Origin: Meiothermus sp.
GTDB lineage: Bacteria; Deinococcota; Deinococci; Deinococcales; Thermaceae
Reading direction: 5' to 3'
Assembly: GCF_026004075.1 (NCBI RefSeq)
Contig: NZ_BPIK01000001.1
Span: 1,652,041-1,716,040, forward strand
DNA length: 64,000 nt
In this document: one piece after another, positions 1-64,000 of the stretch
Layout: every line of letters begins with the position of its first letter
Numbering within the stretch: the stretch's first letter is position 1
Program-made: the position numbers and the translations under genes
Notes under the pieces: model-generated
The model's database searches: none
Seen by the model: the letters and a program-made list of their open reading frames with translations, nothing else
Told to the model about the DNA's origin: nothing

Positions 1-1011
1 CTTGCGCAGAATGTTGTCGGGGATGGAAAGTTTACCGATATCGTGCAGGTAGGCCCCCCAGCGCAGGAACTTGCGCATAGAAGCATCGAGGCCCACGTCC
101 TGCGCGAGTTGATCAGACCAGGCCACCACCCGCTTGGTATGACCCTGGGTCTCGTGGTCGCGGAATTCCAGCGCCAGCCCCAAAGCGCGCAGCGTGCCGT
201 CGTAAGCGTCCTCGAGCTGCTTGAGGGCTTCCATCTGGCCCAGCTGCGCCCCCATTATTCGAGCCAGCGAGTTGGCTATGGCTTTTTCGTCTGATTGAAA
301 GGGCTTATTTCCCTCACGGGCCAGAATAATCACTCCAAGTGGGCGTTTCTGTCGAGCCGAGACTGGCACTGCAGCTGTAGACCAGCCCGCGCTTTCGGGA
401 ATGCCCTCGAGGTAGTTTCCTACCGTAAAGTTGTCGGTGAGGGAGGCGTGGGTACTCAGCTTCTGTTGGGGTAGGTGGCGCCCCCGGTAGCGCTCGAGGG
501 CCCCACGCGCGCTAACCACCACCGGCTTGCCTTCTCGAAAGCGCACGAAGGCCAGGTGTGGAGCAATATCGAGGTGGTACAGCGACGTCATGGCACTCTC
601 GGTGAGCTCCAAGGGGTCGTTGGACATACTGATATCCAAGCTCGCTTCTTCTAACAAATGCATGTAACGCAGGGACTCTTCAAGTTCCCTCTGCGAGCGA
701 CGATCACGCTCACGCAACCAGGCTATAAAGCCCAGGGCTACCAGCCCAGGTAACGTGGTCACTAAAAGGCTGTCCAGGCTCAGGTTTGGTTTGGGGAACA
801 GGTGCTGGATCACCGTATAAACAAGTACCAGTGACCCAACCCACACCAGGCTTCGTGGCCCCCCCTTCCAGACCCAAGGGATCAAGAACAAAAAACTAAA
901 AGTCTGGTAAATGTCCGGGAGAAACAAAAACGAAACAACCCCCCAGCCTAGCAAAGCCGCCACACTCAGAAGAATTTGATTGCGCGATGTTTTCCTATTC
1001 AAAATCCCCAT
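1..1011 (-). CDS. Membrane-anchored GAF/HD-GYP protein, 5' part (3' end outside window)
   Basis: The minus strand is open from an ATG at 1011 to the window edge (337 codons seen). Residues about 12-100 hold four hydrophobic segments, so the protein is anchored in the membrane. Residues about 120-265 look like a GAF-type sensor domain. From about 270 an HD-GYP-type helix begins (ALEFRDHETQGHTKRV), followed by YLHDIGKLSIPD with the HD metal pair at H323/D324. HD-GYP proteins normally hydrolyse cyclic di-GMP, but the GYP motif would lie beyond the window, so activity cannot be confirmed. Nothing upstream suggests an operon. Confidence 0.85.
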   Translation of the reverse strand, partial: MGILNRKTSRNQILLSVAALLGWGVVSFLFLPDIYQTFSFLFLIPWVWKGGPRSLVWVGSLVLVYTVIQHLFPKPNLSLDSLLVTTLPGLVALGFIAWLRERDRRSQRELEESLRYMHLLEEASLDISMSNDPLELTESAMTSLYHLDIAPHLAFVRFREGKPVVVSARGALERYRGRHLPQQKLSTHASLTDNFTVGNYLEGIPESAGWSTAAVPVSARQKRPLGVIILAREGNKPFQSDEKAIANSLARIMGAQLGQMEALKQLEDAYDGTLRALGLALEFRDHETQGHTKRVVAWSDQLAQDVGLDASMRKFLRWGAYLHDIGKLSIPDNILRK

Positions 1012-1100
1012 AGCACGTACGCTGCTCTAAATGTAGCATTCAAACAAAAGACCCTTAGGTCATTTGTCGCAAAATGCCCATAGCCGGGATTGCTTGAGAG

Positions 1101-1134
1101 GCAAAATAAAAACCAGGGCGGTTCACCCTGGTTT
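1101..1134 (-). terminator. Rho-independent terminator reading leftwards
   Basis: AAACCAGGG (1110-1118) pairs with CCCTGGTTT (1126-1134). On the minus strand the stem is followed by TTTTTATTTT. No minus-strand gene now ends just upstream; the nearest minus-strand transcript from the right is tRNA-Lys at 7398-7473, now separated by the IS and the integrated element. Confidence 0.6.
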
Positions 1135-1185
1135 CTTGCTAGAATCTACAAACCACCTTACCCAAATCAGGCACTGCAGTTATGT

Positions 1186-2007
1186 TTAGAGCATGAACCG
1201 CCGTGCTTACCCATCGGACGTCCGTGATGAGGAATGGGCTCTGGTGCTGCCCTATTTGACCCTCGCCCCGCTGAAGCACCCCAGCGCAAGTACGACCTGC
1301 GCGAAGTGTTCAACGCCCTGCGCTGGATGGTTCGAACCGGTGCTCAGTGGGACTACCTGCCCCACGACTTCCCACCCCCCCATATCGTTCAGGCGCAAGC
1401 CTACCGCTGGATGAACCGGGGGGTCTTCGAAGACCTGTACACGACCTGCGCATGACCCTGCGAATGCTCCAGGGCAAAGCCGCCCATCCCAGCGCTGCCA
1501 TCTACGATGCTCGCACCCTACAGTCCACCCCGCAAAGTGGGGAGCGGGCCGGATACGATGGGTACAAACGACGCAAGGGAAGCAAAGTTCACCTGGCGGT
1601 AGATACCCTGGGGCATCTGCTGGCCCTGGTAGTAACGGCGGCCAGTGAACAGGAACGGGCCCAGGTGGGAGCCCTCAGTCAACAGGTGCAGGAAGTGACG
1701 GGGGAGCAGGTGGAAGTGGCCTTTGTGGATCAGGGTTACACTGGGGAGGAAGCGGCACAAGCGGCAGAGGCGGAAGGCATCGCCCTGTGTGTGGTCAAGG
1801 TGGAAGGGGCCAAACGAGGATTCGTGCTGCTGCCGAAGCGTTGGGTGGTGGAACGTTCGTTTGCCTGGACATCCCGGTTTCGCAGGCTGGCGCGAGACTA
1901 TGAGCGGCTGGCTGAGACCTTGCGAGGTTGGCACTGGTTGGCTTTTTCGATTCTGATGACAGCGAAAACTGTGGAGCTTTTACGAACAGCTAGTTAGCAG
2001 GCTCTAA
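1186..2007 (+). mobile_element. IS5-family insertion sequence (degenerate)
   Basis: The transposase remnant at 1193-1997 is bracketed by short inverted repeats: TTAGAGCATG at 1186-1195 and its near-complement CAGGCTCTAA at 1998-2007 (9 of 10 positions). The transposase start codon lies inside the left repeat, which is unusually close to the end, so the left end may be truncated or wrongly placed. No clear target duplication is visible. The right end is 3 bp from the attL repeat of the neighbouring element. Confidence 0.7.
1193..1997 (+). pseudogene. IS5-family transposase, broken by two frameshifts
   Basis: Three frames join into one DDE transposase. Frame 1 starts [15 protein letters not shown] at 1193. 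Near 1262-1275 the homology moves by -1 to a frame with [17 protein letters not shown] and YLPHDFPP. Near 1437-1450 it moves by -1 again to [40 protein letters not shown] and the C-terminal WVVERSFAW and RDYERL motifs, ending at 1997. Some IS5 groups use one programmed frameshift. Two shifts without a slippery A-run point to decay rather than recoding. Confidence 0.85.
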
Positions 2008-2010
2008 GCC

Positions 2011-2055
2011 TGGTGGGCTGTGCAGGAATCGAACCTGCAACCCACTGATTAAGAG
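2011..2055. repeat. attL: 45-bp duplicate of the tRNA-Lys 3' half
   Basis: The sequence from TGGTGGGCTG to GATTAAGAG is identical to 7398-7442. It ends in the anticodon loop, the usual crossover region for tRNA-targeting integrases. It is a tRNA fragment and not a functional tRNA, since the 5' half is missing. Confidence 0.93.
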
Positions 2056-2162
2056 AAGACCAAAAACCCCTCGGCTGCTCACGACTGCTTACGGATATGC
2101 CCTTGTTTATCGCAAAAATCAAGAGTGTGTTTCCGTGCACGTTCGGCTGTTTTCGGCTCCAT

Positions 2163-2191
2163 AAACCGTAAATAAACCGTAGAAAACCGTA
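2163..2191 (+). repeat. Candidate integrase arm sites, left end (three AAACCGTA copies)
   Basis: AAACCGTA occurs at 2163-2170, 2174-2181 and 2184-2191, about one helical turn apart. The same octamer recurs near the other end (7328-7335, with a partial copy at 7339-7346). Phased short repeats near both att sites are typical of integrase arm-type binding sites. The function is inferred from position. Confidence 0.6.
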
Positions 2192-2323
2192 GTGGTTTTG
2201 TGTCGTCCTGGTGCGGCTTGGTGTGCTATTCTCTAAAAAGAAAATCCCCTGGCCGAGAAGACCAGGAGCGCCTTGGACTGGCTACCTTGATTTTATCGGC
2301 CATAGGGGGCAGGAGGCAACCAC

Positions 2324-2908
2324 ATGGCCGAACTGTGGACAAATCCCAAAAATCCGGATGATGGTTTTCTGATAACCCGCTACCGCCTCGAGTTTTGGCG
2401 TGCGCTAATAGCGCACGCTCCCTCATGTCTGGCCTACCTGAGAGAGCGCGGCGTGGAGGCCTGGCTGGAGCGCTATGGCCTGCCACAGGAGCCTTACGGT
2501 ATCTGGGCGAAAGAGTACCTGAAAAATCAAGACCAATACTTGCCAGACTTCAGGGAGTTTGGGCTGGAACCCCCGAGTACCGAATCTTTATCCGATCGCT
2601 TCATGGCCTTTACCGGCACATTCGACCCACGCGTGATGAGCGCGAGTTCCTTCAGACAAATGGCTCATAAGGCAGTGGAGCAATACATAAAGGATGTTGA
2701 GAACGACTACCAGTACTGGGGCTGGCAAAAGACGCGCGTAAAATACAACCTTCAACACTTCACATGGCTGGCGTTGAGACTCGAGGGGCTGTCCTGGGCG
2801 GAAATAGCCGACCGCACAGACCCGCCGGTGGGCGAGGACGCGGTACGCAAGGCAGTAAACCGGCTTGCTGAGATGCTGGGGCTTACCGGACATTTGGCTG
2901 AGACCTAA
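2324..2908 (+). CDS. Hypothetical protein with C-terminal HTH
   Basis: A 194-aa protein, first gene of the element. I do not recognise the N-terminal 140 residues. Residues about 148-185 (LRLEGLSWAEIADRTD, then GEDAVRKAVNRLAEML) read like a helix-turn-helix of the sigma-70 region 4 or LuxR type, so DNA binding is likely. It begins about 270 bp after attL, beyond the arm-like repeats. It may be the regulator of the element. Confidence 0.55.
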   Translation: MAELWTNPKNPDDGFLITRYRLEFWRALIAHAPSCLAYLRERGVEAWLERYGLPQEPYGIWAKEYLKNQDQYLPDFREFGLEPPSTESLSDRFMAFTGTFDPRVMSASSFRQMAHKAVEQYIKDVENDYQYWGWQKTRVKYNLQHFTWLALRLEGLSWAEIADRTDPPVGEDAVRKAVNRLAEMLGLTGHLAET

Positions 2909-2949
2909 ATTTCCTTCAGTTTGAACGTCCACTTTCAGAACATGGGGGC

Positions 2950-3168
2950 ATGAACGAGTTACCCCCACTACTTACCGTTGAAGAAGTCCGGCGTTTGATT
3001 GGCCGTCACCGTGTTGGCCGCGACCAGTTGTACAAACTGGCGCGGCAGTATGGCATGGCCCTGGGCAAGAGGTACCTGATGCCGCGCCGCGTGGTGCTGG
3101 CCCTGCTTGAGGGCCGCCTTGACGAGCTCGAGGAGAAAAGCCCCGCTGGGCAAAGCGGGGCTGCGTGA
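2950..3168 (+). CDS. Small HTH DNA-binding protein, possible excisionase
   Basis: A 72-aa protein. LLTVEEVRRLIG, followed by GRDQLYKLARQYG and RYLMPRRVVLALLEG, matches the winged HTH_17/Xis fold in which a short helix pair is followed by a strand giving the arginine-rich wing. In integrative elements such proteins usually direct excision by bending att DNA. The assignment to excision is inferred from size, fold and the presence of an integrase. Confidence 0.6.
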   Translation: MNELPPLLTVEEVRRLIGRHRVGRDQLYKLARQYGMALGKRYLMPRRVVLALLEGRLDELEEKSPAGQSGAA

Positions 3169-3180
3169 GGTGCTGGCGTT

Positions 3181-3852
3181 ATGGGACAGATTTACTTTAG
3201 CACGGATGACTTGGCCGCCGCGCGCGTCACCCTCGAGGCCGCCGGATTCACGGTTGAAACACCACCGCCTGCTGTCCTGGAGCACAACGTCTTGCTGGTG
3301 GCCTACCATCCCGAGACCTTCGAGGGCTATCTGCTCACGCCGCAAGAGATCAAGCTGGTGGCCTATCAGGGACTGGTGACGCTGGACTCCGGTTATCCCG
3401 ATCCGCGTCCGCGGTGGCAGCGCGACGAACGCCGCCGCGCGGAGAAGTACGTTGAAGCCGCACTCGCGCGTGCGATTGTCGAGGTGCAGAGCGCCGCGCC
3501 TGGCAACCGGAACAACGTCCTGTCTCGAGTCGCGTTCAGTCTTGGACAGCTTGAGAACCTGGGGCTTGACCGGATGCGCGTTCAGGACGCACTCGAGGAA
3601 GCCGCGCTGTCTATCGGTTTGAGCCTCCAGGAGGCCCGCTGCACCATCCGCCGGGGCCTCGAGAAAGGGAGCCAGGCCCCCCGTGACCTGCCGGATAACC
3701 GGTCAGGTTTTGGAGCATTTTGGAGTTTTGGAGCACCCCCCCACTCCAAAACCTTTAGCGATAATGATGGGCATTCTTCTGGTTTTGGAGTTTTGGAGCA
3801 TAGAACTAAGAAGCCGGTGCTCCGATTCCAAAAACCGCGACTGGGGAGGTAG
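3181..3852 (+). CDS. Primase-associated helical protein (replication module)
   Basis: A 223-aa protein. Residues about 90-165 (GNRNNVLSRVAFSLGQL, then LEEAALSIGLSLQEARCTIRRGLEKG) resemble the helical domain found C-terminal to prim-pol primases of plasmids and phages. The N-terminal 85 residues are unrecognised and lack obvious catalytic motifs, so it may be a primase remnant or accessory. The C-terminal tail from about residue 177 is encoded by TTTTGGAG repeats and is low-complexity. Its stop overlaps the GTG/ATG start of the ATPase gene. Confidence 0.55.
   Translation: MGQIYFSTDDLAAARVTLEAAGFTVETPPPAVLEHNVLLVAYHPETFEGYLLTPQEIKLVAYQGLVTLDSGYPDPRPRWQRDERRRAEKYVEAALARAIVEVQSAAPGNRNNVLSRVAFSLGQLENLGLDRMRVQDALEEAALSIGLSLQEARCTIRRGLEKGSQAPRDLPDNRSGFGAFWSFGAPPHSKTFSDNDGHSSGFGVLEHRTKKPVLRFQKPRLGR
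3708..3798 (+). repeat. TTTTGGAG repeat cluster A (iteron-like)
   Basis: Five direct copies (3708-3715, 3718-3725, 3726-3733, 3783-3790, 3791-3798) and one inverted copy (3744-3751) of TTTTGGAG lie in the 3' end of the preceding gene. Some copies are followed by CA or CAT. The same octamer forms cluster B 1.1 kb downstream. Confidence 0.85.
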
Positions 3853-3854
3853 TG

Positions 3855-5042
3855 ATGGGACTCCAGCGCATTGACCTATCCTCCCCCCTGCCTGCTATCA
3901 CCTGGCTGTGGCAGGGCCTCATCCCTCAGGGGTTCGTGACGGTTATTGGAGCGCTGCCCGGGGAGGGCAAGACCGCTTTCATGTCCGGCCTGGCCTGGCA
4001 GTGCACGCGCCCGCGCGGGGAGGTGCTGGGCAGGCCGGTGCTGTCCACCTCGCCGGTGGTTTATGTCGACTTTGACGCGTCCACCGGGGATGGCCGCGCC
4101 ATCCGGGGCTGGCTGGAGAAGCACAAGGCCGCCCATCCCGACGGGGATATGGGCCGGTTTACCCTCCTGGAACCGGATGGGGAAACTTACGGTCTGGGAG
4201 AAGACGAGCTGGCGCTGCTGCGGGAGGTAGTCCTCGAGGTCGGGGCGGGGCTGGTGGTGGTGGACAGTTTTATGGCCGCCTTCCCGATGGACACGATAAA
4301 AGCGCACTTGGTGCAGGGGGCCTTCTACCACCTGCGCCGCCTGGCGCTGGAGACCGGGGCCGCCGTGGTGGTGATTGACCACCTGCCCAAACCGATGGCC
4401 GGGGAGAGAGCGGGGGCACGGGGCCTTCTGGGGAGCATCGCCAAAACCGCACAGGCCCGGGCGGTGCACATCCTGACGCGCGTCCCCCCTGCCGAGGTGG
4501 AGGGCCGCCACCTCCTCAGGTGGGAAGTACTCAAAAACTCCTTTGCGCCGGTAGTGGAGCCTTTCGGCGTGGAGCTTCTGTTCCAGGACGGGCAGGTGAG
4601 GTTCCTCGAGGCCGACCTTCCCGAGGGGGGCAATCCGCGCAAGGACAAGGCCCGCGCCGCCGTCCTCGAGGCCCTACAGGGCGGCGCGGTTGTGCCCAAG
4701 GCCGACCTGGTACAGGCCATCATCCAGGCCGCGAACGTCCACGCCAAGACCGCCGAGCGCTACTTGGACGAAATAGCGGACGCTGTAGGACTCCAGAAGG
4801 CCGTCCTCCCCGGCCAGGGGAGGCCGGTGGGCTACCGACTGCCTGAAGCGCCCCCTCTGCCGGGGGAGGTTTTGGAGCACTCCCATATCTCTATCTCTAT
4901 GCTCCAAAACTCCAAAACACCACAATCGCCGTCAGGGACGCAAAATGTTTTGGAGCAGGGGGATGCTCCAAAACTCCAAAATGCTCCAAAACCTGAGCGC
5001 CTGGAGGACGGTGGGGGGGAGTGGGAGGTCATTGACCTATGA
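3855..5042 (+). CDS. RecA-like (RepA/AAA_25 type) ATPase
   Basis: About 395 aa with Walker A GALPGEGKT (residues 32-40), Walker B LVVVDS (133-138) and a downstream VVVIDHLPKP strand typical of RepA/RSF1010-like hexameric helicases and AAA_25 ATPases. Residues about 265-330 look like a winged helix (VLEALQGG, KADLVQAI, TAERYLDEI). The C-terminal 50 residues are encoded by the repeat cluster. A GTG at 3852 and an ATG at 3855 are both possible; GGGGAGGT precedes them. Together with the previous gene it probably drives replication or mobilisation of the excised element. Confidence 0.8.
   Translation: MGLQRIDLSSPLPAITWLWQGLIPQGFVTVIGALPGEGKTAFMSGLAWQCTRPRGEVLGRPVLSTSPVVYVDFDASTGDGRAIRGWLEKHKAAHPDGDMGRFTLLEPDGETYGLGEDELALLREVVLEVGAGLVVVDSFMAAFPMDTIKAHLVQGAFYHLRRLALETGAAVVVIDHLPKPMAGERAGARGLLGSIAKTAQARAVHILTRVPPAEVEGRHLLRWEVLKNSFAPVVEPFGVELLFQDGQVRFLEADLPEGGNPRKDKARAAVLEALQGGAVVPKADLVQAIIQAANVHAKTAERYLDEIADAVGLQKAVLPGQGRPVGYRLPEAPPLPGEVLEHSHISISMLQNSKTPQSPSGTQNVLEQGDAPKLQNAPKPERLEDGGGEWEVIDL
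4870..4991 (+). repeat. TTTTGGAG repeat cluster B (iteron-like)
   Basis: TTTTGGAG occurs at 4870-4877 and 4948-4955, and its complement CTCCAAAA at 4902-4909, 4910-4917, 4966-4973, 4974-4981 and 4984-4991: seven copies in 122 bp, mostly inverted relative to cluster A. They lie in the 3' end of the ATPase gene. An intervening stretch (CATATCTCTATCTCTAT) is AT-rich for this genome. Confidence 0.85.
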
Positions 5043-5344
5043 ACCCCTGGGCCGCCCTCTTCTCCCGCCTGCCGGAGGTGGTGGCCCGCCTCGAGGCGCA
5101 TCCCCATCCGCTGCTGCTGGTGGAGGTGGACGGTGAGGTCGTGGCCCGGCTGGTGCGCCCGAGCCGGGACGACCTGGCCCGCCACAGCCGGTGGCCGGGG
5201 ATGCCGCGCCTCACCGCTGAAGAGTGGCTGCACGAGGCGCTGTCCAGGGTGATGAGCTATTATCCCGCACCGCGCCACAGCATCACCTTGCTGGCGGGCC
5301 CTCATCCTGTGGCGGTGGTGCGGCGCAAGCAGGAGGCCGCCTAG
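5039..5344 (+). CDS. Hypothetical protein
   Basis: A 101-aa protein overlapping the ATPase stop by 4 bp (ATGA), so it is probably translationally coupled. The N-terminal part (LLLVEVDGEVVARLVRPS) looks like beta strands and the middle (TAEEWLHEALSRVM) like a helix. No family recognised. Confidence 0.6.
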   Translation: MNPWAALFSRLPEVVARLEAHPHPLLLVEVDGEVVARLVRPSRDDLARHSRWPGMPRLTAEEWLHEALSRVMSYYPAPRHSITLLAGPHPVAVVRRKQEAA

Positions 5345-5369
5345 ATGAGGGGGGATGGGAGTTGAAAAT

Positions 5370-5633
5370 ATGGCAACCATCGCACAAGTAACACGCTTAC
5401 GCCGCCGAAAGCCCGGAGACCTGAAGCAACTAAAAGCCGTTTTGTGGAATGTCCTCATCGAGGCCGAGTCCATCGCGCTTGACCGGACTCTGGAGGCCGC
5501 CACACGTCTGAAAGCCATTCACGGCTTGTCTACAGCGGCTGGAACCTATCTGAAGACGCTTGAGCTCGCCGATCTCGAGGCCCGGCTCGAGCAGTTGGAA
5601 GAGCGTGTGCAAGCACTAGGAGGTCAGGTATGA
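5370..5633 (+). CDS. Small coiled-coil hypothetical protein
   Basis: Starting at the ATG at 5370 (GGGAG 9 bp upstream) it gives 87 aa; an in-frame ATG at 5355 is an alternative. The C-terminal half (LELADLEARLEQLEERVQAL) is a short coiled coil with heptad leucines. It overlaps the next gene by 4 bp. Function unknown. Confidence 0.6.
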   Translation: MATIAQVTRLRRRKPGDLKQLKAVLWNVLIEAESIALDRTLEAATRLKAIHGLSTAAGTYLKTLELADLEARLEQLEERVQALGGQV

Positions 5634-5854
5634 AAAGCAGGATAGACAGACTCTTTGAGCGACTGACCCGTCCCGAGACCACCATCACGATAGAACGCTC
5701 TTACGGCAAACCATCACAGCCCCTCACGCGGGAGCAGGAGGCCGAACTCGAGCGGCTGTGTGAGCAGGTGCGCCGGGAGCACCCGCACGCGATTTTGGTT
5801 GTCCGCTATACCAGGGATGGCAAGGTCACGGTCACACCTACTGGTGAGGGTTGA
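5630..5854 (+). CDS. Hypothetical protein
   Basis: A 74-aa protein beginning within the last codons of the previous gene. It has a basic start (MKSRIDRLFERL), a helix (REQEAELERLCEQVRREH) and a C-terminal strand pair (ILVVRYTRDGKVTVT). No family recognised. A strong hairpin follows 11 bp after its stop and may end this transcript. Confidence 0.55.
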   Translation: MKSRIDRLFERLTRPETTITIERSYGKPSQPLTREQEAELERLCEQVRREHPHAILVVRYTRDGKVTVTPTGEG

Positions 5855-5864
5855 CCGGCTCACC

Positions 5865-5897
5865 ACCGGGTGCTGGAGTCCACCTCCAGCACCCGGT
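5865..5897 (+). terminator. Strong GC-rich hairpin, possible transcript end
   Basis: ACCGGGTGCTGGAG (5865-5878) pairs perfectly with CTCCAGCACCCGGT (5884-5897) across a 5-nt loop. There is no T-run, so it is not a classical terminator. It separates the 2324-5854 gene run from the separately promoted 5959 gene. Confidence 0.5.
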
Positions 5898-5922
5898 CAA
5901 AATGCGCACTTATTTACGAAAG

Positions 5923-5952
5923 TACGTTTTTCGGTAGGCAACCGTGTATAAT
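5923..5952 (+). promoter_or_regulatory. Promoter with consensus -10 box, leaderless start
   Basis: TATAAT at 5947-5952 is a perfect -10 element. The ATG at 5959 sits 7 bp downstream, where transcription should start, and there is no ribosome binding site. The -35 region is poor (around ACGTTT at 5924). This fits a leaderless mRNA, common in the Deinococcus-Thermus phylum. Confidence 0.65.
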
Positions 5953-5958
5953 CCCGAT

Positions 5959-6192
5959 ATGCCAAAAGGTGAGAAGTTGCATCTGGTGAGACCCCCACGT
6001 GAGGCCCTGGCCGCCCGGTGGGGTTTGCGGCTGTTCGAGGATGGGGAGACCGGGGAGCGGGTTTACATCCGCGCCCCTGCTGTGGTGCTCGAGCGGTTCA
6101 AAGCGCTACCCCCGGACAAGCGGGGTGAGGTGGTGATGGTCGGTCTCGAGGCTTTAGGACTGGAGGTGCAGGATGGCAAAAAAGCGCGGTAA
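5959..6192 (+). CDS. Hypothetical protein upstream of integrase
   Basis: A 77-aa protein from the ATG at 5959 (MPKGEKLHLV). An upstream ATG at 5944 overlaps the -10 box and is rejected. The sequence has no recognised domain; REALAARWGLRLFED and VYIRAPAVVLERFKALP are likely helix and strand. Its 3' end overlaps the integrase gene by 20 bp in another frame, so the two are co-transcribed from the leaderless promoter. It may regulate the integrase. Confidence 0.6.
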   Translation: MPKGEKLHLVRPPREALAARWGLRLFEDGETGERVYIRAPAVVLERFKALPPDKRGEVVMVGLEALGLEVQDGKKAR

Positions 6193-7321
6193 GGGTGGGG
6201 GTACAACCTACTTGCACAAAGCATCAGGCCGCTGGTGCGCCGAACTGAACCTGGGTTATGACGGGGACGGCAAACCGCTAAGGGTGCGGAGCTACCACCC
6301 GACCCGCAAAGAGGCCGAGGCCTGGCTTGCCGAGCAGGTGGCCCTCTACCACAAGGGACTGCTGGCCGACCCCTCCACCGTCACGCTTCAGGAATGGGCC
6401 GAACGCTGGCTCGAGCGCAAGCGCCGGGAGGTCAGGCCGCGCACCTTCGAGTCCTACCGGTACGAGCTGGGGCTGGTGCTGCCCACCCTGGGCAAGCTGC
6501 CCTTGCAAAAAATCACACCGTCACATATCCGTGCCCTGGTGGACAATCTCTTGCAGACCCGAAAACCCCGCACCGCCCGAGCAGTGCGCACCCGGCTGCA
6601 CGCCATATTCGAGGAAGCACTGAACCTCGAGGTCATTCACCGCAACCCTGTATCCCCTGTGAAGGTCAAACTACCCCGAGGCTCCACTACCGACCGCGCC
6701 GGTAGATCGCTGGAGGCTCACGAGGCCGCCGCCCTGCTTACGGCTTTGGATACCTACAAGGACGAGAGAATCGCCCTCTCGTTGCGCCTCATGCTCAACC
6801 TGGGGCTACGGGTGGGTGAGTGCCTGGGCCTACAGTGGCAAGACCTTGACCTCGAGGCCGGAACCCTCACCATCCGCCGGGCCTGGAGTGATGGACGGCT
6901 CACAGAACCCAAGACCCCATCGAGCCGCCGCACCCTACCCGTCCCGCACAGCACCCTGGAGCGGCTGAGGGCCTATCACGCCATGTGGGAAGACCGGCTG
7001 GGCGAGACCCCACCCGCTACGCTGTGGCTATTCCCTGGGAACGACCCCACAAGGCCCCTGGACTACCGGGCCCCCGCTCATGCCCTCCGCCGAATCGTGA
7101 AGGCCCTGGGCATTCCGCCCTTGCGGGTGCACGACCTCAGACACTCTTACGGTAGCCACCTGCTGGCGAACGGTGCACCCCTTGAGCTTGTGTCCGAGCG
7201 CATGGGGCATGCGAACGCCAACATCACCCTCTCGATTTACCGACACGTCCTCGAGCACGAGCGGCAGGGGTGGGTGGTGGATGTGGAGACCCTACTTTCA
7301 CGACCACGAGCTAAGGCCTGA
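6173..7321 (+). CDS. int: Tyrosine site-specific integrase
   Basis: A 382-aa phage-type integrase. The N-terminal 60 residues look like an arm-binding AP2-like domain (WCAELNLGYDGDGKPLRVRS), about 70-160 form the SAM-like core-binding domain, and 175-370 the catalytic domain. Visible catalytic residues: R213 (GLRVGECLGL), probable K247, H320 and R323 (HDLRHSYGSHLL), H346 (MGHAN) and nucleophile Y356 (SIYRHV). It reads towards tRNA-Lys, its attachment gene, 76 bp away. It should catalyse recombination between attP and tRNA-Lys attB. Confidence 0.95.
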   Translation: MAKKRGKGGGTTYLHKASGRWCAELNLGYDGDGKPLRVRSYHPTRKEAEAWLAEQVALYHKGLLADPSTVTLQEWAERWLERKRREVRPRTFESYRYELGLVLPTLGKLPLQKITPSHIRALVDNLLQTRKPRTARAVRTRLHAIFEEALNLEVIHRNPVSPVKVKLPRGSTTDRAGRSLEAHEAAALLTALDTYKDERIALSLRLMLNLGLRVGECLGLQWQDLDLEAGTLTIRRAWSDGRLTEPKTPSSRRTLPVPHSTLERLRAYHAMWEDRLGETPPATLWLFPGNDPTRPLDYRAPAHALRRIVKALGIPPLRVHDLRHSYGSHLLANGAPLELVSERMGHANANITLSIYRHVLEHERQGWVVDVETLLSRPRAKA

Positions 7322-7327
7322 ATCCAT

Positions 7328-7346
7328 AAACCGTAAAATCACCGTA
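7328..7346 (+). repeat. Candidate integrase arm sites, right end
   Basis: AAACCGTA at 7328-7335 and a partial copy TCACCGTA at 7339-7346, 11 bp apart, immediately after the integrase stop. They match the three copies near attL in sequence and phasing. Confidence 0.6.
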
Positions 7347-7354
7347 AAAGGACA

Positions 7355-7387
7355 AACCCGAGGGTAAGCATCCCTCGGGTTTTTCTC
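7355..7387 (+). terminator. Terminator of integrase gene, probably bidirectional
   Basis: AACCCGAGGG (7355-7364) pairs with CCCTCGGGTT (7372-7381), followed by TTTTCT on the plus strand. On the minus strand the stem is followed by a weaker T-rich tail, so it may also end the tRNA-Lys transcript. Confidence 0.85.
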
Positions 7388-7397
7388 GTCCTGGACT

Positions 7398-7473
<76 letters not shown>

Positions 7474-7485
7474 AAGCAAAACACA

Positions 7486-7514
7486 AATATAGCGACAGTA
7501 TCACCTTCTGTCAA
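7486..7514 (-). promoter_or_regulatory. Promoter of tRNA-Lys
   Basis: On the minus strand, TTGACA (7514-7509) and TATATT (7491-7486) are separated by exactly 17 bp and lie 12 bp before the tRNA 5' end. Confidence 0.9.
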
Positions 7515-7564
7515 TATGGGGGGTGCGTCCAGATGTATGGCCAGGGCCACCCAATTACACCCCC

Positions 7565-7593
7565 TTGACGAGAAGGACTAAACTAGCTACTAT
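7565..7593 (+). promoter_or_regulatory. Promoter of tRNA-Leu
   Basis: TTGACG (7565-7570), a 17-bp spacer and TACTAT (7588-7593), 14 bp before the tRNA 5' end. Confidence 0.85.
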
Positions 7594-7607
7594 TTTGCTT
7601 GCCCTGA

Positions 7608-7694
7608 GCCGGGATGGCGGAATTGGTAGACGCACATGATTCAGGGTCATGCGCCCGCAAGGGTGTGCAGGTTCAAGTCCTGTTCCCGGCACCA
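7608..7694 (+). tRNA. tRNA-Leu (anticodon CAG)
   Basis: An 87-nt class II tRNA: acceptor GCCGGGA/TCCCGGC, anticodon stem CATGA/TCATG around TTCAGGG (anticodon CAG), a long variable arm (CGCCCGCAAGGGTGT), T-arm GGTTCAAGTCC and encoded CCA. Confidence 0.95.
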
Positions 7695-7698
7695 AGTG

Positions 7699-7728
7699 CC
7701 CCCTCGAGCAAGAGGGGGTTTTCTTTTG
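7699..7728 (+). terminator. Terminator after tRNA-Leu
   Basis: CCCCCTC (7699-7705) pairs with GAGGGGG (7712-7718), followed by TTTTCTTTT. Confidence 0.9.
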
Positions 7729-7776
7729 TTCCACTGACCCTTTTTCGCCGGAGGGTGCTAAGGGAGCCTGTCTCAC

Positions 7777-7805
7777 TTTACCCTCTCATCAAACGGTGCT
7801 AAACT
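7777..7805 (+). promoter_or_regulatory. Promoter of rimP-nusA-infB operon
   Basis: TTTACC (7777-7782), 17-bp spacer, TAAACT (7800-7805). It leaves a leader of about 70 nt before rimP. Confidence 0.65.
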
Positions 7806-7835
7806 TTGCTTAGTAAGTTCTCCCGAGATTCCAGG

Positions 7836-7865
7836 GGGTGGGTTTTCAACCCACCCTTCTTTCTT
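7836..7865 (+). promoter_or_regulatory. Leader hairpin with T-rich tail, possible attenuator
   Basis: GGGTGGGTT (7836-7844) pairs with AACCCACCC (7848-7856) across a TTC loop, followed by TTCTTTCTT and then the rimP ribosome binding site. An intrinsic-terminator-like hairpin inside the leader of the nusA operon suggests attenuation, possibly through NusA. That role is inferred. Confidence 0.5.
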
Positions 7866-7881
7866 GGGAAGGAGGTGAAGG

Positions 7882-8379
7882 GTGGAGCCGGAAAAGTCTA
7901 TGCAGATGGGAAGAAAAGCCGGTTCAGACAGCGCCAACCTGTGGAGTGAGGTTGCTGGTAGCGTGCTATCGCCTCTGGGTTACGACGTGCTCGAGGCGAG
8001 CCTCAAAAGTGGCAAAAAACCCATCCTACTCGTACGCATCGAACGCAAGGATGAGGTGCCTGTTTCGGTGGCCGACCTCGAGCGGGCCAATCACGCACTC
8101 AGTGCGCATCTGGACACCCTCGAGGCTCTGCTTCCAGCGCACTACTTACTCCAGGTGGAGTCGCCAGGCGCCGACCGTCCGCTTTTCACTGCCCGCCATT
8201 TTGAACGCTTTGTAGGTCTGAAAGTGAAGGTGCGCAGCCCTCAGGGCAACTTTACCGGACGCGTCGGAACGGTCAAGGATGGCGTGGTGGAGTTTTTGCT
8301 CGACAAAGACGAGAGGCGCACCCTTGAGCTCGGCACCTTCAAAGCCAATCTGGCAGAGTGGCCCGATCAGCCCCGGTAG
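7882..8379 (+). CDS. rimP: Ribosome maturation factor RimP
   Basis: A 165-aa protein. The motif HYLLQVESPGADRPLFTARHFERFVG is split here as VESPGADRPL and FVGLKVKVRSP, both diagnostic for RimP, which helps assemble the 30S subunit. The C-terminal Sm-like domain is present (VKDGVVEFLLDKDERR). The GTG start at 7882 is chosen because AAGGAGGTG lies just upstream. First gene of the conserved rimP-nusA-ylxR-infB operon. Confidence 0.93.
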   Translation: MEPEKSMQMGRKAGSDSANLWSEVAGSVLSPLGYDVLEASLKSGKKPILLVRIERKDEVPVSVADLERANHALSAHLDTLEALLPAHYLLQVESPGADRPLFTARHFERFVGLKVKVRSPQGNFTGRVGTVKDGVVEFLLDKDERRTLELGTFKANLAEWPDQPR

Positions 8380-8421
8380 GCGGCCGGGCTAAACGAGAAA
8401 ATATTCTGAGGAGGAAGATCT

Positions 8422-9600
8422 GTGAACAAAGATTTTGTAGACGCCCTGTCCCAAGTGGCCCACGAACGTGGGGTTACCGCCGAAGAGCTCATCTCCAACT
8501 TCGAGGAAGCCCTGCGGTTGGCCTACTTAAGGCAAAAAGGCTTTCGCCAAAAAGACGTTGAGGAGGAAGGAAAAGGCCCCATCATAGAGGTACACCTGGA
8601 TCCTCAGGAAGGCCACCTCGAGGTGCTGGAGATACGGCGGGTGGTCGAACAGGTGGAAGACCCCGACAAAGAGATCGACCTCGAGACTGCCAAAAAGTAC
8701 GACCCGGAGGTTGAAGTCGGCGAAGAGATGGAGTTCCCCGTAGACCCCGAGGAGTTTAGTCGCATCGCGGTACAGATTGCCAAGCAGGTACTCACCCAGC
8801 GCCTCAAAGAAGCCGAGCGCACCCGTGTACACAACGAGTACAAGGACAAAGAAGGCGAGGTTGTGACCGGTAGTGTGGCTCGCGTCGACAACCGGGGCAA
8901 TGTCTACGTCGAGCTGGGGCGTGGTGAAGCCTTAATGCCACCGAAGGAGCAAATCCCCACCGAGCGCTATCATCCCGGCCAGCGCATCAAGGTCTATTTG
9001 AAGCAAGTGCAACGCTCGACCAAAGGGCCCAGCCTGGTGGTCTCTCGAGCACATGAAGAGCTTTTGCGCTACTTGCTGCGCCAGGAAGTTCCCGAGATCG
9101 CCGAGGGTATTGTGGAGGTCAAGGCGGTAGCCCGTGAACCAGGCAGCCGTTCCAAGGTGGCTGTGGTAAGTCATAATCCCAACGTGGATCCCATTGGGGC
9201 CTGCATTGGGCATAAGGGGCAACGCATCCAGGCGGTCTCGGCTGAGCTTGGCCGCGAGCGGATCGACATTATTCAGTGGAGCCCTAATCCCAAAGAGTTT
9301 ATCCGCAATGCGCTATCCCCGGCCACAGTAGGTGAAATTAAGATTGAGACCAGTGAGAACGGGCCCAATCGTGCCAAGGTGGTAGTCGCCAAGGATCAGC
9401 ACTCCCTGGCCATCGGCAAGGCCGGGCAAAACGTGCGTCTGGCGTCTAAGCTCACCGGCTACGAAATTGACTTTGAAGAAGCCGAGGAGATCACCGATCT
9501 TGACGCAGCCATCCTAAAAGCTGCTGAGAAAGAAGAGTCGCTGAGCGTCTCCAGCGATGCCAAGAGCCGCTTTGAGAGCCTGTTCAAGGACGACGAGTAG
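8422..9600 (+). CDS. nusA: Transcription termination/antitermination factor NusA
   Basis: A 392-aa NusA without the C-terminal acidic repeats of E. coli, as in Thermus. Order: N-terminal RNAP-binding domain (1-135), S1 domain (GEVVTGSVARVDNRGNVYVELG region, about 138-205), KH1 (DPIGACIGHKGQRI) and KH2 (AIGKAGQNVRLASKLTGYEI). GTG start with GAGGAGGAAG upstream. It binds RNA polymerase and nascent RNA to control pausing and termination. Confidence 0.97.
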   Translation: MNKDFVDALSQVAHERGVTAEELISNFEEALRLAYLRQKGFRQKDVEEEGKGPIIEVHLDPQEGHLEVLEIRRVVEQVEDPDKEIDLETAKKYDPEVEVGEEMEFPVDPEEFSRIAVQIAKQVLTQRLKEAERTRVHNEYKDKEGEVVTGSVARVDNRGNVYVELGRGEALMPPKEQIPTERYHPGQRIKVYLKQVQRSTKGPSLVVSRAHEELLRYLLRQEVPEIAEGIVEVKAVAREPGSRSKVAVVSHNPNVDPIGACIGHKGQRIQAVSAELGRERIDIIQWSPNPKEFIRNALSPATVGEIKIETSENGPNRAKVVVAKDQHSLAIGKAGQNVRLASKLTGYEIDFEEAEEITDLDAAILKAAEKEESLSVSSDAKSRFESLFKDDE

Positions 9601-9626
9601 CAATTGCAAACTTCCCCGGAGGCTCA

Positions 9627-9926
9627 ATGCCCAAAGCCAAGCACATTCCAATCCGCCAGTGCATTGCCTGTCGAGAGCGCAGGCCCAAACGTGAATTGTT
9701 GCGGATTGTAATGACCGAGGAGGGCCCCGTACTCGATCCCACTGGCCGCAAGCCTGGACGCGGCAGCTATGTGTGCCCCGATCGCCCCGGTTGCTGGGCT
9801 GAAAAAAAACTGCGCCGCTTTGCCGGGGCCAAAGCGGCAGAACTCTCCTTAGCCTTACACACGGTTCTGGGAAACCTTACAGGTCTGGCTTTGCAGGACA
9901 AGCAATCATCCTCGCATGAGACATGA
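9627..9926 (+). CDS. ylxR: YlxR family RNA-binding protein (DUF448)
   Basis: A 99-aa protein with PIRQCIACRERRPKRELLRIV and GRKPGRGSYVCP, the hallmark motifs of YlxR, found between nusA and infB in many bacteria. The family is proposed to bind RNA or act with the translation apparatus; the exact role is unclear. 27 bp after nusA and 29 bp before infB. Confidence 0.92.
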   Translation: MPKAKHIPIRQCIACRERRPKRELLRIVMTEEGPVLDPTGRKPGRGSYVCPDRPGCWAEKKLRRFAGAKAAELSLALHTVLGNLTGLALQDKQSSSHET

Positions 9927-9954
9927 CTTTAGGTGAAAAGAACTGGAGGTCAGC

Positions 9955-11670
9955 ATGGCAAAAATTAGAATCTATCAGCTCGCAAAAGAACTCGGCATGA
10001 CCAATGACGAGCTGCTAAAAATCCTCGACGACATGGGGGTAACTTACAAATCCCATGCCAGTACCCTCGAGGAAGACACCGCGCTGGCAGTCAAGGAGCT
10101 CATTGGCGAACAAAGGGTCGCCGAAGCTGCGCGGAAAGCTGAGGAAGCGCGCAAGTCCATTCCTCACCGTCCCCCGGTAGTGGTCATCATGGGTCACGTA
10201 GACCACGGGAAAACCAGCCTGCTGGACTACCTGCGCAAAAGTCGCATAGCCGAAAAGGAGGCCGGGGGTATCACCCAGCACGTTGGGGCCTTTGAGGTCA
10301 AGACCAAAGGTGGCACCGTGGTGTTCATCGATACACCTGGCCACGAAGCTTTCACCACCATTCGACAGCGGGGGGCCAAGGTCGCCGACATTGCTGTTAT
10401 TGTGATTGCAGCTACCGAAGGAGTGATGCCCCAGACCAAGGAAGCCATCGCGCACGCCAAGGCCTCTGGAGCCAAAATCATCTTTGCAGCCAACAAGATG
10501 GACTTGCCGGGTGCCGACATCAACAAGGTCTATCAGGACTTGATGCAGCTCGGCATGGTACCGGTGGCCTACGGGGGGGATGTCGAAGTGCTGCCCATCT
10601 CCGCTAAGACTGGTCAGGGCGTCTCAGACTTGCTAGAGACCATTCTGCTTTTGGCCGAGCTAGAAGACTTGCGAGCCGACCCCAAAGCCGAAGCCCAGGG
10701 GGTGATACTGGAGGCTCGAGTAGACAAGCAAGCCGGGGTTTTGGTGAGCCTCCTGGTACAGCAGGGCACCCTCAAAATTGGGGACTATGTAGTAGCAGGG
10801 GAACACTGGGGCAAGATCAAAGCCATGTCCGATGCCGAAGGCAACCGGCGTACCGAGGCCGGCCCTGGTAGTGCAGTACAGGTGCTGGGCTTCTCCGATC
10901 TGCCCGCGGCTGGCGAAACCTTTATCTGGGTTCCCGACCAAGTGGCCGCCAAGGAAATTACCGAGGAACGCATTGAAGAACGCAAAGCTTCTGAGGCCAG
11001 GGCTGAGCTCAATCGGGCCCGTAGTCTGGCCGATCTGATGCGCAAAGTGCACCAAGACGAGCAAAAGGAAATCAATCTGATTCTACGGGCCGATACCCAA
11101 GGTTCCCTCGAGGCCATCCAAAACATTCTGGCCAAGGAAGCCACCGAAGAAGTCAAGATTAATGTTCTACTGGCCGCAGTCGGTGCGCCTACCGAGTCGG
11201 ATGTGCTGCTGGCTTCCACCGCCAACGGGGCTATCCTGTCCTTTAGCGTTAATCCCAGCGGATCAGTCAAGAAGGCTGCGGAGCAAAAAGGTGTGCCCTT
11301 GCAAAGCTTCCGCATTATCTACGAGCTAATCGACGAGATTCGCAAGATGGTCAAAGGGCAGCGTGAGCCCGTCTTCAAAGAAGAAATCCTGGGAACCGCC
11401 GAAGTTCGAGCTATTTTCAAGCTGAGCCGCGGGGTAATTGCGGGCTGCATGGTCACCTCGGGCAAGATTACCCGCAACGCCGACATTCGGGTCTTGCGCA
11501 AGGGCAAGGAGGTCTGGAAAGGCAAGGTCGAAAGCCTCAAGCGCCTCAAAGACGATGTGCGAGAGGTAACTCAAGGCTTCGAGTGTGGAATAATGCTGGA
11601 CGGCTTCACTGATTTCCAGGAAGGTGACGTGCTCGAGGCCAGCCAGCAGGTAGAGGTGGCCATAGACTGA
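9955..11670 (+). CDS. infB: Translation initiation factor IF-2
   Basis: A 571-aa IF2, the same compact size as in Thermus thermophilus. The short N-terminal IF2_N helix bundle ([15 protein letters not shown]) is followed by the GTPase domain with G1 GHVDHGKT (80-87), G3 DTPGHE and G4 NKMD, then beta-barrel domains and the C-terminal fMet-tRNA-binding domain. It delivers initiator tRNA to the 30S complex. rbfA, often next in this operon, is not found here. Confidence 0.97.
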
Positions 11671-11861
11671 AGCTAGCCACTTGGCGCAGTGGGGATTGTG
11701 CAGGCTCGGCCATCTCTTGGCAGATGCAGGACTCCACCGCAGGTGGCGTGCAGGTTCGGTCGCTGGGAAGTGTTGAGCAATCCAATCTGAACCCCGTTCC
11801 CGGATGTCGCTCGAGCTGGTCAAACCCCCGGTTCCGATATAAAGTGGTGGGGCTACACGTT

Positions 11862-12182
11862 ATGCAACGCTGGCAACGCTGGATCATCCTGGTCACCCTG
11901 GCCCTGATCGCCTTGGGGCCAGGGCTCTTTTGGTCACCCAGCAACACCAGAGCCGGCAGTGGGTTCAGCCAGGGCTGGATGGCTGCGCCCCTTCCCCCAC
12001 AACTGCTCGAGGCCAAAGCCAAGTTCAATCCCCTGGGTCTGGGGCTGGTGTTTGTAGTCCGGGGGCCGAGCATTCGCAACCACACCATCGTCGTTGGTCA
12101 CGAACCCCCTTCACACCCAACTCCACCCCCTAAGCGACGGCTCTATCTGGCCTATGCGCGTCTGCAAACTGATGGTGGCTAG
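11862..12182 (+). CDS. Small membrane-anchored or secreted protein
   Basis: Starting at the ATG at 11862 the product is 106 aa with an N-terminal hydrophobic segment (WIILVTLALIALGPGLFW) behind a basic start (MQRWQRW), so it is a signal anchor or signal peptide. The rest is proline-rich with a short strand (LGLGLVFVVRGPS). A TATAAA at 11838-11843 could be its -10 box. The longer ORF from 11724 is not preferred because the leader portion looks non-coding. Function unknown. Confidence 0.55.
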   Translation: MQRWQRWIILVTLALIALGPGLFWSPSNTRAGSGFSQGWMAAPLPPQLLEAKAKFNPLGLGLVFVVRGPSIRNHTIVVGHEPPSHPTPPPKRRLYLAYARLQTDGG

Positions 12183-12313
12183 CCCAGGCGCCATGCTTTT
12201 CTATGCCTTGCAATCATCCCGTCATATGGCCCTTCACCTTACTAAGTCTGGACGATGACAGCTTGCAAAAGCACCGCTGCCCGTCCTTGAGCTAAACACA
12301 AATAGGAACGGAT

Positions 12314-14593
12314 ATGACCAATCGCACCTGGAAAGCTGTTTTTCTAATCGGGCTGCTCCTAGCTGCCATTGTGGGGCTGTTCCGCCCCTGGGAGGCCCGC
12401 AACCCGCAAAACGCTCTGTTGCCCGCTGATGGCCTGATCCGGCTGGGCCTCGATTTGCAAGGGGGTTTACGTATCACCCTTAAGGTGGCTGAGCCCAACC
12501 CCGACCCATCCGTAGCCAAAACCGAGCTGGACGTAGCCCGTACTGTCATCGAAAACCGCGTCAACGCCATTGGAGTAGCCGAGCCGCTGGTACAGGTACA
12601 GGGTAACGACCGAATTATCGTGGAGCTACCCGGCCTGAAGCAGGACCAGCAGGAGCGTGCCCTGGCTTTGATTGGCCAGACCGCCAAGCTCGAGTTCCGC
12701 ATCGTCAATCAAGGGGCTACTGGCACTACGGTGGCGCAAATCAACGAACAACTGCGGAATTCTGGCCTCAGCGGAGCCGCCCTGGCTGCCCGTCGGGCCG
12801 AGCTCGAGAAGAACCTCTACAAGCTCGAGGATCTGGGCCCTCCCCTGCTCACTGGGGCCGACCTGCGTACCGCCAATGCTTCCTTCGACCAGTTTGGCCG
12901 ACCCCAGGTGGATATGGAGTTCACCCCCGAGGGAGCCAAAAAGTTCGAGGAGGTCACCCGGGCCAACGTAGGCCGTCAGTTGGCCGTCGTGCTTGACGAC
13001 AAAGTCTATACCGCGCCCAATATCCGCCAGGCCATCGCCGGTGGACGGGCCGTGATCGAGGGGCTTTCAGGGGTACAGGAAGCCTCCGACATCGCCCTGG
13101 TGCTGCGCTCGGGCTCGCTGCCGGTCAAGCTAGAAGTGGCCGAGACCCGCGCAATTGGCCCCACCCTAGGCCAGGATGCCATCAACGCAGGTATCCAGGC
13201 AGGGATTATCGGCACAATTTTGCTGTTTGTTTTGATCTTCGCCTATTACGGCTTCTGGATGGGGCTGGTGGCTGCACTGGGCCTCATCTATACCGCCATC
13301 TTGCTATTGGCTTCCATCTCGCTGCTGGGGGCCACCCTCACCCTGCCGGGCATCGCCGGTCTGATTCTGACCCTGGGCGCTGCGGTAGACGGCAACGTGC
13401 TTTCCTTTGAGCGCATCAAAGAAGAGCTCAAGATGGGCAAGAAGTTCCGTCAGGCCATTCCCGGCGGCTTCTCCCACTCCATCATCACTATTCTCGACGT
13501 CAACATGTGCCACCTTCTGGCCGCAGCCGCACTCTATCAGTACAGCACCGGCCCGGTGCGGGGTTTTGCGGTCATGCTGGCGCTAGGCGTGGTAACCTCG
13601 GTCTTTTCCAACCTGATCTTCAGTCGTTGGCTCTTAGAAACCATCGGCGACCGCCGTGAGGTCAAGCCACCTTACTGGCTCTGGGGTACAAAAATCGACT
13701 TCCTGGGCATCTCTCGCTATGTAACGGCCACGTCGCTCACCCTGGCTGTTATCGCAGCAGGTATCGTTTTTGTCAAAGGTTTCAACTTTGGCATCGACTT
13801 TACCGGCGGTACGGCCTTTACCATCCGGGTTCCCGAGGGCACTCGAGCCGACCAGATCCGCAGCTTTCTCGACAACGCTGGTATTGCCGAGTTGCGCGGG
13901 GCCGAATCGGTCATCACCTCGCTCTCCAGCGTGAACGGTAACGAGTTCTCGGTGCGAGTACGACAGGTCAGCGAAGAACAGCGCATTGAGCTCGAGAAAA
14001 AGTTCCAGGAAAGCCTACAAGCCACCATCCTCCAGTCCGAAACGGTAGGCCCGGCCATTGGAGCCGAACTACGTCGGAATACCATTTTCGCGGTGCTGGT
14101 GGGGCTAGCGTTGATTCTAATCTACGTAGCGTTCCGCTTCGATTGGGTGTTCGGTGTAGCCAGTGTGATTGCGGTGGGCCACGACGTGGCCATTGTGGCT
14201 GGGATGTACAGCTTATTGGGGCTGGAGTTCTCGATCCCAACTGTAGCGGTTCTGCTTACCATCGTGGGCTTCTCCATTAACGACTCGGTGATCATCTCGG
14301 ATCGCATCCGAGAAAACCTCAAGATCATGCGGGGGCGGAGCTACTACGACATTGTGAACACCTCCATCAATCAGACCCTCTCCCGCACCCTTATGACCTC
14401 CCTCTCCACCGTGCTGCCTATACTGGCTCTGCTCTTTCTGGGTGGGCCGGTATTGCGCGATTTTTCGCTGGCTATCTTCGTGGGTTTTATTGTGGGTACC
14501 TACTCCTCCATTTACGTGGTTTCGGCCCTGGTGGTCTGGTACAAAACCCTCGAGCAGCGCCGCAAAGCAACCTCAAAAGCTCGTTCGGCCTAG
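12314..14593 (+). CDS. secDF: Protein translocase subunit SecDF (fused)
   Basis: A 759-aa fusion of SecD (1-450) and SecF (460-759), as in Thermus thermophilus. SecD part: TM1, then DLQGGLRITLKV and the periplasmic P1 domain (VDMEFTPEGAKKFEE), then TM2-6 including GAAVDGNVLSFERIKEE. SecF part: DFTGGTAFTIRVP and TM segments with VGFSINDSVIISDRIRE. It uses the proton gradient to pull secreted proteins through SecYEG. A terminator follows the stop. Confidence 0.97.
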   Translation: MTNRTWKAVFLIGLLLAAIVGLFRPWEARNPQNALLPADGLIRLGLDLQGGLRITLKVAEPNPDPSVAKTELDVARTVIENRVNAIGVAEPLVQVQGNDRIIVELPGLKQDQQERALALIGQTAKLEFRIVNQGATGTTVAQINEQLRNSGLSGAALAARRAELEKNLYKLEDLGPPLLTGADLRTANASFDQFGRPQVDMEFTPEGAKKFEEVTRANVGRQLAVVLDDKVYTAPNIRQAIAGGRAVIEGLSGVQEASDIALVLRSGSLPVKLEVAETRAIGPTLGQDAINAGIQAGIIGTILLFVLIFAYYGFWMGLVAALGLIYTAILLLASISLLGATLTLPGIAGLILTLGAAVDGNVLSFERIKEELKMGKKFRQAIPGGFSHSIITILDVNMCHLLAAAALYQYSTGPVRGFAVMLALGVVTSVFSNLIFSRWLLETIGDRREVKPPYWLWGTKIDFLGISRYVTATSLTLAVIAAGIVFVKGFNFGIDFTGGTAFTIRVPEGTRADQIRSFLDNAGIAELRGAESVITSLSSVNGNEFSVRVRQVSEEQRIELEKKFQESLQATILQSETVGPAIGAELRRNTIFAVLVGLALILIYVAFRFDWVFGVASVIAVGHDVAIVAGMYSLLGLEFSIPTVAVLLTIVGFSINDSVIISDRIRENLKIMRGRSYYDIVNTSINQTLSRTLMTSLSTVLPILALLFLGGPVLRDFSLAIFVGFIVGTYSSIYVVSALVVWYKTLEQRRKATSKARSA

Positions 14594-14607
14594 TCGCCGG
14601 GAAGTGG

Positions 14608-14637
14608 CACCCCCACCCACGGGTGGGGGTGTTGTTA
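14608..14637 (+). terminator. Terminator after secDF
   Basis: CACCCCCACC pairs with GGTGGGGGTG (14608-14631 overall), followed by TTGTTAT. Confidence 0.75.
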
Positions 14638-14677
14638 TCAGGCTATTTGTCCCATATCTCAGGCATAAACTACATTT

Positions 14678-15268
14678 ATGCACTTGACATTGAGCGAGTA
14701 TTTTCAAGTAGCCCAAACCATCTGGGACACCCTACCTCCCGCCACTCGCTTTGGGGCTCAGGATGCGTCCACTATTCAAACCTACCGATCCCACCTGCAG
14801 GGGTGGGAAGACTGGATAATAAACGGGTTTTACGACACCCTTTTCAGTCATCCCGCCACCCGCTCGGTATTTCGGGAGGGTGAACGAGCCATGCGCGAGC
14901 AGGTACTGCGGGTATGGTATCGGCGCACAATTGCCGGGCCGTTTGACCCCGAGTACTTTGCCTGGCAAGTCCTGGTAGGACGGGTTCATCAGCACCGGGG
15001 CATTTCCAGAAGCCAGGTACTGGTAATGTGGGGTTGGATTACCGAGCAAATCTGGCAACTTTCCCACCTCAGCCTACCCCTCGACGAGGCCGATCAGCTC
15101 TCCAGAGCCTGGGTGCGGCTGGCTAACTCGGTGCAGGCAATGGCCGCCGCTGAGCGCCTCGAGGCCTATTTACAAGCCATGGAGCAGTCCGGAGCCAGTC
15201 CACGCATCCTGCAGTCGGCAGCGGTGAGCTGGCTCGAGGAGCAAAGCAAAGACGCAGACCACAACTGA
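14678..15268 (+). CDS. Protoglobin-like heme protein
   Basis: A 196-aa stand-alone protein. It matches the globin-coupled-sensor/protoglobin fold: WIINGFYDTLFSHPATRSVF (helix A-B), PFDPEYFAWQVLVGRVHQHRGI with probable proximal heme ligand H104, and VLVMWGWITEQ (helix G). No sensor output domain is attached, so it would be a single-domain protoglobin binding O2, NO or CO. Convergent with guaA; only about 20 bp separate them. Confidence 0.8.
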   Translation: MHLTLSEYFQVAQTIWDTLPPATRFGAQDASTIQTYRSHLQGWEDWIINGFYDTLFSHPATRSVFREGERAMREQVLRVWYRRTIAGPFDPEYFAWQVLVGRVHQHRGISRSQVLVMWGWITEQIWQLSHLSLPLDEADQLSRAWVRLANSVQAMAAAERLEAYLQAMEQSGASPRILQSAAVSWLEEQSKDADHN

Positions 15269-15289
15269 ACACACTAGGCGAGGTTTACA

Positions 15290-16816
15290 TCACTCCCATT
15301 CGATGGTGGCCGGAGGCTTACTGGTAATGTCGTAGACCACTCGCCCAATCTCCGGCACCTGGCGGGTAATTTTGCGCGCCACCTCGTCTAAAAAATCCAG
15401 CGGCAGCCGGGCCCAATCGGCGGTCATGTAGTCCACTGTGGATACTGCCCGCAGGCCCAATACGTAGCCATAGCTCCGTTCATCACCAATCACCCCCACG
15501 CTTTGCATAGAGGTTAGGATAGCTGCCGCCTGGGAAACCTGATCGTAAAGGTTCCAGTCGCGCAGGCTGGAGATAAAGATATCATCGGCCCGGCGCAGGA
15601 TGTCCAGCTTCTGGGGTGTAACTTCCCCCAGGATGCGGATGGCCAGACCAGGGCCTGGAAAGGGATGGCGCATACGGATGGGCTCAGGCAAGCCCAGCAG
15701 CAGGGCCAGTTCGCGCACTTCGTCTTTGAACAGGTACCGGAAGGGCTCGAGCAGCTCAAACTCTAGGTCTTCGGGCAATCCCCCTACATTGTGGTGGCTT
15801 TTGATATTCGCACTCCCCTCGCCGCCGCCCGCCGACTCGATCACATCGGGATAGAGGGTGCCTTGGGCTAGCCATTTGTAGCCCTGGGCCGATAGCCGTC
15901 GGGCCTCGCGCTCAAACACCCGGATAAACTCGCGGCCCACTATTTTTCGCTTCTGTTCAGGGTCAAAGACCCCTTGCAGGGCCGATAAAAACTGTTCGGA
16001 AGCATCCACCACCCGCAAGGCCTTCCCCAAAGGGCGCAAGGCCTGTTCAACCTCCTGGCGCTCTCCCAAGCGCAACAGGCCATGATCTACAAAAACCGCT
16101 GTAAGCCGGTCACCAATGGCTTTAGCGAGCAAAAGGGCCAGCGTGGAGGAGTCGACCCCCCCCGAGACCGCCAGCATTACTTTGTCGTCACCCACCTTAG
16201 CCTGAATATCGGCTATGAGATTTTCCAGGGTGTGCTGGGCCGTCCAGTCGCGGGGAACTCCGGCAAGCTCGAGGAAGTTCTCCAGCACCTGCATTCCCTT
16301 GGGGCTATGTACTACCTCAGGATGAAACTGCACCCCAAATGTTCGCCCATCCGGCGCAGCAATGCCCGCCACTGGGTTTTCGTCAGTTCTGGCAATCACT
16401 TGCCAGCCTGGAGGCAACTCAGTGACGGCGTCTGAATGGGACATCCACATCTGTAACTCGCCCTCGAGGCCAGCAAAAAGCGGGCCGGCGTGAAATATCA
16501 GGTTGGCCTTACCGTACTCACGACGCCCAGCCCGCTCGACCTTGCCCCCATAGTGTTGGGCCAGGAATTGCATTCCGTAACAAATACCCAAAACAGGCCA
16601 GCCCTGCTCGAGCACCCCCGGCGCGGGCCGAGGACTCGCAGGATCAAACACCGAGGCTGGCCCACCCGAGAGAATCAGGGCCTGTGGGTTCTCGGCTTTG
16701 ATGCGCTCTAGGCTGGCGGTTCCAGGCAAAATGACCGAATATGCCCGTAGCTCACGAATGCGTCGGGCGATTAGGCGGGTGTACTGGGAGCCATAGTCGA
16801 GGATAACCACACTCAT
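15290..16816 (-). CDS. guaA: GMP synthase (glutamine-hydrolysing)
   Basis: A 508-aa GuaA. The N-terminal class I glutamine amidotransferase domain has the nucleophile C79 (LGICYGMQF) and [10 protein letters not shown] with the catalytic His and Glu. The ATP pyrophosphatase domain has the P-loop [10 protein letters not shown]. The C-terminal dimerisation domain ends KPPATIEWE, as in the family. It converts XMP to GMP in purine synthesis. purH is found nearby at 20614. Confidence 0.97.
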
Positions 16817-16967
16817 ACCAGAAGCATACTGGCTGGGTGGGGTTCCTACGAAGACTGGGTATTCCCCTGAACCCGCACCTCCAAAACTGTTCGCCGCGCG
16901 TCACCCAATGCCTTGACAATCAAAATCCGACGATTACCGGGGGCGGCAGTTTGGCCGTCCTACAGCG

Positions 16968-18140
16968 CTACTTCAAGGTAATAGTGACCCCTCCAGGGTT
17001 GGGCACTTCGATGAGGGATTCTACTGGCATCCGGCCCTGCACGCGAACCCGAATGCGGTAAATACCGGGTTTGTCAAACTCCACCTGACCGGGAAGCTGG
17101 GCCACCTCGGTGTTAAGTGGCATCTTCGAACCCTCTGGGGTTTCTATGATCACCAGGCTCGCGCTGGGGCCTGGCGGCTGCAGGCGAAACTCAACCGGAT
17201 AAACCGTAGTCTGCGTCGAGGAGGGCACTCTCGAGCGAAGCCACAAGCCTGTGCCACCTAACAGCAACAATAAGGGAATCAGCCAAAGCCAGACCAAGGC
17301 CATACGGCGGCTGGGTAAGGGGGGTTCGACCACTTCAAAGGGAGGCTCGAGGCGCTCTTCGATGCGAATGCGGCGCGGGGGTGTAGCCGTTGGTGTGGAC
17401 ACAGCGGGTTCGGAGATATGAACTTTAAGACTCTTGCTATGGGCTGGCTTAAGGACGTCTTTCTGCTCTGCTTCCACAAGGACCTGCGCCTCGGATTCAT
17501 CAAGCACAGGAGGGGTTTCCCGCGAACTGTCCGCCCCTGCGGTCGAAAAAGGTTCACCCTTGGCTTGAGCAAGGTCTTGCCTAGGTGGAGCAGGCACCTC
17601 GAGCTGCTCTATTAATGCCGCGAACTCGAGCTGTCCTGTCGCATAGTTTTCCAGCGCTTCCCTCCAGGGCAGGGCGGGATAGGCCTCTCCTGCCAATACC
17701 TTGATGGTGTTAAGCAAGCCAACAAAATCCCATGTATGCTCGGGATTAGGCACCCCCACCCCACCCAACCAAACCCGGCTACCCCTGGCCCAAATAAGCT
17801 CTGGAATTATGTACCCAACGGGAATACCCTGTTCCTGCACCCGATTGAGCACCGTCAGAAGCTGCTTGCACCACTGGGTCAGCCGAGCAAGCTCAACTCG
17901 CCCGGCCAGCCAGGTGGTTCTGACCGCCCCGACAGGAATCTCGGCAATCCAGGCTTTTTCTTCGCAGTCTACCCAGGAAAGGGTATGGGGAATGGATAGC
18001 TTAGGCGGTGGTTCAGGCAAAGGCTTGAACACCAGCACGTCTATACCTGTGCGCGCATCCTGACCTTCAAAGGCCTCCACTGCAGCTACCCCCGGGAGCG
18101 CTATGCGCTCCCGCAACAAGTAGTGCCCCAGGCTTTCCAT
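16968..18140 (-). CDS. Kinase-like (probable pseudokinase) membrane protein
   Basis: A 390-aa protein. Residues 1-190 resemble a diverged Ser/Thr kinase fold (MESLGHYLLRERI start, GIPVGYIIPELIWARGSRVWLGGVG in place of the catalytic loop region), but no HRD or DFG motif is visible, so it is probably inactive. A Pro/Ser-rich linker follows, then one transmembrane segment at about 283-303 (MALVWLWLIPLLLLLGG) and an external beta domain (YPVEFRLQPPG, FDKPGIYRIRVRVQG) resembling PEGA-like repeats. Possible cell-envelope sensor; partner unknown. Confidence 0.55.
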   Translation of the reverse strand: MESLGHYLLRERIALPGVAAVEAFEGQDARTGIDVLVFKPLPEPPPKLSIPHTLSWVDCEEKAWIAEIPVGAVRTTWLAGRVELARLTQWCKQLLTVLNRVQEQGIPVGYIIPELIWARGSRVWLGGVGVPNPEHTWDFVGLLNTIKVLAGEAYPALPWREALENYATGQLEFAALIEQLEVPAPPRQDLAQAKGEPFSTAGADSSRETPPVLDESEAQVLVEAEQKDVLKPAHSKSLKVHISEPAVSTPTATPPRRIRIEERLEPPFEVVEPPLPSRRMALVWLWLIPLLLLLGGTGLWLRSRVPSSTQTTVYPVEFRLQPPGPSASLVIIETPEGSKMPLNTEVAQLPGQVEFDKPGIYRIRVRVQGRMPVESLIEVPNPGGVTITLK

Positions 18141-18355
18141 AAACGGCAGTATATCGCGCCGACGACAAATATTTGTAAGTATTGGGGCATACCATGCTCT
18201 TGCTGGCCGCAGCTTAGCAGGCTTCGGTCAGTCAGATACACTCGAGATAACTCCTGCAAACGACTCGCTTTTACCGAAAGGCATGGCCCTGTATTACTGT
18301 TTTGAATCGAGCACGTTGGTACATTAAACATAGATTTTGATCAAACAACTTTGCG

Positions 18356-18385
18356 TTGACACTATATTTTCACGAATCCTATAAT
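18356..18385 (+). promoter_or_regulatory. Consensus promoter of the 18443 gene
   Basis: TTGACA (18356-18361), 18-bp spacer, TATAAT (18380-18385): both hexamers are perfect. The rest of the 302-bp gap 18141-18442 shows only the AT-rich upstream region shared with the divergent minus-strand gene and no other coding signal. Confidence 0.9.
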
Positions 18386-18442
18386 CACATTAGAAAAGTC
18401 AACCGTTACCCTCAGAAGGGTTCTGCGTTGAAAGGAGCTAGG

Positions 18443-18811
18443 ATGGAGTACAAGGTGACCCTCTCCACCGAAGAGATTGTGCGCGGTCTCAAACACTATC
18501 GCCGTATTGCCAAGCAGGATGTTCTTCGGGCCCCGGAGACACCGAACCCCGATGTCTTTCGCATGCACGCCGAAGCCCGACGCGAAATCTATGCCAAACT
18601 GGCCGAGGTGGCCGAAACCGAAGGCCCCGATGCAGTTGTTAGTCAGGCCCTCGAGCTGTACCAGCAGCTACCCTTCGTAACCGGCACCGCCGAAGACGCG
18701 CACCCCGAGATCAAGGGCCAGGAAAATGCCCTCGAGAACTTCTTCCTGATGATCGGCCTCGACCCCAAAATTCGCCGGGAGGCCCGCAAGGCCCGCAAGC
18801 CCTTACAATAA
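18443..18811 (+). CDS. Conserved-looking helical hypothetical protein
   Basis: 122 aa from the ATG at 18443, which has AAAGGAGCT upstream; the ORF extends further upstream but that part overlaps the promoter. Almost entirely helical and charged (EEIVRGLKHYRRIAKQDVLR, RREIYAKLAEVAE, PKIRREARKARKPLQ). I do not recognise the family. The strong consensus promoter suggests high expression. It is followed by the UDG gene 72 bp later. Confidence 0.7.
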   Translation: MEYKVTLSTEEIVRGLKHYRRIAKQDVLRAPETPNPDVFRMHAEARREIYAKLAEVAETEGPDAVVSQALELYQQLPFVTGTAEDAHPEIKGQENALENFFLMIGLDPKIRREARKARKPLQ

Positions 18812-18883
18812 CGACTCTGGGCAGGGGTACGGGGGATACCCGCACCCCGGTTGTGACTGTTGTTCTCTAGCTTGCTTCTTGCC

Positions 18884-19501
18884 ATGAATCTCGAACTGCT
18901 CGCTGCTCAAGCCAAAGCCTGTACGGCCTGTGGTTTGGCCAAAAACCGCACCCACGTCGTCTTTGGGGAAGGAAACCCCGACGCCAAACTCATGATTGTG
19001 GGCGAGGGGCCGGGTGAAGACGAAGACTTGCAGGGACGGCCCTTTGTAGGGCGCAGCGGACAACTGCTCGATAAAATCCTCGAGGCCGCCGGAATCCCCC
19101 GCGCCAGCGTCTATATTGCCAACATCGTCAAGTGCCGCCCACCGGGGAACCGTGCACCCGAGCCTTTAGAAGCCAAGACCTGCACCTCGCTCTGGCTGAT
19201 CAAGCAGATTCAGCTCATCAAGCCGCAGATCATCATCCCGCTAGGCGCCACCGCGCTCGAGTTCTTCGCGGGTGAAAAAATCCCCATAACCAAAGCCCGC
19301 GGTAAGTTTTTCGAGTGGCAGGGCATCAAAATTTTTCCCATGTTCCATCCGGCTTATCTGCTACGCAACCCTTCCCGCGAAGCTGGCAGCCCCAAACACC
19401 TCACCTGGCAGGACATCCAACTGGTCAAAAAAACCCTCGACGAGCTCGGCCCCAAGCAGGGCCTTGAGATCAAGGCCGTAAGCCAAGAGTCGCTTTTTTG
19501 A
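18884..19501 (+). CDS. udg: Uracil-DNA glycosylase, family 4 (4Fe-4S)
   Basis: 205 aa from the ATG at 18884, the same length as Thermus TTUDGA. Motif 1 is GEGPGEDED (41-49) and motif 2 HPAYLLRNPS (155-164). Four cysteines C13, C16, C84 and C100 match the iron-sulfur ligands of the family. It removes uracil from DNA, important at high temperature where cytosine deaminates fast. The longer ORF from 18860 lacks support. Confidence 0.95.
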   Translation: MNLELLAAQAKACTACGLAKNRTHVVFGEGNPDAKLMIVGEGPGEDEDLQGRPFVGRSGQLLDKILEAAGIPRASVYIANIVKCRPPGNRAPEPLEAKTCTSLWLIKQIQLIKPQIIIPLGATALEFFAGEKIPITKARGKFFEWQGIKIFPMFHPAYLLRNPSREAGSPKHLTWQDIQLVKKTLDELGPKQGLEIKAVSQESLF

Positions 19502-19542
19502 GCCGCCCAAAGCCCCCCGATACCTTCATCCAGTCCTTCCAG

Positions 19543-20442
19543 ATGCCCTATTCCCGTGTTGGCCTTCTTCACCTCCTGGTGGTGTACTTGGTCTGGAGCA
19601 GCACCTACCTGGCTTTCAAAATTGGCCTGCTGAACGGATTTGCACCCTTCTGGATGGGCGCCACCCGGTTTATCCCGGCGGCTTTGCTACTGCTCCTGTA
19701 TGCCCGCTGGCGTGGCTGGCAAATACTGCCAAGTCGCAACACGCTGGGCAAGCTGGCGCTTTCGGGTAGCCTGCTCTGGCTGGGTGGTACGGGCCTGATT
19801 CTCGTGGCTACCCAGTATGTGCCCTCGGGTTATGTGGCCTTGATGATCGCCACCACCCCCATCTGGGCTGCCACGCTCGAGGGCTTGCTAGATCGAAAGC
19901 GACCCTCGGGACTCCTAGTGCTGGGGCTGCTTATAGGTCTGCTGGGTATCCTGGCCCTCAACGTGCCCAAGCTGAGCACCGACGCACCCACCAACCTGCT
20001 GGCCTTCTCGCTGCTCTTGATTTCGCCGCTGATGTGGTCGAGCGGCACCATCTACACCCAGCGCCATATTGCCAGCGTGGAACCGGTGGTGATCTCGAGC
20101 TACCAGCAACTATTTGGAGGGCTGGGCTTCCTGCTCATCTCCATCGCGCTGGGTGAGCCCTGGCATACCCCCACCGCCCTGGGCTGGGCTAGCAACCTGT
20201 ATCTGATCGTCTTTGGCTCCCTGATCGCCTACACCTCGTACATCCTGGCGGTGCGACTGCTACCTCTGAGCCTGGTAACCACCTACGCCTACATCAACCC
20301 GGTGATCGCCCTGCTGCTGGGCTGGGTCTTCCTGCGGGAACCCCTGGGAATCTGGACCTGGATTGGCGGCGCCCTGGTGCTGCTGGGGGTAGGGCTGGTT
20401 TTCCGCAGCCGTATGAAGCCCGCCGTTCAACCCGTTGTTTGA
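19543..20442 (+). CDS. EamA/DMT-family transporter
   Basis: About 299 aa from the ATG at 19543; a TTG at 19498 overlapping the udg stop is an alternative. Two EamA repeats giving about ten transmembrane helices, with LLVVYLVWSSTYLAFKIGLL at the start of repeat 1, FWMGATRFIPAALLLLL in helix 2 and AYINPVIALLLGWVFLREPL near the end of repeat 2, typical of drug/metabolite exporters. Substrate cannot be told. Confidence 0.9.
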   Translation: MPYSRVGLLHLLVVYLVWSSTYLAFKIGLLNGFAPFWMGATRFIPAALLLLLYARWRGWQILPSRNTLGKLALSGSLLWLGGTGLILVATQYVPSGYVALMIATTPIWAATLEGLLDRKRPSGLLVLGLLIGLLGILALNVPKLSTDAPTNLLAFSLLLISPLMWSSGTIYTQRHIASVEPVVISSYQQLFGGLGFLLISIALGEPWHTPTALGWASNLYLIVFGSLIAYTSYILAVRLLPLSLVTTYAYINPVIALLLGWVFLREPLGIWTWIGGALVLLGVGLVFRSRMKPAVQPVV

Positions 20443-20613
20443 ACAAGCGCGCTTCGGCCGCCTCTTCATAAACAAAGTGCCCTCCCATCTATTTCCTCCA
20501 TCCCAGAGGCTCCATAGCTGCACCGGCCGTTGGATGTGGCCGTGTAGCCTTTTAGTGATTTTTATCACTATACCCTGTTCGTGAATAAGTTCTCCGATTG
20601 CGATCCCATAGCA

Positions 20614-22119
20614 TCAGTGCTTAAAGTGGCGCGAGCCGGTAAAGACCATGGCGATACCCAGCTCGTTGCAGGCAGCGATCACCTCTTCATCCCGCTTGGC
20701 ACCGCCGGGTTGCACGATGGCCGTAACCCCTGCGGCGGCGGCAGCCCGCACCACATCGTCGAAGGGGAAGAAGGCTTCGGAGGCCAGCACCGCCCCCTTG
20801 GCCCGCTCGCCTGCGTTCTGGATGGCGCGCTCGGCAGCCCAGATGCGGCTCACCGCCCCCGTACCCAGCCCCACCGTGACCCCATCCTTGGCCAGCACCA
20901 CGTTGTTGGAACGGGTGTGCTTGCCCACATACCAGGCGAACTTGAGATCTAAGAGTTCCTGGGCCGTGGGGATGCGCTCGGTCACGTAGCGCAGGCTGAG
21001 TTCCTCCCAGCGCCGCATATCCCGATCCTGGGCCAGGAACCCGCCCGTTATGGGGCGAAACTCCCGCTGGTCGGCATGGGCTGGGGCCGCAACCAGCACC
21101 CGCAGGTCGGGCTTTTTGCTGCGGAACCACTCGAGGGCCTCCGGGCTCACCTCGGGGGCGATGAGCACCTCGAGGAAAGTTCCACGGGTGGCCATGGCGG
21201 TCTCGAGGTCTACCGGGCGGTTGAAGGCCACCACCCCCCCAAACACCGAGAGGGTATCGGCGTCGCGGGCGCGCTCCCAGGCGGTTTTGGGGTCGTCGGC
21301 CAGGGCCACCCCACAGGGGTTGGCGTGCTTGACGGCCACGCAGGCCGGCAGCTCAAACTCGCTCACCAGGCTCCAGGCCGCGTCGGCGTCGGCGTAGTTG
21401 TTGAAGCCCATGGGCTTGCCGGCCAGCACCCGGGCGTGGAGCACCGGGCCTCTCTGGCCCTCGAGGGCGTACAGCGCCGCTTCCTGGTGGGGGTTCTCCC
21501 CGTAGCGCAGCTCCACCGGCAGGCGCTCGAGGCTCAAAAGCTGGGTCTGGGGGAACTTCTCAAAAGCCAAAAAGTCGGCGATGGCCGCGTCGTAGGCCGC
21601 GGTGTGGGCAAAGGCTTTATACGCCAGCCTGCGGCGAAACTCGCTGCTAACGCCGGTACGCAAGGCCTGCAGCACCTCGGGGTAGTCGGCCGGGTCACAC
21701 ACCGGCAACACCGCCTGGTGGTTCTTGGCCGCGGCCCGCAGCATGGCCGGCCCCCCGATGTCGATGTTCTCGAGGCACTCCTCAAACGAAGCCCCTCGAG
21801 CCAGGGTCTCCCGGAACGGATACAGGTTGACACACAGCAGGTCAATCCGGCGGATGCCCTGGGCCTGCAACTCGGCCTCGTGCTCGGGGCGCTTGGTCGC
21901 CAGCAGCCCGGCATGAATGCGGGGGTGAAGGGTCTTGACCCGCCCGTCCAGAATCTCGGGAAAGCCTGTCACCTCGGAGACATACGTCACCTCCAGCCCC
22001 GCCGCCTGTAGGGTTTTGTGGGTTCCGCCCGTGGAAACCAGCTCAAAGCCCAGCTCCGCCAGGCCCCGCGCAAACTCCACCAGACCTGCCTTGTTCGATA
22101 CCGACAAAAGCGCACGCAT
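20614..22119 (-). CDS. purH: AICAR transformylase/IMP cyclohydrolase
   Basis: A 501-aa bifunctional enzyme for the last two steps of IMP synthesis. The N-terminal MGS-like cyclohydrolase domain has STGGTHKTLQAAG and GRVKTLHPRIHAGLL; the transformylase domain has RYGENPHQEAALYA, GFNNYADADAAW, the catalytic KHANPCG and SEAFFPFDD. Ends VFTGSRHFKH as in the family. Divergent from yqeY. Confidence 0.97.
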   Translation of the reverse strand: MRALLSVSNKAGLVEFARGLAELGFELVSTGGTHKTLQAAGLEVTYVSEVTGFPEILDGRVKTLHPRIHAGLLATKRPEHEAELQAQGIRRIDLLCVNLYPFRETLARGASFEECLENIDIGGPAMLRAAAKNHQAVLPVCDPADYPEVLQALRTGVSSEFRRRLAYKAFAHTAAYDAAIADFLAFEKFPQTQLLSLERLPVELRYGENPHQEAALYALEGQRGPVLHARVLAGKPMGFNNYADADAAWSLVSEFELPACVAVKHANPCGVALADDPKTAWERARDADTLSVFGGVVAFNRPVDLETAMATRGTFLEVLIAPEVSPEALEWFRSKKPDLRVLVAAPAHADQREFRPITGGFLAQDRDMRRWEELSLRYVTERIPTAQELLDLKFAWYVGKHTRSNNVVLAKDGVTVGLGTGAVSRIWAAERAIQNAGERAKGAVLASEAFFPFDDVVRAAAAAGVTAIVQPGGAKRDEEVIAACNELGIAMVFTGSRHFKH

Positions 22120-22220
22120 ACGGCAGAATCATACCCTTCACAAAGCCCTCTTTTGAAACCCGCCGGGGCAATGGCACCTTTACAACGGTCTGCTGACCCA
22201 GTAAGGGCTAAACTGAATCC

Positions 22221-22619
22221 ATGAACGCATCCATTTACGAAGCCATCAAAAAGGAGATCGTCGAAGCCATGAAGCGCGGCGACACCGCCACCCGCGACTA
22301 CGCCAGGGTGGTCAAGGCCGAGCTCGACCGCAAGGGCGATGGAAGGCCGCTGCCCGACGCCGACGCGGTCAAAATTCTCAAGGCCCTGCGGGTTACCGCC
22401 GAGGAAAACCAGAACGCCTTCGAGTTGGCCTTCCTGGACAGATACCTGCCTCAGGAGATGAGCGAGTCGGAAATTGAAGCCTGGATCAGGGCCAACGTAG
22501 ACTTCGCTTCGCTCAAGTCGCCCATGGCCGCCATCGGCATCGTGACCAAGGCCCTGGGCCCCGCCGCCCCGGGGGATCGGGTGAAAAAAGTAGTGGAGAA
22601 AATAGTAGCCCAGGCATAG
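22221..22619 (+). CDS. yqeY: GatB/YqeY domain protein
   Basis: A 132-aa YqeY-type protein: early DTATRDYARVVKAELDRK, then AFELAFLDRYLPQEMSESEIEAWI and the C-terminal DRVKKVVEKIV. It resembles the tRNA-binding tail of GatB. The role of free YqeY is not settled; it may act in tRNA amidation. Just upstream of rnpB. Confidence 0.9.
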   Translation: MNASIYEAIKKEIVEAMKRGDTATRDYARVVKAELDRKGDGRPLPDADAVKILKALRVTAEENQNAFELAFLDRYLPQEMSESEIEAWIRANVDFASLKSPMAAIGIVTKALGPAAPGDRVKKVVEKIVAQA

Positions 22620-22645
22620 CCAGCAATCTGCTACAATAAGCGATT

Positions 22646-23010
22646 GGGAAGAGGGCGCAGCCGCTGGTGGAAACACCAGAGGAAAGTCCGGGCAGCACAG
22701 GGCATGATGCCAGCTAACGGCTGGGCGGGGTAACCCGACGGAATAGTGCAACAGAAAGCAGACGGCCCTCGCCCCAAAGCGAGCGGTCAAGGTGAAACGG
22801 TGCGGTAAGAGCGCACCAGTGCCCCTGGTAACAGGGGCAGCTAGGCAAACCCCATCTGCTGCAAGTCCCACGTCCCGCTTAGGCGGGGCGACACGCCAGG
22901 GAGAACTGACCCGGTTCGCTACGACCTGCGGTAGGGACGCTTGAGGTGAGCGGCGACGCTCATCCCAGAGAGATGGCTGCGGAAACAGAACCCGGCTTAC
23001 GCCTCTTCCC
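22646..23010 (+). ncRNA. rnpB: RNase P RNA (type A)
   Basis: About 365 nt. Conserved regions GAGGAAAGTCCGGGC (CR-I), ACAGAAAGCAGACGG, GGTGAAACGGTGCGGTAAGAG, GCAAACCCCAT and ACAGAACCCGGCTTA (CR-V) are present in order, and the 5' GGGAAGAGG pairs with the 3' CCTCTTCCC (P1). It is the catalytic RNA that trims tRNA 5' leaders. TACAAT at 22632-22637 may be the -10 box. Confidence 0.97.
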
Positions 23011-23026
23011 AACCTCAACTTTTCTG

Positions 23027-23067
23027 GCCAACCCCTGACCTTTATGGGTTAGGGGTTGGCTTTTTTT
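23027..23067 (+). terminator. Terminator of rnpB
   Basis: GCCAACCCCT (23027-23036) pairs with AGGGGTTGGC (23051-23060), followed by seven T. Confidence 0.95.
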
Positions 23068-23180
23068 GCACCAGCCAAGGCCACCCCTCGAGTATTAAGA
23101 CGACACCCCAAAGGCTCAGTTTCGGGCAGCCGCAGCGGAAATGTGCGGCTGGATAATGGCATTTTTACCGTCTAGAACAG

Positions 23181-23236
23181 TGTCACGCGACGACATAAAG
23201 GTGAAAATGAGAAACGACATAAAGGTAAATTTCTCA
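23181..23236 (+). repeat. Prophage right end with two transposase-binding sites
   Basis: Beginning at TGT (23181), two copies of ACGACATAAAGGT lie at 23190-23202 and 23214-23226, 24 bp apart. The second copy extends to AACGACATAAAGGTAAA, which is found inverted at the other prophage end. Two adjacent sites near the terminus mirror the R1-R2 arrangement of phage Mu. Confidence 0.8.
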
Positions 23237-23330
23237 TGTATAACTATGCACAATTATCCACCTATTTTGTATAGTTTTGCACTATTCGCGTGAAACTTCA
23301 AAAGTCTGATTCCGAGTACCAACGTATTAG

Positions 23331-23766
23331 TTCCTCCCCGCTCTGAAGAGACGGGGCATCCCCGAAGGAGTTTTGTGATGTGGGCTTGGGCATGTTCCGA
23401 ACGCAGATGGAATACAAGGCCAAACGCTTCGGCACCCGGCTGGTCATCGCGGACCGATGGTATCCGAGCAGCCGTCTGTGTTCGGTCTGCGGTTGGAAGA
23501 ACGAAACGCTGAAGTTGCAAGATCGGGAATGGATCTGCCCGGAATGCGGTACGCGCCATGACCGCGATCTCAACGCGGCGCTCAACCTGAAACGGCTGGC
23601 AACCGCAACTGCCCTACCCGTGGCGAGCCCGTCCGGTAACGGCGGCACTGCGGCAGAGACGGTCTCTGCCGCAGGCGGGAAAGTCACGCCTGTCAGATAC
23701 GAAGAAGGTCAGCAAGACCCTTCGGGGCAGGAAAAGAACTGTGCGCACCTTCGCGCACGTTCTTGA
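23331..23766 (+). mobile_element. IS200/IS605-like remnant (internally deleted)
   Basis: At the left boundary CCCCGCTCTGAAGAGACGGGG can fold into a hairpin, as IS605-type ends do. It is followed directly by the 3' third of a tnpB gene. The size (about 430 bp) and the loss of tnpA and most of tnpB suggest an internally deleted, non-autonomous copy. It interrupts a tail gene. Confidence 0.55.
23347..23766 (+). pseudogene. tnpB: TnpB (OrfB) 3' fragment
   Basis: An open frame of about 140 codons encoding only the C-terminal part of TnpB: FRTQMEYKAKRFGTRLVIAD, RWYPSSRLCSVCGWKNE, CPECGTRHDRDLNAALNL (zinc ribbon and the last RuvC Asp). The N-terminal RuvC segments are missing. Near the end a one-base shift replaces the expected NVRTFAHVL by NCAHLRARS. 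It cannot be an active nuclease. This 3' region is where TnpB guide RNAs are usually encoded. Confidence 0.85.
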
Positions 23767-23982
23767 TAGCAGTGGTGCTCAGGTCAAGCAGCGGGGGGCC
23801 CTGCTTGTTGGCCGGGTAGATGGTCAGGCGGGCCTCGAGGCCGTTGAAGTTCGCCGGTATCCGCTCCCCGTTGGGGGATCGGTAGCTACGGGTGAACACC
23901 ACCCGGTAGGCGTAACCCAACACACCACGATGTATGGTGGGAAAGGCGGTCAGCTTTCCCCGTTCTGTAGGCATTTGGCCTC

Positions 23983-24141
23983 CTATTCGGCTGGTTTGGC
24001 CTCAAGATCTTTCAGCTTCTCCTGGAGCGCTTTTTCCCGCTCCAGGGCCGCCTCCAGCAAGGCCACGGCATAGGCGTGGTTGGTTTCGGCCTGGGCTAGC
24101 TTTTGGCCCAGGATTTGGATGGTGCGTTCTTTTTCGTCCAT
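23983..24141 (-). CDS. Small coiled-coil protein near tail fibre gene
   Basis: A 52-aa ORF (MDEKERTIQILGQKLAQAET start, ends EAKPAE) that is almost all heptad helix, between the tail fibre gene and the split tail gene. Its stop is followed by GGAGG and the ATG at 23974, and its start is 3 bp after the fibre stop. Probably a tail-fibre accessory or a trimerisation peptide. Confidence 0.6.
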   Translation of the reverse strand: MDEKERTIQILGQKLAQAETNHAYAVALLEAALEREKALQEKLKDLEAKPAE

Positions 24142-24143
24142 AG

Positions 24144-25244
24144 CTAGACAATTTCGAACTCAAGCCACCAGCTCATATTTGGTGGAATGGATATTGCTGA
24201 TCCTGAATCGTTTACTGCGTCGATGTAAATGATAACTGTACCTGTAAAAACATCACGTAGGTTGAAATTTGGCACGTGCTCCCCACCGGCATTGCTACTC
24301 GTCCAGGTAAAGGAATTGCTTACTCTCAGCTTCAACGCCGTGTTGCTCCAGAATCGTGCTCGGACTAGCCTCAATGTCTGGTTATTCAAATTAACGGGAA
24401 TCGTTTGGAGGGTTATACTAGTCCCACTATTCAGCGTTCCACCGCCGGTTCCGCCGACATTCCCGCTCACCGTGAATCGGCGCTGATGGTCGTATCGCCC
24501 TTTGATCGGAACATTCACATTGAATTCAAATCCACTCCATTGAACGACCGCAATCCCGTTGGCCACCATATTCACAACGCCATCGCTCACCCAGTTGAGC
24601 CCGGTGTCGTCGTCCCCGATGGCCAGGCTTATGAATGGCCCGCCGGAACCACCCTGCCGGTGGGCGAATATACGCTCGGTGTTAATAAGCTGGCCGGTCA
24701 TGGTGTCGCCAGCTTTGTTGAGTGGGGTATACCCAATGTTCGCCACCGCTGCCCCCGAGGCCAGCTTGGGCCCGGTAACAGACCCGTTGGCCAGGTGTGC
24801 GGTGAGGATGCTGCCGTCCCGCACGTCCTGGGCCAGCCGCCCGCCGCTGGTGAGCGTCGCCAACCCGGAGTTGCCCCCCCGCATGAGGTTGAGCGTGTGC
24901 ACCCATCGGCCCCCACCGGTGGCGGGCAGCACCCACAGCCCGTCGGCGGCGAGGGCCGAGGGGTTGTACAGGCGGTAGCGGCCGTATCCCTCGACATCCA
25001 CGACGTCGCCGTCGTTCATCCCAGCTAGGCTCTGCAGGGCCGCCAGAGAAGCCACTTTTTGGATTCGCTTGACTCCAGGGCCCTCTACCACCAGCCGCGA
25101 TTGGTGCAGATTTTCCGTGCGGTCGAACACGGCCTGGATGGCGGCCTCGAGCGGACCAATGGCCACCGGCTCGCTATTGCCCGCCAGCGGAAAGTTGGGG
25201 ATGCTGGCAGGGAAAATATTGTTTGGGGTCAGGGTTTTTGGCAT
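24144..25244 (-). CDS. Tail fibre protein
   Basis: 366 aa from the ATG at 25244 (AGGAGCGCAC upstream). The middle has phage fibre hallmarks: LTSGGRLAQDVRDGSILTAH, YTPLNKAGDTMTGQL (the phage_fibre_2 or T4 gp37-like repeat) and a C-terminal glycine- and serine-rich beta domain ending WWLEFEIV that probably binds the host surface. It corresponds in position to the Mu S gene. AT content rises in the 3' 600 bp, consistent with an exchanged receptor-binding tip. Confidence 0.8.
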   Translation of the reverse strand: MPKTLTPNNIFPASIPNFPLAGNSEPVAIGPLEAAIQAVFDRTENLHQSRLVVEGPGVKRIQKVASLAALQSLAGMNDGDVVDVEGYGRYRLYNPSALAADGLWVLPATGGGRWVHTLNLMRGGNSGLATLTSGGRLAQDVRDGSILTAHLANGSVTGPKLASGAAVANIGYTPLNKAGDTMTGQLINTERIFAHRQGGSGGPFISLAIGDDDTGLNWVSDGVVNMVANGIAVVQWSGFEFNVNVPIKGRYDHQRRFTVSGNVGGTGGGTLNSGTSITLQTIPVNLNNQTLRLVRARFWSNTALKLRVSNSFTWTSSNAGGEHVPNFNLRDVFTGTVIIYIDAVNDSGSAISIPPNMSWWLEFEIV

Positions 25245-25252
25245 GTGCGCTC

Positions 25253-25867
25253 CTAGGGGTACAGTTGTACAGGCGAGTCCCCCCACACCTGGCCAGGGGG
25301 GTCCCAAGTGAGGCCGGGCGGGTCCCAGGTCAAGGGTCCAAAGCTCACATAGGTGAGCTTGGCCAAACGGGTATGGGCCGCTTTGATTTGGTTGATGATA
25401 GCCAGGATTCTGCTGCGCTCATCCGGCGAGCCGTCGTAGCTCCGGGTGGCGGGGTAGATGAAAACATCAAACTCGCTCCAGCGCGCGCTATCATACGTCC
25501 AGACCGGGACAATCGCAGATGAGTAGCCAAGCTGTAGCAGGGCCAGTGACAGGCCGTACTCCGTGCCCGACCACCGCCAGAACTCCCAGGCGCCGACCAC
25601 GCGGGTGCGCCAGCTCTCGAGGCTCTCTCCCGGATACCGGATAAGGCCCCGCTCTGTGCCCAGGCGATTAAGTGCATCCTCCGGCGCCAAATGCACCCAG
25701 CGGGCCAGTAAGCCAGTAACAACCAAAGAGCTGTACTCGTCCAGCGCACGACCCCAGCCGGCCAGGAGCGCCCAACCCCGGTCTTTTTGCAGCCAGGGCG
25801 GGGCCAGCTCGGGCAGCCAGTCCTCGTAGAGCCGGACTTGGACTAAATCAATCTCCTGGCCCGGCAT
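25253..25867 (-). CDS. Tail protein at the Mu gp48 position
   Basis: A 204-aa protein between baseplate J and tail fibre, the position of Mu gp48/P2 I-type proteins that link the baseplate to fibres. Residues 40-110 (WGRALDEYSSLVVTG, ESLESWRTRVVGAWEFW) fit that family. The C-terminus has two copies of LTWDPPG. Two bases separate the start of the fibre gene's ribosome site from this stop. Confidence 0.65.
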   Translation of the reverse strand: MPGQEIDLVQVRLYEDWLPELAPPWLQKDRGWALLAGWGRALDEYSSLVVTGLLARWVHLAPEDALNRLGTERGLIRYPGESLESWRTRVVGAWEFWRWSGTEYGLSLALLQLGYSSAIVPVWTYDSARWSEFDVFIYPATRSYDGSPDERSRILAIINQIKAAHTRLAKLTYVSFGPLTWDPPGLTWDPPGQVWGDSPVQLYP

Positions 25868-26950
25868 CTAAATCTCCTGATAGGTGGCGCTCAGGTTGAA
25901 GTTAGCCACCTGCGTGGGGGTCAACGTTTGGTCGGCAGGGGGGGCAGTTAGGGCCACGTCCAGGACATTAGCCACAAACAGCGCCTCGACCAGAGCCGAT
26001 CGATATACGATTGCCCCGATGGGAAGGCTTTGTTGGAAAGCAGCTAGTCGGGAAGCAACCTCGGCCTGCACCTGGGTGAGGAAGCCGGCCTTCAGGCGGA
26101 TGGTGGCGGTTATGGCAATGTTCACCTGGGTGGCGGCATAGACCTGCACGTTTGCCGTCACGGGTTTGCGCTGTTGGATGTATGCATCCGCAGCCGCCAC
26201 AGCCCCCGACCCCAGGCCGCCCTCCCCCCAGACCACCACGTCCACCGTGCCCTGACCGCGTGGGTTGTTGTCCAGCACCCGCACCTTGGTAATCGATGGG
26301 GTGCTGGACAGCGCCCAGCTTTCATAGGCGGCCCGGGTGGCACCATAACCCAGCTCGCCCCAGCGCAGGCGGCAGCGCTCCCGAAAGGCGGCGTCGCTCT
26401 CTTTATCAATGGCTGCTTCCAGCACCGCCGTGTTCACAATGGTTACGCCTGGTAGTGGGGTAAACATGATCGTGCCCGAGCCTAATGGCAGGTTGTAGGC
26501 AGCGCCAGGACTTTCGGCCCGGAACTCCAGATCCAGCGTGCCGCCCAGGGGGAGGGTGCCGCCGTCCAGGTTGTTAAAGCGCAATCCGGCGGCATTGCCC
26601 ACCCAAAGCTGGCCGGGCTGGATGCTGTAGGGGCCAAACCCGGCCTGGGCGGTGAGCCGGAAGGTTTGCCGGGCAAAGGTGGCTTGCTTGCGGGCCAAAG
26701 CATAGGCGCTCTGGCCCAGCAAATCCAGGTAATCCCCGGTCGCAGTGTCCAGAAATCCGCCCCTGGCAATCTCCAGGCGGAGGGCCTCGAGGTCGGCCAG
26801 TCCTGCCGCCTGGAGCTCCACCAGGGTGCGCTGCACGCTGCCCTCGATCCAGTCGGTGGGTGGGTAGCCCTTGGCCTGGAGGAAGGAAATCAGCGCCGCC
26901 ATCACCTGGTCGCGGGTGCGAGGCTGCAAAAGCTGTTGCAGGCTAGGCAC
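25868..26950 (-). CDS. Baseplate J-like protein (Mu gp47)
   Basis: A 360-aa protein typical of baseplate wedge J proteins: N-terminal helical part with GGFLDTATGDYLDLLGQSAY, central beta domain (RFNNLDGGTLPLGG) and the diagnostic ESDAAFRERCRLRWGELGYG, followed by VRVLDNNPRGQGTVDVVVWG. It overlaps the gp46-like gene by 8 bp. Confidence 0.92.
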   Translation of the reverse strand: MPSLQQLLQPRTRDQVMAALISFLQAKGYPPTDWIEGSVQRTLVELQAAGLADLEALRLEIARGGFLDTATGDYLDLLGQSAYALARKQATFARQTFRLTAQAGFGPYSIQPGQLWVGNAAGLRFNNLDGGTLPLGGTLDLEFRAESPGAAYNLPLGSGTIMFTPLPGVTIVNTAVLEAAIDKESDAAFRERCRLRWGELGYGATRAAYESWALSSTPSITKVRVLDNNPRGQGTVDVVVWGEGGLGSGAVAAADAYIQQRKPVTANVQVYAATQVNIAITATIRLKAGFLTQVQAEVASRLAAFQQSLPIGAIVYRSALVEALFVANVLDVALTAPPADQTLTPTQVANFNLSATYQEI

Positions 26951-27317
26951 GCAGCACCTCCACGCTCAGGTCGCTGATGCGCACCACCAGACTGAACGGG
27001 CCTTCCTCGGTCTGCAGCTCGATGTCCAGATCGAGCTGGTTCCACTGCGGCTGGCTGGCGGTGACCTCGGCGCTCAAGATGCGGGGGTCGGCCTCGAGGG
27101 CGTTCGTTGCCCGCACCTCGATCTCAAAGAGGGTCTCGGGGGTGATCTCGCGGTTCAGGAATTGCTTGAGGTCGAGCCGGTACTCGGGGGCATAGAAGAG
27201 GCTGCCCGGCGCAGTTATCAGGCAGCGGGCCGCCGCCTCGGCCAGGTTGTCCAATCCGCTTTTGAGCGTCCAGGATAAATCGGGAAACACCGCTAGGTCG
27301 GTTCCGAAGTCGGGCAT
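26943..27317 (-). CDS. Baseplate wedge protein, gp25/W-like (Mu gp46)
   Basis: 124 aa from the ATG at 27317, which overlaps the previous stop (TAATG). LDLKQFLNREITPETLFEIE and LDIELQTEEGPFSLVVRI match the gp25-like lysozyme-fold wedge protein of contractile tails. The longer ORF from 27533 is another frame of the upstream gene. Confidence 0.85.
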   Translation of the reverse strand: MPDFGTDLAVFPDLSWTLKSGLDNLAEAAARCLITAPGSLFYAPEYRLDLKQFLNREITPETLFEIEVRATNALEADPRILSAEVTASQPQWNQLDLDIELQTEEGPFSLVVRISDLSVEVLRA

Positions 27318-27793
27318 TATTGTACCCCCCGCACTTTGGTAGAGCCCCCCGCCTGCACGGTGCCGGTGGTGGGCACCATTGCGATAGGAGTGGTGTTGAA
27401 CATAAACGTTAGCGGCTGGCCCTGCAGCAGCACGTTCGAGCCTCCCGCACCCCCCAGTTCCACCAACGGCGCGTCCACCGTCACCTGGACACTGGCCGTC
27501 AGTCGCACTTCCCGGAGTCCCTCGCCCCGCCACAGGTCGCAGTAGCGCAGCTCGGGGTCGCCCTGGTGGAAGCCCACCAGCACCCGCGATCCCGGCGCTA
27601 CCTTTACGGTTACCCCCGGCAGGCCCAGCCAGATTGGCACCCGGGTCAGGGCACCCAGGCGGGGGTCGTCTACCTGCACATCCACGTGCATGTCTTCGTA
27701 ATCTTTGAGCACGCTGCCGGGATACAGGGCCAGGTAGTCCAGGTGGGCTGGGCGGGCCAGCCGCTTGATGGCTTTGGTCAGTCGTTCTTGCAT
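27317..27793 (-). CDS. Baseplate spike protein (Mu gp45/V-like)
   Basis: A 158-aa protein with an OB-like N-terminal part (DYEDMHVDVQVDDPRLGALT, PIWLGLPGVTVKVAPGSRVL) and a C-terminal beta repeat region (VTVDAPLVELGG), as in the membrane-piercing spike of Mu and P2. Position between hub and wedge genes agrees. Confidence 0.85.
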   Translation of the reverse strand: MQERLTKAIKRLARPAHLDYLALYPGSVLKDYEDMHVDVQVDDPRLGALTRVPIWLGLPGVTVKVAPGSRVLVGFHQGDPELRYCDLWRGEGLREVRLTASVQVTVDAPLVELGGAGGSNVLLQGQPLTFMFNTTPIAMVPTTGTVQAGGSTKVRGVQ

Positions 27794-28462
27794 CTAGTCT
27801 CCCGTGTAGATCGCAGTACGCAGCTTTAATCCAATCTGATGAATCACCCGCTCCACCCGGCCAATCTCCCGCGTCTGGCCTTCCCAGAGGCCTTTGAGCA
27901 TGACCCCGGGCCGGAGCGCGGGCATTGGTAGCAGCGAAAACCAGCCTCGCTGGGGGGCGGCCTCGGCGACCACCGCGCCCTCGGGCCCCTGGGGCCAGGT
28001 CTCGCTCCCCGCCCAGGTCGTACCGTCGGGCAGCACCCGCCAGCTTCGGGTCGGCAGGCGCTCCATGACCGCCTGCAGGGACTCGTAGGCCGGGCCGCCC
28101 CGGCGAACCCAGCGCACAAAAACGGTGGGCAGATCCAGTTCTCCTGGCTGCTCACCGGCCTCGGTGAGCAAGTCCCGCACTATCAGCGACGCTGGAACCC
28201 CCTGGTAGTCTTTCGGGGGAAGATTTTTTGATAGCCCATCGTAGCCGCCGATTAGAAAAACCTCGGTCGCGCCTGCGCTCGGACCGCTGCGCCGTACAGT
28301 GGTACGGTAGGTGGTGCCATCCTCGAAGCGCAGGGTTACCGCCTCACCGGGGGCCAGTCCCACCTCCTCCCCCAGCCGCAGCTCGGCCAGTGGGCGGCCT
28401 GTGCGCGGAACCACAACAATGCCGCTGCTGACGGGGATATTGTTGGCGGTCAGGTAGCTCAT
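27794..28462 (-). CDS. Baseplate hub protein (Mu gp44/P-like)
   Basis: A 222-aa protein at the position of Mu P. It has VIVRDLLTEAGE-like architecture (SLIVRDLLTEAGEQPG), AYESLQAVMERLPTRSWRVL and GVMLKGLWEGQTREIGRVER, consistent with a reduced gpD/P-like hub. Shorter than Mu P (about 380 aa), so the assignment rests partly on gene order. Confidence 0.7.
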   Translation of the reverse strand: MSYLTANNIPVSSGIVVVPRTGRPLAELRLGEEVGLAPGEAVTLRFEDGTTYRTTVRRSGPSAGATEVFLIGGYDGLSKNLPPKDYQGVPASLIVRDLLTEAGEQPGELDLPTVFVRWVRRGGPAYESLQAVMERLPTRSWRVLPDGTTWAGSETWPQGPEGAVVAEAAPQRGWFSLLPMPALRPGVMLKGLWEGQTREIGRVERVIHQIGLKLRTAIYTGD

Positions 28463-29037
28463 GGCTGCACCCCCCGCGCGCTGGGCGGGTTGGCCTGGGC
28501 CCGCTGCTGGGAAGTGGGGGTACCGTCCCGGTCGGCCCCCCCGGTGTCGGTATCGCTCCCCTGCCCGCCCTTCTTGCCAATCTGAGTGGCCTCAACCTTC
28601 ACCTTCTTGTAGCTGGGCCGCCACTCCCGCATCTGCAGGGTGGCCGTCCAGCCCCGCACAGGGTCATAGGGCGGCTCCTCGATGCTGAAAATGTACAGGT
28701 GGGTAATGCCATGCCGCCGCAGGGTGGGGTGTACCGGCTGGTACACCTCAGGAGCCTTCTGTTCCTTGCCTTTGGGGCGAAAGAGCTGGATCAGCCGTTG
28801 GAGTTTGGTGAACTCGCTCTCCTTCCAGACCCGGATCTCCACCGTGACCTCGGCATAGTCGTAGCCGAGGTAGGTGTACTCGAGCCCCTTCTTAGGGATT
28901 TCAGCAGTTTCTTCTTTCAAGGTGCGGCGCACCGATACCTGCACGACGCCCTGAATCTCGTTCTGGCCCCGGGCCTGGGGTTTGATGGCAAAGCGCTGGC
29001 CACCAGGCCCCACAAATATGATCTGGTCGCGCTCCAT
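28459..29037 (-). CDS. Tail protein at the Mu N position
   Basis: 192 aa from the ATG at 29037 (4-bp overlap with the tape-measure stop). The first 145 residues are mixed beta structure (EYTYLGYDYAEVTVEIRVW, LRRHGITHLYIFSIEE); the end is a Ser/Thr/Gly-rich tail. It lies where Mu has gp43 (N, about 490 aa) but is much smaller and I do not recognise the family. Probably a baseplate hub adaptor between tape measure and hub. Confidence 0.55.
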   Translation of the reverse strand: MERDQIIFVGPGGQRFAIKPQARGQNEIQGVVQVSVRRTLKEETAEIPKKGLEYTYLGYDYAEVTVEIRVWKESEFTKLQRLIQLFRPKGKEQKAPEVYQPVHPTLRRHGITHLYIFSIEEPPYDPVRGWTATLQMREWRPSYKKVKVEATQIGKKGGQGSDTDTGGADRDGTPTSQQRAQANPPSARGVQP

Positions 29038-31130
29038 CAGGCTCCCTCCTCGATAGCGGCCCGCTCGAGAGCCTCCAGAATAGCCTCCACCACGAGCGCC
29101 TTCGCCTCCTGGGGGGTCTGGGCCTGCTGCAGCACGATACTGCCGATGTGAACGTGCAACTCTCGGGTAGCAGTGGCAGCAGCCGCCCCCGCGCCAGCGG
29201 CAATGGCCGCCACCGGCATCTGGGGCGCTGCCGGTATGGCCGCCGTGGCCAGGGCCAGTCCGGCGCCGGCTACCGCCCCGCGCATGGCCAGCAGGCCGCG
29301 CTGCAGCCCCGCTCCGCCCTGCTCCCCGATGCGGGCCAGGGCCCGGCTGGGGGAGCGCACCTCGAGGCCCTCCCGGGCCCCGCCTACTGCCTGCACAGCC
29401 AGCCCCTTGGCTGCCTCCCAGATTTTGCCGGGCGCGGCCTTGAGGCCGTTCCACAGGCCGGTAATGGCGTTGCGGCCAATCTCCAGCATCAGCCCCGGCA
29501 GGTTGGCCAGGGCGCTGCGGATGGTCTCGGGCAACCCTTTAGCCCAGACAATCAGCTCCCCGCCCTTGGTGATGATGGCCTGCCATACGCCATTCACGCC
29601 GTCGCGGAACCAGCCCAGGCGCTTGTAGGCCACCACCACGGCAGCCACCAAACCCCCTACCAGGGCGATCACCCAGCCCACCGGCCCCATCGCCAGCAGC
29701 CAGCCGCCCGCCATGCGGGCTGCGGTGGCCACCCAGACCAGGCCCAGGCGCAGTAGGGTGCCCGCCAGGCCGAAGGTCAGGGAGTTGAGCAGGCGGAACC
29801 CGGTAGTGAGCACCAGTAGGGTGCCCACCAGGGCCAGCCCCCCGGCGTTGGTTCCAGCCAGGCCGGCCTGGTTGGCCGAGAACCCCCTGGCCAGGCCGCC
29901 CAGCAGCGCAATGCCCGGCTCCAACGCCTTCCACACCCCCTGCAGCGCGCCCAGCCCGGCCTGCACCCCCGTCCAGAACTGCCGGGCATACCCCAGGGCC
30001 AGCGGGAAATACTGCCGGGCTTTCTGCGCCAGCAGGGCGGCCCGGTCGAGGAAGCCCAGGATGGCCTCCCCCGCCTTTTTCGGCTCGGTGGCGCTGGCCA
30101 GCGGCCCGAACACCGCCTGCATCAGCCGGGCCAGGCTGGCCTGGAAGCGGCGGGCGATGGCGGCGCCGGGACCCTGGCTGAAGTCGGTCAGGGCGGCCAG
30201 GTTGCCGAGCATTTGCTTGAAGGGCTTGAGCGGCCCGCCGTCGCCCACGTCCATCTGGCTGAAGAGCTCGAAGGGGCGGCTCTTGAGCGTGGAGATCAGG
30301 CCGAAGATGCTGGTGCTCTGCTCCTCCATCAGCCCGCCGAAGCGCTTCTGGATGATCTGGCGCACCGCCAGCATGGCCTTGTTGACCGTGCCCACGTAGC
30401 TCCCGCTCTTGTCGAACCTGAGCCCCTGGGCCTCCAGCAGCTCCCGGCTGATGCCCAGCTCCCGCAGCCGCTCGAAGGCCTCGCCGAAGTTGCCCGAGCG
30501 CAGCCGGGTCAGGGGGCTGATGGCGTCCTCCAGCCGAACCCCCATCGCCGAGGCCAGGTCGCCGGCGTCCTTGAGCAGCCCTTGCAGGTTCTTGACGCTC
30601 ACCCCGGCGGCCAGCAGTTGCTTGCCGCCGGCCAGCACTTCCTGGGTCTCGAAGGGGGTTGCCGCTGCAAACTTCGACAGCATGGCATAGGTTTCCTTGG
30701 CCAGGCGCCCGGCATCCGCCCCGAACTGGGGCCGCAGCATCACCCGCAGGCTGATGAGCTGCTGCTCCTTGAAGCCGAGGGCGTCAAACACGCTCTTGGT
30801 GGCCAGCCCCGCGGCCCCGGCGATGAGCAGGTTGGGCAGGCTGGTCAGGCGGCCAATCAGGCCGCTCAAGGATTTGTAGGCGTTCTGGGCCTGGGTACGG
30901 ATGCTGCCCAGATGGCGGCTGGCCGCCCCCACCGCCACCAGGGCCCCCACCAGGCGGCGGGCGGCAGCGGTGGAAATCCCAAAGCTGCCGGCGATGGCCC
31001 GCGCTGCGGCTGTGCTGTCCCGCCCGGAGCCCTGAAGTTGGGTGCGAATGCGGCCCAGGCCCGCCGTCATGGCCCGCGACTGGGTCACGAGGTTGTTGCG
31101 CAGGCCGAAAAACCAGGTCAGGCGCCTCAT
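29037..31130 (-). CDS. Tape measure protein (Mu gp42-like)
   Basis: A 697-aa protein, longest in the tail module, directly after the tail assembly chaperone frameshift region. The N-terminal TMP domain has FDALGFKEQQLISLRVML, FAAATPFETQEVLAGGKQLL and GDLASAMGVRLEDAI. Three hydrophobic stretches around 430-520 (GWLLAMGPVGWVIALVGGLVA) fit membrane insertion during DNA ejection. It sets tail length. Confidence 0.9.
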   Translation of the reverse strand: MRRLTWFFGLRNNLVTQSRAMTAGLGRIRTQLQGSGRDSTAAARAIAGSFGISTAAARRLVGALVAVGAASRHLGSIRTQAQNAYKSLSGLIGRLTSLPNLLIAGAAGLATKSVFDALGFKEQQLISLRVMLRPQFGADAGRLAKETYAMLSKFAAATPFETQEVLAGGKQLLAAGVSVKNLQGLLKDAGDLASAMGVRLEDAISPLTRLRSGNFGEAFERLRELGISRELLEAQGLRFDKSGSYVGTVNKAMLAVRQIIQKRFGGLMEEQSTSIFGLISTLKSRPFELFSQMDVGDGGPLKPFKQMLGNLAALTDFSQGPGAAIARRFQASLARLMQAVFGPLASATEPKKAGEAILGFLDRAALLAQKARQYFPLALGYARQFWTGVQAGLGALQGVWKALEPGIALLGGLARGFSANQAGLAGTNAGGLALVGTLLVLTTGFRLLNSLTFGLAGTLLRLGLVWVATAARMAGGWLLAMGPVGWVIALVGGLVAAVVVAYKRLGWFRDGVNGVWQAIITKGGELIVWAKGLPETIRSALANLPGLMLEIGRNAITGLWNGLKAAPGKIWEAAKGLAVQAVGGAREGLEVRSPSRALARIGEQGGAGLQRGLLAMRGAVAGAGLALATAAIPAAPQMPVAAIAAGAGAAAATATRELHVHIGSIVLQQAQTPQEAKALVVEAILEALERAAIEEGA

Positions 31131-31290
31131 GGTTTCTCCTCAAAGTGGCTCAGCAGCACCGCCGCCTCCAGCGCGGCCCCGGCCAGGGCCTCGGGAGAGT
31201 CTTCTCCCCGCCGGTAGGCCAGCAGGAGCTGGCCCGCAAACAGGGGCCGGTCGCGGTGCTTCAGGGCCTCATTCAGCAGGTCGGCGGATT
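31127..31290 (-). CDS. Frameshift extension of tail assembly chaperone (gpGT-like)
   Basis: After the chaperone stop an overlapping frame without a start codon encodes KSADLLNEALKHRDRPL, then FAGQLLLAYRRGEDSPEALA and ends FEEKP with a TGA overlapping the tape-measure ATG. Relative to the upstream gene it is in the +1 (equivalently -2) frame, and the overlap reaches back to about 31290. Phage Mu is known to use a -2 shift at the equivalent place. Product: fusion spanning 31658 to 31127. Confidence 0.65.
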
Positions 31291-31658
31291 TGTTGAAGGA
31301 ACTCCGTCTCGGCCATCTGGGCGATGGCCGCCAAGTCCTGGCTGATAACGTCGGCCAGGCCGGGGTAGTCCTCCAACATCTGCTCGAACTCGGTCTTCTC
31401 GGGATACACCAGCGCCGCCTTGGCGTACTTCTCGCCGATGGCGTAGGTGTCCAGGGCCAGCTTCTGGCCGCTGGCGGCCTTGTCCAGGTCGGCCCGCATC
31501 AGCCGGTATTCGCCCTTGGAGAGCGGGCGAAACACCAGCGCACGGCCCTGGCGCACCAGGGCAAACAAGCGGTCGCCGTGCGATTCAATCAGCCTGGTAA
31601 TGGTGGTGGGGGGCAAAAGGCCCTCGAGGTCGTCCGTCAAAATTTCGGGCTTTCCCAT
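31269..31658 (-). CDS. Tail assembly chaperone (Mu gp41-like)
   Basis: 129 aa from the ATG at 31658 (GAGG 7 bp upstream); an ATG four codons upstream is less likely. GDRLFALVRQGRALVFRPLS and FEQMLEDYPGLADVISQDL fit the G-type tail chaperone that coats the tape measure. Gene order between tail tube and tape measure supports this. Confidence 0.75.
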   Translation of the reverse strand: MGKPEILTDDLEGLLPPTTITRLIESHGDRLFALVRQGRALVFRPLSKGEYRLMRADLDKAASGQKLALDTYAIGEKYAKAALVYPEKTEFEQMLEDYPGLADVISQDLAAIAQMAETEFLQQIRRPAE

Positions 31659-31714
31659 GTTATGCCTCAAAAAGGTTCCGGCCCCGCCAGGGGCAGGGCC
31701 GGCTCAAAGCAATA

Positions 31715-32146
31715 TCAGAAAGTGGCCAGGTCGCCGGGCACCACGTCCAGCGCCTTGCAGGTCAGCTCGGCCATCAGGGCCTCCGCGCCAGGGGTAGCCG
31801 AAAGGGCATCGTTCAGGATGCGCAGGTCGTTAAGCTTGTCGATGATGACGTTTTCGTCGGTATCCACGAAGGTGACCACCGCGTTGAAGGATTTGCGCTT
31901 GTACTTGGCCCCCAACTTGGCGCGGAACTGGTGCCACTGATCCACCGGCATCTTGATGGTCACATCCGCCGGGGCCATCTGGCCGGGGGTGCGGCCCACC
32001 GGCTTGCCCCCGGCGTAGATGTACTCCTCCGAAACCTCGCCGGTGTTGTATTCCAGCTCGACGTTCACCGGGATGCGCTCCCCGTCCAGGTCGAGCTGGA
32101 TGCTGGAGTTGTCGTAGACCTTGCCGTTGCGTACGGTAATCGCCAC
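31715..32146 (-). CDS. Tail tube protein (Mu M/gp40-like)
   Basis: A 143-aa protein following the sheath gene. VYDNSSIQLDLDGERIPVNV, VGRTPGQMAPADVTIKMPVD and FNAVVTFVDTDEN match contractile tail-tube proteins of Mu-like phages. Confidence 0.85.
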   Translation of the reverse strand: MAITVRNGKVYDNSSIQLDLDGERIPVNVELEYNTGEVSEEYIYAGGKPVGRTPGQMAPADVTIKMPVDQWHQFRAKLGAKYKRKSFNAVVTFVDTDENVIIDKLNDLRILNDALSATPGAEALMAELTCKALDVVPGDLATF

Positions 32147-32156
32147 GCGCCACCTC

Positions 32157-33581
32157 CTAGGCTACCGGCTGGAGCTGCGGGTTGAAGAACCGCACCTTGC
32201 CGGTGATCCGCTCGGCGTAGCCCAGCGGGACGATGCTGATGTCGTAGGGGATGGTCTTGGTGCTGAGGATGTTCTCGGCGCGGTCAATGCGCACGTACAC
32301 CGCCGGTTGGTCGGTGTTCTCGTCAATCGAGACCTTGCCGCGCAAGGCAGTGCGAACCAGCCCCTGCACGTAGGCCTCGATGCGCAGGGCCTCCCGCTCC
32401 AGGATCCGCCCGGTCTGGGCCGAGACCTGGATCTGCTCGTTGAGCCAGCGCAGCCAGGCCCGGTAGGCCATCTCGCAGGCCACGTCCATCACCTCGCGGA
32501 GCTGCACCTGCTCGTAGTCGCTGCCGGGCGGGGCGAACAGCCGGCCCCGGGTGATGTAGAAGCCGCCCTGGATGGTGCGCAAGGTGGCGAAGCGAGCCGC
32601 GTCCAGCGCCCGGGTGACCGATTCGTCCCCGTGCAGCTTGACCACCGTTTTGAGCGCCCCAGAGGCGTAGCGCCCTGGGTGCTCCTCCACCGGTCGCCCG
32701 CTGTAGCGGCCCGCAATGACCCAGGCCGAGGGCCGCTTCATCACCAGGCCGGTGATGGGGCTGACCACATCCGCGTAGCGCCCCCCGGCCCCCACCCGCA
32801 CGCTGGTGAAGCTGGAAAACGCAGCAATCAGGTTGGCGTCGGTATCGTCGGCGGTGTCCAGAATCGCGTGAATGAAGCGGGGGTTGTTGGCGTCGTTGGC
32901 CTGGGTTTCCAGGGCGGTGTTGACGCCCGCGGCCACCGTGGGGGTGGCCGCCCCCACCACGTGGATGAACCGATACGACAGCTCGGTGCGGGCAAACAGC
33001 ACGTTCAGGGCGTTGATCAGGTCGGTCAGGGTGTAGCCGGGGGCGGTGCAGGTGGCGGTATAGGTATCCCCCACCACGAAGGTGCCGTCGGTCCAGGTCA
33101 GGGTCAGGCCGGTGTCCGGGATGATGTAGACCCCCGAGACCGGCACGGCGGTCTCCGGGCTGTAGGTGTTGCCGTCATCCAGGCTGTATTCGAAAGCGGC
33201 CTGGGCCGCTGCGAGGTTGGCCGCCGCCCGCGTGATGCGCACCCGGAGCTTGTAATCGTCGCGGGGGGTGCTGCCGGTCAGGGTCAGCGTGGCGGTGCCG
33301 GTGCCGGTCTTGGTGACGGCCCCGGCGACCCCGGCCACGCTGGGATTGGCAGCCAGGCAGATCACCGCCTGGGTGCCCTCGCCAAAGGCCAGGGCGGCGG
33401 CCTCGGCCAGCTTGCCACCCACCTGTTCCTTGGCGCCCTGGGGGCTGGTCACGGTCACCAGGGTATTTGGGGCCAATACCGTGGCCACCCCAATTTTGAC
33501 GTGTACTCCCTCCCCGCTAACCGGCACCGAGCCGATGCCAAAGTCCTGGGGTTTGACCTCTACCCGGGGCAGGCCGGTCAT
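32157..33581 (-). CDS. Tail sheath protein (Mu L/gp39 position)
   Basis: A 474-aa protein immediately before the tube gene. N-terminal VEVKPQDFGIGSVPVSGEGV and C-terminal VYVRIDRAENILSTKTIPYD (the beta-hairpin handshake region) resemble sheath proteins of the DUF2586 type. An inserted domain at about 85-150 (TKTGTGTATLTLTGSTPRDD, EYSLDDGNTYSPE) looks like a surface Ig-like module. Confidence 0.8.
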   Translation of the reverse strand: MTGLPRVEVKPQDFGIGSVPVSGEGVHVKIGVATVLAPNTLVTVTSPQGAKEQVGGKLAEAAALAFGEGTQAVICLAANPSVAGVAGAVTKTGTGTATLTLTGSTPRDDYKLRVRITRAAANLAAAQAAFEYSLDDGNTYSPETAVPVSGVYIIPDTGLTLTWTDGTFVVGDTYTATCTAPGYTLTDLINALNVLFARTELSYRFIHVVGAATPTVAAGVNTALETQANDANNPRFIHAILDTADDTDANLIAAFSSFTSVRVGAGGRYADVVSPITGLVMKRPSAWVIAGRYSGRPVEEHPGRYASGALKTVVKLHGDESVTRALDAARFATLRTIQGGFYITRGRLFAPPGSDYEQVQLREVMDVACEMAYRAWLRWLNEQIQVSAQTGRILEREALRIEAYVQGLVRTALRGKVSIDENTDQPAVYVRIDRAENILSTKTIPYDISIVPLGYAERITGKVRFFNPQLQPVA

Positions 33582-33778
33582 CGCGCACCTCCGATGGGCT
33601 CATTCGCCGCCTCGGCAATACCCCGCTCAAAGGCCGCCTTGGTCAGCTCCTGGCCCACCACCCAGCGGTGCTTGGCCCGGGCTGCCGCCAGCAGCCAGTC
33701 CGGGGTGCCGGCTTCGGCGGCCAGCTCCTCCACGGTTTGCAGTTTGCGGGGTTCCGCAGTCGTGTCGTTTTTTGCCAT
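33578..33778 (-). CDS. Small protein at the Mu gp38 position
   Basis: 66 aa from the ATG at 33778 (AGGAGGAAACAC upstream). Helical (EELAAEAGTPDWLLAAARAK); ends overlapping the sheath start by 4 bp. The WLLAAARA motif with TPDW resembles small gp38-type proteins that accompany sheath genes. Function unknown. Confidence 0.65.
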   Translation of the reverse strand: MAKNDTTAEPRKLQTVEELAAEAGTPDWLLAAARAKHRWVVGQELTKAAFERGIAEAANEPIGGAR

Positions 33779-33788
33779 GTGTTTCCTC

Positions 33789-34289
33789 CTAGGGGAGCAC
33801 CTCGGTCTGGTCGAGCAGGGCCCGCTCGAGCCGCACATACACCCCCGGCTCTGCCGCCCCCACCTCCAGGAACACCCGGAAGCGGAGCTGATAGCGGCGC
33901 TTGTCGGCGGGCAGGGCCGCCGCCTGGCCGGTCTCGTCCTCGTCCCAGCCGCTGGGGAAGAGCTCCAGGGCGCTTCCGCAGATGCGCCGCAGCGCCGCCA
34001 CGCAGTCGGAAAGGATGCCCTCCACGGTGGCGTAGTCCTTGCCCCAGATGTGCAGGGTATAGCCGGCCAGCCGGGTGTAGGGGGGTTTGGGTTTGGGCTC
34101 GGGGGGTGGCTCCTGGGCCAGGGCCTCGCTCGAGATAGCCCGGCCATCCGGCGCGGTGAAGGTGTCCTGGCCCGGCACCAGCACCAGCTTGAGGGGGGCC
34201 TCGAGCTGGTTCAGGGCCTCGGGACCCAGCTCGAGCTTCACCTGCCGGGGCAGCTCGGCCTTGAGCCGCTCGAACAGGGCCTGGGTCAA
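33789..34289 (-). CDS. Mu gp37-like protein (DUF1834)
   Basis: A 166-aa protein before gp38-like and sheath genes, the Mu gp37 position. YATVEGILSDCVAALRRICG and RRYQLRFRVFLEVG fit head-tail completion proteins of the DUF1834 family. A proline-rich stretch (EPPPEPKPKPPYT) lies in the middle. Confidence 0.75.
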   Translation of the reverse strand: MTQALFERLKAELPRQVKLELGPEALNQLEAPLKLVLVPGQDTFTAPDGRAISSEALAQEPPPEPKPKPPYTRLAGYTLHIWGKDYATVEGILSDCVAALRRICGSALELFPSGWDEDETGQAAALPADKRRYQLRFRVFLEVGAAEPGVYVRLERALLDQTEVLP

Positions 34290-34290
34290 C

Positions 34291-34563
34291 CTAGCTCACC
34301 GCCTCCCGCAGGTATTTGCCGGGACGGAAGCGCACCACCGTCTTGGCGGGGATCTGAATCGCCTCCCCGCTGCCGGGCCGGGTGCCCTTGCGGGCCGCAC
34401 GGCGGGCGGTCACGAAGGTGCCAAAGCCGGTGAGCTGCACCTCCTTGCCGTCCGCCAGGGCGTATTCGATGGCCGTCAGGGCAGCCTTCAGGGCCGCCTG
34501 GGCCTGCTTCTTGCTCAGGCCGGTCTGCGCGTGGATGTGCTCGATCAGTTCGGTTCGGTTCAT
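34291..34563 (-). CDS. HU-family DNA-binding protein, phage-encoded
   Basis: A 90-aa HU: NRTELIEHIHAQTGLSKKQA, LTGFGTFVTARRAARKGTRP (the beta-arm with the conserved GFGTF and N/G-P loop) and KTVVRFRPGKYLREAV. HU and IHF bend DNA and are needed to assemble the Mu transpososome. A phage-encoded copy inside the head-tail module is unusual. Overlaps the upstream gene by 4 bp. Confidence 0.95.
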   Translation of the reverse strand: MNRTELIEHIHAQTGLSKKQAQAALKAALTAIEYALADGKEVQLTGFGTFVTARRAARKGTRPGSGEAIQIPAKTVVRFRPGKYLREAVS

Positions 34564-35063
34564 CGAATCTCCTTTTCCAGGTAGGCCCGGGCCGCCTCCT
34601 CCAGCGCCTGCTCCCAGCGGGGCGAAAGCTCGGGCTCTGGGATGAAAGGGCGGGCCGGAATCTCCACCCGCCGGGCCTGCACCCAGTCCTTGCCCACCCG
34701 GAAGCGCAGGGTTTGCTTGCGCTTGGGGGCGATGGTGGCGCCGTACTGGTGGGTGGCCGCATAGCGCACGTTGGTGCCGATCTCGAAGCCCTGGGGGTCG
34801 GTCTTGAGGGCCGACTGCGAGGTCATGGAGCGCTGCAGCCGGGCCGATTTGCGCAGGGTCTGGCCGCCGGTGGCCTCGGCCCGGGCGCTGGGCTTCCAGG
34901 GCCGATCCCAGGGGTCTTTTTGCCCCGCGAAGGACTCGTCAATCTGGTTCAGCGCAGCCTGGCCCAGGTTCTTCACCAGCCCGGCGGCAAACTGCGGCTG
35001 GCGCAGCCTGTCGGCGAAGCGAATCAGCCGATCCAGCTCACGGAACGCGCCGGTGACGCTCAC
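34560..35063 (-). CDS. Virion morphogenesis protein (Mu G/gp31-like)
   Basis: 167 aa from a GTG at 35063 that overlaps the previous stop by 4 bp. FAAGLVKNLGQAALNQIDES, WDRPWKPSARA, LRKSARLQRSM and RYAATHQYGATIAPKR are typical of the phage virion morphogenesis family (Mu G). In Mu this gene follows the MuF gene; here it has moved to after gp36. Confidence 0.85.
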   Translation of the reverse strand: MSVTGAFRELDRLIRFADRLRQPQFAAGLVKNLGQAALNQIDESFAGQKDPWDRPWKPSARAEATGGQTLRKSARLQRSMTSQSALKTDPQGFEIGTNVRYAATHQYGATIAPKRKQTLRFRVGKDWVQARRVEIPARPFIPEPELSPRWEQALEEAARAYLEKEIR

Positions 35064-35602
35064 GGCTTCCACCGGGCCGGAATCCGGCCCAGGGTCGTGA
35101 CGGCGTCCCACTGCTGCAGCGGGGTGAGCCGGAGGGCGGTTTTGCGCCCCCACCAGCGGCCCCGCTCGGCGCGGGTGTTTTCCGCCACGCTGGGCACTCC
35201 ATCCACCTCGCCCACGTAAATCCCGATGTGCCCCTCGCGGTCGGGGGCGGTGCGGGGGGAGCGGGGCGCCTCGTCGAAGGGCACGCTGCTAAATAGCAGG
35301 TCGCCGGGCTTGATGATTTTGAGGAGGGCCGCCCGGTCGGCGGCCTTGGCCGGGTCTCGATCCACGGCGGACACATCCCAGTCCAGCCGGTCTATGGCCC
35401 GCTCCACCGCCACCGCCCAGCGGCTGCGGTCGGGGTCGGCCCGCACCGAGTCCAGGATGCGGCTATAGAGCAACCAGCGGTTCGTTTCGTAGACACGGGC
35501 GATGGCCTCAAAGGCAAACGCCACGCACCAGCCCGCGCTGGTGGGGAAGCCGGGCAGCTCCCGCCGCACGGCCTGGAGGGCAATCTGGGCAACCTTGCTC
35601 AT
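35060..35602 (-). CDS. CHAP/NlpC-like peptidoglycan hydrolase (candidate endolysin)
   Basis: A 180-aa protein. PTSAGWCVAFAFEAIARVYE contains the probable catalytic Cys and DREGHIGIYVGEVDGV the probable catalytic His, with IKPGDLLFSS before it, as in CHAP and NlpC/P60 amidases. No other lysozyme was recognised in the prophage, so this may be the endolysin or a virion-associated hydrolase. Its place among head-tail genes favours the latter. Confidence 0.65.
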   Translation of the reverse strand: MSKVAQIALQAVRRELPGFPTSAGWCVAFAFEAIARVYETNRWLLYSRILDSVRADPDRSRWAVAVERAIDRLDWDVSAVDRDPAKAADRAALLKIIKPGDLLFSSVPFDEAPRSPRTAPDREGHIGIYVGEVDGVPSVAENTRAERGRWWGRKTALRLTPLQQWDAVTTLGRIPARWKP

Positions 35603-35730
35603 AGTTTGTGATTCTTTTCACTCCTTGCCTCTAAAACCGTTTTTGAGGCGGGGGTAGACCCTGCTCCCTATTCGGGGTAGGGGGCCGGGGTCGCGGGCAG
35701 AAATTGGCCGCAACGGTTGGGCCAGGCAGG

Positions 35731-36201
35731 CTACCAACCTTTGAGTTTGTCTCGGCCAAATACCCGGCCTGCGGATTCGATCTCCGGTTTGGCCTCCGAG
35801 GGCACCACGCCCCCCTGGGAGCCCCCTGGTGGGATGGGCTGGCCGTCGTCGGCGGGAATCTGGGCCTTGCCCTCGGCCACCAGCCGCAGCCACTTGAGGG
35901 CTTCCTCGTAATCGCGCACCACCACATCGTCGGCGGTGCCCTCCTGGAAGCCCCGGCGGGCCAGAATCAGGTAGAAGGCGATGTCGGCGTTGATGCGCTT
36001 GAGCGCCCGCACCGGCGGCAGCGGCAGGGTGTAGCGCTGGCTGACGAAGCTATCAATGGTGTCGGCGGCGTCCTGGATGGCCGCCTCGGCCCGCTCCTCG
36101 GCCAGCACCGTCCACTCGCCCACGTTTTCCGGGTCGAGGGCGTAGAGCATGGCGTCTTCCCGCTTGCGGGTTTTGAGCTCGTCCAGCGTGAGGTAGGGCA
36201 T
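35731..36201 (-). CDS. Mu gp36-like head-tail protein (DUF1320)
   Basis: A 156-aa protein: YLTLDELKTRKREDAMLYAL, AAIQDAADTIDSFVSQRYTL and INADIAFYLILARRG are characteristic of gp36/DUF1320. The 128-bp gap after it (35603-35730) shows short inverted repeats but no gene. Confidence 0.85.
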   Translation of the reverse strand: MPYLTLDELKTRKREDAMLYALDPENVGEWTVLAEERAEAAIQDAADTIDSFVSQRYTLPLPPVRALKRINADIAFYLILARRGFQEGTADDVVVRDYEEALKWLRLVAEGKAQIPADDGQPIPPGGSQGGVVPSEAKPEIESAGRVFGRDKLKGW

Positions 36202-36398
36202 TATTTGCCTCGAGGCTTCTTGGGCGGGTCGGCCTCAACCTCCTCCAGCACCTCCACCCGGAGCAAGGGGTCGGCCTGCAGGCGCTCCAGCTCCTCCGGC
36301 GAGACCAGGGCCTCCCGCGGCTCCGGCCACCACTGCCGGGCGATCCGCCAGCGCCCCTTCGGCTGGGGGGTGGAGACTTTGACGCGGTACTGGGTCAT
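36201..36398 (-). CDS. Mu gp35-like protein (FluMu N-terminal type)
   Basis: 65 aa from the ATG at 36398. MTQYRVKVSTPQPKGRWRIA and ELERLQADPLLRVEVL fit the small gp35-like proteins between capsid and gp36. It overlaps gp36-like by 1 bp. Confidence 0.75.
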   Translation of the reverse strand: MTQYRVKVSTPQPKGRWRIARQWWPEPREALVSPEELERLQADPLLRVEVLEEVEADPPKKPRGK

Positions 36399-36408
36399 TG
36401 GGGGCCTC

Positions 36409-37309
36409 CTAACCGACGCACTTGTACGCCAGGAAGGGCAGGCTGTAGCCCGCGTTCCCCCGGGCATCCACCCCGTAGACAAACTGGCGGCGCATGAAGA
36501 CGTTGTCGTCGGTGGGGTCGTCCTTGCTGACGAACTCGGGGTTCTGGCGGTTCTGGAACACGAAGGGCCGGATGGGGCGGCTCGTGTCCAGCAAATACCA
36601 GGCGGTGGGCTGGCTGGCCAGCTTGGGCACCACCAGCAGGTCGGCGGAGCCCTTCCAGATGTTGGTATCCCCACCGGCCACGAAGTCGGCGTTGAGGATG
36701 CGGCGGGCGGTGCCCTCGAGCTGGGGCGGCACCACCAGCAGGGTGGGCATCACTTCCAGCGGCTGGCCGTCGTCCCCCCGGAAGGCCATCATCTCGGCCC
36801 GGGTGGCCTCGTAGTTGGCGGTGGTGAGGGGGCGGCTGGTGGCGTAGTTGGCATATACCCCCAGGCTGCTGTCTACCGTGGAGACCGGGTGGTCGGTGTC
36901 GAAAAAGTTTTGGCCGTCGAAGCACAGGTTCGACTGCCCGTTCAGGAGCAGGGAGAACACCAGGTCGTCGGGGTACATCCGGGCGGCCTGGCCCATCTGG
37001 TCGAACTGCATGTTGTAGATGCCCAGGTTGTCGTCCTGGATGTCGTTGCGATCTACCGCAACGGTAGCCTCGAAGTTGCGGTTCTGGATGGTGTAGGAGG
37101 CTTCGGCCAGGTTCTGGAAGACCCGCTCGCCCAGCCACTCCCGCATCTTCAGCATCTTGCAGGAGCCAGCCGTAGGTGTTCTCTCTGGTGGTGCTGGGCA
37201 CCTCGGTGGCGACGCGGTTCCATAGGGGCTGGGCGGCCTGGTAGGCCTCGTTGTAGCGGGTCTCGAAGCTCACCCGCAGGGCTTGCAGTGCAGCGGTGGT
37301 GATTCGCAT
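36409..37309 (-). pseudogene. Major head protein (Mu T/gp34-like), interrupted by one frameshift
   Basis: The N-terminus MRITTAALQALRVSFETRYN starts at 37309 and runs in one frame to TYGWLL at about 37165. The body (KMREWLGERVFQNL, TVAVDRNDIQDDNLGIY, DGQNFFDTDHPV, FVYGVDARGNAGY) is in the next frame from about 37160 to 36409. Total length is 901 bp, one base more than a whole number of codons, so a single inserted base near 37160-37166 would explain it. Without it the product is about 299 aa, right for gpT. Confidence 0.85.
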
Positions 37310-37321
37310 GGTTCCCTCGCT

Positions 37322-37733
37322 TTAGTAGGTTTCGACCCAGACCCCGTCGGCCTCTACGCCGACCACCTTGCCGGCGCGGCTGCGGGTGTTGGTGCCGTTG
37401 GTCTCGGGCCACGGTGGTGGAGTTGACGATGAAGCAGTCGTTGAGCAGGTCGGCCTGGGTGATCTGGTCGGCGGCGGTCGAGTTCTGCCACTTGAACACG
37501 CCCCGGCTCACCCGCACCCGCTTGGCGCCCTGGGCGCCGCCCTGGTTGTTGACGGTTTGCTCGGCGCGGCCCACGGCCCGCAGGTTGGTGGCGGTGCTGC
37601 CATGCACGGCGTAGCCGGCGGCGTTGAGCACCACCAGGTTGCCGGCCTCGATGGTGGTGTTGGCCTCGAGGGGCAGGTCAAAGTACTCGAGGATGGGCCC
37701 CAGGCCCTGCTGTGGGGTGTTGCGTTCAGGCAT
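37322..37733 (-). pseudogene. Capsid decoration-type protein (gp33/DUF2190-like), frameshifted near its end
   Basis: The ATG at 37733 opens FDLPLEANTTIEAGNLVVLN, GRAEQTVNNQGG, FKWQNSTAADQITQADLLND and FIVNSTTVA. The expected C-terminus (ETNGTNTRSRAGKVVGVEAD, then GVWVETY and a TAA at 37324-37322) is in the neighbouring frame. The switch is at 37405-37411 (GGGCC on the plus strand). The span is 412 bp, again one base too many. As sequenced, the frame runs on wrongly to 37149. Confidence 0.8.
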
Positions 37734-38730
37734 GTTGTTCCTCCAGACGGCGCTTGGTGGCCAGGTACTTCTCCACGCTCACGCCGGTTTGGGCGATGAT
37801 GGCTTTTTCGGTCTCGCTGAGGGGGTCGCCGGGGGCCGCCGGAGGCCGGAGGGGCCCGGTGGGGACGGCTGCCCCGGCCCGCAGGCTGGCCAGGTGGGCC
37901 CGCACCGCGCGGGGGTTCTGGCGGTAGCGATCCAGCCAGTATTCGCGGCTGGCCGCGTGGATGCGGCCTTCACTGAGGGCGGCCTCGATCACCGCCTCGG
38001 CCTCGCCCTCCAGGGCCTGGGTGCGCAGGGTGGCCAGCTCAGCCTCGAGCTCGCTTACCCGGGCCGCCAGCAGGGCATTGGCGGCAGCGGCCATCGCCTG
38101 GCCGTGGGCCTCATCGCTGCCGATGGGGGCCTGGATGCCCGCCTCGGCCAGCAGGGCCTGGGCCTGCTCGAGCTGCCCCGCCCGGTTCTGCAGCTCGGCC
38201 AGGGCAGCCTCAATCTGCTCCTCGCTGGCGTCTTCGGCCAGGCCGAGGATTCGAATCAGTTTTTCTCGCATGGAATCTCCTACTGCCGATGCCACCAGGG
38301 GCATCTGGTTGACGGTGGCGGGCTGGTTGGTCAGCCCGATCATGTCCAGTTGCCGGATGTGCCCATCCTCGTCCCAGAAGACCGGCGACCAGTGGCGGTA
38401 CTCCCCGGCCCTGAGCAGGTTGGCCGCGGTCTCGGTCCAGCGCACGTTGACGGCCCACAGGCCGTCGGGGCGGGCCTCGAGCTGGAACCACCCTGCTGCC
38501 GGAACCGGCCCGTTGTCCACCGGTGACTGGCTGCGGTGCTCGTAGTCAATGGGGAGCTCGGGCATCTGCACCCGCCGGATGACCTCCTGGGCGTCCTCCG
38601 GGGTGAACAGGAAGTCCATCTGCCTGCCGTCGGCCCAGCGGAAGGGCACCGTGCCGTAGGCCCAGATCCGAAACTCGGCGGGCGGCTCCTGGGACTCAAA
38701 AACGTTGAAGCCGGTATGTCGTCGTCTCAC
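37726..38730 (-). CDS. Head maturation protease/scaffold (Mu I/gp32-like)
   Basis: A 334-aa protein. N-terminal protease domain (PIDYEHRSQSPVDNGPVPAAG, YRHWSPVFWDEDG, DMIGLTNQPATVNQMP) and a C-terminal coiled-coil scaffold (LAEDASEEQIEAALAELQNR, ARVSELEAELATLR), as in Mu I/Z. Cleaves scaffold and capsid during head assembly. 8-bp overlap with the decoration gene. Confidence 0.92.
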   Translation of the reverse strand: MRRRHTGFNVFESQEPPAEFRIWAYGTVPFRWADGRQMDFLFTPEDAQEVIRRVQMPELPIDYEHRSQSPVDNGPVPAAGWFQLEARPDGLWAVNVRWTETAANLLRAGEYRHWSPVFWDEDGHIRQLDMIGLTNQPATVNQMPLVASAVGDSMREKLIRILGLAEDASEEQIEAALAELQNRAGQLEQAQALLAEAGIQAPIGSDEAHGQAMAAAANALLAARVSELEAELATLRTQALEGEAEAVIEAALSEGRIHAASREYWLDRYRQNPRAVRAHLASLRAGAAVPTGPLRPPAAPGDPLSETEKAIIAQTGVSVEKYLATKRRLEEQHA

Positions 38731-38763
38731 ACGGGGCGACCTCCTCGGGGTGGATTTTCGGAG

Positions 38764-39066
38764 CTACTCGAGCGGCTCCGGCCGCTCGGGCTGGGCCAGG
38801 CGCTCGGCCAGGGGTTTGCTGATGAACTCATAGGTCGCCACCGAGCCCGCGATGCCGGTGGCAATCTGCAGCAGCAGGTTTTCCAGGCCCAGCCCGCACA
38901 GGGTCAGCCCCGTGGTCAGGGCCGCCACCGCGTTCAGAATCACCACCGCCTTGCGGGGGTTCTGCTGCACCCAGGCGATGCGCTTGAGGGCGTCCACCAA
39001 GAACGAAATCACCGGCCCCTGGCCCAGCAGCCAGACGGCAAATCCCAGCGCTTTGCATGCGTCCAT
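38764..39066 (-). CDS. Small membrane protein, holin-like
   Basis: 100 aa from the ATG at 39066 (AAGGAGGT 7 bp upstream). Two or three hydrophobic segments (FAVWLLGQGPVISFLVDAL, VVILNAVAALTTGLTLCGLG, LLLQIATGIAGSVATYEF) and a charged C-terminus (ERPEPLE) suggest a holin or other phage membrane protein. It begins a new unit just after a terminator. Confidence 0.6.
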   Translation of the reverse strand: MDACKALGFAVWLLGQGPVISFLVDALKRIAWVQQNPRKAVVILNAVAALTTGLTLCGLGLENLLLQIATGIAGSVATYEFISKPLAERLAQPERPEPLE

Positions 39067-39086
39067 GTACACCTCCTTCCGCCACG

Positions 39087-39118
39087 GCAAAACGAAACCC
39101 CCGACCGAAGTCGGGGGT
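39087..39118 (-). terminator. Terminator after the MuF/partner gene pair
   Basis: ACCCCCGAC (39097-39105) and GTCGGGGGT (39110-39118) form a 9-bp stem with a tetraloop; on the minus strand TTTCGTTTTG follows. It ends the terminase-portal-MuF transcript. Confidence 0.85.
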
Positions 39119-39138
39119 AGGTTGCCGAGATTACTGCG

Positions 39139-39144
39139 ATTATA
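39139..39144 (-). promoter_or_regulatory. Possible -10 box in the MuF/protease gap
   Basis: TATAAT on the minus strand, but no good -35 and it lies before the terminator, so its use is doubtful. Confidence 0.25.
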
Positions 39145-39167
39145 CCGGATTTTTTGCTAGACGGACG

Positions 39168-39380
39168 TTAGAACTCCTTAATCGCCTGGGCAAATTTGTC
39201 CTCCCACCACTCGGCAGGCAATATCAGACTGACTCCCTGTAGCAGTTCCCAGTCGCGGTTTTGGCGAGCCAGTTCCAAAAGCTGAGGCCAATCCGTCTCA
39301 AAATCGCCACGGGTATAGGTACCCTTCCGGTACTCAATGTACATCCGGTCGTAGATGGTGGATGCTTGCTCGAAGTACAT
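39168..39380 (-). CDS. Small acidic protein, candidate immunity partner of MuF zincin
   Basis: A 70-aa protein (MYFEQASTIYDRMYIEYRKG, then FETDWPQLLELARQ and LPAEWWEDKFAQAIKEF), acidic and helical, starting 2 bp after the MuF stop with TTGAGGT upstream. No Mu counterpart exists here. Genes placed directly after MuF toxin fusions commonly encode immunity proteins, which is the basis of the suggestion. AT content is higher than in the surrounding head genes, as in the end of the MuF gene. Confidence 0.55.
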   Translation of the reverse strand: MYFEQASTIYDRMYIEYRKGTYTRGDFETDWPQLLELARQNRDWELLQGVSLILPAEWWEDKFAQAIKEF

Positions 39381-39382
39381 AG

Positions 39383-40621
39383 CTACCTCAAGGACTCAAA
39401 GACTTCCTCGATTATAGCAAACGACTCGGGGTCAAACCTCCTGAGGTCGGTGCGTAGGAAGCGGTATGCGGCGGCTACCTCCGCAAACCACTCCAAAACA
39501 TTTATGTTGGCGCGTCTGGAAACTACACGGCCCTGCTTCTTGGTTTCCATGTACCTGACAAACACGCGGTTTTCGATGTCGTCCCGCAGCGCGCTGTAAA
39601 TGTGGTGGCTCAACTCGTGTACAAGGGTGATAGCTACGGCCTGTATCGGAGACTTGCCTGAAAACGACACGGAAGTCAGTTCTCCCAGCGGTTTATCGCT
39701 GGCCCAAGTTCGTTCTGGGCGCGGGAAGGCCAAACTTATGCGACGGGTTTTGGGGTCGTAGTTGCCGAAAAATACTGTTCCTTCGCGTGTTTCCGGCAGT
39801 TTTGGCAAGAGCTTAATTCCGGCTATGGGATTTTCCCGAAGCCATCGGTTGATTCGCAACCCCTCTACCCCACGCAGCAATGTCCTCCTTTCGGTTCTGC
39901 TGAGCCTTCCCTCGAGCTCCAGAATCTCCCGGCCAATCTCAATCCGCTCGGCCAGCTTGCCTTGCAGGGCTTCCCATAGCTCCGGGGGGTATTTGGCCGG
40001 GTCAGGTTCCCATCTGGCCGTGGGGGGCCGAGCAAATCCGGGTGGCACCTCCAGGCCAGGGGGCAGTGGGGTTACCCCTCCCCTGGCCTCTGCCTCACGT
40101 CCGGTCAGGCTGCGCACCCCCGCCCGGCAGCCGAAGTGGTTGGGAGGATAGATGCGTTCCCATACGGGGTCGTCTGCTGGTCGAATCAGGCCATTCAGGC
40201 CCCGGCAGATGGGGGTAGTGCCAGAGTCCAGCACGGCGTCGTACATCCAGTAGGGACGGGCAACCCGCACCTGGGGGTCGGTTTGCTGCTCGTACCGCCC
40301 GGCGGCATACGCCCCTAGGATGTTCTGGCGGAAAATCAACTCCAGCCGCCAGGGTTTCGCCCCTCCCCAGGCCGCCGAGAGCCGCGGCCCGATCAAACGG
40401 GCCCACTCCTCGTAAGGGGTGCCCGCCTCTAACGCGGTCTGGAGGGATTGCAGGGTCTCGTGGATCAGGTCGAGCTGCGCCACCCCCGCCAACGTGAAGG
40501 CCTGCTGCGCCTCTTGCAGTGTTAGTGCGCGGTATTCCTGCTGGGCGAGCGGCACCTTCTGGCGCAGAAAGGCCTCGGCCTCTTCAAAGCGGAGAGGGTC
40601 GGCCCGCACCTGCCAGGGCAT
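39383..40621 (-). CDS. MuF head morphogenesis protein with C-terminal zincin domain
   Basis: A 412-aa protein. Residues 1-190 are the phage Mu F-like domain (RLELIFRQNILGAYAAGRYE, DSGTTPICRGLNG, PPNHFGCRAGVRSL). A linker rich in Pro and Glu follows. From about 270 a different domain has ITLVHELSHHIYSAL with a zinc-binding HExxH at H335-H339 and a downstream NVLEWFAEVAAAY (E377 or E381) that could be the third ligand. This is the architecture of MuF polymorphic toxins, where the tail domain is injected. Its 3' 600 bp are less GC-rich than the 5' part. Confidence 0.85.
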   Translation of the reverse strand: MPWQVRADPLRFEEAEAFLRQKVPLAQQEYRALTLQEAQQAFTLAGVAQLDLIHETLQSLQTALEAGTPYEEWARLIGPRLSAAWGGAKPWRLELIFRQNILGAYAAGRYEQQTDPQVRVARPYWMYDAVLDSGTTPICRGLNGLIRPADDPVWERIYPPNHFGCRAGVRSLTGREAEARGGVTPLPPGLEVPPGFARPPTARWEPDPAKYPPELWEALQGKLAERIEIGREILELEGRLSRTERRTLLRGVEGLRINRWLRENPIAGIKLLPKLPETREGTVFFGNYDPKTRRISLAFPRPERTWASDKPLGELTSVSFSGKSPIQAVAITLVHELSHHIYSALRDDIENRVFVRYMETKKQGRVVSRRANINVLEWFAEVAAAYRFLRTDLRRFDPESFAIIEEVFESLR

Positions 40622-42171
40622 CAGAGATCCTCCCTCACCGCGGCCCGGCCCGCCAGGTTCGCCAGTATCAGGGCATTTTCCAGCAACTCGGCCAAAGCTC
40701 CCGCATCCAGGTCGGCGTACAGGGTCTCCAGTTTTCGTCGCAATGTGGGATAATCCGGTGATTGCTCAATCACCTGCACAACCTGCTCCAGGTCGGCCTG
40801 CATGACCGCGGCAGCCTGTTTGACGGCGGATGGAATCAGTTCATCCACAAATAGCATGCCGTTGACAAAGCCTCGAGCCCGCTCCGCTGGCTCCCCCGAG
40901 GCCAACTTCACCCGCCGCCCCCTCGAGGCCAGCCTGAGCTGGTTCCGCATGGGGTCGAGCACCTCGTCCTCGGGCTGGGGGGCGGGAATCTGGAAGCGCT
41001 CGTGGATGTACCAGGTGGGGATGGGCGTCCCCGCCTCCACCAAAGTTTTGATGGTCTCGGCGGCGGTGCGCAGATCCTCCGGTTCCCGAATAATCGGTTC
41101 CACCACCGGCGCCAGATCGGCCCGGTCGAAGTTGTAATGGCAGAAGGGCACCAGCAAATCGCGGCGCAGGGTGGCATAGACCGCCTTGGCGTCGGAGCGG
41201 GTCAGCCGTTGCGAGATTTTATCCAGCGTGAGGGCCATCGCGTTGCTGCCCCCCGCCCCGTCAAAGCTGCTCAGGGGTGAGCCGGTCACCGCCACCGCCA
41301 TCTCCCGCTCTATTAGCTCGATGAAGCGGCTGTAGGCGTCGGCGCTGCCGAAGCGCTGGGCCTCCTTGAACTCGATCTCGGTGGCCTTGGAGATCACCCC
41401 CCGGCCCTCCGGGCCCAGGGCCGCCACGGCCTCCTTGAGGGCGTTCAGCTCGTCCTTGCTGGCGGTGGGGTCGTACTTGCCCAGCACCAGGGGCTGGCCG
41501 TACATCTCCAGGAAGGTGACCCAGTCCTTGACGGCGTAGTTTTTGAAGAGGTAGAGCCAGGCCAGCGACCGCATCAGCCCGGCCCGGGTCGGGGCGCCCG
41601 ACTTGGCCCGGTACTGGTGCACCAGGGCCGCACCGTAGGGGATGGGTTCCAGGCCCCCTTCGGTGCGCATCCGCAAGGTTCCGCTGTCGGGGTCGTAGCT
41701 CAGGTTGCGGGGGTGAACCCAGGTGAACTCCGCCGGGAGCTGCATCCGCGACAGGCGGTGGTACTCCCAGCGCATGGCCACCACGCTCACCCCCTTGGCG
41801 GTGGCATCCAGCAAGTCCAGCAGCAGCGTTTCCAGGTCGATGTTGCGCAGCAGCTCGACTACCTGATCCGCGATGCGCTGCGCTTCCGCCGAGTCGTCGG
41901 CGGGTAGCACCTCATAGTCCAGGGCCAGCACCGCCTGTTTGCGCGTTTGTAGGAGGCTTGCCAGGTACGCATCCTTCTCCTCGATCTCCTCGAATAGCTC
42001 CATCTGCTTGGTCAGGTCGCCCTGCTCGGCCTGGCGCAGGATGGCCGCCAGCCCGGCGGGCTCCAGGCCCCGCGAGACCCCGCCCAGCACCCGCCCGCTG
42101 GGGGTTTGGGCCGTTGGGGCCAGGGGGGGCTTCCTGCCCAGCAGTTTTTGCACCTGTTCAATCAGCCACAT
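40621..42171 (-). CDS. Portal protein (Mu gp29, DUF935)
   Basis: A 516-aa DUF935 portal: YLASLLQTRKQAVLALDYEV, WVTFLEMYGQPLVLGKYD, AVAVTGSPLSSFDGAGGSNA and FQIPAPQPEDEVLD. Forms the dodecameric DNA channel of the head. One base overlap with both neighbours, in the Mu order terminase-portal-MuF. Confidence 0.93.
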   Translation of the reverse strand: MWLIEQVQKLLGRKPPLAPTAQTPSGRVLGGVSRGLEPAGLAAILRQAEQGDLTKQMELFEEIEEKDAYLASLLQTRKQAVLALDYEVLPADDSAEAQRIADQVVELLRNIDLETLLLDLLDATAKGVSVVAMRWEYHRLSRMQLPAEFTWVHPRNLSYDPDSGTLRMRTEGGLEPIPYGAALVHQYRAKSGAPTRAGLMRSLAWLYLFKNYAVKDWVTFLEMYGQPLVLGKYDPTASKDELNALKEAVAALGPEGRGVISKATEIEFKEAQRFGSADAYSRFIELIEREMAVAVTGSPLSSFDGAGGSNAMALTLDKISQRLTRSDAKAVYATLRRDLLVPFCHYNFDRADLAPVVEPIIREPEDLRTAAETIKTLVEAGTPIPTWYIHERFQIPAPQPEDEVLDPMRNQLRLASRGRRVKLASGEPAERARGFVNGMLFVDELIPSAVKQAAAVMQADLEQVVQVIEQSPDYPTLRRKLETLYADLDAGALAELLENALILANLAGRAAVREDL

Positions 42172-43445
42172 TACCAGGCTCCTTTCTCCAGCCGGGGGCC
42201 GGCCACCCGCTCGAAGGCGATGGGGCCGCCGGGCCGGGCCGCCGCATGCACGGCCAGGGCCGCCGCCCAGAACTCGTCGGCGTGGCCGGCCTCGTCCCGC
42301 TCCGCATCAAAGCGGAAGTTGCCCGCGCTGGTGGCAATCCGCCGCACCGCGTGCAGGCTCTCGCGGATGCGTTCGTGGGGGGGGATGCGAATCTGCCGAT
42401 CCTCGAAGCGCCGCCGCAGGGTGATGGCCAGAACCTCCTTGACCGCGTTGGTGAACAGCACCGGCTCCACCTTGCTGCCATAGCGCTGGCGGGCCTCCTC
42501 GGCCAGTTGCATGCCCAGGCCGGTGGCGTCAATGGCCGCCCGGCGCACCCTGGGCAGCAGGCCGTAGAGCACCTCCCGCTGGACGCTGAAGGGGGTGCGC
42601 TCGAGCCAGACCACCTTCCGCGTCCAGAGCACGTCCCCCACCAGCTCGGCCACCCAGATCACGCTCAGGTCGCGGCGCCGCCCGATGTCCATGCCCAGGT
42701 ACAGCTCGCCCTCCAGCTCCCCCTCGGTGCGGGCCTGGTCGCTCTCGCAGGTGGCGATCAGGTCGTAGGGCAGCCAGGCGGTGTTTTCCTCCACGAACTC
42801 CAGCAGGTACTCCTGCTGCCACTTCAGGGGGTCGCGGATGCCCTGGCGGAGCACCTCGGGGTCTATGGCCAGGCCCTCCCGCACCGCGTCGTAGATGTCC
42901 ACCCGGTGCCGGCTCCAGATGTCGCCCGCGCCGCCCTGCCAGAGCTCCCAGAACTTGCCGCTCTGGCCGTTGGGGGTGCTGATCACCCGAATCTTGTAGC
43001 GCTCATTGCGGGTGATGGTGGGGTAGATGGCCCCCCAGATCTCGCGGGAGTCCTGGTGGAAGGCAAACTCGTCCAGCAGCACGTTGCCCGAGTAGCCCCG
43101 GGCGGTGTCGGGGTTGGCCGGCAGGCTGATGATGCGGCTGCCGTTGGGGAACTGGATCACGTACTGCTTGGTGGCCACGTCGAAGTTTTCCTGGTAGAGC
43201 TCGGCCACCACCCGGATGGCCTCGCAGTGCCGCTTGGCCTTCTCGGCCAGCTCCAGGCTCTGGCGCTCGCCCCGGGAGAGGAAAATCCACAGGTTGCCCC
43301 GGTACTCCAGGGCGTCCAGCACCGCCTCCAGCGAGGCGGCGAAGGATTTTCCGGTCTGGCGGGCCAGCAGGCCGATCTTGAAGCGGCTTTTATCGGCCAC
43401 CCAGCGCTGCTGGTAGGGCAGCAGGATGACGTCACTCGAGGCCAT
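42171..43445 (-). CDS. Terminase large subunit (Mu gp28-like)
   Basis: A 424-aa packaging motor. ATPase domain: Walker A-like GLLARQTGKS (25-34), Walker B GNVLLDEFAFH. Nuclease domain Asp residues appear in YLGMDIGRRRDLSVIWVAEL, AAIDATGLG and GHADEFWAAALAV. Mu-type terminases cut host flanks during headful packaging of integrated copies. Confidence 0.93.
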   Translation of the reverse strand: MASSDVILLPYQQRWVADKSRFKIGLLARQTGKSFAASLEAVLDALEYRGNLWIFLSRGERQSLELAEKAKRHCEAIRVVAELYQENFDVATKQYVIQFPNGSRIISLPANPDTARGYSGNVLLDEFAFHQDSREIWGAIYPTITRNERYKIRVISTPNGQSGKFWELWQGGAGDIWSRHRVDIYDAVREGLAIDPEVLRQGIRDPLKWQQEYLLEFVEENTAWLPYDLIATCESDQARTEGELEGELYLGMDIGRRRDLSVIWVAELVGDVLWTRKVVWLERTPFSVQREVLYGLLPRVRRAAIDATGLGMQLAEEARQRYGSKVEPVLFTNAVKEVLAITLRRRFEDRQIRIPPHERIRESLHAVRRIATSAGNFRFDAERDEAGHADEFWAAALAVHAAARPGGPIAFERVAGPRLEKGAW

Positions 43446-43968
43446 AAATCTCCCTCACCCGCCGGATGATCTCGGCCCCGGCCCCGGCCTCCGAGAGGGT
43501 CTGCTCGACCTTGGCCGCCACCTCCAGGCGCACATCGGCCCGCTCGAGCCGCGACAGCACCTCCCCAGCCCGCAGGCCCCGGTCAATGGCCCGCAGCCGC
43601 TGGTTGTCATCCAGGCTCTGCCAGTCCAGATCGTCCAGCACCCGCAGGGTTTTGGCCAGCACCGCATTGGCGTAGGCCCGCGCCACCGAGAGTTTGCGGC
43701 CCGTGGCCTGGCTGATGGCCTCCACCATGCGCTCGGTCTCCAGGGCCGCCTGGATGGCCGGGTTCAGGTGGTTGTTTTTATGGCGGGATAGGGCGGCCAT
43801 GCTGGTGTGCAGGCCGCGCTGGCGGCCCCAGTCCACTATCTCCTCCATGCGCCAGCGGCTGCCGTCTTCCTTGCAATGGTTCCCCAGTAGCATCTCGTCA
43901 ATTTCGTCCCGGAGTGGGCTGTTGCAGATTTTGCAGCGGGCTTCGCGGGGGTAGAACAAACTGGACAT
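43432..43968 (-). CDS. Terminase small subunit (Mu gp27-like, DUF3486)
   Basis: A 178-aa protein: N-terminal C-x2-C element (ARCKICNSPLRDEIDEML), an HTH region (MEEIVDWGRQRGLHTSMAAL, SRHKNNHL) and a C-terminal helical part. Position before the large terminase and overlap of 14 bp support the call. Confidence 0.8.
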   Translation of the reverse strand: MSSLFYPREARCKICNSPLRDEIDEMLLGNHCKEDGSRWRMEEIVDWGRQRGLHTSMAALSRHKNNHLNPAIQAALETERMVEAISQATGRKLSVARAYANAVLAKTLRVLDDLDWQSLDDNQRLRAIDRGLRAGEVLSRLERADVRLEVAAKVEQTLSEAGAGAEIIRRVREIYGLE

Positions 43969-44221
43969 GCCTCACCTCCTCCCAGGCCGCAATCCGCCAG
44001 TGGGCGGTAAATCCCAGGCCAAATCCCAACACGCCAATAATCAGGGCCGCCCAGACCCGCAGCCGGGGTGGGCGGTGTAGTTGCAGTTGGCTGAGCCCAT
44101 CGCGCACGTCGCGGAGGGTGTGGCTCAGCTCCTCGTGGGTGATGGAGTGGGCCAACCGCAGGCCCCGAAGCTCCTCCCGCAAATCATCTATCTGCGCCTC
44201 GATGCGATCCAGCCGCTCCAT
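43898..44221 (-). CDS. Mu gp25-like membrane protein (DUF2730)
   Basis: 107 aa from the ATG at 44221. A helical coiled-coil start (MERLDRIEAQIDDLREELRG) is followed by a transmembrane segment (VWAALIIGVLGFGLGFTA). The match to gp25 is by position, size and topology. Its 3' end overlaps the small terminase start by 71 bp. Confidence 0.65.
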   Translation of the reverse strand: MERLDRIEAQIDDLREELRGLRLAHSITHEELSHTLRDVRDGLSQLQLHRPPRLRVWAALIIGVLGFGLGFTAHWRIAAWEEVRHVQFVLPPRSPLQNLQQPTPGRN

Positions 44222-44222
44222 A

Positions 44223-44567
44223 TCACCGCCTCGAGGCGAAGTACACCGCCTTGTCATGCAGGGTGCCTTCATACAGGTCAATGCCTGCGGTGGTCAGGCG
44301 CACCTGGTCGAAGGTGCCGCTACCGTCCTTGCGCCAGGCCACCTCCAGGTAGCCCTTCTCCGCGCAGTAGCGCAGGGCTGCGTGCAGGTCGTTCTCGGCT
44401 GGGAGCTCGCCCAGTTGCTCCAGTGCCGCCACCAGCACCCCCCTGCTCATGGTGTAGGGGTCGTCGGGGTTCAGGGCGTCGCCCATTGCGGCAAAGTAGA
44501 CCACCTCGATCAGCCGCCCCCGGATCAGGGCGGCCCGACGGGGATTGTTCTTGTTGAAGATGCTCAT
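44223..44567 (-). CDS. Winged-helix-like phage protein (Mu gp26 region)
   Basis: 114 aa from the ATG at 44567. MSIFNKNNPRRAALIRGRLI, TMSRGVLVAALEQLGELPAE, LHAALRYCAEKGYLEVAW and RLTTAGIDLYEG look like a winged helix with wing and terminal helix. Mu-like phages carry such a gene near terminase; function unknown. Confidence 0.6.
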   Translation of the reverse strand: MSIFNKNNPRRAALIRGRLIEVVYFAAMGDALNPDDPYTMSRGVLVAALEQLGELPAENDLHAALRYCAEKGYLEVAWRKDGSGTFDQVRLTTAGIDLYEGTLHDKAVYFASRR

Positions 44568-44577
44568 TTTGCTCCTT

Positions 44578-44817
44578 TCAAGGTTTCCAGTTGATGCCCA
44601 CGGCCGCCAGGGCGGCGCCAATGAGCGTGGCGATGAAGCGGAAGAACCATTCGTTCTGCCACCAGGCCGGGGCCCGGGGTTTGGGGATTTGCAAGATGAC
44701 CTTCCGCGCTTGCAGGATGTTTTCCGCTTCCTTGAGCTCGGCTTCCCGCTCGGCCTTGCGGGGGGCGCGGATGGCCCGGATGAGATGTTCCAGCAGTCGG
44801 TTTTCGTTTTCGTCCAT
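44578..44817 (-). CDS. Small protein with C-terminal membrane anchor
   Basis: 79 aa. A charged helical N-terminal half (LKEAENILQARKVILQIP) is followed by one transmembrane segment (WFFRFIATLIGAALAAVGI). First gene after the early-region terminator, so possibly a lysis or late-switch gene. Not recognised. Confidence 0.6.
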   Translation of the reverse strand: MDENENRLLEHLIRAIRAPRKAEREAELKEAENILQARKVILQIPKPRAPAWWQNEWFFRFIATLIGAALAAVGINWKP

Positions 44818-44828
44818 GCGCCTCCAAA

Positions 44829-44859
44829 CAAAAAGCCCGCCGCTGGTTATGCGGCGGGT
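44829..44859 (-). terminator. Terminator between early and late prophage genes
   Basis: GCCCGCCGC (44835-44843) pairs with GCGGCGGGT (44851-44859); on the minus strand the stem is followed by TTTTTG. It separates the small early genes from the late operon. Confidence 0.85.
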
Positions 44860-44877
44860 TACGTTACGGAAATGGTA

Positions 44878-45309
44878 TCAGATATTTTGCTGGTAGGCCG
44901 GTTTGTCCAACACCTCGGCACAGCGGGCCAGCTCCAGCGTCCACCGGGTCAGGCCCGGGTGCTCGTTGCCCGGCCTGACCCGACGGTTCCGTGAGTCGTA
45001 GTACCACAGGCTGGACCACCTGGCGCGGTGGAGGAAGGCGGCCCATTCGTCCTTGATGGCCGGATCCATCTGTTCCAGCAGGTTGGCATAGGCCGACCGC
45101 CAGAAGCGCAGGGTGTGCCGTTCAATGCCCAAAGCCGGCAGCTCCATCACCCGGACGATCAGGTAGCCGGGGCGCACCACCCGCCCGGTCAGCCGTTCCA
45201 GTTCCGGGGCATAGCTGGTGTGGTCGGTCTGCCACTGTTTCACCCCGGAGGCCACCCACCACAGGTACTTGGCCAGGTGTTCCGCCCGCCAGCGCAGCAG
45301 GTTATCCAT
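44878..45309 (-). CDS. Early phage protein, unknown
   Basis: 143 aa from the ATG at 45309 (GGAGG upstream; overlaps the previous stop by 8 bp). Trp- and Arg-rich (MDNLLRWRAEHLAKYLWWVA, WAAFLHRARWSSLWYYDSRN). Last gene before the terminator, a position held in Mu by mor/C-type late activators, but no HTH is obvious. Not recognised. Confidence 0.6.
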   Translation of the reverse strand: MDNLLRWRAEHLAKYLWWVASGVKQWQTDHTSYAPELERLTGRVVRPGYLIVRVMELPALGIERHTLRFWRSAYANLLEQMDPAIKDEWAAFLHRARWSSLWYYDSRNRRVRPGNEHPGLTRWTLELARCAEVLDKPAYQQNI

Positions 45310-46066
45310 GTTCCACCTCCCGACGGACGTAGCCATCCGCGGTCTGGACAATCAGGCCGGCCTCCACCAGCCGGGCCGCCAGCCGGTAGACCGTGGTCTT
45401 GGGCAGCCCGGTCTGACGGGCCAGGGCGGACGGCCCCAGGGGCTGGCTGGATAGCTGGGCCATCAACTGTGCCGCCCGCTCGTCCAGGGAAGGGGCTCGT
45501 GTTCCAAGTGCAGGGGGTGGCGTTTCAGCATGGGCGGACGGGGCTGTTTCAAGCTGGACTCGGTTGTTCCCGTTGGACTCCGCCTGGGTGGACTGGTGAA
45601 CCGTGGTGGTCTGGACATGGGTCTGGATGTGGACGGTGGGGGTGGAGCTGGTCGGCTGGAGTGGGCTCGCGGATGCGGGCCGGGGCCGGGAGTCCAGCCG
45701 CAACAGTTCGCCGATGGCCTTGCCGGCCACCAGGGGCCCCAGGGCAAATAGGCTCTGGAGCAGCACCTCCCAGCCGGGGGCGTCGGCCACCCGGGCCATC
45801 GCCAGCAGGTTGCCCAGCCAGACCAGGAGCAGGAAGAAAAGCCCCCCGGCCAGGCTCCAGCGCAGGCGGGGCTCGAGGGTGGAGGCCAGGGAAAGGGTAA
45901 AGGCCAGTAGTTCCAGGCCCACCGCCAATCCGATGGAGAAGTACCCGGGCAGGCCGCCCAGGCTCAGGTCGAACCACTTGGTCAGGTGGCCCGCCGACAT
46001 CACCAGGGTGGCCAGGTAGGCCAGGGCCAGCAGGCCGATCAGGCTATTGCGCAGGATAGGGTTCAT
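45302..46066 (-). CDS. Polytopic membrane protein with C-terminal winged helix
   Basis: 254 aa from the ATG at 46066. Four or five transmembrane segments in residues 5-130 (NSLIGLLALAYLATLVMSAG, YFSIGLAVGLELLAFTLSL, SLAGGLFFLLLVWLGNLLA, LLQSLFALGPLVAGKAIGEL), a Ser/Thr/Gln-rich linker, then a MarR/IclR-like winged helix (RAAQLMAQLSSQPLGPSALA, RQTGLPKTTVYRLAARLVEA). A membrane-bound DNA-binding protein is odd for a phage early gene. Function unknown. Confidence 0.7.
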   Translation of the reverse strand: MNPILRNSLIGLLALAYLATLVMSAGHLTKWFDLSLGGLPGYFSIGLAVGLELLAFTLSLASTLEPRLRWSLAGGLFFLLLVWLGNLLAMARVADAPGWEVLLQSLFALGPLVAGKAIGELLRLDSRPRPASASPLQPTSSTPTVHIQTHVQTTTVHQSTQAESNGNNRVQLETAPSAHAETPPPALGTRAPSLDERAAQLMAQLSSQPLGPSALARQTGLPKTTVYRLAARLVEAGLIVQTADGYVRREVEHG

Positions 46067-46098
46067 GTTATCTCCCGAAAAAATCCTCCAGCCGCACT

Positions 46099-46446
46099 CT
46101 ACGCATCCAGGCCCTCCCTCAGCTTCCGCTGGGCCCGGTAGGCCCGGTTCTGGCAGGCCTTGGAGCAGTGCCTGGAGTCTTTTCGGCGTGCCACATAGCG
46201 CTGGCCGCACCACTGGCATTCCCGTTCCCCAGCATGGGGCTCCTGCTCTTCGGTGGGCTCGGACTCCTGCTCCGCTTCCTCCGGCTGGGGGTCGGGGCCG
46301 GGGTTAACCAGCCAGTCGCTGTACTGGCCGACCAGCCGCGCGATCATCCGCTCGGCATGCAGCGCGTCCACAATGCCCTGGGCGTGCATCTCGTTCACCG
46401 CGCCGACCAGTCGAACCTTGATTTCGCTGGTGTTGGTTTCGTTCAT
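46099..46446 (-). CDS. Early phage protein with zinc-finger-like C-terminus
   Basis: 115 aa from the ATG at 46446 (4-bp overlap with the next gene upstream). Helical N-terminus (VDALHAERMIARLVGQYSDW), an acidic stretch, then CQWCGQRYVARRKDSRHCSK and ACQNRAYRAQRKLRE, a C2-C2 finger with a basic tail. Probably binds nucleic acid. Confidence 0.65.
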   Translation of the reverse strand: MNETNTSEIKVRLVGAVNEMHAQGIVDALHAERMIARLVGQYSDWLVNPGPDPQPEEAEQESEPTEEQEPHAGERECQWCGQRYVARRKDSRHCSKACQNRAYRAQRKLREGLDA

Positions 46447-46700
46447 AGCAGTGCTCCTAGTGCGTTGGCTACTGCGAGGGCCTCGTAGGGCTCCAGCACA
46501 ATGCCCTGCCATTCAACCTGCCCAACCGCCGCCCCCTCCTGCAGCACCTCCCGGCCCTGCACCGCCTCGGCCCGCTCGATGCTCCACTTGTCCAGCACAA
46601 ACCCATCCAGTGTTGCCACCTCCAGCACGATCTCATCCTGCCGGCGGTGCAGCCAGAGGTGGTATTCGGGATCGCCTAGAATGACCACTTGCTTTTCCAT
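46443..46700 (-). CDS. Small early phage protein
   Basis: 85 aa from the ATG at 46700 (AAGGAGG 7 bp upstream). Predicted beta strands (EYHLWLHRRQDEIVLEVATL) and a helix (LEPYEALAVANALGALL). Not recognised. Confidence 0.6.
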   Translation of the reverse strand: MEKQVVILGDPEYHLWLHRRQDEIVLEVATLDGFVLDKWSIERAEAVQGREVLQEGAAVGQVEWQGIVLEPYEALAVANALGALL

Positions 46701-46711
46701 ATGCAACCTCC

Positions 46712-47041
46712 TTAAAGCTCTTCGCGGCCCAGCACCTCAATGGGGGCCTTGTCTCCTTGGGCTTTCCGCCAGTTGGGGCCGATCAGCACGATGGCCCCGT
46801 CACGCAGCTCGCAACGGTATTCGTCCACATGGCCGCCTTGCATGTGGCGCACGAACAGGCGCTTGCAGATGTTCATAGCCTCGGGGGTCAGGTCGAGGGT
46901 GATCTGTGGGGCCGGCTTGGCAGCCGCCTCGACCTGGAACCGCTCGGCCTGAATACGGTCGTTGTCTACAACCGTGGCCGCAACGAGGCCGACAACCCCC
47001 AGCACCCCGGCAACTAGGGCGATCAGGTCGAAACCCCTCAT
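46712..47041 (-). CDS. Membrane-anchored early phage protein
   Basis: 109 aa from the ATG at 47041 (ATGA overlap). One N-terminal transmembrane helix (FDLIALVAGVLGVVGLVAAT) and a soluble domain with two cysteines (MNICKRLFVRHMQGGHVDEY, then RCELRDGAIVLIG). Not recognised. The longer ORF from 47398 is not preferred. Confidence 0.6.
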   Translation of the reverse strand: MRGFDLIALVAGVLGVVGLVAATVVDNDRIQAERFQVEAAAKPAPQITLDLTPEAMNICKRLFVRHMQGGHVDEYRCELRDGAIVLIGPNWRKAQGDKAPIEVLGREEL

Positions 47042-47445
47042 CCCCACCTCCGCATCTTCTGTTCGACCTCGAAGAGGGCCTGCTGGGTGGTCTGGGGCAT
47101 CTCCATATCCCCCCAGCGCAGGGTTCGGGCCTCGCGGTAGGCCAAGACGCGCTCCAGCCCGCTCCGGATGTAGCTGAGAGCATAGGCGATGATGCGGTCG
47201 GCCTGCTCGGGAGAGTTGGCAATGTGGTAGCGGCGGGTCATCGGGTCGAAGCCCACCACCTCGGGCTTGGTGCCGGCCACCGTGGGCTGGGCCGACAGTT
47301 TGGCGCAGAGTTCCACGGCCTCCCGCATCTCCCGGTCGGAGGCCTTCACGGCATGGGCCAGGGCGTCCCGATCCAGGCCTGCCGGGCCGGCTTCCCACAG
47401 GGCGCGGAAAACCGCCCGGGCCAGTTCGATCTTGGGGTCACTCAT
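47038..47445 (-). CDS. Early phage protein, possible winged helix
   Basis: 135 aa. N-terminal ELARAVFRALWEAGPAGLDR and DALAHAVKASDREMREAVEL look like a winged-helix module; the C-terminus is helical. Short overlaps on both sides. Not recognised. Confidence 0.6.
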   Translation of the reverse strand: MSDPKIELARAVFRALWEAGPAGLDRDALAHAVKASDREMREAVELCAKLSAQPTVAGTKPEVVGFDPMTRRYHIANSPEQADRIIAYALSYIRSGLERVLAYREARTLRWGDMEMPQTTQQALFEVEQKMRRWG

Positions 47446-47656
47446 GCCGCTCCTCGAATGCGCCGTACAGGCGCTCCAGCTCGGTGGCCGAGTCCCAGTG
47501 GTTAATCGAGATGTTCAGGTCGGCCAGGGCCTTTCGCAGGGTGTTGATGTAATGCCAGGACACCTTGGCGTCACCCGTGTACTTCCCCTGTTTGTCGGGG
47601 GCATGGCGGGCTATCCGGTAGGCCGCCTCCAGCAGCTTGTGGCGGGGGTCAGGCAT
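47438..47656 (-). CDS. Small early phage protein
   Basis: 72 aa, helical (HKLLEAAYRIARHAPDKQGK, WHYINTLRKALADLNISINH). Overlaps both neighbours by 8 bp. Not recognised. Confidence 0.6.
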   Translation of the reverse strand: MPDPRHKLLEAAYRIARHAPDKQGKYTGDAKVSWHYINTLRKALADLNISINHWDSATELERLYGAFEERHE

Positions 47657-47945
47657 CCTGCACCTCCCAGGTGTAGGGGCCGTACAGGTTCAAATAGCCG
47701 TCCAGGGTAGCCTGGGCCACCCGCAGCCATTCGCCGGTGCTGGGCAGATGCAAAGCGTAAAGGGGCTCAACGCGCCCATCCTCTTCGATCAGGCCCTCAT
47801 AGCGGGCCAGCACCTCGATCCGGCTGCTGCGCAGCAAGACCGGCTGCCCCTCGTGGTCGTTGAGGAAGCGCACCGCGTCGGCGGTGTTGTTGACCGCGCG
47901 CTGCTGGGCCGCCCGCTGGCGGGCCAGGGCCTGGGCGCTAGGCAT
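47649..47945 (-). CDS. Small early phage protein
   Basis: 98 aa; helix (AQALARQRAAQQRAVNNTAD) followed by beta strands (GQPVLLRSSRIEVLARYEGL, GRVEPLYALHLPSTGEW). Not recognised. Confidence 0.6.
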   Translation of the reverse strand: MPSAQALARQRAAQQRAVNNTADAVRFLNDHEGQPVLLRSSRIEVLARYEGLIEEDGRVEPLYALHLPSTGEWLRVAQATLDGYLNLYGPYTWEVQDA

Positions 47946-48225
47946 CGGGGGCCTCCCGCTTCATGCGCCGCTGGATCAGCTCCAGCCCGGCCAGGCCAAT
48001 GCCCCGCAGGGGCAGGCCGGCCAGGTGCTGCTTCATCCAGCGCCAGACGGTGTCCTCGTCGGGGTAGGTGGCCTCCAGCGTGGGCTCGATGTCGTAGGTT
48101 TTGATGTACTGCCCATCTTTTTTCCAGACGGCAAAGTGCGTCCCCTTGAGAACCAGGCGGGGGTGCTCATGGATCGTCACGCCCTTGCGGGCCAGGCGCT
48201 CGCGGAGGGTTTCAATAGCATTCAT
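47938..48225 (-). CDS. Small early phage protein
   Basis: 95 aa; NAIETLRERLARKGVTIHEH, GTHFAVWKKDGQYIKTYDIE and DTVWRWMKQHLAGLPLRG. Reads like a small alpha-beta domain. Overlaps both neighbours. Not recognised. Confidence 0.6.
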   Translation of the reverse strand: MNAIETLRERLARKGVTIHEHPRLVLKGTHFAVWKKDGQYIKTYDIEPTLEATYPDEDTVWRWMKQHLAGLPLRGIGLAGLELIQRRMKREAPDA

Positions 48226-48502
48226 CCTCCACCTCCAGGTGGTGTACCTGGCGGCGGGATAGCACCACCGCCAGGGTGTTTTCGGTCACTTCCAGCCAGT
48301 CATCCAACGTGGGGGAATAGATTCCAAACAGCTCCACCGTCTGCCCGGGGTGGTATCCCATCGGGTGCGCCGGGTCGGGCACATCCGGGAGCAGGGTGCG
48401 GCCCAGGTAGCACAGGCGCAGGGCGGTGTCGTGGGCGTAGAAGAGCAGCACGGGCCGCCCGGCCTGCCGGATGGCGTTCAGAATTTCGCCCGGGGTCTGC
48501 AT
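48212..48502 (-). CDS. Small early phage protein
   Basis: 96 aa from the ATG at 48502, 8 bp after the previous stop; an ATG at 48541 with GGGAGG upstream is an alternative (109 aa). GRPVLLFYAHDTALRLCYLG, TVELFGIYSPTLDDWLEVTE suggest a beta-rich fold. Not recognised. Confidence 0.55.
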   Translation of the reverse strand: MQTPGEILNAIRQAGRPVLLFYAHDTALRLCYLGRTLLPDVPDPAHPMGYHPGQTVELFGIYSPTLDDWLEVTENTLAVVLSRRQVHHLEVEDECY

Positions 48503-48509
48503 GGCCGGT

Positions 48510-48749
48510 TCAAGCTGCACAGTGGAAACAGGGAATGTCATCCAGCCTCCCGGTGTTGCCGCAGGTGGGGCAGATGTAACCCTGCAGTGCCATCGTGCAG
48601 CGGATGCGCTGGGCGGCCTCCAGGGCCTCGGCCACATCGGCGTAGAGCTGGGCCCCGTAGTAGTTGCCGTTCATCTCGCAGAGGCGCCCATAGTGGCGGG
48701 CCTGGGTGGGGGTCAGGTTGCGGGCATAGATGCGGTCAAGGCTGGTCAT
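48510..48749 (-). CDS. Small early phage protein with zinc ribbon
   Basis: 79 aa. Helical start (LTPTQARHYGRLCEMNGNYY) and a C-terminal C-x2-C...C-x2-C ribbon (YICPTCGNTGRLDDIPCFHC). Probably zinc-binding. The start overlaps the 41-aa membrane gene. Confidence 0.6.
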   Translation of the reverse strand: MTSLDRIYARNLTPTQARHYGRLCEMNGNYYGAQLYADVAEALEAAQRIRCTMALQGYICPTCGNTGRLDDIPCFHCAA

Positions 48750-48861
48750 GGCGTTCCTCCTCCCGGCGGCTGTGGTAGCCGGAGACCGCCAGGATGGCCA
48801 TCAGGAGCACGCCCAGCAGGCCTCCGCTTACAAGGCCGAAAGCAAACCAAAGCAGCTCCAT
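48736..48861 (-). CDS. 41-aa single-span membrane protein
   Basis: ATG at 48861 overlapping the previous stop (ATGA). MELLWFAFGLVSGGLLGVLL is followed by MAILAVSGY and a charged tail (HSRREEERHDQP). Too short for routine gene calling, but the overlaps on both sides and the GGAGGAGG it supplies for the next start support it. Confidence 0.55.
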   Translation of the reverse strand: MELLWFAFGLVSGGLLGVLLMAILAVSGYHSRREEERHDQP

Positions 48862-49157
48862 CAGGGCAGCTCCACCCCCCGCATCCGGTGCGGGTTCCGC
48901 AGGGTTTCCAGGGCTTTCTCGGTCGAGGTCTCGCCGGCCTGGATGTCCGAGGCCACCAGGTAGCAGGCCATCAGGCGGCGGGTCAGGTTCTTGAGCAGAA
49001 TGGGCTCAACAGTGCGGGTCTCGCGGAGCTCGCGGGCGTGGTCGAGCAATTCCGAGGCAATGCTTTGCAACGAGAAGTTGAGGTAGTCCTCGGCGGTATA
49101 GGTCACGACGCGCTCCAGGGCCTCCTGGCTGGCTTCAAACGACTGGCGCTTGTGCAT
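48861..49157 (-). CDS. Early phage protein, helical
   Basis: 98 aa from the ATG at 49157 (CAGGAGGAAAACC upstream). The frame is open back to 49316, and the 49160-49275 part could be coding or leader. Helical (FEASQEALERVVTYTAEDYL, SIASELLDHARELRETRTVE, LLKNLTRRLMACYLVASDIQ). Not recognised. Confidence 0.55.
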   Translation of the reverse strand: MHKRQSFEASQEALERVVTYTAEDYLNFSLQSIASELLDHARELRETRTVEPILLKNLTRRLMACYLVASDIQAGETSTEKALETLRNPHRMRGVELP

Positions 49158-49275
49158 GGTTTTCCTCCTGGCAATTTCGGCGATCTTGGCAATGGTGGCA
49201 CTTTTGTCGGTGCGGGTGCGGCTTTTGGGGCGCTCGGTTTCGCCCCACAAGGGCCGCAGGTCTGGATCGCGGTGG

Positions 49276-49503
49276 CTAGGCCGCTCCGTAAAGGCCGGCG
49301 ATGATTTCGGCTTCATCGGGAACCTCGATGGCGGTGTCGGCCTGATTGGTCAGCAACCGGCGGATGGCCACCATCCGCAGGTACTGGGCCTCGGCGTCGT
49401 GGCGGTGCATCTTGCCCGCCCGAACACGCTGGCGGTACACGTTTCGGCGCAGCGCCAGCTCGCGGTCTACTTCGGCAATGAGCTCCCGCATAGAGAACGT
49501 CAC
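49276..49503 (-). CDS. Small early phage protein, helical
   Basis: 75 aa. MRELIAEVDRELALRRNVYR (from the second Met), RVRAGKMHRHDAEAQYLRMV and AIRRLL. Similar short Arg-rich helical proteins are common in Mu-like early regions. Function unknown. Confidence 0.6.
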   Translation of the reverse strand: MTFSMRELIAEVDRELALRRNVYRQRVRAGKMHRHDAEAQYLRMVAIRRLLTNQADTAIEVPDEAEIIAGLYGAA

Positions 49504-49516
49504 ACTTACCCCCCTC

Positions 49517-49951
49517 TCAGGCCAGCGGGCGCCCAGTGGAGAGCTGGTTAGCCAGCTTCACCTCGGTCAGCACACGCTCCAGCAGTTCGGCGTATTTGCC
49601 TTCCAGGGCGGCCCGCAGGCTCTGGTGCTCGTCCTGGAGTTCGTCTTTCTCCACCTGGAGCTTGTCGATGGCGGCTTGCAGTTGTTTCAGTCGCTTGTTG
49701 TCCTCCTCCCACTGGATGTCCTCGAATACGGCCACCGTCAGGAAGTCCTCCTGGGCGGAGGCCCTGGTCAAAGCGGCAAACTCAGGGGTCTTGCGGGCCA
49801 GCAGGCGGGCCTGGGCCGCCCGCTTCTTCAGGTCGTCTTCCAGGTCGCGCTTTTCGGCCCTGAGCGCGGTCAGTTGCCGCCCTACCCGGGCAATCTCCCG
49901 GGGTAGGGCCAGCAGGCGGGTGATGTGTTGTTGGGTTTGGGGGTCAAGCAT
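49517..49951 (-). CDS. Coiled-coil early phage protein
   Basis: 144 aa, nearly all heptad helix (ARVGRQLTALRAEKRDLEDD, RLKQLQAAIDKLQVEKDELQ). Its place after MuB-adjacent genes is where Mu carries Gam, a helical DNA-end protector, but the sequence is not clearly Gam. Overlaps the next upstream gene by 8 bp. Confidence 0.55.
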   Translation of the reverse strand: MLDPQTQQHITRLLALPREIARVGRQLTALRAEKRDLEDDLKKRAAQARLLARKTPEFAALTRASAQEDFLTVAVFEDIQWEEDNKRLKQLQAAIDKLQVEKDELQDEHQSLRAALEGKYAELLERVLTEVKLANQLSTGRPLA

Positions 49952-50294
49952 CCCATCCCTCCAATTCCTCTACGAGAGCTTCACGGCGAATCTGCCCCCA
50001 CCGCCCGGCATGCACTAGCAACTCGGTTCGAATCTCCAAAACACGCATATGCGATAATTTCCCCATAAAAAAACCGGGCCGTAGGTTTCTGACCGCTAAA
50101 ATGTCCCCTTCTCTAAGCCAAGCCAGATCCAGCGGCAGGCCCACCAGGGGGCGTTTAGGCCAGGACTGGCCATCCTCGCTAACGTAGATGAACGTGCCAG
50201 CGTCCTTGCTCACAGGGATTTCTTCGCCCCGGTCATCGGTCACGCTTTTGGGTAGTTGTTGTTTGTTTCGACCGCTGAGGTGTCGCCGCGCCAT
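49944..50294 (-). CDS. Early phage protein, unknown
   Basis: 116 aa; basic start (MARRHLSGRNKQQLPKSVTD), beta region (GTFIYVSEDGQSWPKRPLVG, GDILAVRNLRPGFFMGKL) and a C-terminal helix. Start overlaps the upstream stop (TAATG). Not recognised. Confidence 0.6.
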   Translation of the reverse strand: MARRHLSGRNKQQLPKSVTDDRGEEIPVSKDAGTFIYVSEDGQSWPKRPLVGLPLDLAWLREGDILAVRNLRPGFFMGKLSHMRVLEIRTELLVHAGRWGQIRREALVEELEGWDA

Positions 50295-50395
50295 TACATC
50301 CCCCAGTAAATGATTGAGATGATGATGCCCGCGCCAAACGCGCCGGTAACGATGTCTCTAACCAGATCCATCCAGCTATAGTGGGGTTTTTTCAT
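50294..50395 (-). CDS. 33-aa single-span membrane protein
   Basis: ATG at 50395 overlaps the MuB stop (ATGA) and the TAA overlaps the next ATG. MKKPHYSWMDLVRDIVTGAF is followed by GAGIIISIIYWGM. The double overlap supports a real gene although it is very short. Function unknown. Confidence 0.55.
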   Translation of the reverse strand: MKKPHYSWMDLVRDIVTGAFGAGIIISIIYWGM

Positions 50396-51198
50396 CGGCT
50401 TCCTCCTGCCAGATTCAATAAACCGGCGGCCTCGTCCACGTTTTGCGGCTCGATATGTCCGCGCGTGAACTGGGGCTGGCCTTCGGGGGCCTCGGCGTTC
50501 AGTACGTCAAGGGCGTCATCCAGGCTGCGCATCAGGTTTTCGATGTCCCGCATCACCCCGCCAGTGTGGTTATAAATTGCTTTGAGGGCGGCGGGGCTAA
50601 AGCCGCTTTGGCCAAAGAGCCGGGCGAACTCGCCCTGTTTGAGCGGCATGGCCTGCGCCACAATGCCAATCCGACTCTCGATGTCCCGGTAACGGCGCAC
50701 CAGGGGCACGTACTCGTCCATCGTGCAGAGCACGATCGTGCTTTTGGTTTCATCGGCCAAATATTTAGCCGTTCCCAGAGTGCTACGCGGGACGTTCTCG
50801 ATGTCATCCAGGATGATCAGCCGGGGGTTACGCCGCAGGCTCTCTACAGTGATGTTGAGCAGCACGTGGAACCGTTCGACCTGGGTAATCTGCAGGCGCT
50901 CCGCCAGGGCCCGCACCAGGGCCGGGGCCGAGAAATCGGGATAACAGCGGATATAGGCCCCGCCCACCTGCTCGGCCAAATGCTTTAGGGTGGCGGTCTT
51001 GCCTACCCCAGCGGGCCCGTGCACCAGCACGAACTTGAACTGGCGCTTCAGGCCAAAGCGCACCCGCTCGGTAATGGTGCGGGTGGCGGTGGTGTAGAGC
51101 AGGTCGGGCCGATCCTCCGGCACGATGACACCCTCGCCCACCGCCTGGGCGATGGCTTGACGAATCATCTCCAGCGATCCCAAAATAGGTTCTGTCAT
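50392..51198 (-). CDS. MuB-like transposition ATPase
   Basis: 268 aa from the ATG at 51198 (AAAGGAGACTGAG upstream). AAA+ ATPase with Walker A GPAGVGKT (61-68), Walker B LIILDD (127-132) and an arginine-finger region (RDIESRIG). Follows the MuA gene as in Mu; MuB binds DNA non-specifically, selects targets and stimulates the transposase. Confidence 0.9.
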   Translation of the reverse strand: MTEPILGSLEMIRQAIAQAVGEGVIVPEDRPDLLYTTATRTITERVRFGLKRQFKFVLVHGPAGVGKTATLKHLAEQVGGAYIRCYPDFSAPALVRALAERLQITQVERFHVLLNITVESLRRNPRLIILDDIENVPRSTLGTAKYLADETKSTIVLCTMDEYVPLVRRYRDIESRIGIVAQAMPLKQGEFARLFGQSGFSPAALKAIYNHTGGVMRDIENLMRSLDDALDVLNAEAPEGQPQFTRGHIEPQNVDEAAGLLNLAGGSR

Positions 51199-51226
51199 CT
51201 CAGTCTCCTTTCGGCACGGCCCTCGA

Positions 51227-53305
51227 TTAGTCCTCTCCAAAGGGATCGGGGGCCGATGTGCCCATGCCCAGATTCGCCAGGGCGCGGCTCAATGGGTTGT
51301 CGCTCTGGCGCAGTTTTTCAATTAACTCTGCCTGGCTCTCGGCGGCCTTCAGGGCAGCCTGGGCCGGGGTCTCACGTTTCAGTTCGGCTTTAGGGCCGCG
51401 CAGCTCCAGGGTGATGGGCTCTGCGGGCTGCGCTTTGGCCAGGACGGCATCCTGTCGCCAGCTCGGGTTGAGGTACTGCTGGCGGAAGGCCTCGGCCTGG
51501 GCAAACAACGTTTTGATGGCTGTTTTGTTTGCCCGGCGCTGCGTTTTGGCCTCCGGAGACAACGCATTTTCTGGGGCGGGGATGGCCTGACCCAGTTCCA
51601 GCAGACTGCCGCTGGGTTGCTGAATATATAGGTTAACGATCGGCTCCCCTGTCATTGGATGCTCGTATTCGAATACCACCACCGTGCGGTTCTGGTAGAG
51701 CATCAGGCTGCCGTCGGGCAGGGTGTAGCGCTGGTTCTTCCAGCGGATCTCGCCGTTGCCGGTCACGGTGCGTTCGTCACTCTCGGCGAAAATCTCCAGC
51801 AGGTCGCGCAGGTTGTACTGAATCTGGGTCTCGGCGGGAACTTCCCGCAGGAACAGTTCGGCTCGGGTATAGCCCCCGGGCAGAATCCGTGCGTGGTAGT
51901 CGTTTTGCAGCCAGTTCAGGGCCTCTTGCTTGTACTCGTCCTCCAACAGGAGCCGATTGCCCCTGCCCGGGTCAGCCTCGGGCGGGCACCCCTTCTCCCA
52001 CCAGGTGCGGGTGTTCTGGATCAGCCGGGCCAGCTCCCAGTCGTTGCGCTGGCTGGCATCCTCCCCTGCATAGCCGGGGAGAGTACGCTCCCAGGCATGG
52101 AATAACTTGTGAAAATTTTCTACCTTGCCCCGGGTGTGGCTCACCCAGGCCGGGGACGTGCTGGTCTCGATGCCCAGGGTGGCCAGGCCGCGCTGGGTGG
52201 CCTCGGCGATATAGGCGGAGCCGTTGTCGTGGTATATCCGCGTGGGCTTCCCGTATATGTTCCATCCGCCGGGTTTGGGGAACAATCCCAGGATCAGGAG
52301 GCGGGTAGTGGGGCGCCGGCTTTCCTCCCGGGAGAAGACCAGGGCAGGGATGGCGCCGGTGTAGTGATCGATGCAGTCGTGGATGCGCAGGCGGAAGGCG
52401 CTGGGCTCGGTGTCTGTGGGCCGGGCGTAGCCCCACACGAACGTATCGCAGCGGGTCATGTCCATCTGCCACAGTTCATTGGGGTACGTGGCCACTACTG
52501 CGCCCGACCAGGTACGAATAAACTCCCGGCGCTCATCCTCATTCATCAGAGCGGCCCGTGTGATGGGGTTGGCCTCGAGGCGTTTTCGAATGTCGCGTAC
52601 TCCCCGTACACTGAACCGCCGCTCGTAGTTTCCGTGTCTGTATATAAGGATGTTGGGGTTCGCTATCTGTAGCCAGCGGTGGATCATCCAGGCGCTGGCC
52701 TTAGGGTGGTGTAGCCACAGGCTGGTGGTAGCCTCCACCAGCTCGGTAGGAATTTGCATCGAGCCCGTGTCAGCACGGTGCGATTTGAAGAATTTGCGGG
52801 CCGACATTTTGAGCCATGCATAAACGGTTTTTGTGGATACGCTCTCATGTTTTGCGAATGCCTCGATAATCGCAGTGCGCTCGCCGCGTCGGGCCTGGGC
52901 CAGCTGCTGTCGCAGTTGCTCAATGCGCTCCCACAAAGCTCGAACCTCTGGATCAATCCGGCGCAGGTCAGGGAGCAACGGCCGATTGGCCAGGGCGCTT
53001 GGGGTTGGTTCAGCGGTATATGGGGCGTCTGTATAGTGGACGATTGCCGTCGGAGATGGCAGGATTACGTCGGTTATGGGCTCCGGTTCAGGTAGAGGAT
53101 TAACAGGGGGGCCCCAGATTTGCTCGATGGTGGCGGGATCGAAATAGATTTTGCCTCGTCCACCTGCTCTACCTACCACCCGCACCCATCGAGTCCGTGG
53201 ATTAGCCTTTAGCCTCAGAACAGAGTCTGCCGACTTATCCCACGCCCGAGAAACTTCATCTGTGCAGACCCAATTTTCTGGTATTTGTACGTTACCAGCA
53301 TTCAT
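51227..53305 (-). CDS. MuA-like DDE transposase
   Basis: 692 aa from the ATG at 53305; upstream codons in the frame overlap the Cro-like gene. Order: N-terminal winged helix (WVCTDEVSRAWDKSADSVLR), helical end-binding domains (about 110-250), catalytic rve domain with D282 (ELWQMDMTRCD), D360 (TRIYHDNGSAYI) and E396 (RGKVENFHK), Mu-type beta-barrel (RYTLPDGSLMLYQNRTVVVF) and a C-terminal tail. It should cut and join the inverted ends at 23181 and 54938. Confidence 0.95.
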   Translation of the reverse strand: MNAGNVQIPENWVCTDEVSRAWDKSADSVLRLKANPRTRWVRVVGRAGGRGKIYFDPATIEQIWGPPVNPLPEPEPITDVILPSPTAIVHYTDAPYTAEPTPSALANRPLLPDLRRIDPEVRALWERIEQLRQQLAQARRGERTAIIEAFAKHESVSTKTVYAWLKMSARKFFKSHRADTGSMQIPTELVEATTSLWLHHPKASAWMIHRWLQIANPNILIYRHGNYERRFSVRGVRDIRKRLEANPITRAALMNEDERREFIRTWSGAVVATYPNELWQMDMTRCDTFVWGYARPTDTEPSAFRLRIHDCIDHYTGAIPALVFSREESRRPTTRLLILGLFPKPGGWNIYGKPTRIYHDNGSAYIAEATQRGLATLGIETSTSPAWVSHTRGKVENFHKLFHAWERTLPGYAGEDASQRNDWELARLIQNTRTWWEKGCPPEADPGRGNRLLLEDEYKQEALNWLQNDYHARILPGGYTRAELFLREVPAETQIQYNLRDLLEIFAESDERTVTGNGEIRWKNQRYTLPDGSLMLYQNRTVVVFEYEHPMTGEPIVNLYIQQPSGSLLELGQAIPAPENALSPEAKTQRRANKTAIKTLFAQAEAFRQQYLNPSWRQDAVLAKAQPAEPITLELRGPKAELKRETPAQAALKAAESQAELIEKLRQSDNPLSRALANLGMGTSAPDPFGED

Positions 53306-53546
53306 TATTTTCCGCCCGTGCGATATCTTCCATCTGGCTAATAAAGGCCGTTGTAGACATATCAAACCCACGCGCTATTTTCTGCACGATGTATAACGTT
53401 GGATCTGAACCCTTCTTCCCGCTCAGTAGCTCAGAAATGTACCCAGATGATACGCCAGCTTTACGTGCCAGATGAAGCGGACGCATTTTTCGCTCATCTA
53501 ACAGCTGCCTGACGGTTTGGGCAAAAGCGGTTTGGTATACACGCAT
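53292..53546 (-). CDS. Cro/Ner-like HTH protein
   Basis: 84 aa. HTH_3 domain: VRQLLDERKMRPLHLARKAG, VSSGYISELLSGKKGSDPTL, YIVQKIARGF. First gene of the lytic (leftward) transcript, before MuA, corresponding to Mu ner. The ATG at 53546 lies 8 bp after a TATATT box, so the mRNA is probably leaderless. Confidence 0.85.
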   Translation of the reverse strand: MRVYQTAFAQTVRQLLDERKMRPLHLARKAGVSSGYISELLSGKKGSDPTLYIVQKIARGFDMSTTAFISQMEDIARAENNECW

Positions 53547-53568
53547 TTGCGTTTAATATAGTTTCTCA
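53546..53568. promoter_or_regulatory. Compact divergent promoter between Cro-like and repressor genes
   Basis: Only 21 bp separate the two start codons. GCGTTTAATATAGTTTCTC contains TATAGT for the plus strand and TATATT for the minus strand, overlapping almost completely. Neither gene has a ribosome binding site. Expression should therefore be mutually exclusive. Confidence 0.65.
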
Positions 53569-54287
53569 TGTGGGAAAATGTCAACGCCATGAACAGTAGC
53601 CAAGGCAAAAAAGGTAGGCCGCGAAAGCATCCAGTTCTCAATGGGCCCTTTAATGACTTGATCTTTGATGCGATGCGCCGTGAGGGGATTGACACATTGG
53701 ATAAGTTCGCTGACAAGCATGGCATTGGTCGAACCACCTTGCGTAACTTTGTTATGGGTAGACAATCCCCAATCGGTACGTGGGTAAAACCAGAACTTAC
53801 CACGCTCATTAGGCTTTCCAAGGCATTGAACGTCCCGTTATTTTATTTGCTGGAGCGTCTTTATAACGATCTCGACCATGAAATTTATATGTTTCCCTCC
53901 GCACCAGTAGTTGGGTGGGTTGGAGCTGGGCCAGGTCAAGATGAAGCTATTAGTGAAGTGGCGCTTCCACTTCCCTTGGATAGCTTTCTAAAGGGAAGTT
54001 TTGTGGCATTTGCCGTTCGCGGAAACTCTATGTGCGCCGGAAGCAAGCCGATCTGCGATGGTGACTACATTATTGTCAACAAAAGTCTGTCTGTCAGTCC
54101 CGGCCAACGTGTGGTGGCACGCTTAAAGGATGGTAGCTATGTATGCAAGCTCTACCGCGTGGATCGTACTGGTCGTTATTTAGTTAGCACCAACCCTGAC
54201 TATGAAAACGGGACTCCCTCCGTTATCCCTGCCAAAGACGTAGCCGAACTGGTTGGACCAGTTGTAGAAATCCGAAAACCGGAGTAA
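53568..54287 (+). CDS. LexA/CI-like phage repressor
   Basis: 239 aa (an ATG at 53589 is an alternative). N-terminal HTH (TLDKFADKHGIGRTTLRNFV), linker, and a C-terminal S24 peptidase domain with the cleavage pair A120-G121 (VGWVGAG), catalytic S154 (VRGNSMCAG) and K194 (YVCKLYR). Such repressors hold lysogeny and self-cleave on RecA activation. This differs from Mu c, which lacks this peptidase, so the phage is probably SOS-inducible. Confidence 0.92.
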   Translation: MWENVNAMNSSQGKKGRPRKHPVLNGPFNDLIFDAMRREGIDTLDKFADKHGIGRTTLRNFVMGRQSPIGTWVKPELTTLIRLSKALNVPLFYLLERLYNDLDHEIYMFPSAPVVGWVGAGPGQDEAISEVALPLPLDSFLKGSFVAFAVRGNSMCAGSKPICDGDYIIVNKSLSVSPGQRVVARLKDGSYVCKLYRVDRTGRYLVSTNPDYENGTPSVIPAKDVAELVGPVVEIRKPE

Positions 54288-54313
54288 GTATCGAGGCCGG
54301 GCCCGGGGTGATC

Positions 54314-54578
54314 TCACCCCACCCCCAACCGCGCCAGCAGTTCGAAGGGTTTAGCGGCAAAGCACTCTATAGCGGCGCTCAGATTGAACACCTGCCATTG
54401 CCCCGGTAGGGTTTGTACTCCCAGAAGCCCGGAGGCTCTAAAACCTCGGGGTAGTCCTCGTCGTAACAGGCAATGCCGTTTACCTCATGCACGGGTCCTG
54501 AGTATCGGCATAGCTTGCATAAATATTTGCGGTTTGATCTGCGGTTTGATCTGCGGTTTGGTCGGCTAAATCACTTTA
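54314..54578 (-). pseudogene. Degenerate cysteine-rich gene at prophage left end
   Basis: An open stretch without a clear start encodes YLCKLCRYSGPVHEVNGIAC, then YDEDYPEVLEPPGFWEYKPY. In the next frame coding continues as GQWQVFNLSAAIECFAAKPF, then ELLARLGVG and a TGA at 54316-54314. Joining the two needs one base change near 54392-54400. Two C-x2-C pairs suggest a zinc-binding protein. It overlaps the repeat array at its 5' end. Confidence 0.4.
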
Positions 54579-54659
54579 TTTTTTTAAGTGAAGCCTTTTT
54601 TTGTTTCGTATTTATCGGTGCGGTTTGCTACTATGTTCCTATATCACATTTGCGGTTTG
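54528..54659 (+). repeat. TGCGGTTTG repeats (five copies)
   Basis: TGCGGTTTG at 54528-54536, 54540-54548 and 54552-54560 (12-bp spacing), then at 54619-54627 and 54651-54659. Copies 3 and 5 are both followed by GGTyrGGCTAAA-like sequence. They lie between the repressor gene and the left end, and probably bind the repressor or the transposase. A weak hairpin (TCACTT/AAGTGA) with a T-run follows copy 3 at 54570-54600 and may terminate the repressor transcript. Confidence 0.7.
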
Positions 54660-54688
54660 GTTAGGCTAAAAGATTAATTTTGGCAATT

Positions 54689-54808
54689 TCAGTTGGTATA
54701 CCAAACACCGTCGAAAAATGTTTCACGGAGGCTCAGGTTTATCTGAGGATGGGCCTGGTATAGCTGGGCATCTGGCCTGCCAATAGCCTTAGGAACGCGT
54801 TTTTTCAA
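54689..54808 (-). CDS. Possible 39-aa protein near prophage left end
   Basis: The frame from a TTG at 54808 gives MKKRVPKAIGRPDAQLYQAH, then PQINLSLRETFFDGVWYTN. Composition looks coding and the frame extends a few codons further upstream, but there is no ATG or ribosome site. Unrecognised; could be a remnant. Confidence 0.3.
   Translation of the reverse strand: MKKRVPKAIGRPDAQLYQAHPQINLSLRETFFDGVWYTN
54693..54704. promoter_or_regulatory. Palindrome TTGGTATACCAA, possible operator
   Basis: A perfect 12-bp palindrome. A ten-base partial match, TTTGGTATAC, lies at 53531-53540, at the start of the Cro-like gene. A repressor or Cro operator is possible. Confidence 0.4.
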
Positions 54809-54889
54809 ACGGGCAAAGTCGCATGGCTTGGATCATCTATGCCCATTTGTACTTAGTACAAGTTTATTTTTTCAGCTCTCACCGTTTTC

Positions 54890-54938
54890 AAATTTTACCT
54901 TTATGTCGTTCTATTTTGAAATCGTCTCGTTTTTCACA
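54890..54938 (-). repeat. Prophage left end with transposase-binding sites
   Basis: Read inward on the minus strand: TGTGAAAA, then a diverged site ACGAGACGATTTCAAAATAG, then AACGACATAAAGGTAAA (site core 54909-54897). The last 17 bases are identical to the inverted copy at the other end. ACA at 54936-54938 is the proposed terminus. Confidence 0.8.
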
Positions 54939-55108
54939 AAGTCCCGGATGCCCCCACTTTCTTCCACCCGGTACTCGCTTTTTTTCGCGTCCCTATCGCA
55001 CGTTTCCGCACGCTTCCGCATGTTCCGGTTCCGCAAACCTTCTTTGAAGCTTATCTCGTAGCAATACAAACAGCGTCTGTAACCCATGTCCTTGGCGAAG
55101 TAGGCCGA

Positions 55109-55186
55109 GTGGGAATCTCGCCCATTTTGAACATTCATGGTGGGAAAAAGTGGGAGACAGGTGGGAGGAAGTGGTAAAAAGTGGGG
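55109..55186 (+). promoter_or_regulatory. MraZ-binding boxes upstream of mraZ
   Basis: GTGGGA at 55140, 55150 and 55161, GTGGTA at 55171 and GTGGGG at 55181 repeat every 10-11 bp; one more GTGGGA is at 55109. MraZ is known to bind tandem GTGGG-type repeats spaced by about 10 bp and to control its own operon. No clear -10/-35 pair is visible. Confidence 0.8.
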
Positions 55187-55282
55187 ATTGCGTGGTACAT
55201 TACGGTTCAGAACAGCACCTCCGGTGGGAAACGCTCGTGGGGAGACGAGTCCAAAAATCGAACCAGCACAGGAGAAGACGGG

Positions 55283-56886
<1,604 letters not shown>

Positions 56887-56890
<4 letters not shown>

Positions 56891-58305
56891 ACCGCCTGGG
56901 CACCCACGAACAGGCCACCCTCAGTCGGAGCTGGGTTGTATTGTTGGCCATTACAGCTTTTGTACTGGGGCTGGGGTATGGTCTGTATATTCTGTGGCAC
57001 AATGCCCCCAGCCTGACTCTGCGCCCCCCTGCCGCCCAGGTAGCACCCTTGCTACGCGGCAGTCTGGAAGCTGCCGATGGCACTCCCCTGGCCCTGAGCA
57101 CTCTGGAGGACGCACGTCTGTATCCGCTGGGCCTATCGGCGTCTCAGCTCATTGGCTTTGGCGAGCGGGGCAGCGGCAAGGGGCTTTCAGGCCTCGAGTT
57201 CGACCTGGAAAAACTGCTCTCCCAGGGGCAAAGCCTTCGTCTCACCATTGACCCGCAGGTACAGGCCATCGCCGAACAGGCGCTGTGGCGGGGCCTCGAG
57301 GCCGCCAAAGCCGACTGGGGCGCAGCGGTGATTATAGAGAGCCAGACCGGCCGACTCCTGGCGGTAGCCAATGGCCCGGCCTTCGACCCCACCGCACCCC
57401 GGGGCGATATTCGCAAAGACATCGCCTGGCGCAACCACGCTTTTATGTATGCGCTCGAGCCCGGTTCAACCATCAAGCCTTTGACCGCGGCGGTACTGCT
57501 ACAAGAAAAGCTGGCCCAGCTAGACACCAAAGTCTATGCCCCCATGAGCCGGCGCGTTGCAGGCTGGACGATTAACGACGTGGTCAAGCACCCCGAGACC
57601 CTCAGTCTGGCCGAGGTGCTCAAATACTCGTCCAATGTGGGCATCTCCACACTGGCTGAGCGTCTCCCGCGCCAGTCCCTGTTCAGCTATTTCCAAAAGC
57701 TACACTTCCTGGACGACGCCCTGTTTCCTCCGCTGTCCTACCAGCCGCGCATAGCAGTGCAGGTAGCGGCGCCACAGGTGCGACCAGTGCACCGCTGGGG
57801 GCCCGCCGAGTATGCCAATGCCACTTTCGGACAGGGCTTCCTGATTACCCCATTGCACCTAGCAGCCGCCTATAACACGCTGGCCAGCGACGGGGTCTAC
57901 CGCCAGCCCATCCTGTTCGAGGGCAACACCTCGCAGAGCGAAGTGGTGTTCCGGCCCCAGGTGGCACGCGATATCCGAGAAGCCCTGACTAAGGGCGTCG
58001 CCGAGAATGCTAAGCTCCCGGGCTATGTGTTGGGCGGAAAAACGGGCACAGCTCAGGTGGTGGTGAACGGACGCTATAGCAGCAGTGTGTATGCAGCTCT
58101 ATTCGCCGGCTTCATCCCGGCCAGTACCCCGCGCGTGACCGTGGTGGTTACGCTGTTTCATCCGAAGGGCAGCCGCATTCACGGCTCCCAGGTAGCGGCC
58201 CCCATCTACCGCGAGATAGCAGCCCAGCTTTTCGCCCTGTGGGGGATGCCTCCACAGCCACAGTTGGAACCCTCATCCAATAAGCGTAAACTGGTTGATC
58301 GATGA
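56887..58305 (+). CDS. ftsI: Peptidoglycan transpeptidase FtsI (PBP3-like)
   Basis: 472 aa with an N-terminal transmembrane helix (WVVLLAITAFVLGLGYGLYI) and the transpeptidase motifs S194-T-I-K197 (EPGSTIKPL), S248-S-N250 (KYSSNVG) and K385-T-G387 (GGKTGTAQV). The N-terminal non-catalytic domain is much reduced compared with E. coli FtsI (588 aa). It crosslinks septal peptidoglycan. Begins overlapping ftsL by 4 bp. Confidence 0.93.
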
Positions 58306-58343
58306 GTGTCTTGAGTATGTTACTGAAAGCACTCAAGTGACCT

Positions 58344-59642
58344 ATGGTGCAGCCGAATGATCTGAAAGAACTCCGGCCCGAATGGGTCGCCCGCCTGACC
58401 GGTGGCCGGGTGCATCCCGGTACGGGGGTGGCCCACGACCTGCACTGGGACTCTCGTCAGGTTGGGCCTGGGACAGCTTTTTTTGCTCTTCCAGGGATGC
58501 AAACCCACGGACGCGAGTTTGGCCTGCAGGCCATGCAGGCCGGTGCAGCCTTTGTGGTTACCGATCTCGCACACCCCGGCGCGGTGCAGGTGACCAAGCC
58601 TGAGCGGGCTTTGCTAGCGGTAGGCCGGGCCCTGCGCGACCGATTTAGCGGTACGGTGCTGGCCGTAGGGGGTAGCTCGGGCAAAACCACCACCAAAGCG
58701 TGTCTGGCCCAGGGTTTGGCCTGGCCGGCCCCCGAGGGCAACCTCAACAACGCCCCCGGACTGGCCCGGTTCTTTTTTCATTTAGAGCAGACCGAGGGTT
58801 GTGTGGTGGAGCTGGGTATTGACCGGCTGCTGGAGATGGCCGAGCTTGCATATATGGCCCGCCCTGACTTTGCAGTGCTCACCAGCCTGGGGGTGGAGCA
58901 CCTGGAGGGACTGGGAAGCCTCGAGAACGTGGTTCGGGAAGAGAGCTGGCTGCTGCATGTGAGTCCCATACGGCTGGCCAGTATTCAGGCTGCTGAGTTT
59001 CTAAATCTACCTCACCTGAAAACCTACGGTATTGGCGCGGGGGACTTCCGCGGCGAGGGGTTGGAGATGGGCCTCGAGTCTACCCGCTTCCATTTCGAGG
59101 GGCATACGGTTACCCTCCCCTACCCTGGGGTAGGGCCAGCCATGGGCGCGCTGGCTGCACTGGCCGCCGCCCGCATGCTGGAAAAGCCCCTCCCAGAGGT
59201 AATCGAGCGCTTATCTGCGCTTAAGCTACCCCCAGGCCGGATGCAGCGCCTGCGGTTGGGGGCAGTGAACTTCATTCATGATGCCTACAACGCCAATCCG
59301 CTTTCTTTCCGGGCCGGAATGGCCTTCCTGCAAACCCTGCCGGGTCGCAAGTGGCTGGTGCTGGGGCGTATGGCCGAGCTGGGTGAGGAAGCCCTGAAGC
59401 ACCACCTCGAGGCCGCCCGGCTGGCCGCCCAGGTCAGTTCAAACCTAGTTTTTATCGGCCCATTTGCCCAGCAGCAAGCCGCCGAAGCCGGCGGAATCGC
59501 CCTCGAGACCATCGAAGAGGCCGTTCAGTTCCTTACCCACCGGGTACAACCCGGCGACCTGGTTTACCTGAAAGCTTCGCGCAGTGTGGGGCTCGAGCGC
59601 CTATTGGAGCTGTGGCCAGGGGAAGCCAAGGAGGGCGCATGA
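58344..59642 (+). CDS. murF: UDP-MurNAc-tripeptide:D-Ala-D-Ala ligase
   Basis: 432 aa. Mur ligase with the DLHWDSRQVGPGTAFFALPG N-terminal UDP-binding motif, ATP loop GSSGKTTT (110-117) and C-terminal VNFIHDAYNANPLSFRAGMA, the MurF signature. It adds D-Ala-D-Ala to the UDP-MurNAc peptide. 38 bp after ftsI; murE is missing between them. Confidence 0.93.
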   Translation: MVQPNDLKELRPEWVARLTGGRVHPGTGVAHDLHWDSRQVGPGTAFFALPGMQTHGREFGLQAMQAGAAFVVTDLAHPGAVQVTKPERALLAVGRALRDRFSGTVLAVGGSSGKTTTKACLAQGLAWPAPEGNLNNAPGLARFFFHLEQTEGCVVELGIDRLLEMAELAYMARPDFAVLTSLGVEHLEGLGSLENVVREESWLLHVSPIRLASIQAAEFLNLPHLKTYGIGAGDFRGEGLEMGLESTRFHFEGHTVTLPYPGVGPAMGALAALAAARMLEKPLPEVIERLSALKLPPGRMQRLRLGAVNFIHDAYNANPLSFRAGMAFLQTLPGRKWLVLGRMAELGEEALKHHLEAARLAAQVSSNLVFIGPFAQQQAAEAGGIALETIEEAVQFLTHRVQPGDLVYLKASRSVGLERLLELWPGEAKEGA

Positions 59643-60433
59643 GGGCCGGGCTGGTGGCCTGTGGTGTGTGGCTGGCGGCCTGTGCGCCCCAGGCACAAAG
59701 TCCCGTCAACGCCGATCCCATTCTGATCGAGGGTGGGGTGGTGGAAGGGCGGGTGGTACGGGCTGCGGGGTTACAGCTGGCCTTACCCAGCCCCACCCGC
59801 TGGGTAGCCCGCAACGGCTCCACCCTTCTGGCTGCCTACCCCTTCCAGCTACTGGTCTACCACAACGGTTTTATCCAGGACAGCCTGCCCCTACCGGGCG
59901 TTCCTACCTTCGTACGGGCCAAGCCCCGGCCCCTGGTTGGCCTGGAAGACCGGCTTTTCCTGCCAGGACTGGGTACGCTGGCTTATAAAGCCAAAGATGC
60001 CCTGAGCACCTCAGAAGGGGTCTACTGGCTCAACAACGAGGGGCTTTACCTCGAGCGCCGCCTGCTGGCCGAGGGACGGTTTGACTTCTTGGCCGCCAGC
60101 GAACGCTACGTGTACGCCTTCGCCCGCGAAGCCTTGCGTCTGCCCGATTACCTCCGGGTTCCATTGCCGGCCAGTGTGCGGGCCGCTGTAGTGCTAGATG
60201 ACCTTTTCGTGCTCACTCCCGAGGGCATCTACCGCCTGAGCCTGGAAGGGCTACGCCTGGGCTTCCGAGCCGGTGCGTACAAGGGCCTCGAGGCCGACGG
60301 AACATACCTGTACACCCTCGAGTCCGGCCGCCTGGTCACGCTCGGTCTTAACCTGGGGCTGGCCGGCCCCCTGCAAAACCGCGCAGGCCCCGCCGCTGGT
60401 TCGCTGCTCACCCATGCCAAGGAGGTGCCGTGA
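59639..60433 (+). CDS. Putative lipoprotein, beta-rich
   Basis: 264 aa from the ATG at 59639, overlapping the murF stop (ATGA). Signal peptide with lipobox (VWLAACAPQA; cleavage before the Cys). The mature part repeats short strand-turn units such as LEDRLFLPGLGTLAYKAK, NNEGLYLERRLLAEGR and LTPEGIYRLSLEGLRLG, suggesting a beta-propeller. Co-transcribed with murF and mraY (GTGA overlap at 60430), so a cell-envelope role is likely. Family not recognised. Confidence 0.65.
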   Translation: MRAGLVACGVWLAACAPQAQSPVNADPILIEGGVVEGRVVRAAGLQLALPSPTRWVARNGSTLLAAYPFQLLVYHNGFIQDSLPLPGVPTFVRAKPRPLVGLEDRLFLPGLGTLAYKAKDALSTSEGVYWLNNEGLYLERRLLAEGRFDFLAASERYVYAFAREALRLPDYLRVPLPASVRAAVVLDDLFVLTPEGIYRLSLEGLRLGFRAGAYKGLEADGTYLYTLESGRLVTLGLNLGLAGPLQNRAGPAAGSLLTHAKEVP

Positions 60434-61299
60434 ATACCCTGGCGGCCGCAGTGCTTTTGAGCTGGTTTCTGGTGGGGCTGTGGATTACCCTCATGCAGTC
60501 TTTGCGGCTCGGCAAACAGGTGCGCCTCGACGGCCCGCAAAGCCACCTGGCCAAGGCGGGAACCCCCAGCATGGGTGGGGTGGCTTTTTTGCTGGCGGCT
60601 GCAGCCACCTACGGGCTCTCGGGCGGCGATAAGTGGGCAGGGCTTTGGCTGCTGGTGCTGGGCATGGCGCTGCTGGGTCTGGCCGACGACCTGGCCGGCT
60701 CGTTGCGCCGCCCCCTCAGGGCTCGCGAGAAGCTGGTGGTGCAGGTGCTCATGAGCCTGATTTTTGCCCTGTGGGCAGCCCGCCAGGTGCAGTACACCCC
60801 CTATCCAGTACTGGATGTGCTGCTCTTTACGCTGGTGGTAATCGCGGCTTGCAACGCCTTCAATTTCACCGATGGGGTGGATGGCCTGCTGGCCAGCGTG
60901 GCAGCGGTCATTTTACTGCCCTTCCTGGGCCTGCCCACGGCCCAGGCCGCGGTGGGAGCTCTACTGGGCTTTTTGTGGCACAACGCCCCCAGGGCCACGG
61001 TGTTCATGGGCGATACCGGCAGCATGGCCCTGGGCGCTTTGGCTGCGGGGCTGTTCATCCTCGAGGGCAAGCTCTGGTGGCTACCGTTGGCGGCCCTGAT
61101 ACCAGTGCTCGAGGTGCTCTCAGTAATCATCCAGGTAACCTATTTTCGCCGCACCGGCAAGCGTTTCTTCCGAATGAGCCCGCTGCACCACCACTTCGAA
61201 CTGTCGGGCTGGCCCGAGGGCAAGGTGGTGTTTCGCTTTGTGGTAGTAACGGCGTTGTGCACGGCGTTGGCTGTGCATCTGTGGGGAGGCCCGGTATGA
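60430..61299 (+). CDS. mraY: Phospho-MurNAc-pentapeptide translocase MraY
   Basis: 289 aa, about ten transmembrane helices, GTG start overlapping the lipoprotein stop. Conserved catalytic motifs: GTPSMGG-type start (AGTPSMGGVAF), LGLADDLAGSLRRPL, NAFNFTDGVDGLLA (Mg and substrate), GDTGSMALG and the RMSPLHHHFELSGWPE histidine loop. Shorter than E. coli MraY (360 aa). Makes lipid I. Confidence 0.95.
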   Translation: MNTLAAAVLLSWFLVGLWITLMQSLRLGKQVRLDGPQSHLAKAGTPSMGGVAFLLAAAATYGLSGGDKWAGLWLLVLGMALLGLADDLAGSLRRPLRAREKLVVQVLMSLIFALWAARQVQYTPYPVLDVLLFTLVVIAACNAFNFTDGVDGLLASVAAVILLPFLGLPTAQAAVGALLGFLWHNAPRATVFMGDTGSMALGALAAGLFILEGKLWWLPLAALIPVLEVLSVIIQVTYFRRTGKRFFRMSPLHHHFELSGWPEGKVVFRFVVVTALCTALAVHLWGGPV

Positions 61300-62570
61300 G
61301 GCGGCTAGTCTATGGGCTAGGGCGTAGCGGCCTCGGGGTGCTCGGTTATCTAAAGAGGCATGGCTTTTCTGCCCACTTCTATGATGATCGGCTCAAACCC
61401 GAAGAGGTAGCCCAGGCCGAAGCGCTGGGGTTTAGCCTCGAGCCCGACCTCACCCCAGGCCACTTCCAGCAGGTGATTGCCGCCCCCGGCGTTCCCATCC
61501 AGCATCCCCGACTGGCCGCGCTCAGGGAGGGCGGGGCCGAGATCATCGGTGAGGCCGAACTGGTCTACCGGCATTCGCAAACCCCGCTCATCGGCATCAC
61601 CGGCACCGCTGGCAAAACCAGCTGTACCCTGTTTACCGGCCACTTTTTGCGCGCCCTGGGCTTCAAGGCCGTGGAGGGTGGTAACATTGACCCCCCCCTG
61701 GCGAACGTGGTAGACGAAGCCGAGGTGGTCGCAGTCGAGATGAGCAGTTTTCAGCTCGAGCGCATCGTGTACTTCCGGCCCAGGGTCGCTGTGCTTTTGC
61801 TGCTGGGTGTGGATCACCTCGACCGCCATGGCAGCCTCGAGGCCTACCACGCCGCCAAGCTTAACCTCATCAAGAACCTCACCGCCCAGGATGCCCTGGT
61901 CTACAACGCCAAAGACCCCCACATTCTGGCTGGCATCGAAGGCAACCCGGCCCAGCGCTATCCCTTCGAACCCGGCGCTAGCCCCCGTGAGACCAACCTT
62001 AACGCAGCCCTGCAGGCAGCCCTGGCCTATGCCCACATTGTCCTACGCGAGCAGCCTGGCCGGGCTTGGGCGGTCGAGCCCAGCGAGCAGGGCCTGGAAC
62101 CTTTCAGAGCCTTGGCGCCATGGCCTGAGGCCCGCTACGAAGTGTTTGCCCAAATGGGGGGGTTGCAGTTTATAGACGATTCCATCGCAACCCGCATAGA
62201 CTCGGTACGCACCGCACTGGAAGCCGCGCCTGCTCCAGTGGCCTGGATACTGGGCGGGGTAGACAAGGGCGCACCGGTAGAGGAGCTTTTGGAGGTAGTG
62301 GAGCGCAAAGTTGGGCTGATTCTGGCAGTAGGCCAGGATGGCCCCCGCCTGGCCGCGCCCTTCCGGGGCCGGGTAGAGGTAGTGGAGATCGCCGAGCCCG
62401 ACGGGCGCAAGGCCCTGCGCGAAGCGGTGCTCGAGGCCCGTCGACAGCTCAATCACGGTAGCGTGCTACTGGCTCCTCTCGCCACCTCTTTCGACCAGTT
62501 CAAGGATTATAAGGAACGCTCGAGGGTATTCAGGGAAGTGGTATTCGAGTTGGGGGGTAGACGTGGATAG
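61296..62570 (+). CDS. murD: UDP-MurNAc-L-Ala:D-Glu ligase
   Basis: 424 aa from the ATG at 61296 (overlaps the mraY stop by 4 bp). Rossmann start (LVYGLGRSGLGVLGYLKRHG), ATP loop ITGTAGKTS, VVAVEMSSFQLERI, LLGVDHLDRHGSLEAYHAAK and C-terminal IDDSIATRIDSV (the DSKATN-like segment). Adds D-Glu to UDP-MurNAc-Ala. The longer frame from 60633 is a shadow of mraY. Confidence 0.95.
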   Translation: MRRLVYGLGRSGLGVLGYLKRHGFSAHFYDDRLKPEEVAQAEALGFSLEPDLTPGHFQQVIAAPGVPIQHPRLAALREGGAEIIGEAELVYRHSQTPLIGITGTAGKTSCTLFTGHFLRALGFKAVEGGNIDPPLANVVDEAEVVAVEMSSFQLERIVYFRPRVAVLLLLGVDHLDRHGSLEAYHAAKLNLIKNLTAQDALVYNAKDPHILAGIEGNPAQRYPFEPGASPRETNLNAALQAALAYAHIVLREQPGRAWAVEPSEQGLEPFRALAPWPEARYEVFAQMGGLQFIDDSIATRIDSVRTALEAAPAPVAWILGGVDKGAPVEELLEVVERKVGLILAVGQDGPRLAAPFRGRVEVVEIAEPDGRKALREAVLEARRQLNHGSVLLAPLATSFDQFKDYKERSRVFREVVFELGGRRG

Positions 62571-63675
62571 TATTTTGTTGCTGGCCCAGCTTTTGCTATT
62601 CGCTCTTTCAGCCCTGGGGGTAGCTACCTCCGACTGGATGCGGGGTGCTCAGGAGCCGCACACACTGGAAAACCTGCGCAATATCGTTCTTTCGCTGGCT
62701 TTAATGCTACTGGTCTCGCGCCTACGCCCCCAATGGGCTCTGTGGGCCGCCCGGCCCGCTTTCCTTCTCTCACTGGGCCTCTTGCTAGCCAATCTAGTGG
62801 TGGGGTTTGGACCCGGCAGCGAAAAGCGCTTTATCGATCTACCCTTTACCTCGTTCAACATCCAGGCCTCGGAGCTGGCCAAGCTGGCCGTAGTGCTCTA
62901 CCTGGCGGCCTTTTTCCACAACAAACCCACCGATTATCCCATCATCGGCCCCATTGTGGCTGTGAGTCTGGCCGCAGGCCTGATTGTTGTCTCGCCCGAC
63001 CTCGATACAGGCTTGTTTATACTGATTTTGTCGGGCTTATTGCTAATGGTTATCGGGGTTCCCTGGCGTCGCCTGGCAGCCATTACCCTCACAGCCTGTA
63101 TCCTGGCGCTCTCGGTCTCGGGGCTATACCTGCACCGCTTCGAAAAGGTGCGCGACCGCTTCGAAGGTTGGAGCACCTACGTTAGCGGGCGGGTCAACGA
63201 GCTGAGCCCAGAGGTCATCCGGGGGCCTTTGTACCAGATTACCCAGGCCCACAAAATCATTGTGAATGCAGGTCTGTTTGGGCAGGGCGTAGGTGCCCGT
63301 ATGCCTAACCTGCCCGAGTCCCACAACGACTTCGTACTGGCTGCCATCATCTGGTCGGGGGGGTGGCTGGCGGGCTTTATGGTCTTGCTGGCCTGGTGGC
63401 TCATCCTGGCCCGTGGGCTCCAGATTGCTGCCAACCTAGAAGGCGCTTCCAGTGTGCTGGCCCTGGGCCTGACCCTGTATCTGGTGCTGCAGGCAGCCCT
63501 CAATATCGCCGCAGTAATAGGCACCATTCCCATTGGTGGCTCCCCCCTGCCCATGGTCAGCATGGGCGGCAACTCGATGCTAATGGCCGGAATCGCCATG
63601 GGCCTCTTGCAGGCGCTTTCGAGGGAGGCCTTCACCCAAACCAGCAAAGCTCGAGGTCAGGAGGTTACTTCATGA
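62563..63675 (+). CDS. ftsW: Septal peptidoglycan polymerase FtsW (SEDS family)
   Basis: 370 aa with about ten transmembrane segments; GTG start overlapping murD by 8 bp. SEDS motifs: FNIQASELAKLAVVLYLAAF, IVVSPDLDTGLFILIL (catalytic Asp region) and the C-terminal GGSPLPMVSMGGNSMLMAGI. Located between murD and murG, as ftsW usually is, which favours it over RodA. Confidence 0.9.
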   Translation: MDSILLLAQLLLFALSALGVATSDWMRGAQEPHTLENLRNIVLSLALMLLVSRLRPQWALWAARPAFLLSLGLLLANLVVGFGPGSEKRFIDLPFTSFNIQASELAKLAVVLYLAAFFHNKPTDYPIIGPIVAVSLAAGLIVVSPDLDTGLFILILSGLLLMVIGVPWRRLAAITLTACILALSVSGLYLHRFEKVRDRFEGWSTYVSGRVNELSPEVIRGPLYQITQAHKIIVNAGLFGQGVGARMPNLPESHNDFVLAAIIWSGGWLAGFMVLLAWWLILARGLQIAANLEGASSVLALGLTLYLVLQAALNIAAVIGTIPIGGSPLPMVSMGGNSMLMAGIAMGLLQALSREAFTQTSKARGQEVTS

Positions 63676-63706
63676 ACGCCATTCGTATAACGCTGCAAGG
63701 AGGTGC

Positions 63707-64000
63707 ATGGTAGTCGTTACCGGGGGCGGCACCGGCGGCCACCTGTACCCAGGGCTGGCCGCGGCCAGGGCTCTGTTAGATGCGGGCCAGCCAGTCACCT
63801 ACGTGGGGGCTTTGGGGGGCCTCGAGGCCCGTGTGCTGCCCGAAAGCGGCCTGCCTTACCGGCTTATCCCAGCTGGCAAGCTCTCACGTGAGGCCCTGCG
63901 CCCGGCAGAAGGGGTCAAGGTTTTGCAAGGCCTCCAGGCTGCTCGACAGGTAGTGCGCGAGTTAAAACCCAAAGCCGTGCTCAGCATGGGCGGTTACGCA
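63707..64000 (+). CDS. murG: UDP-GlcNAc:lipid I transferase MurG, 5' part
   Basis: The ATG at 63707 (AAGGAGGTGC upstream) opens 98 codons to the window edge. VVVTGGGTGGHLYPGLAAAR is the MurG glycine-rich loop, followed by YVGALGGLEARVLPESGLPY and KAVLSMGGYA. It converts lipid I to lipid II. Confidence 0.93.
   Translation, partial: MVVVTGGGTGGHLYPGLAAARALLDAGQPVTYVGALGGLEARVLPESGLPYRLIPAGKLSREALRPAEGVKVLQGLQAARQVVRELKPKAVLSMGGYA

Follow-up and report, generated by a model that had tools for sequence, protein, structure and literature searches.

In SaPI rep-ori and SCCmec, the helicase gene of an initiator-helicase and primase module has short iterons at its 3' end, and the C-terminal domains of SaPI Rep and SCCmec Cch2 bind iterons directly downstream of their own genes, which for Cch2 was shown with the isolated domain (PMC7581432). 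In Sulfolobus, pRN1 requires an element of ~100 bp after its primase-helicase-winged-helix gene (PMC4234260). A prim-pol survey proposes that winged helices of prim-pol/helicase proteins recognize origins (PMC5862659). A counter-case is ICETh2 of T. thermophilus HB27 (Ppol, Hel and Int2, in tRNA-Val), whose family occurs in Thermus and Meiothermus. Its description reports little or no replication after excision, a dispensable Ppol and a loss of the helicase that blunted only the UV-induced rise of the circle (PMC7693054).

Here we describe two arrays of a short repeat (A and B) in the helicase region of an integrated element. The locus shares with SaPI rep-ori and SCCmec Cch2 the module of initiator-helicase and primase, a helicase gene with short iterons at its 3' end and, as predicted here, the use of a C-terminal domain as reader (PMC7581432). 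It differs in that its helicase is RepA/RecA-like (AAA_25) and not of the Rep/Cch type, and in that the iterons lie inside coding tails, in two four-site arrays that mirror each other and usually flank the gene. The element may work like a SaPI/SCC-type origin, yet it is not a member of that group. With pRN1 it has in common a ~100-bp unit, low in sequence conservation but conserved in architecture, next to a replication gene that encodes a winged helix (PMC4234260), whereas pRN1 has a single-copy stem-loop and the present sites are repeated in two inverted copies. ICETh2 has a similar gene set and integration style (PMC7693054). Measured against ICETh2-like elements, integrase, tRNA att and helicase are present and the prim-pol is replaced by a short PriCT-like protein; we did not find the HB27 ICETh2 sequence itself in the genomes compared.

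The closest solved relative of the helicase is the RepA-type hexameric helicase of RSF1010 (IncQ), which was both its best PDB match by sequence profile (5e-7) and the top Foldseek match of its model (TMt 0.71-0.76). The oriV of RSF1010 contains two inverted priming sites, ssiA and ssiB, reminiscent of the mirror arrays; its iterons are direct repeats bound by a separate protein, RepC, and its RepA has no winged helix. Pfam, NCBIfam and PHROGs gave no match to RepC, the RepB' primase or the MobA region among the element's genes. Iterons beside or inside initiator genes are already known, for example embedded in coding sequence at lambda ori in gene O and in lactococcal phage rep genes, and P4 has two separate iteron regions, ori1 and crr. 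To our knowledge, none of the lambda, lactococcal phage and P4 origins has a mirror-image pair that combines conserved geometry with variable words, and in the open-access literature found, a mirror pair with fixed geometry and changing words that track a winged helix is undescribed.

The integrated element and its gene set

The stretch of DNA analysed (64 kb, hereafter the window) contains a 5.4-kb integrant in the tRNA-Lys of a Thermus-related bacterium. A repeat search found a 45-nt direct repeat with 100% identity (2011-2055 and 7398-7442), the right copy of which falls within a tRNA-Lys(ctt) located by tRNA scan (7398-7473). The features of the element are:

2011..7442, no strand, integrated element of 5.4 kb, bounded by 45-bp direct repeats
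2164..2191, + strand, AACCGTA repeats by the left att (second set at 7329-7346)
2950..3168, + strand, small HTH protein, excisionase-like (weak phrog_66 / HTH_17 matches)
3181..3852, + strand, primase-like ORF with array A in its disordered tail; its C-terminal domain is common to the prim-pols of relatives
3852..5042, + strand, AAA_25 / RSF1010 RepA-like hexameric helicase, the ATPase ORF (Pfam AAA_25, 1.5e-20)
4635..4838, + strand, predicted winged helix, residues 262-329 (AlphaFold model), the proposed array reader
4851..5039, + strand, disordered helicase tail that holds array B and ends EWEVIDL
6173..7321, + strand, tyrosine integrase (profile match)

Besides the integrase, the largest part of the element consists of the primase-like ORF, the helicase and the arrays. 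Using Pfam, PHROGs and NCBIfam, we detected no capsid, transfer, transposase or partition genes in the 5.4 kb. The original prediction had named an origin, a partition or a mobilisation site; the origin-type role is best supported, and the other two have no gene support in the element. Centromeres also show iteron-like arrays of element-specific sequence, but a centromere-like partition or stability site is hardly credible for an element that is integrated and carries no ParA/ParB/ParM-like gene in its 5.4 kb.

The product of gene 2950 is probably an excisionase. This gene is patchy and found in just five loci, and gene 2324 has a homologue in none of the relatives examined. Both HTH proteins had been put forward as binders of the arrays, which is unlikely given that the ATPase is always present; they were rejected on co-occurrence across loci. 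The AACCGTA repeats are probably arm sites of the integrase, separate from the TTTTGGAG arrays, and because they already lie near both att ends, we ruled out TTTTGGAG as an arm site. Directly left of the element, at 1193-1997, the window contains two overlapping ORFs that resemble a frameshifted insertion-sequence transposase.

Two mirror-image arrays in coding tails

Thirteen copies of the octamer TTTTGGAG had been predicted at 3708-4991, and every one was recovered at its position, six in cluster A and seven in cluster B (starts and strands in the list below). The whole window contains 17 copies against 2.03 expected, a number attained by 0 of 100 shuffles, and the four copies outside the clusters are near the chance number (2.0). 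For 13 copies in 1,284 bp, where the chance expectation is ~0.04, the Poisson P is ~1e-28. A genome-wide count, suggested along with the prediction, found tandem pairs (TTTTGGAG N0-2 TTTTGGAG) confined to this element, with six in the 3.25-Mb genome against 0 matches for a reversed-pattern control. The sites are:

3708..3717, + strand, array A site 1, TTTTGGAGCA
3718..3725, + strand, array A extra octamer between sites 1 and 2, absent at that spacing in relatives
3726..3735, + strand, array A site 2
3744..3751, - strand, array A site 3, inverted
3758..3772, no strand, array A inner imperfect dyad (weak)
3783..3790, + strand, array A site 4
3791..3800, + strand, array A extra tandem octamer after site 4
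4870..4877, + strand, lone octamer outside the mirrored unit, adjoining a low-stability stretch at ~4866-4935
4902..4909, - strand, array B extra tandem octamer
4910..4917, - strand, array B site 4
4928..4941, no strand, array B inner dyad, GCCGTCAGGGACGC
4948..4955, + strand, array B site 3, inverted relative to array B
4966..4973, - strand, array B site 2
4974..4981, - strand, array B extra octamer
4984..4991, - strand, array B site 1, read on the - strand

Arrays A (3708-3798) and B (4902-4991) are copies of one ~90-bp unit and mirror each other. The octamer offsets are 0, 10, 18, 36 (-), 75 and 83 in array A and 0, 10, 18, 36 (-), 74 and 82 in array B read in reverse. The clusters had been described as mostly direct in A and mostly inverted in B, which is correct yet understated, as B mirrors the spacing of A within one base; the mirror relation of two units with conserved geometry was missed in that first reading. 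The unit consists of four fixed sites in the order + + - + (offsets 0, 18, 43 inverted, and 75), to which each array of this element adds two extra octamers, one separating sites 1 and 2 and the other following site 4. The inner dyad scored 115 against 102 +/- 3.4 in simple shuffles, which is suggestive at most, and the inner cores of A and B differ.

Together the arrays form an 86-nt inverted repeat that is 80% complementary (3700-3785 and 4914-4999, with 1,128 nt between). An imperfect inverted repeat of this length around a single gene could mark recombination or transposition ends, for example of an ATPase cassette, or else integrase arm sites. We regard this as very improbable: no transposase lies between the arrays, as inverton or transposon ends would require, the arrays belong to both coding tails, the inner cores within the one element are unlike each other, two related elements (L192 and L200, below) have arrays that do not flank the gene, and the integrase has its separate AACCGTA repeats.

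As had been noted, the clusters are translated: array A encodes the tail of the upstream primase-like protein and array B that of the ATPase. In the AlphaFold model of the helicase (12-member alignment), the RecA core is confident, a helical domain and wing occupy residues 262-329, and the protein is disordered from residue 334 on (pLDDT ~35). The tail of the primase-like protein encoded by array A DNA (residues ~174-215) is also predicted to be disordered, with pLDDT below 50 over most of both tails; Foldseek gave nothing significant for this protein. An acidic end after array B is common to several relatives (EWEVIDL here, EVEL/EVEI elsewhere). The reading frame across the arrays varies between elements, and thus the constraint acts on the DNA.

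Easily melted DNA adjoins the repeats. The least stable 50-mer of the element lies within array A (start 3761) and the fourth least stable overlaps the inner end of array B, although the AT content is merely moderate (60%). No DnaA boxes were found in the element.

Geometry and site words in related elements

Because the octamer word is private to the element, we searched for the array by its geometry and not by its sequence. The scan is sequence-free, covers both orientations and has a maximum score of 40, with shuffled loci reaching at most 35. Both arrays scored 36-40 of 40 in the window and in 10 of 13 related Deinococcota elements (L190, L191, L192, L193, L195, L196, L197, L198, L199 and L200; L197 and L198 are near-identical). 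L202 and L194 each have a single clear array and a partial second one, and the array of L203 is degenerate. The site word is TTTTGGAACA in L190 and L191, TTTTGGGCCA in L195 and L197-L199, TTTGACGACA in L192 (T. brockianus), TTTGATGCA in L193 and L194, TTTGATGAA in L200, TTTTCCGCAA in L196 and TTTAGCGCAA in L202. No homologous cluster of the literal TTTTGGAG was found across the phylum, IMG/VR and the genome collection, and the IMG/VR matches are single. The original prediction had counted absence of the octamer from relatives against itself; the clusters are indeed absent, but the objection fails, as the relatives have the same array with another word, which emerged when the corresponding position was searched for repeated words of any sequence.

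Protein searches of plasmids and phages with the helicases of the window, L193, L196, L197 and L205 returned nothing or distant phage genes, and a profile search of genome contigs returned T. brockianus alone. Att-type direct repeats were found in six elements, that of the window among them, each at another tRNA gene (Lys, Val, Met, Ala, Arg and Phe). The ATPase with the C-terminal winged helix is the sole gene that accompanies every array. The primase type differs: some elements have an AEP, L193 and L194 apparently a CHC2/DnaG-like protein (by reading the sequence), and the window, L200 and L202 a short PriCT-like one.

In L200, the two arrays converge side by side at the 3' end of the ATPase gene, ~60 bp apart, and in L192 they stand head-to-head beyond the ATPase gene. 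The inverted pairing therefore persists without an intervening gene. These two elements also bear on whether the arrays are operators through which the helicase, or else one of the element's HTH proteins, represses or times the replication operon, in place of an origin. Array A ends ~50 bp ahead of the helicase start and could control the helicase, and iteron-mediated autoregulation by initiators is common. We nevertheless consider an operator role unlikely, since array B, in mirror orientation, sits at the 3' end of the gene, both arrays of L200 and L192 lie at or past that end, and a mirror pair with fixed four-site spacing exceeds what an operator needs.

It is also improbable that the arrays are structured single-stranded DNA, with a hairpin of sites 2 and 3 and an inner hairpin whose stems are the repeats, as in RSF1010 ssi or in the ~100-bp stem-loop of the pRN1 origin with its low sequence but conserved structure (PMC4234260). 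The arrays of L195 and L190 fold better than shuffles (z -4.3 and -4.5) and array B of the window somewhat so (z -2.8), but array A of the window folds no better than chance (z -0.9). Conservation is no lower at sites 1 and 4 than at sites 2 and 3, site 3 of L190 changes without compensation in site 2, and site 2 is the first to decay in L196 and L202. Such stems would also leave the covariation with the winged helix (below) unexplained.

Further repeats were noted alongside these elements. L195 has a third array (3452-3540) with the mixed word TTTCGTGCC / TTTTGGGCC, ~3.4 kb upstream of the main pair on the same contig. L234 contains degenerate TTTTGGGCCA-type arrays at 2058 (-) and 5092 (+) with a helicase fragment alone detected, and is probably a decaying element. 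In G099, TTTTGGAGTTTTTTGGAG occurs near the ends of six contigs (L012-L017), probably as one repeated element that breaks the assembly, and is unrelated to the arrays.

Proposed site recognition and origin function

We compared site similarity with protein similarity in ten non-redundant elements, using 10-nt sites anchored by hand on TTT. Site similarity did not follow the ATPase core (r -0.06, p 0.62) but did follow the winged helix (r 0.41, p 0.006) and, within it, the recognition helix (r 0.53, p 0.001), and the partial correlation with the core held constant was r 0.61 (p 5e-5); the label shuffling used corrects only partly for relatedness. L200 is the clearest case: its ATPase core groups with L195 and L203, but in recognition helix (RWAASAL) and in sites (TTTGATGAA) it resembles L193 and L194 (RRAASEAL and RQAAPAL; TTTGATGCA). 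With a small sample and hand-anchored sites, the covariation is strong support rather than proof for the predicted binding of the sites by the helicase's own winged helix.

We consider it likely that the two clusters form one bipartite iteron-type origin of the excised element, read by the winged helix of the helicase, because the sites, the low-stability DNA, the replicative-type helicase and the primase-like partner all fit. Short repeats at regular spacing lie beside a replication gene, as in iteron-type origins, and a function as origin is suggested by analogy with SaPI, SCCmec and pRN1. After excision, the helicase would assemble on the arrays through recognition of the sites by its winged helix, melt the neighbouring low-stability DNA and load on the strands, where the primase of the element would prime, plausibly with one array per direction. 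The arrays may be placed in gene ends because disordered tails tolerate constraint on the DNA. Sites and winged helix that change together would give each element a private code without cross-talk with neighbours.

A more specific form of the origin reading is tentative, and we think it somewhat doubtful as a whole. Both arrays of the matched mirror pair would be needed, each loading one helicase ring that faces the other across the helicase gene (or across ~60 bp in L200), to give a symmetric two-fork origin, and the word rewritten together with the winged helix would be an incompatibility code that separates co-resident elements.

The arrays offer a concrete candidate origin for ICETh2-like prim-pol/helicase elements, for which the passages covered name none, and a candidate site for the origin recognition by winged helices that in those passages was a proposal without a site; neither the ICETh2 paper (PMC7693054) nor the prim-pol survey (PMC5862659) contains the word iteron. 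The elements also provide a natural series, in which about seven site words go with about ten winged helices, an initiator-helicase recognition code open to swapping.

The arrays are not universal to AAA_25 genes, because gene-end clusters are absent in four phages with AAA_25-type genes (three Gordonia and one Desulfofustis). Three more distant loci have word clusters in the same place as the arrays, without the mirror geometry. In L204, GGGGATGACC directly follows the AAA_25 helicase gene. In L205, TTGCACCAA and TTACACCAA alternate at 7448-7664, inside the tail of an AAA_25 gene that follows a relative of the window's primase-like protein; a search of this cluster for the mirror geometry did not find it. 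In L207, a viral contig from IMG/VR, ten copies of AACCGCGCC in mixed orientation (5736-6040) lie in the tail of a fused primase-RecA helicase ORF, which suggests that origin-like clusters in helicase tails exist outside Deinococcota.
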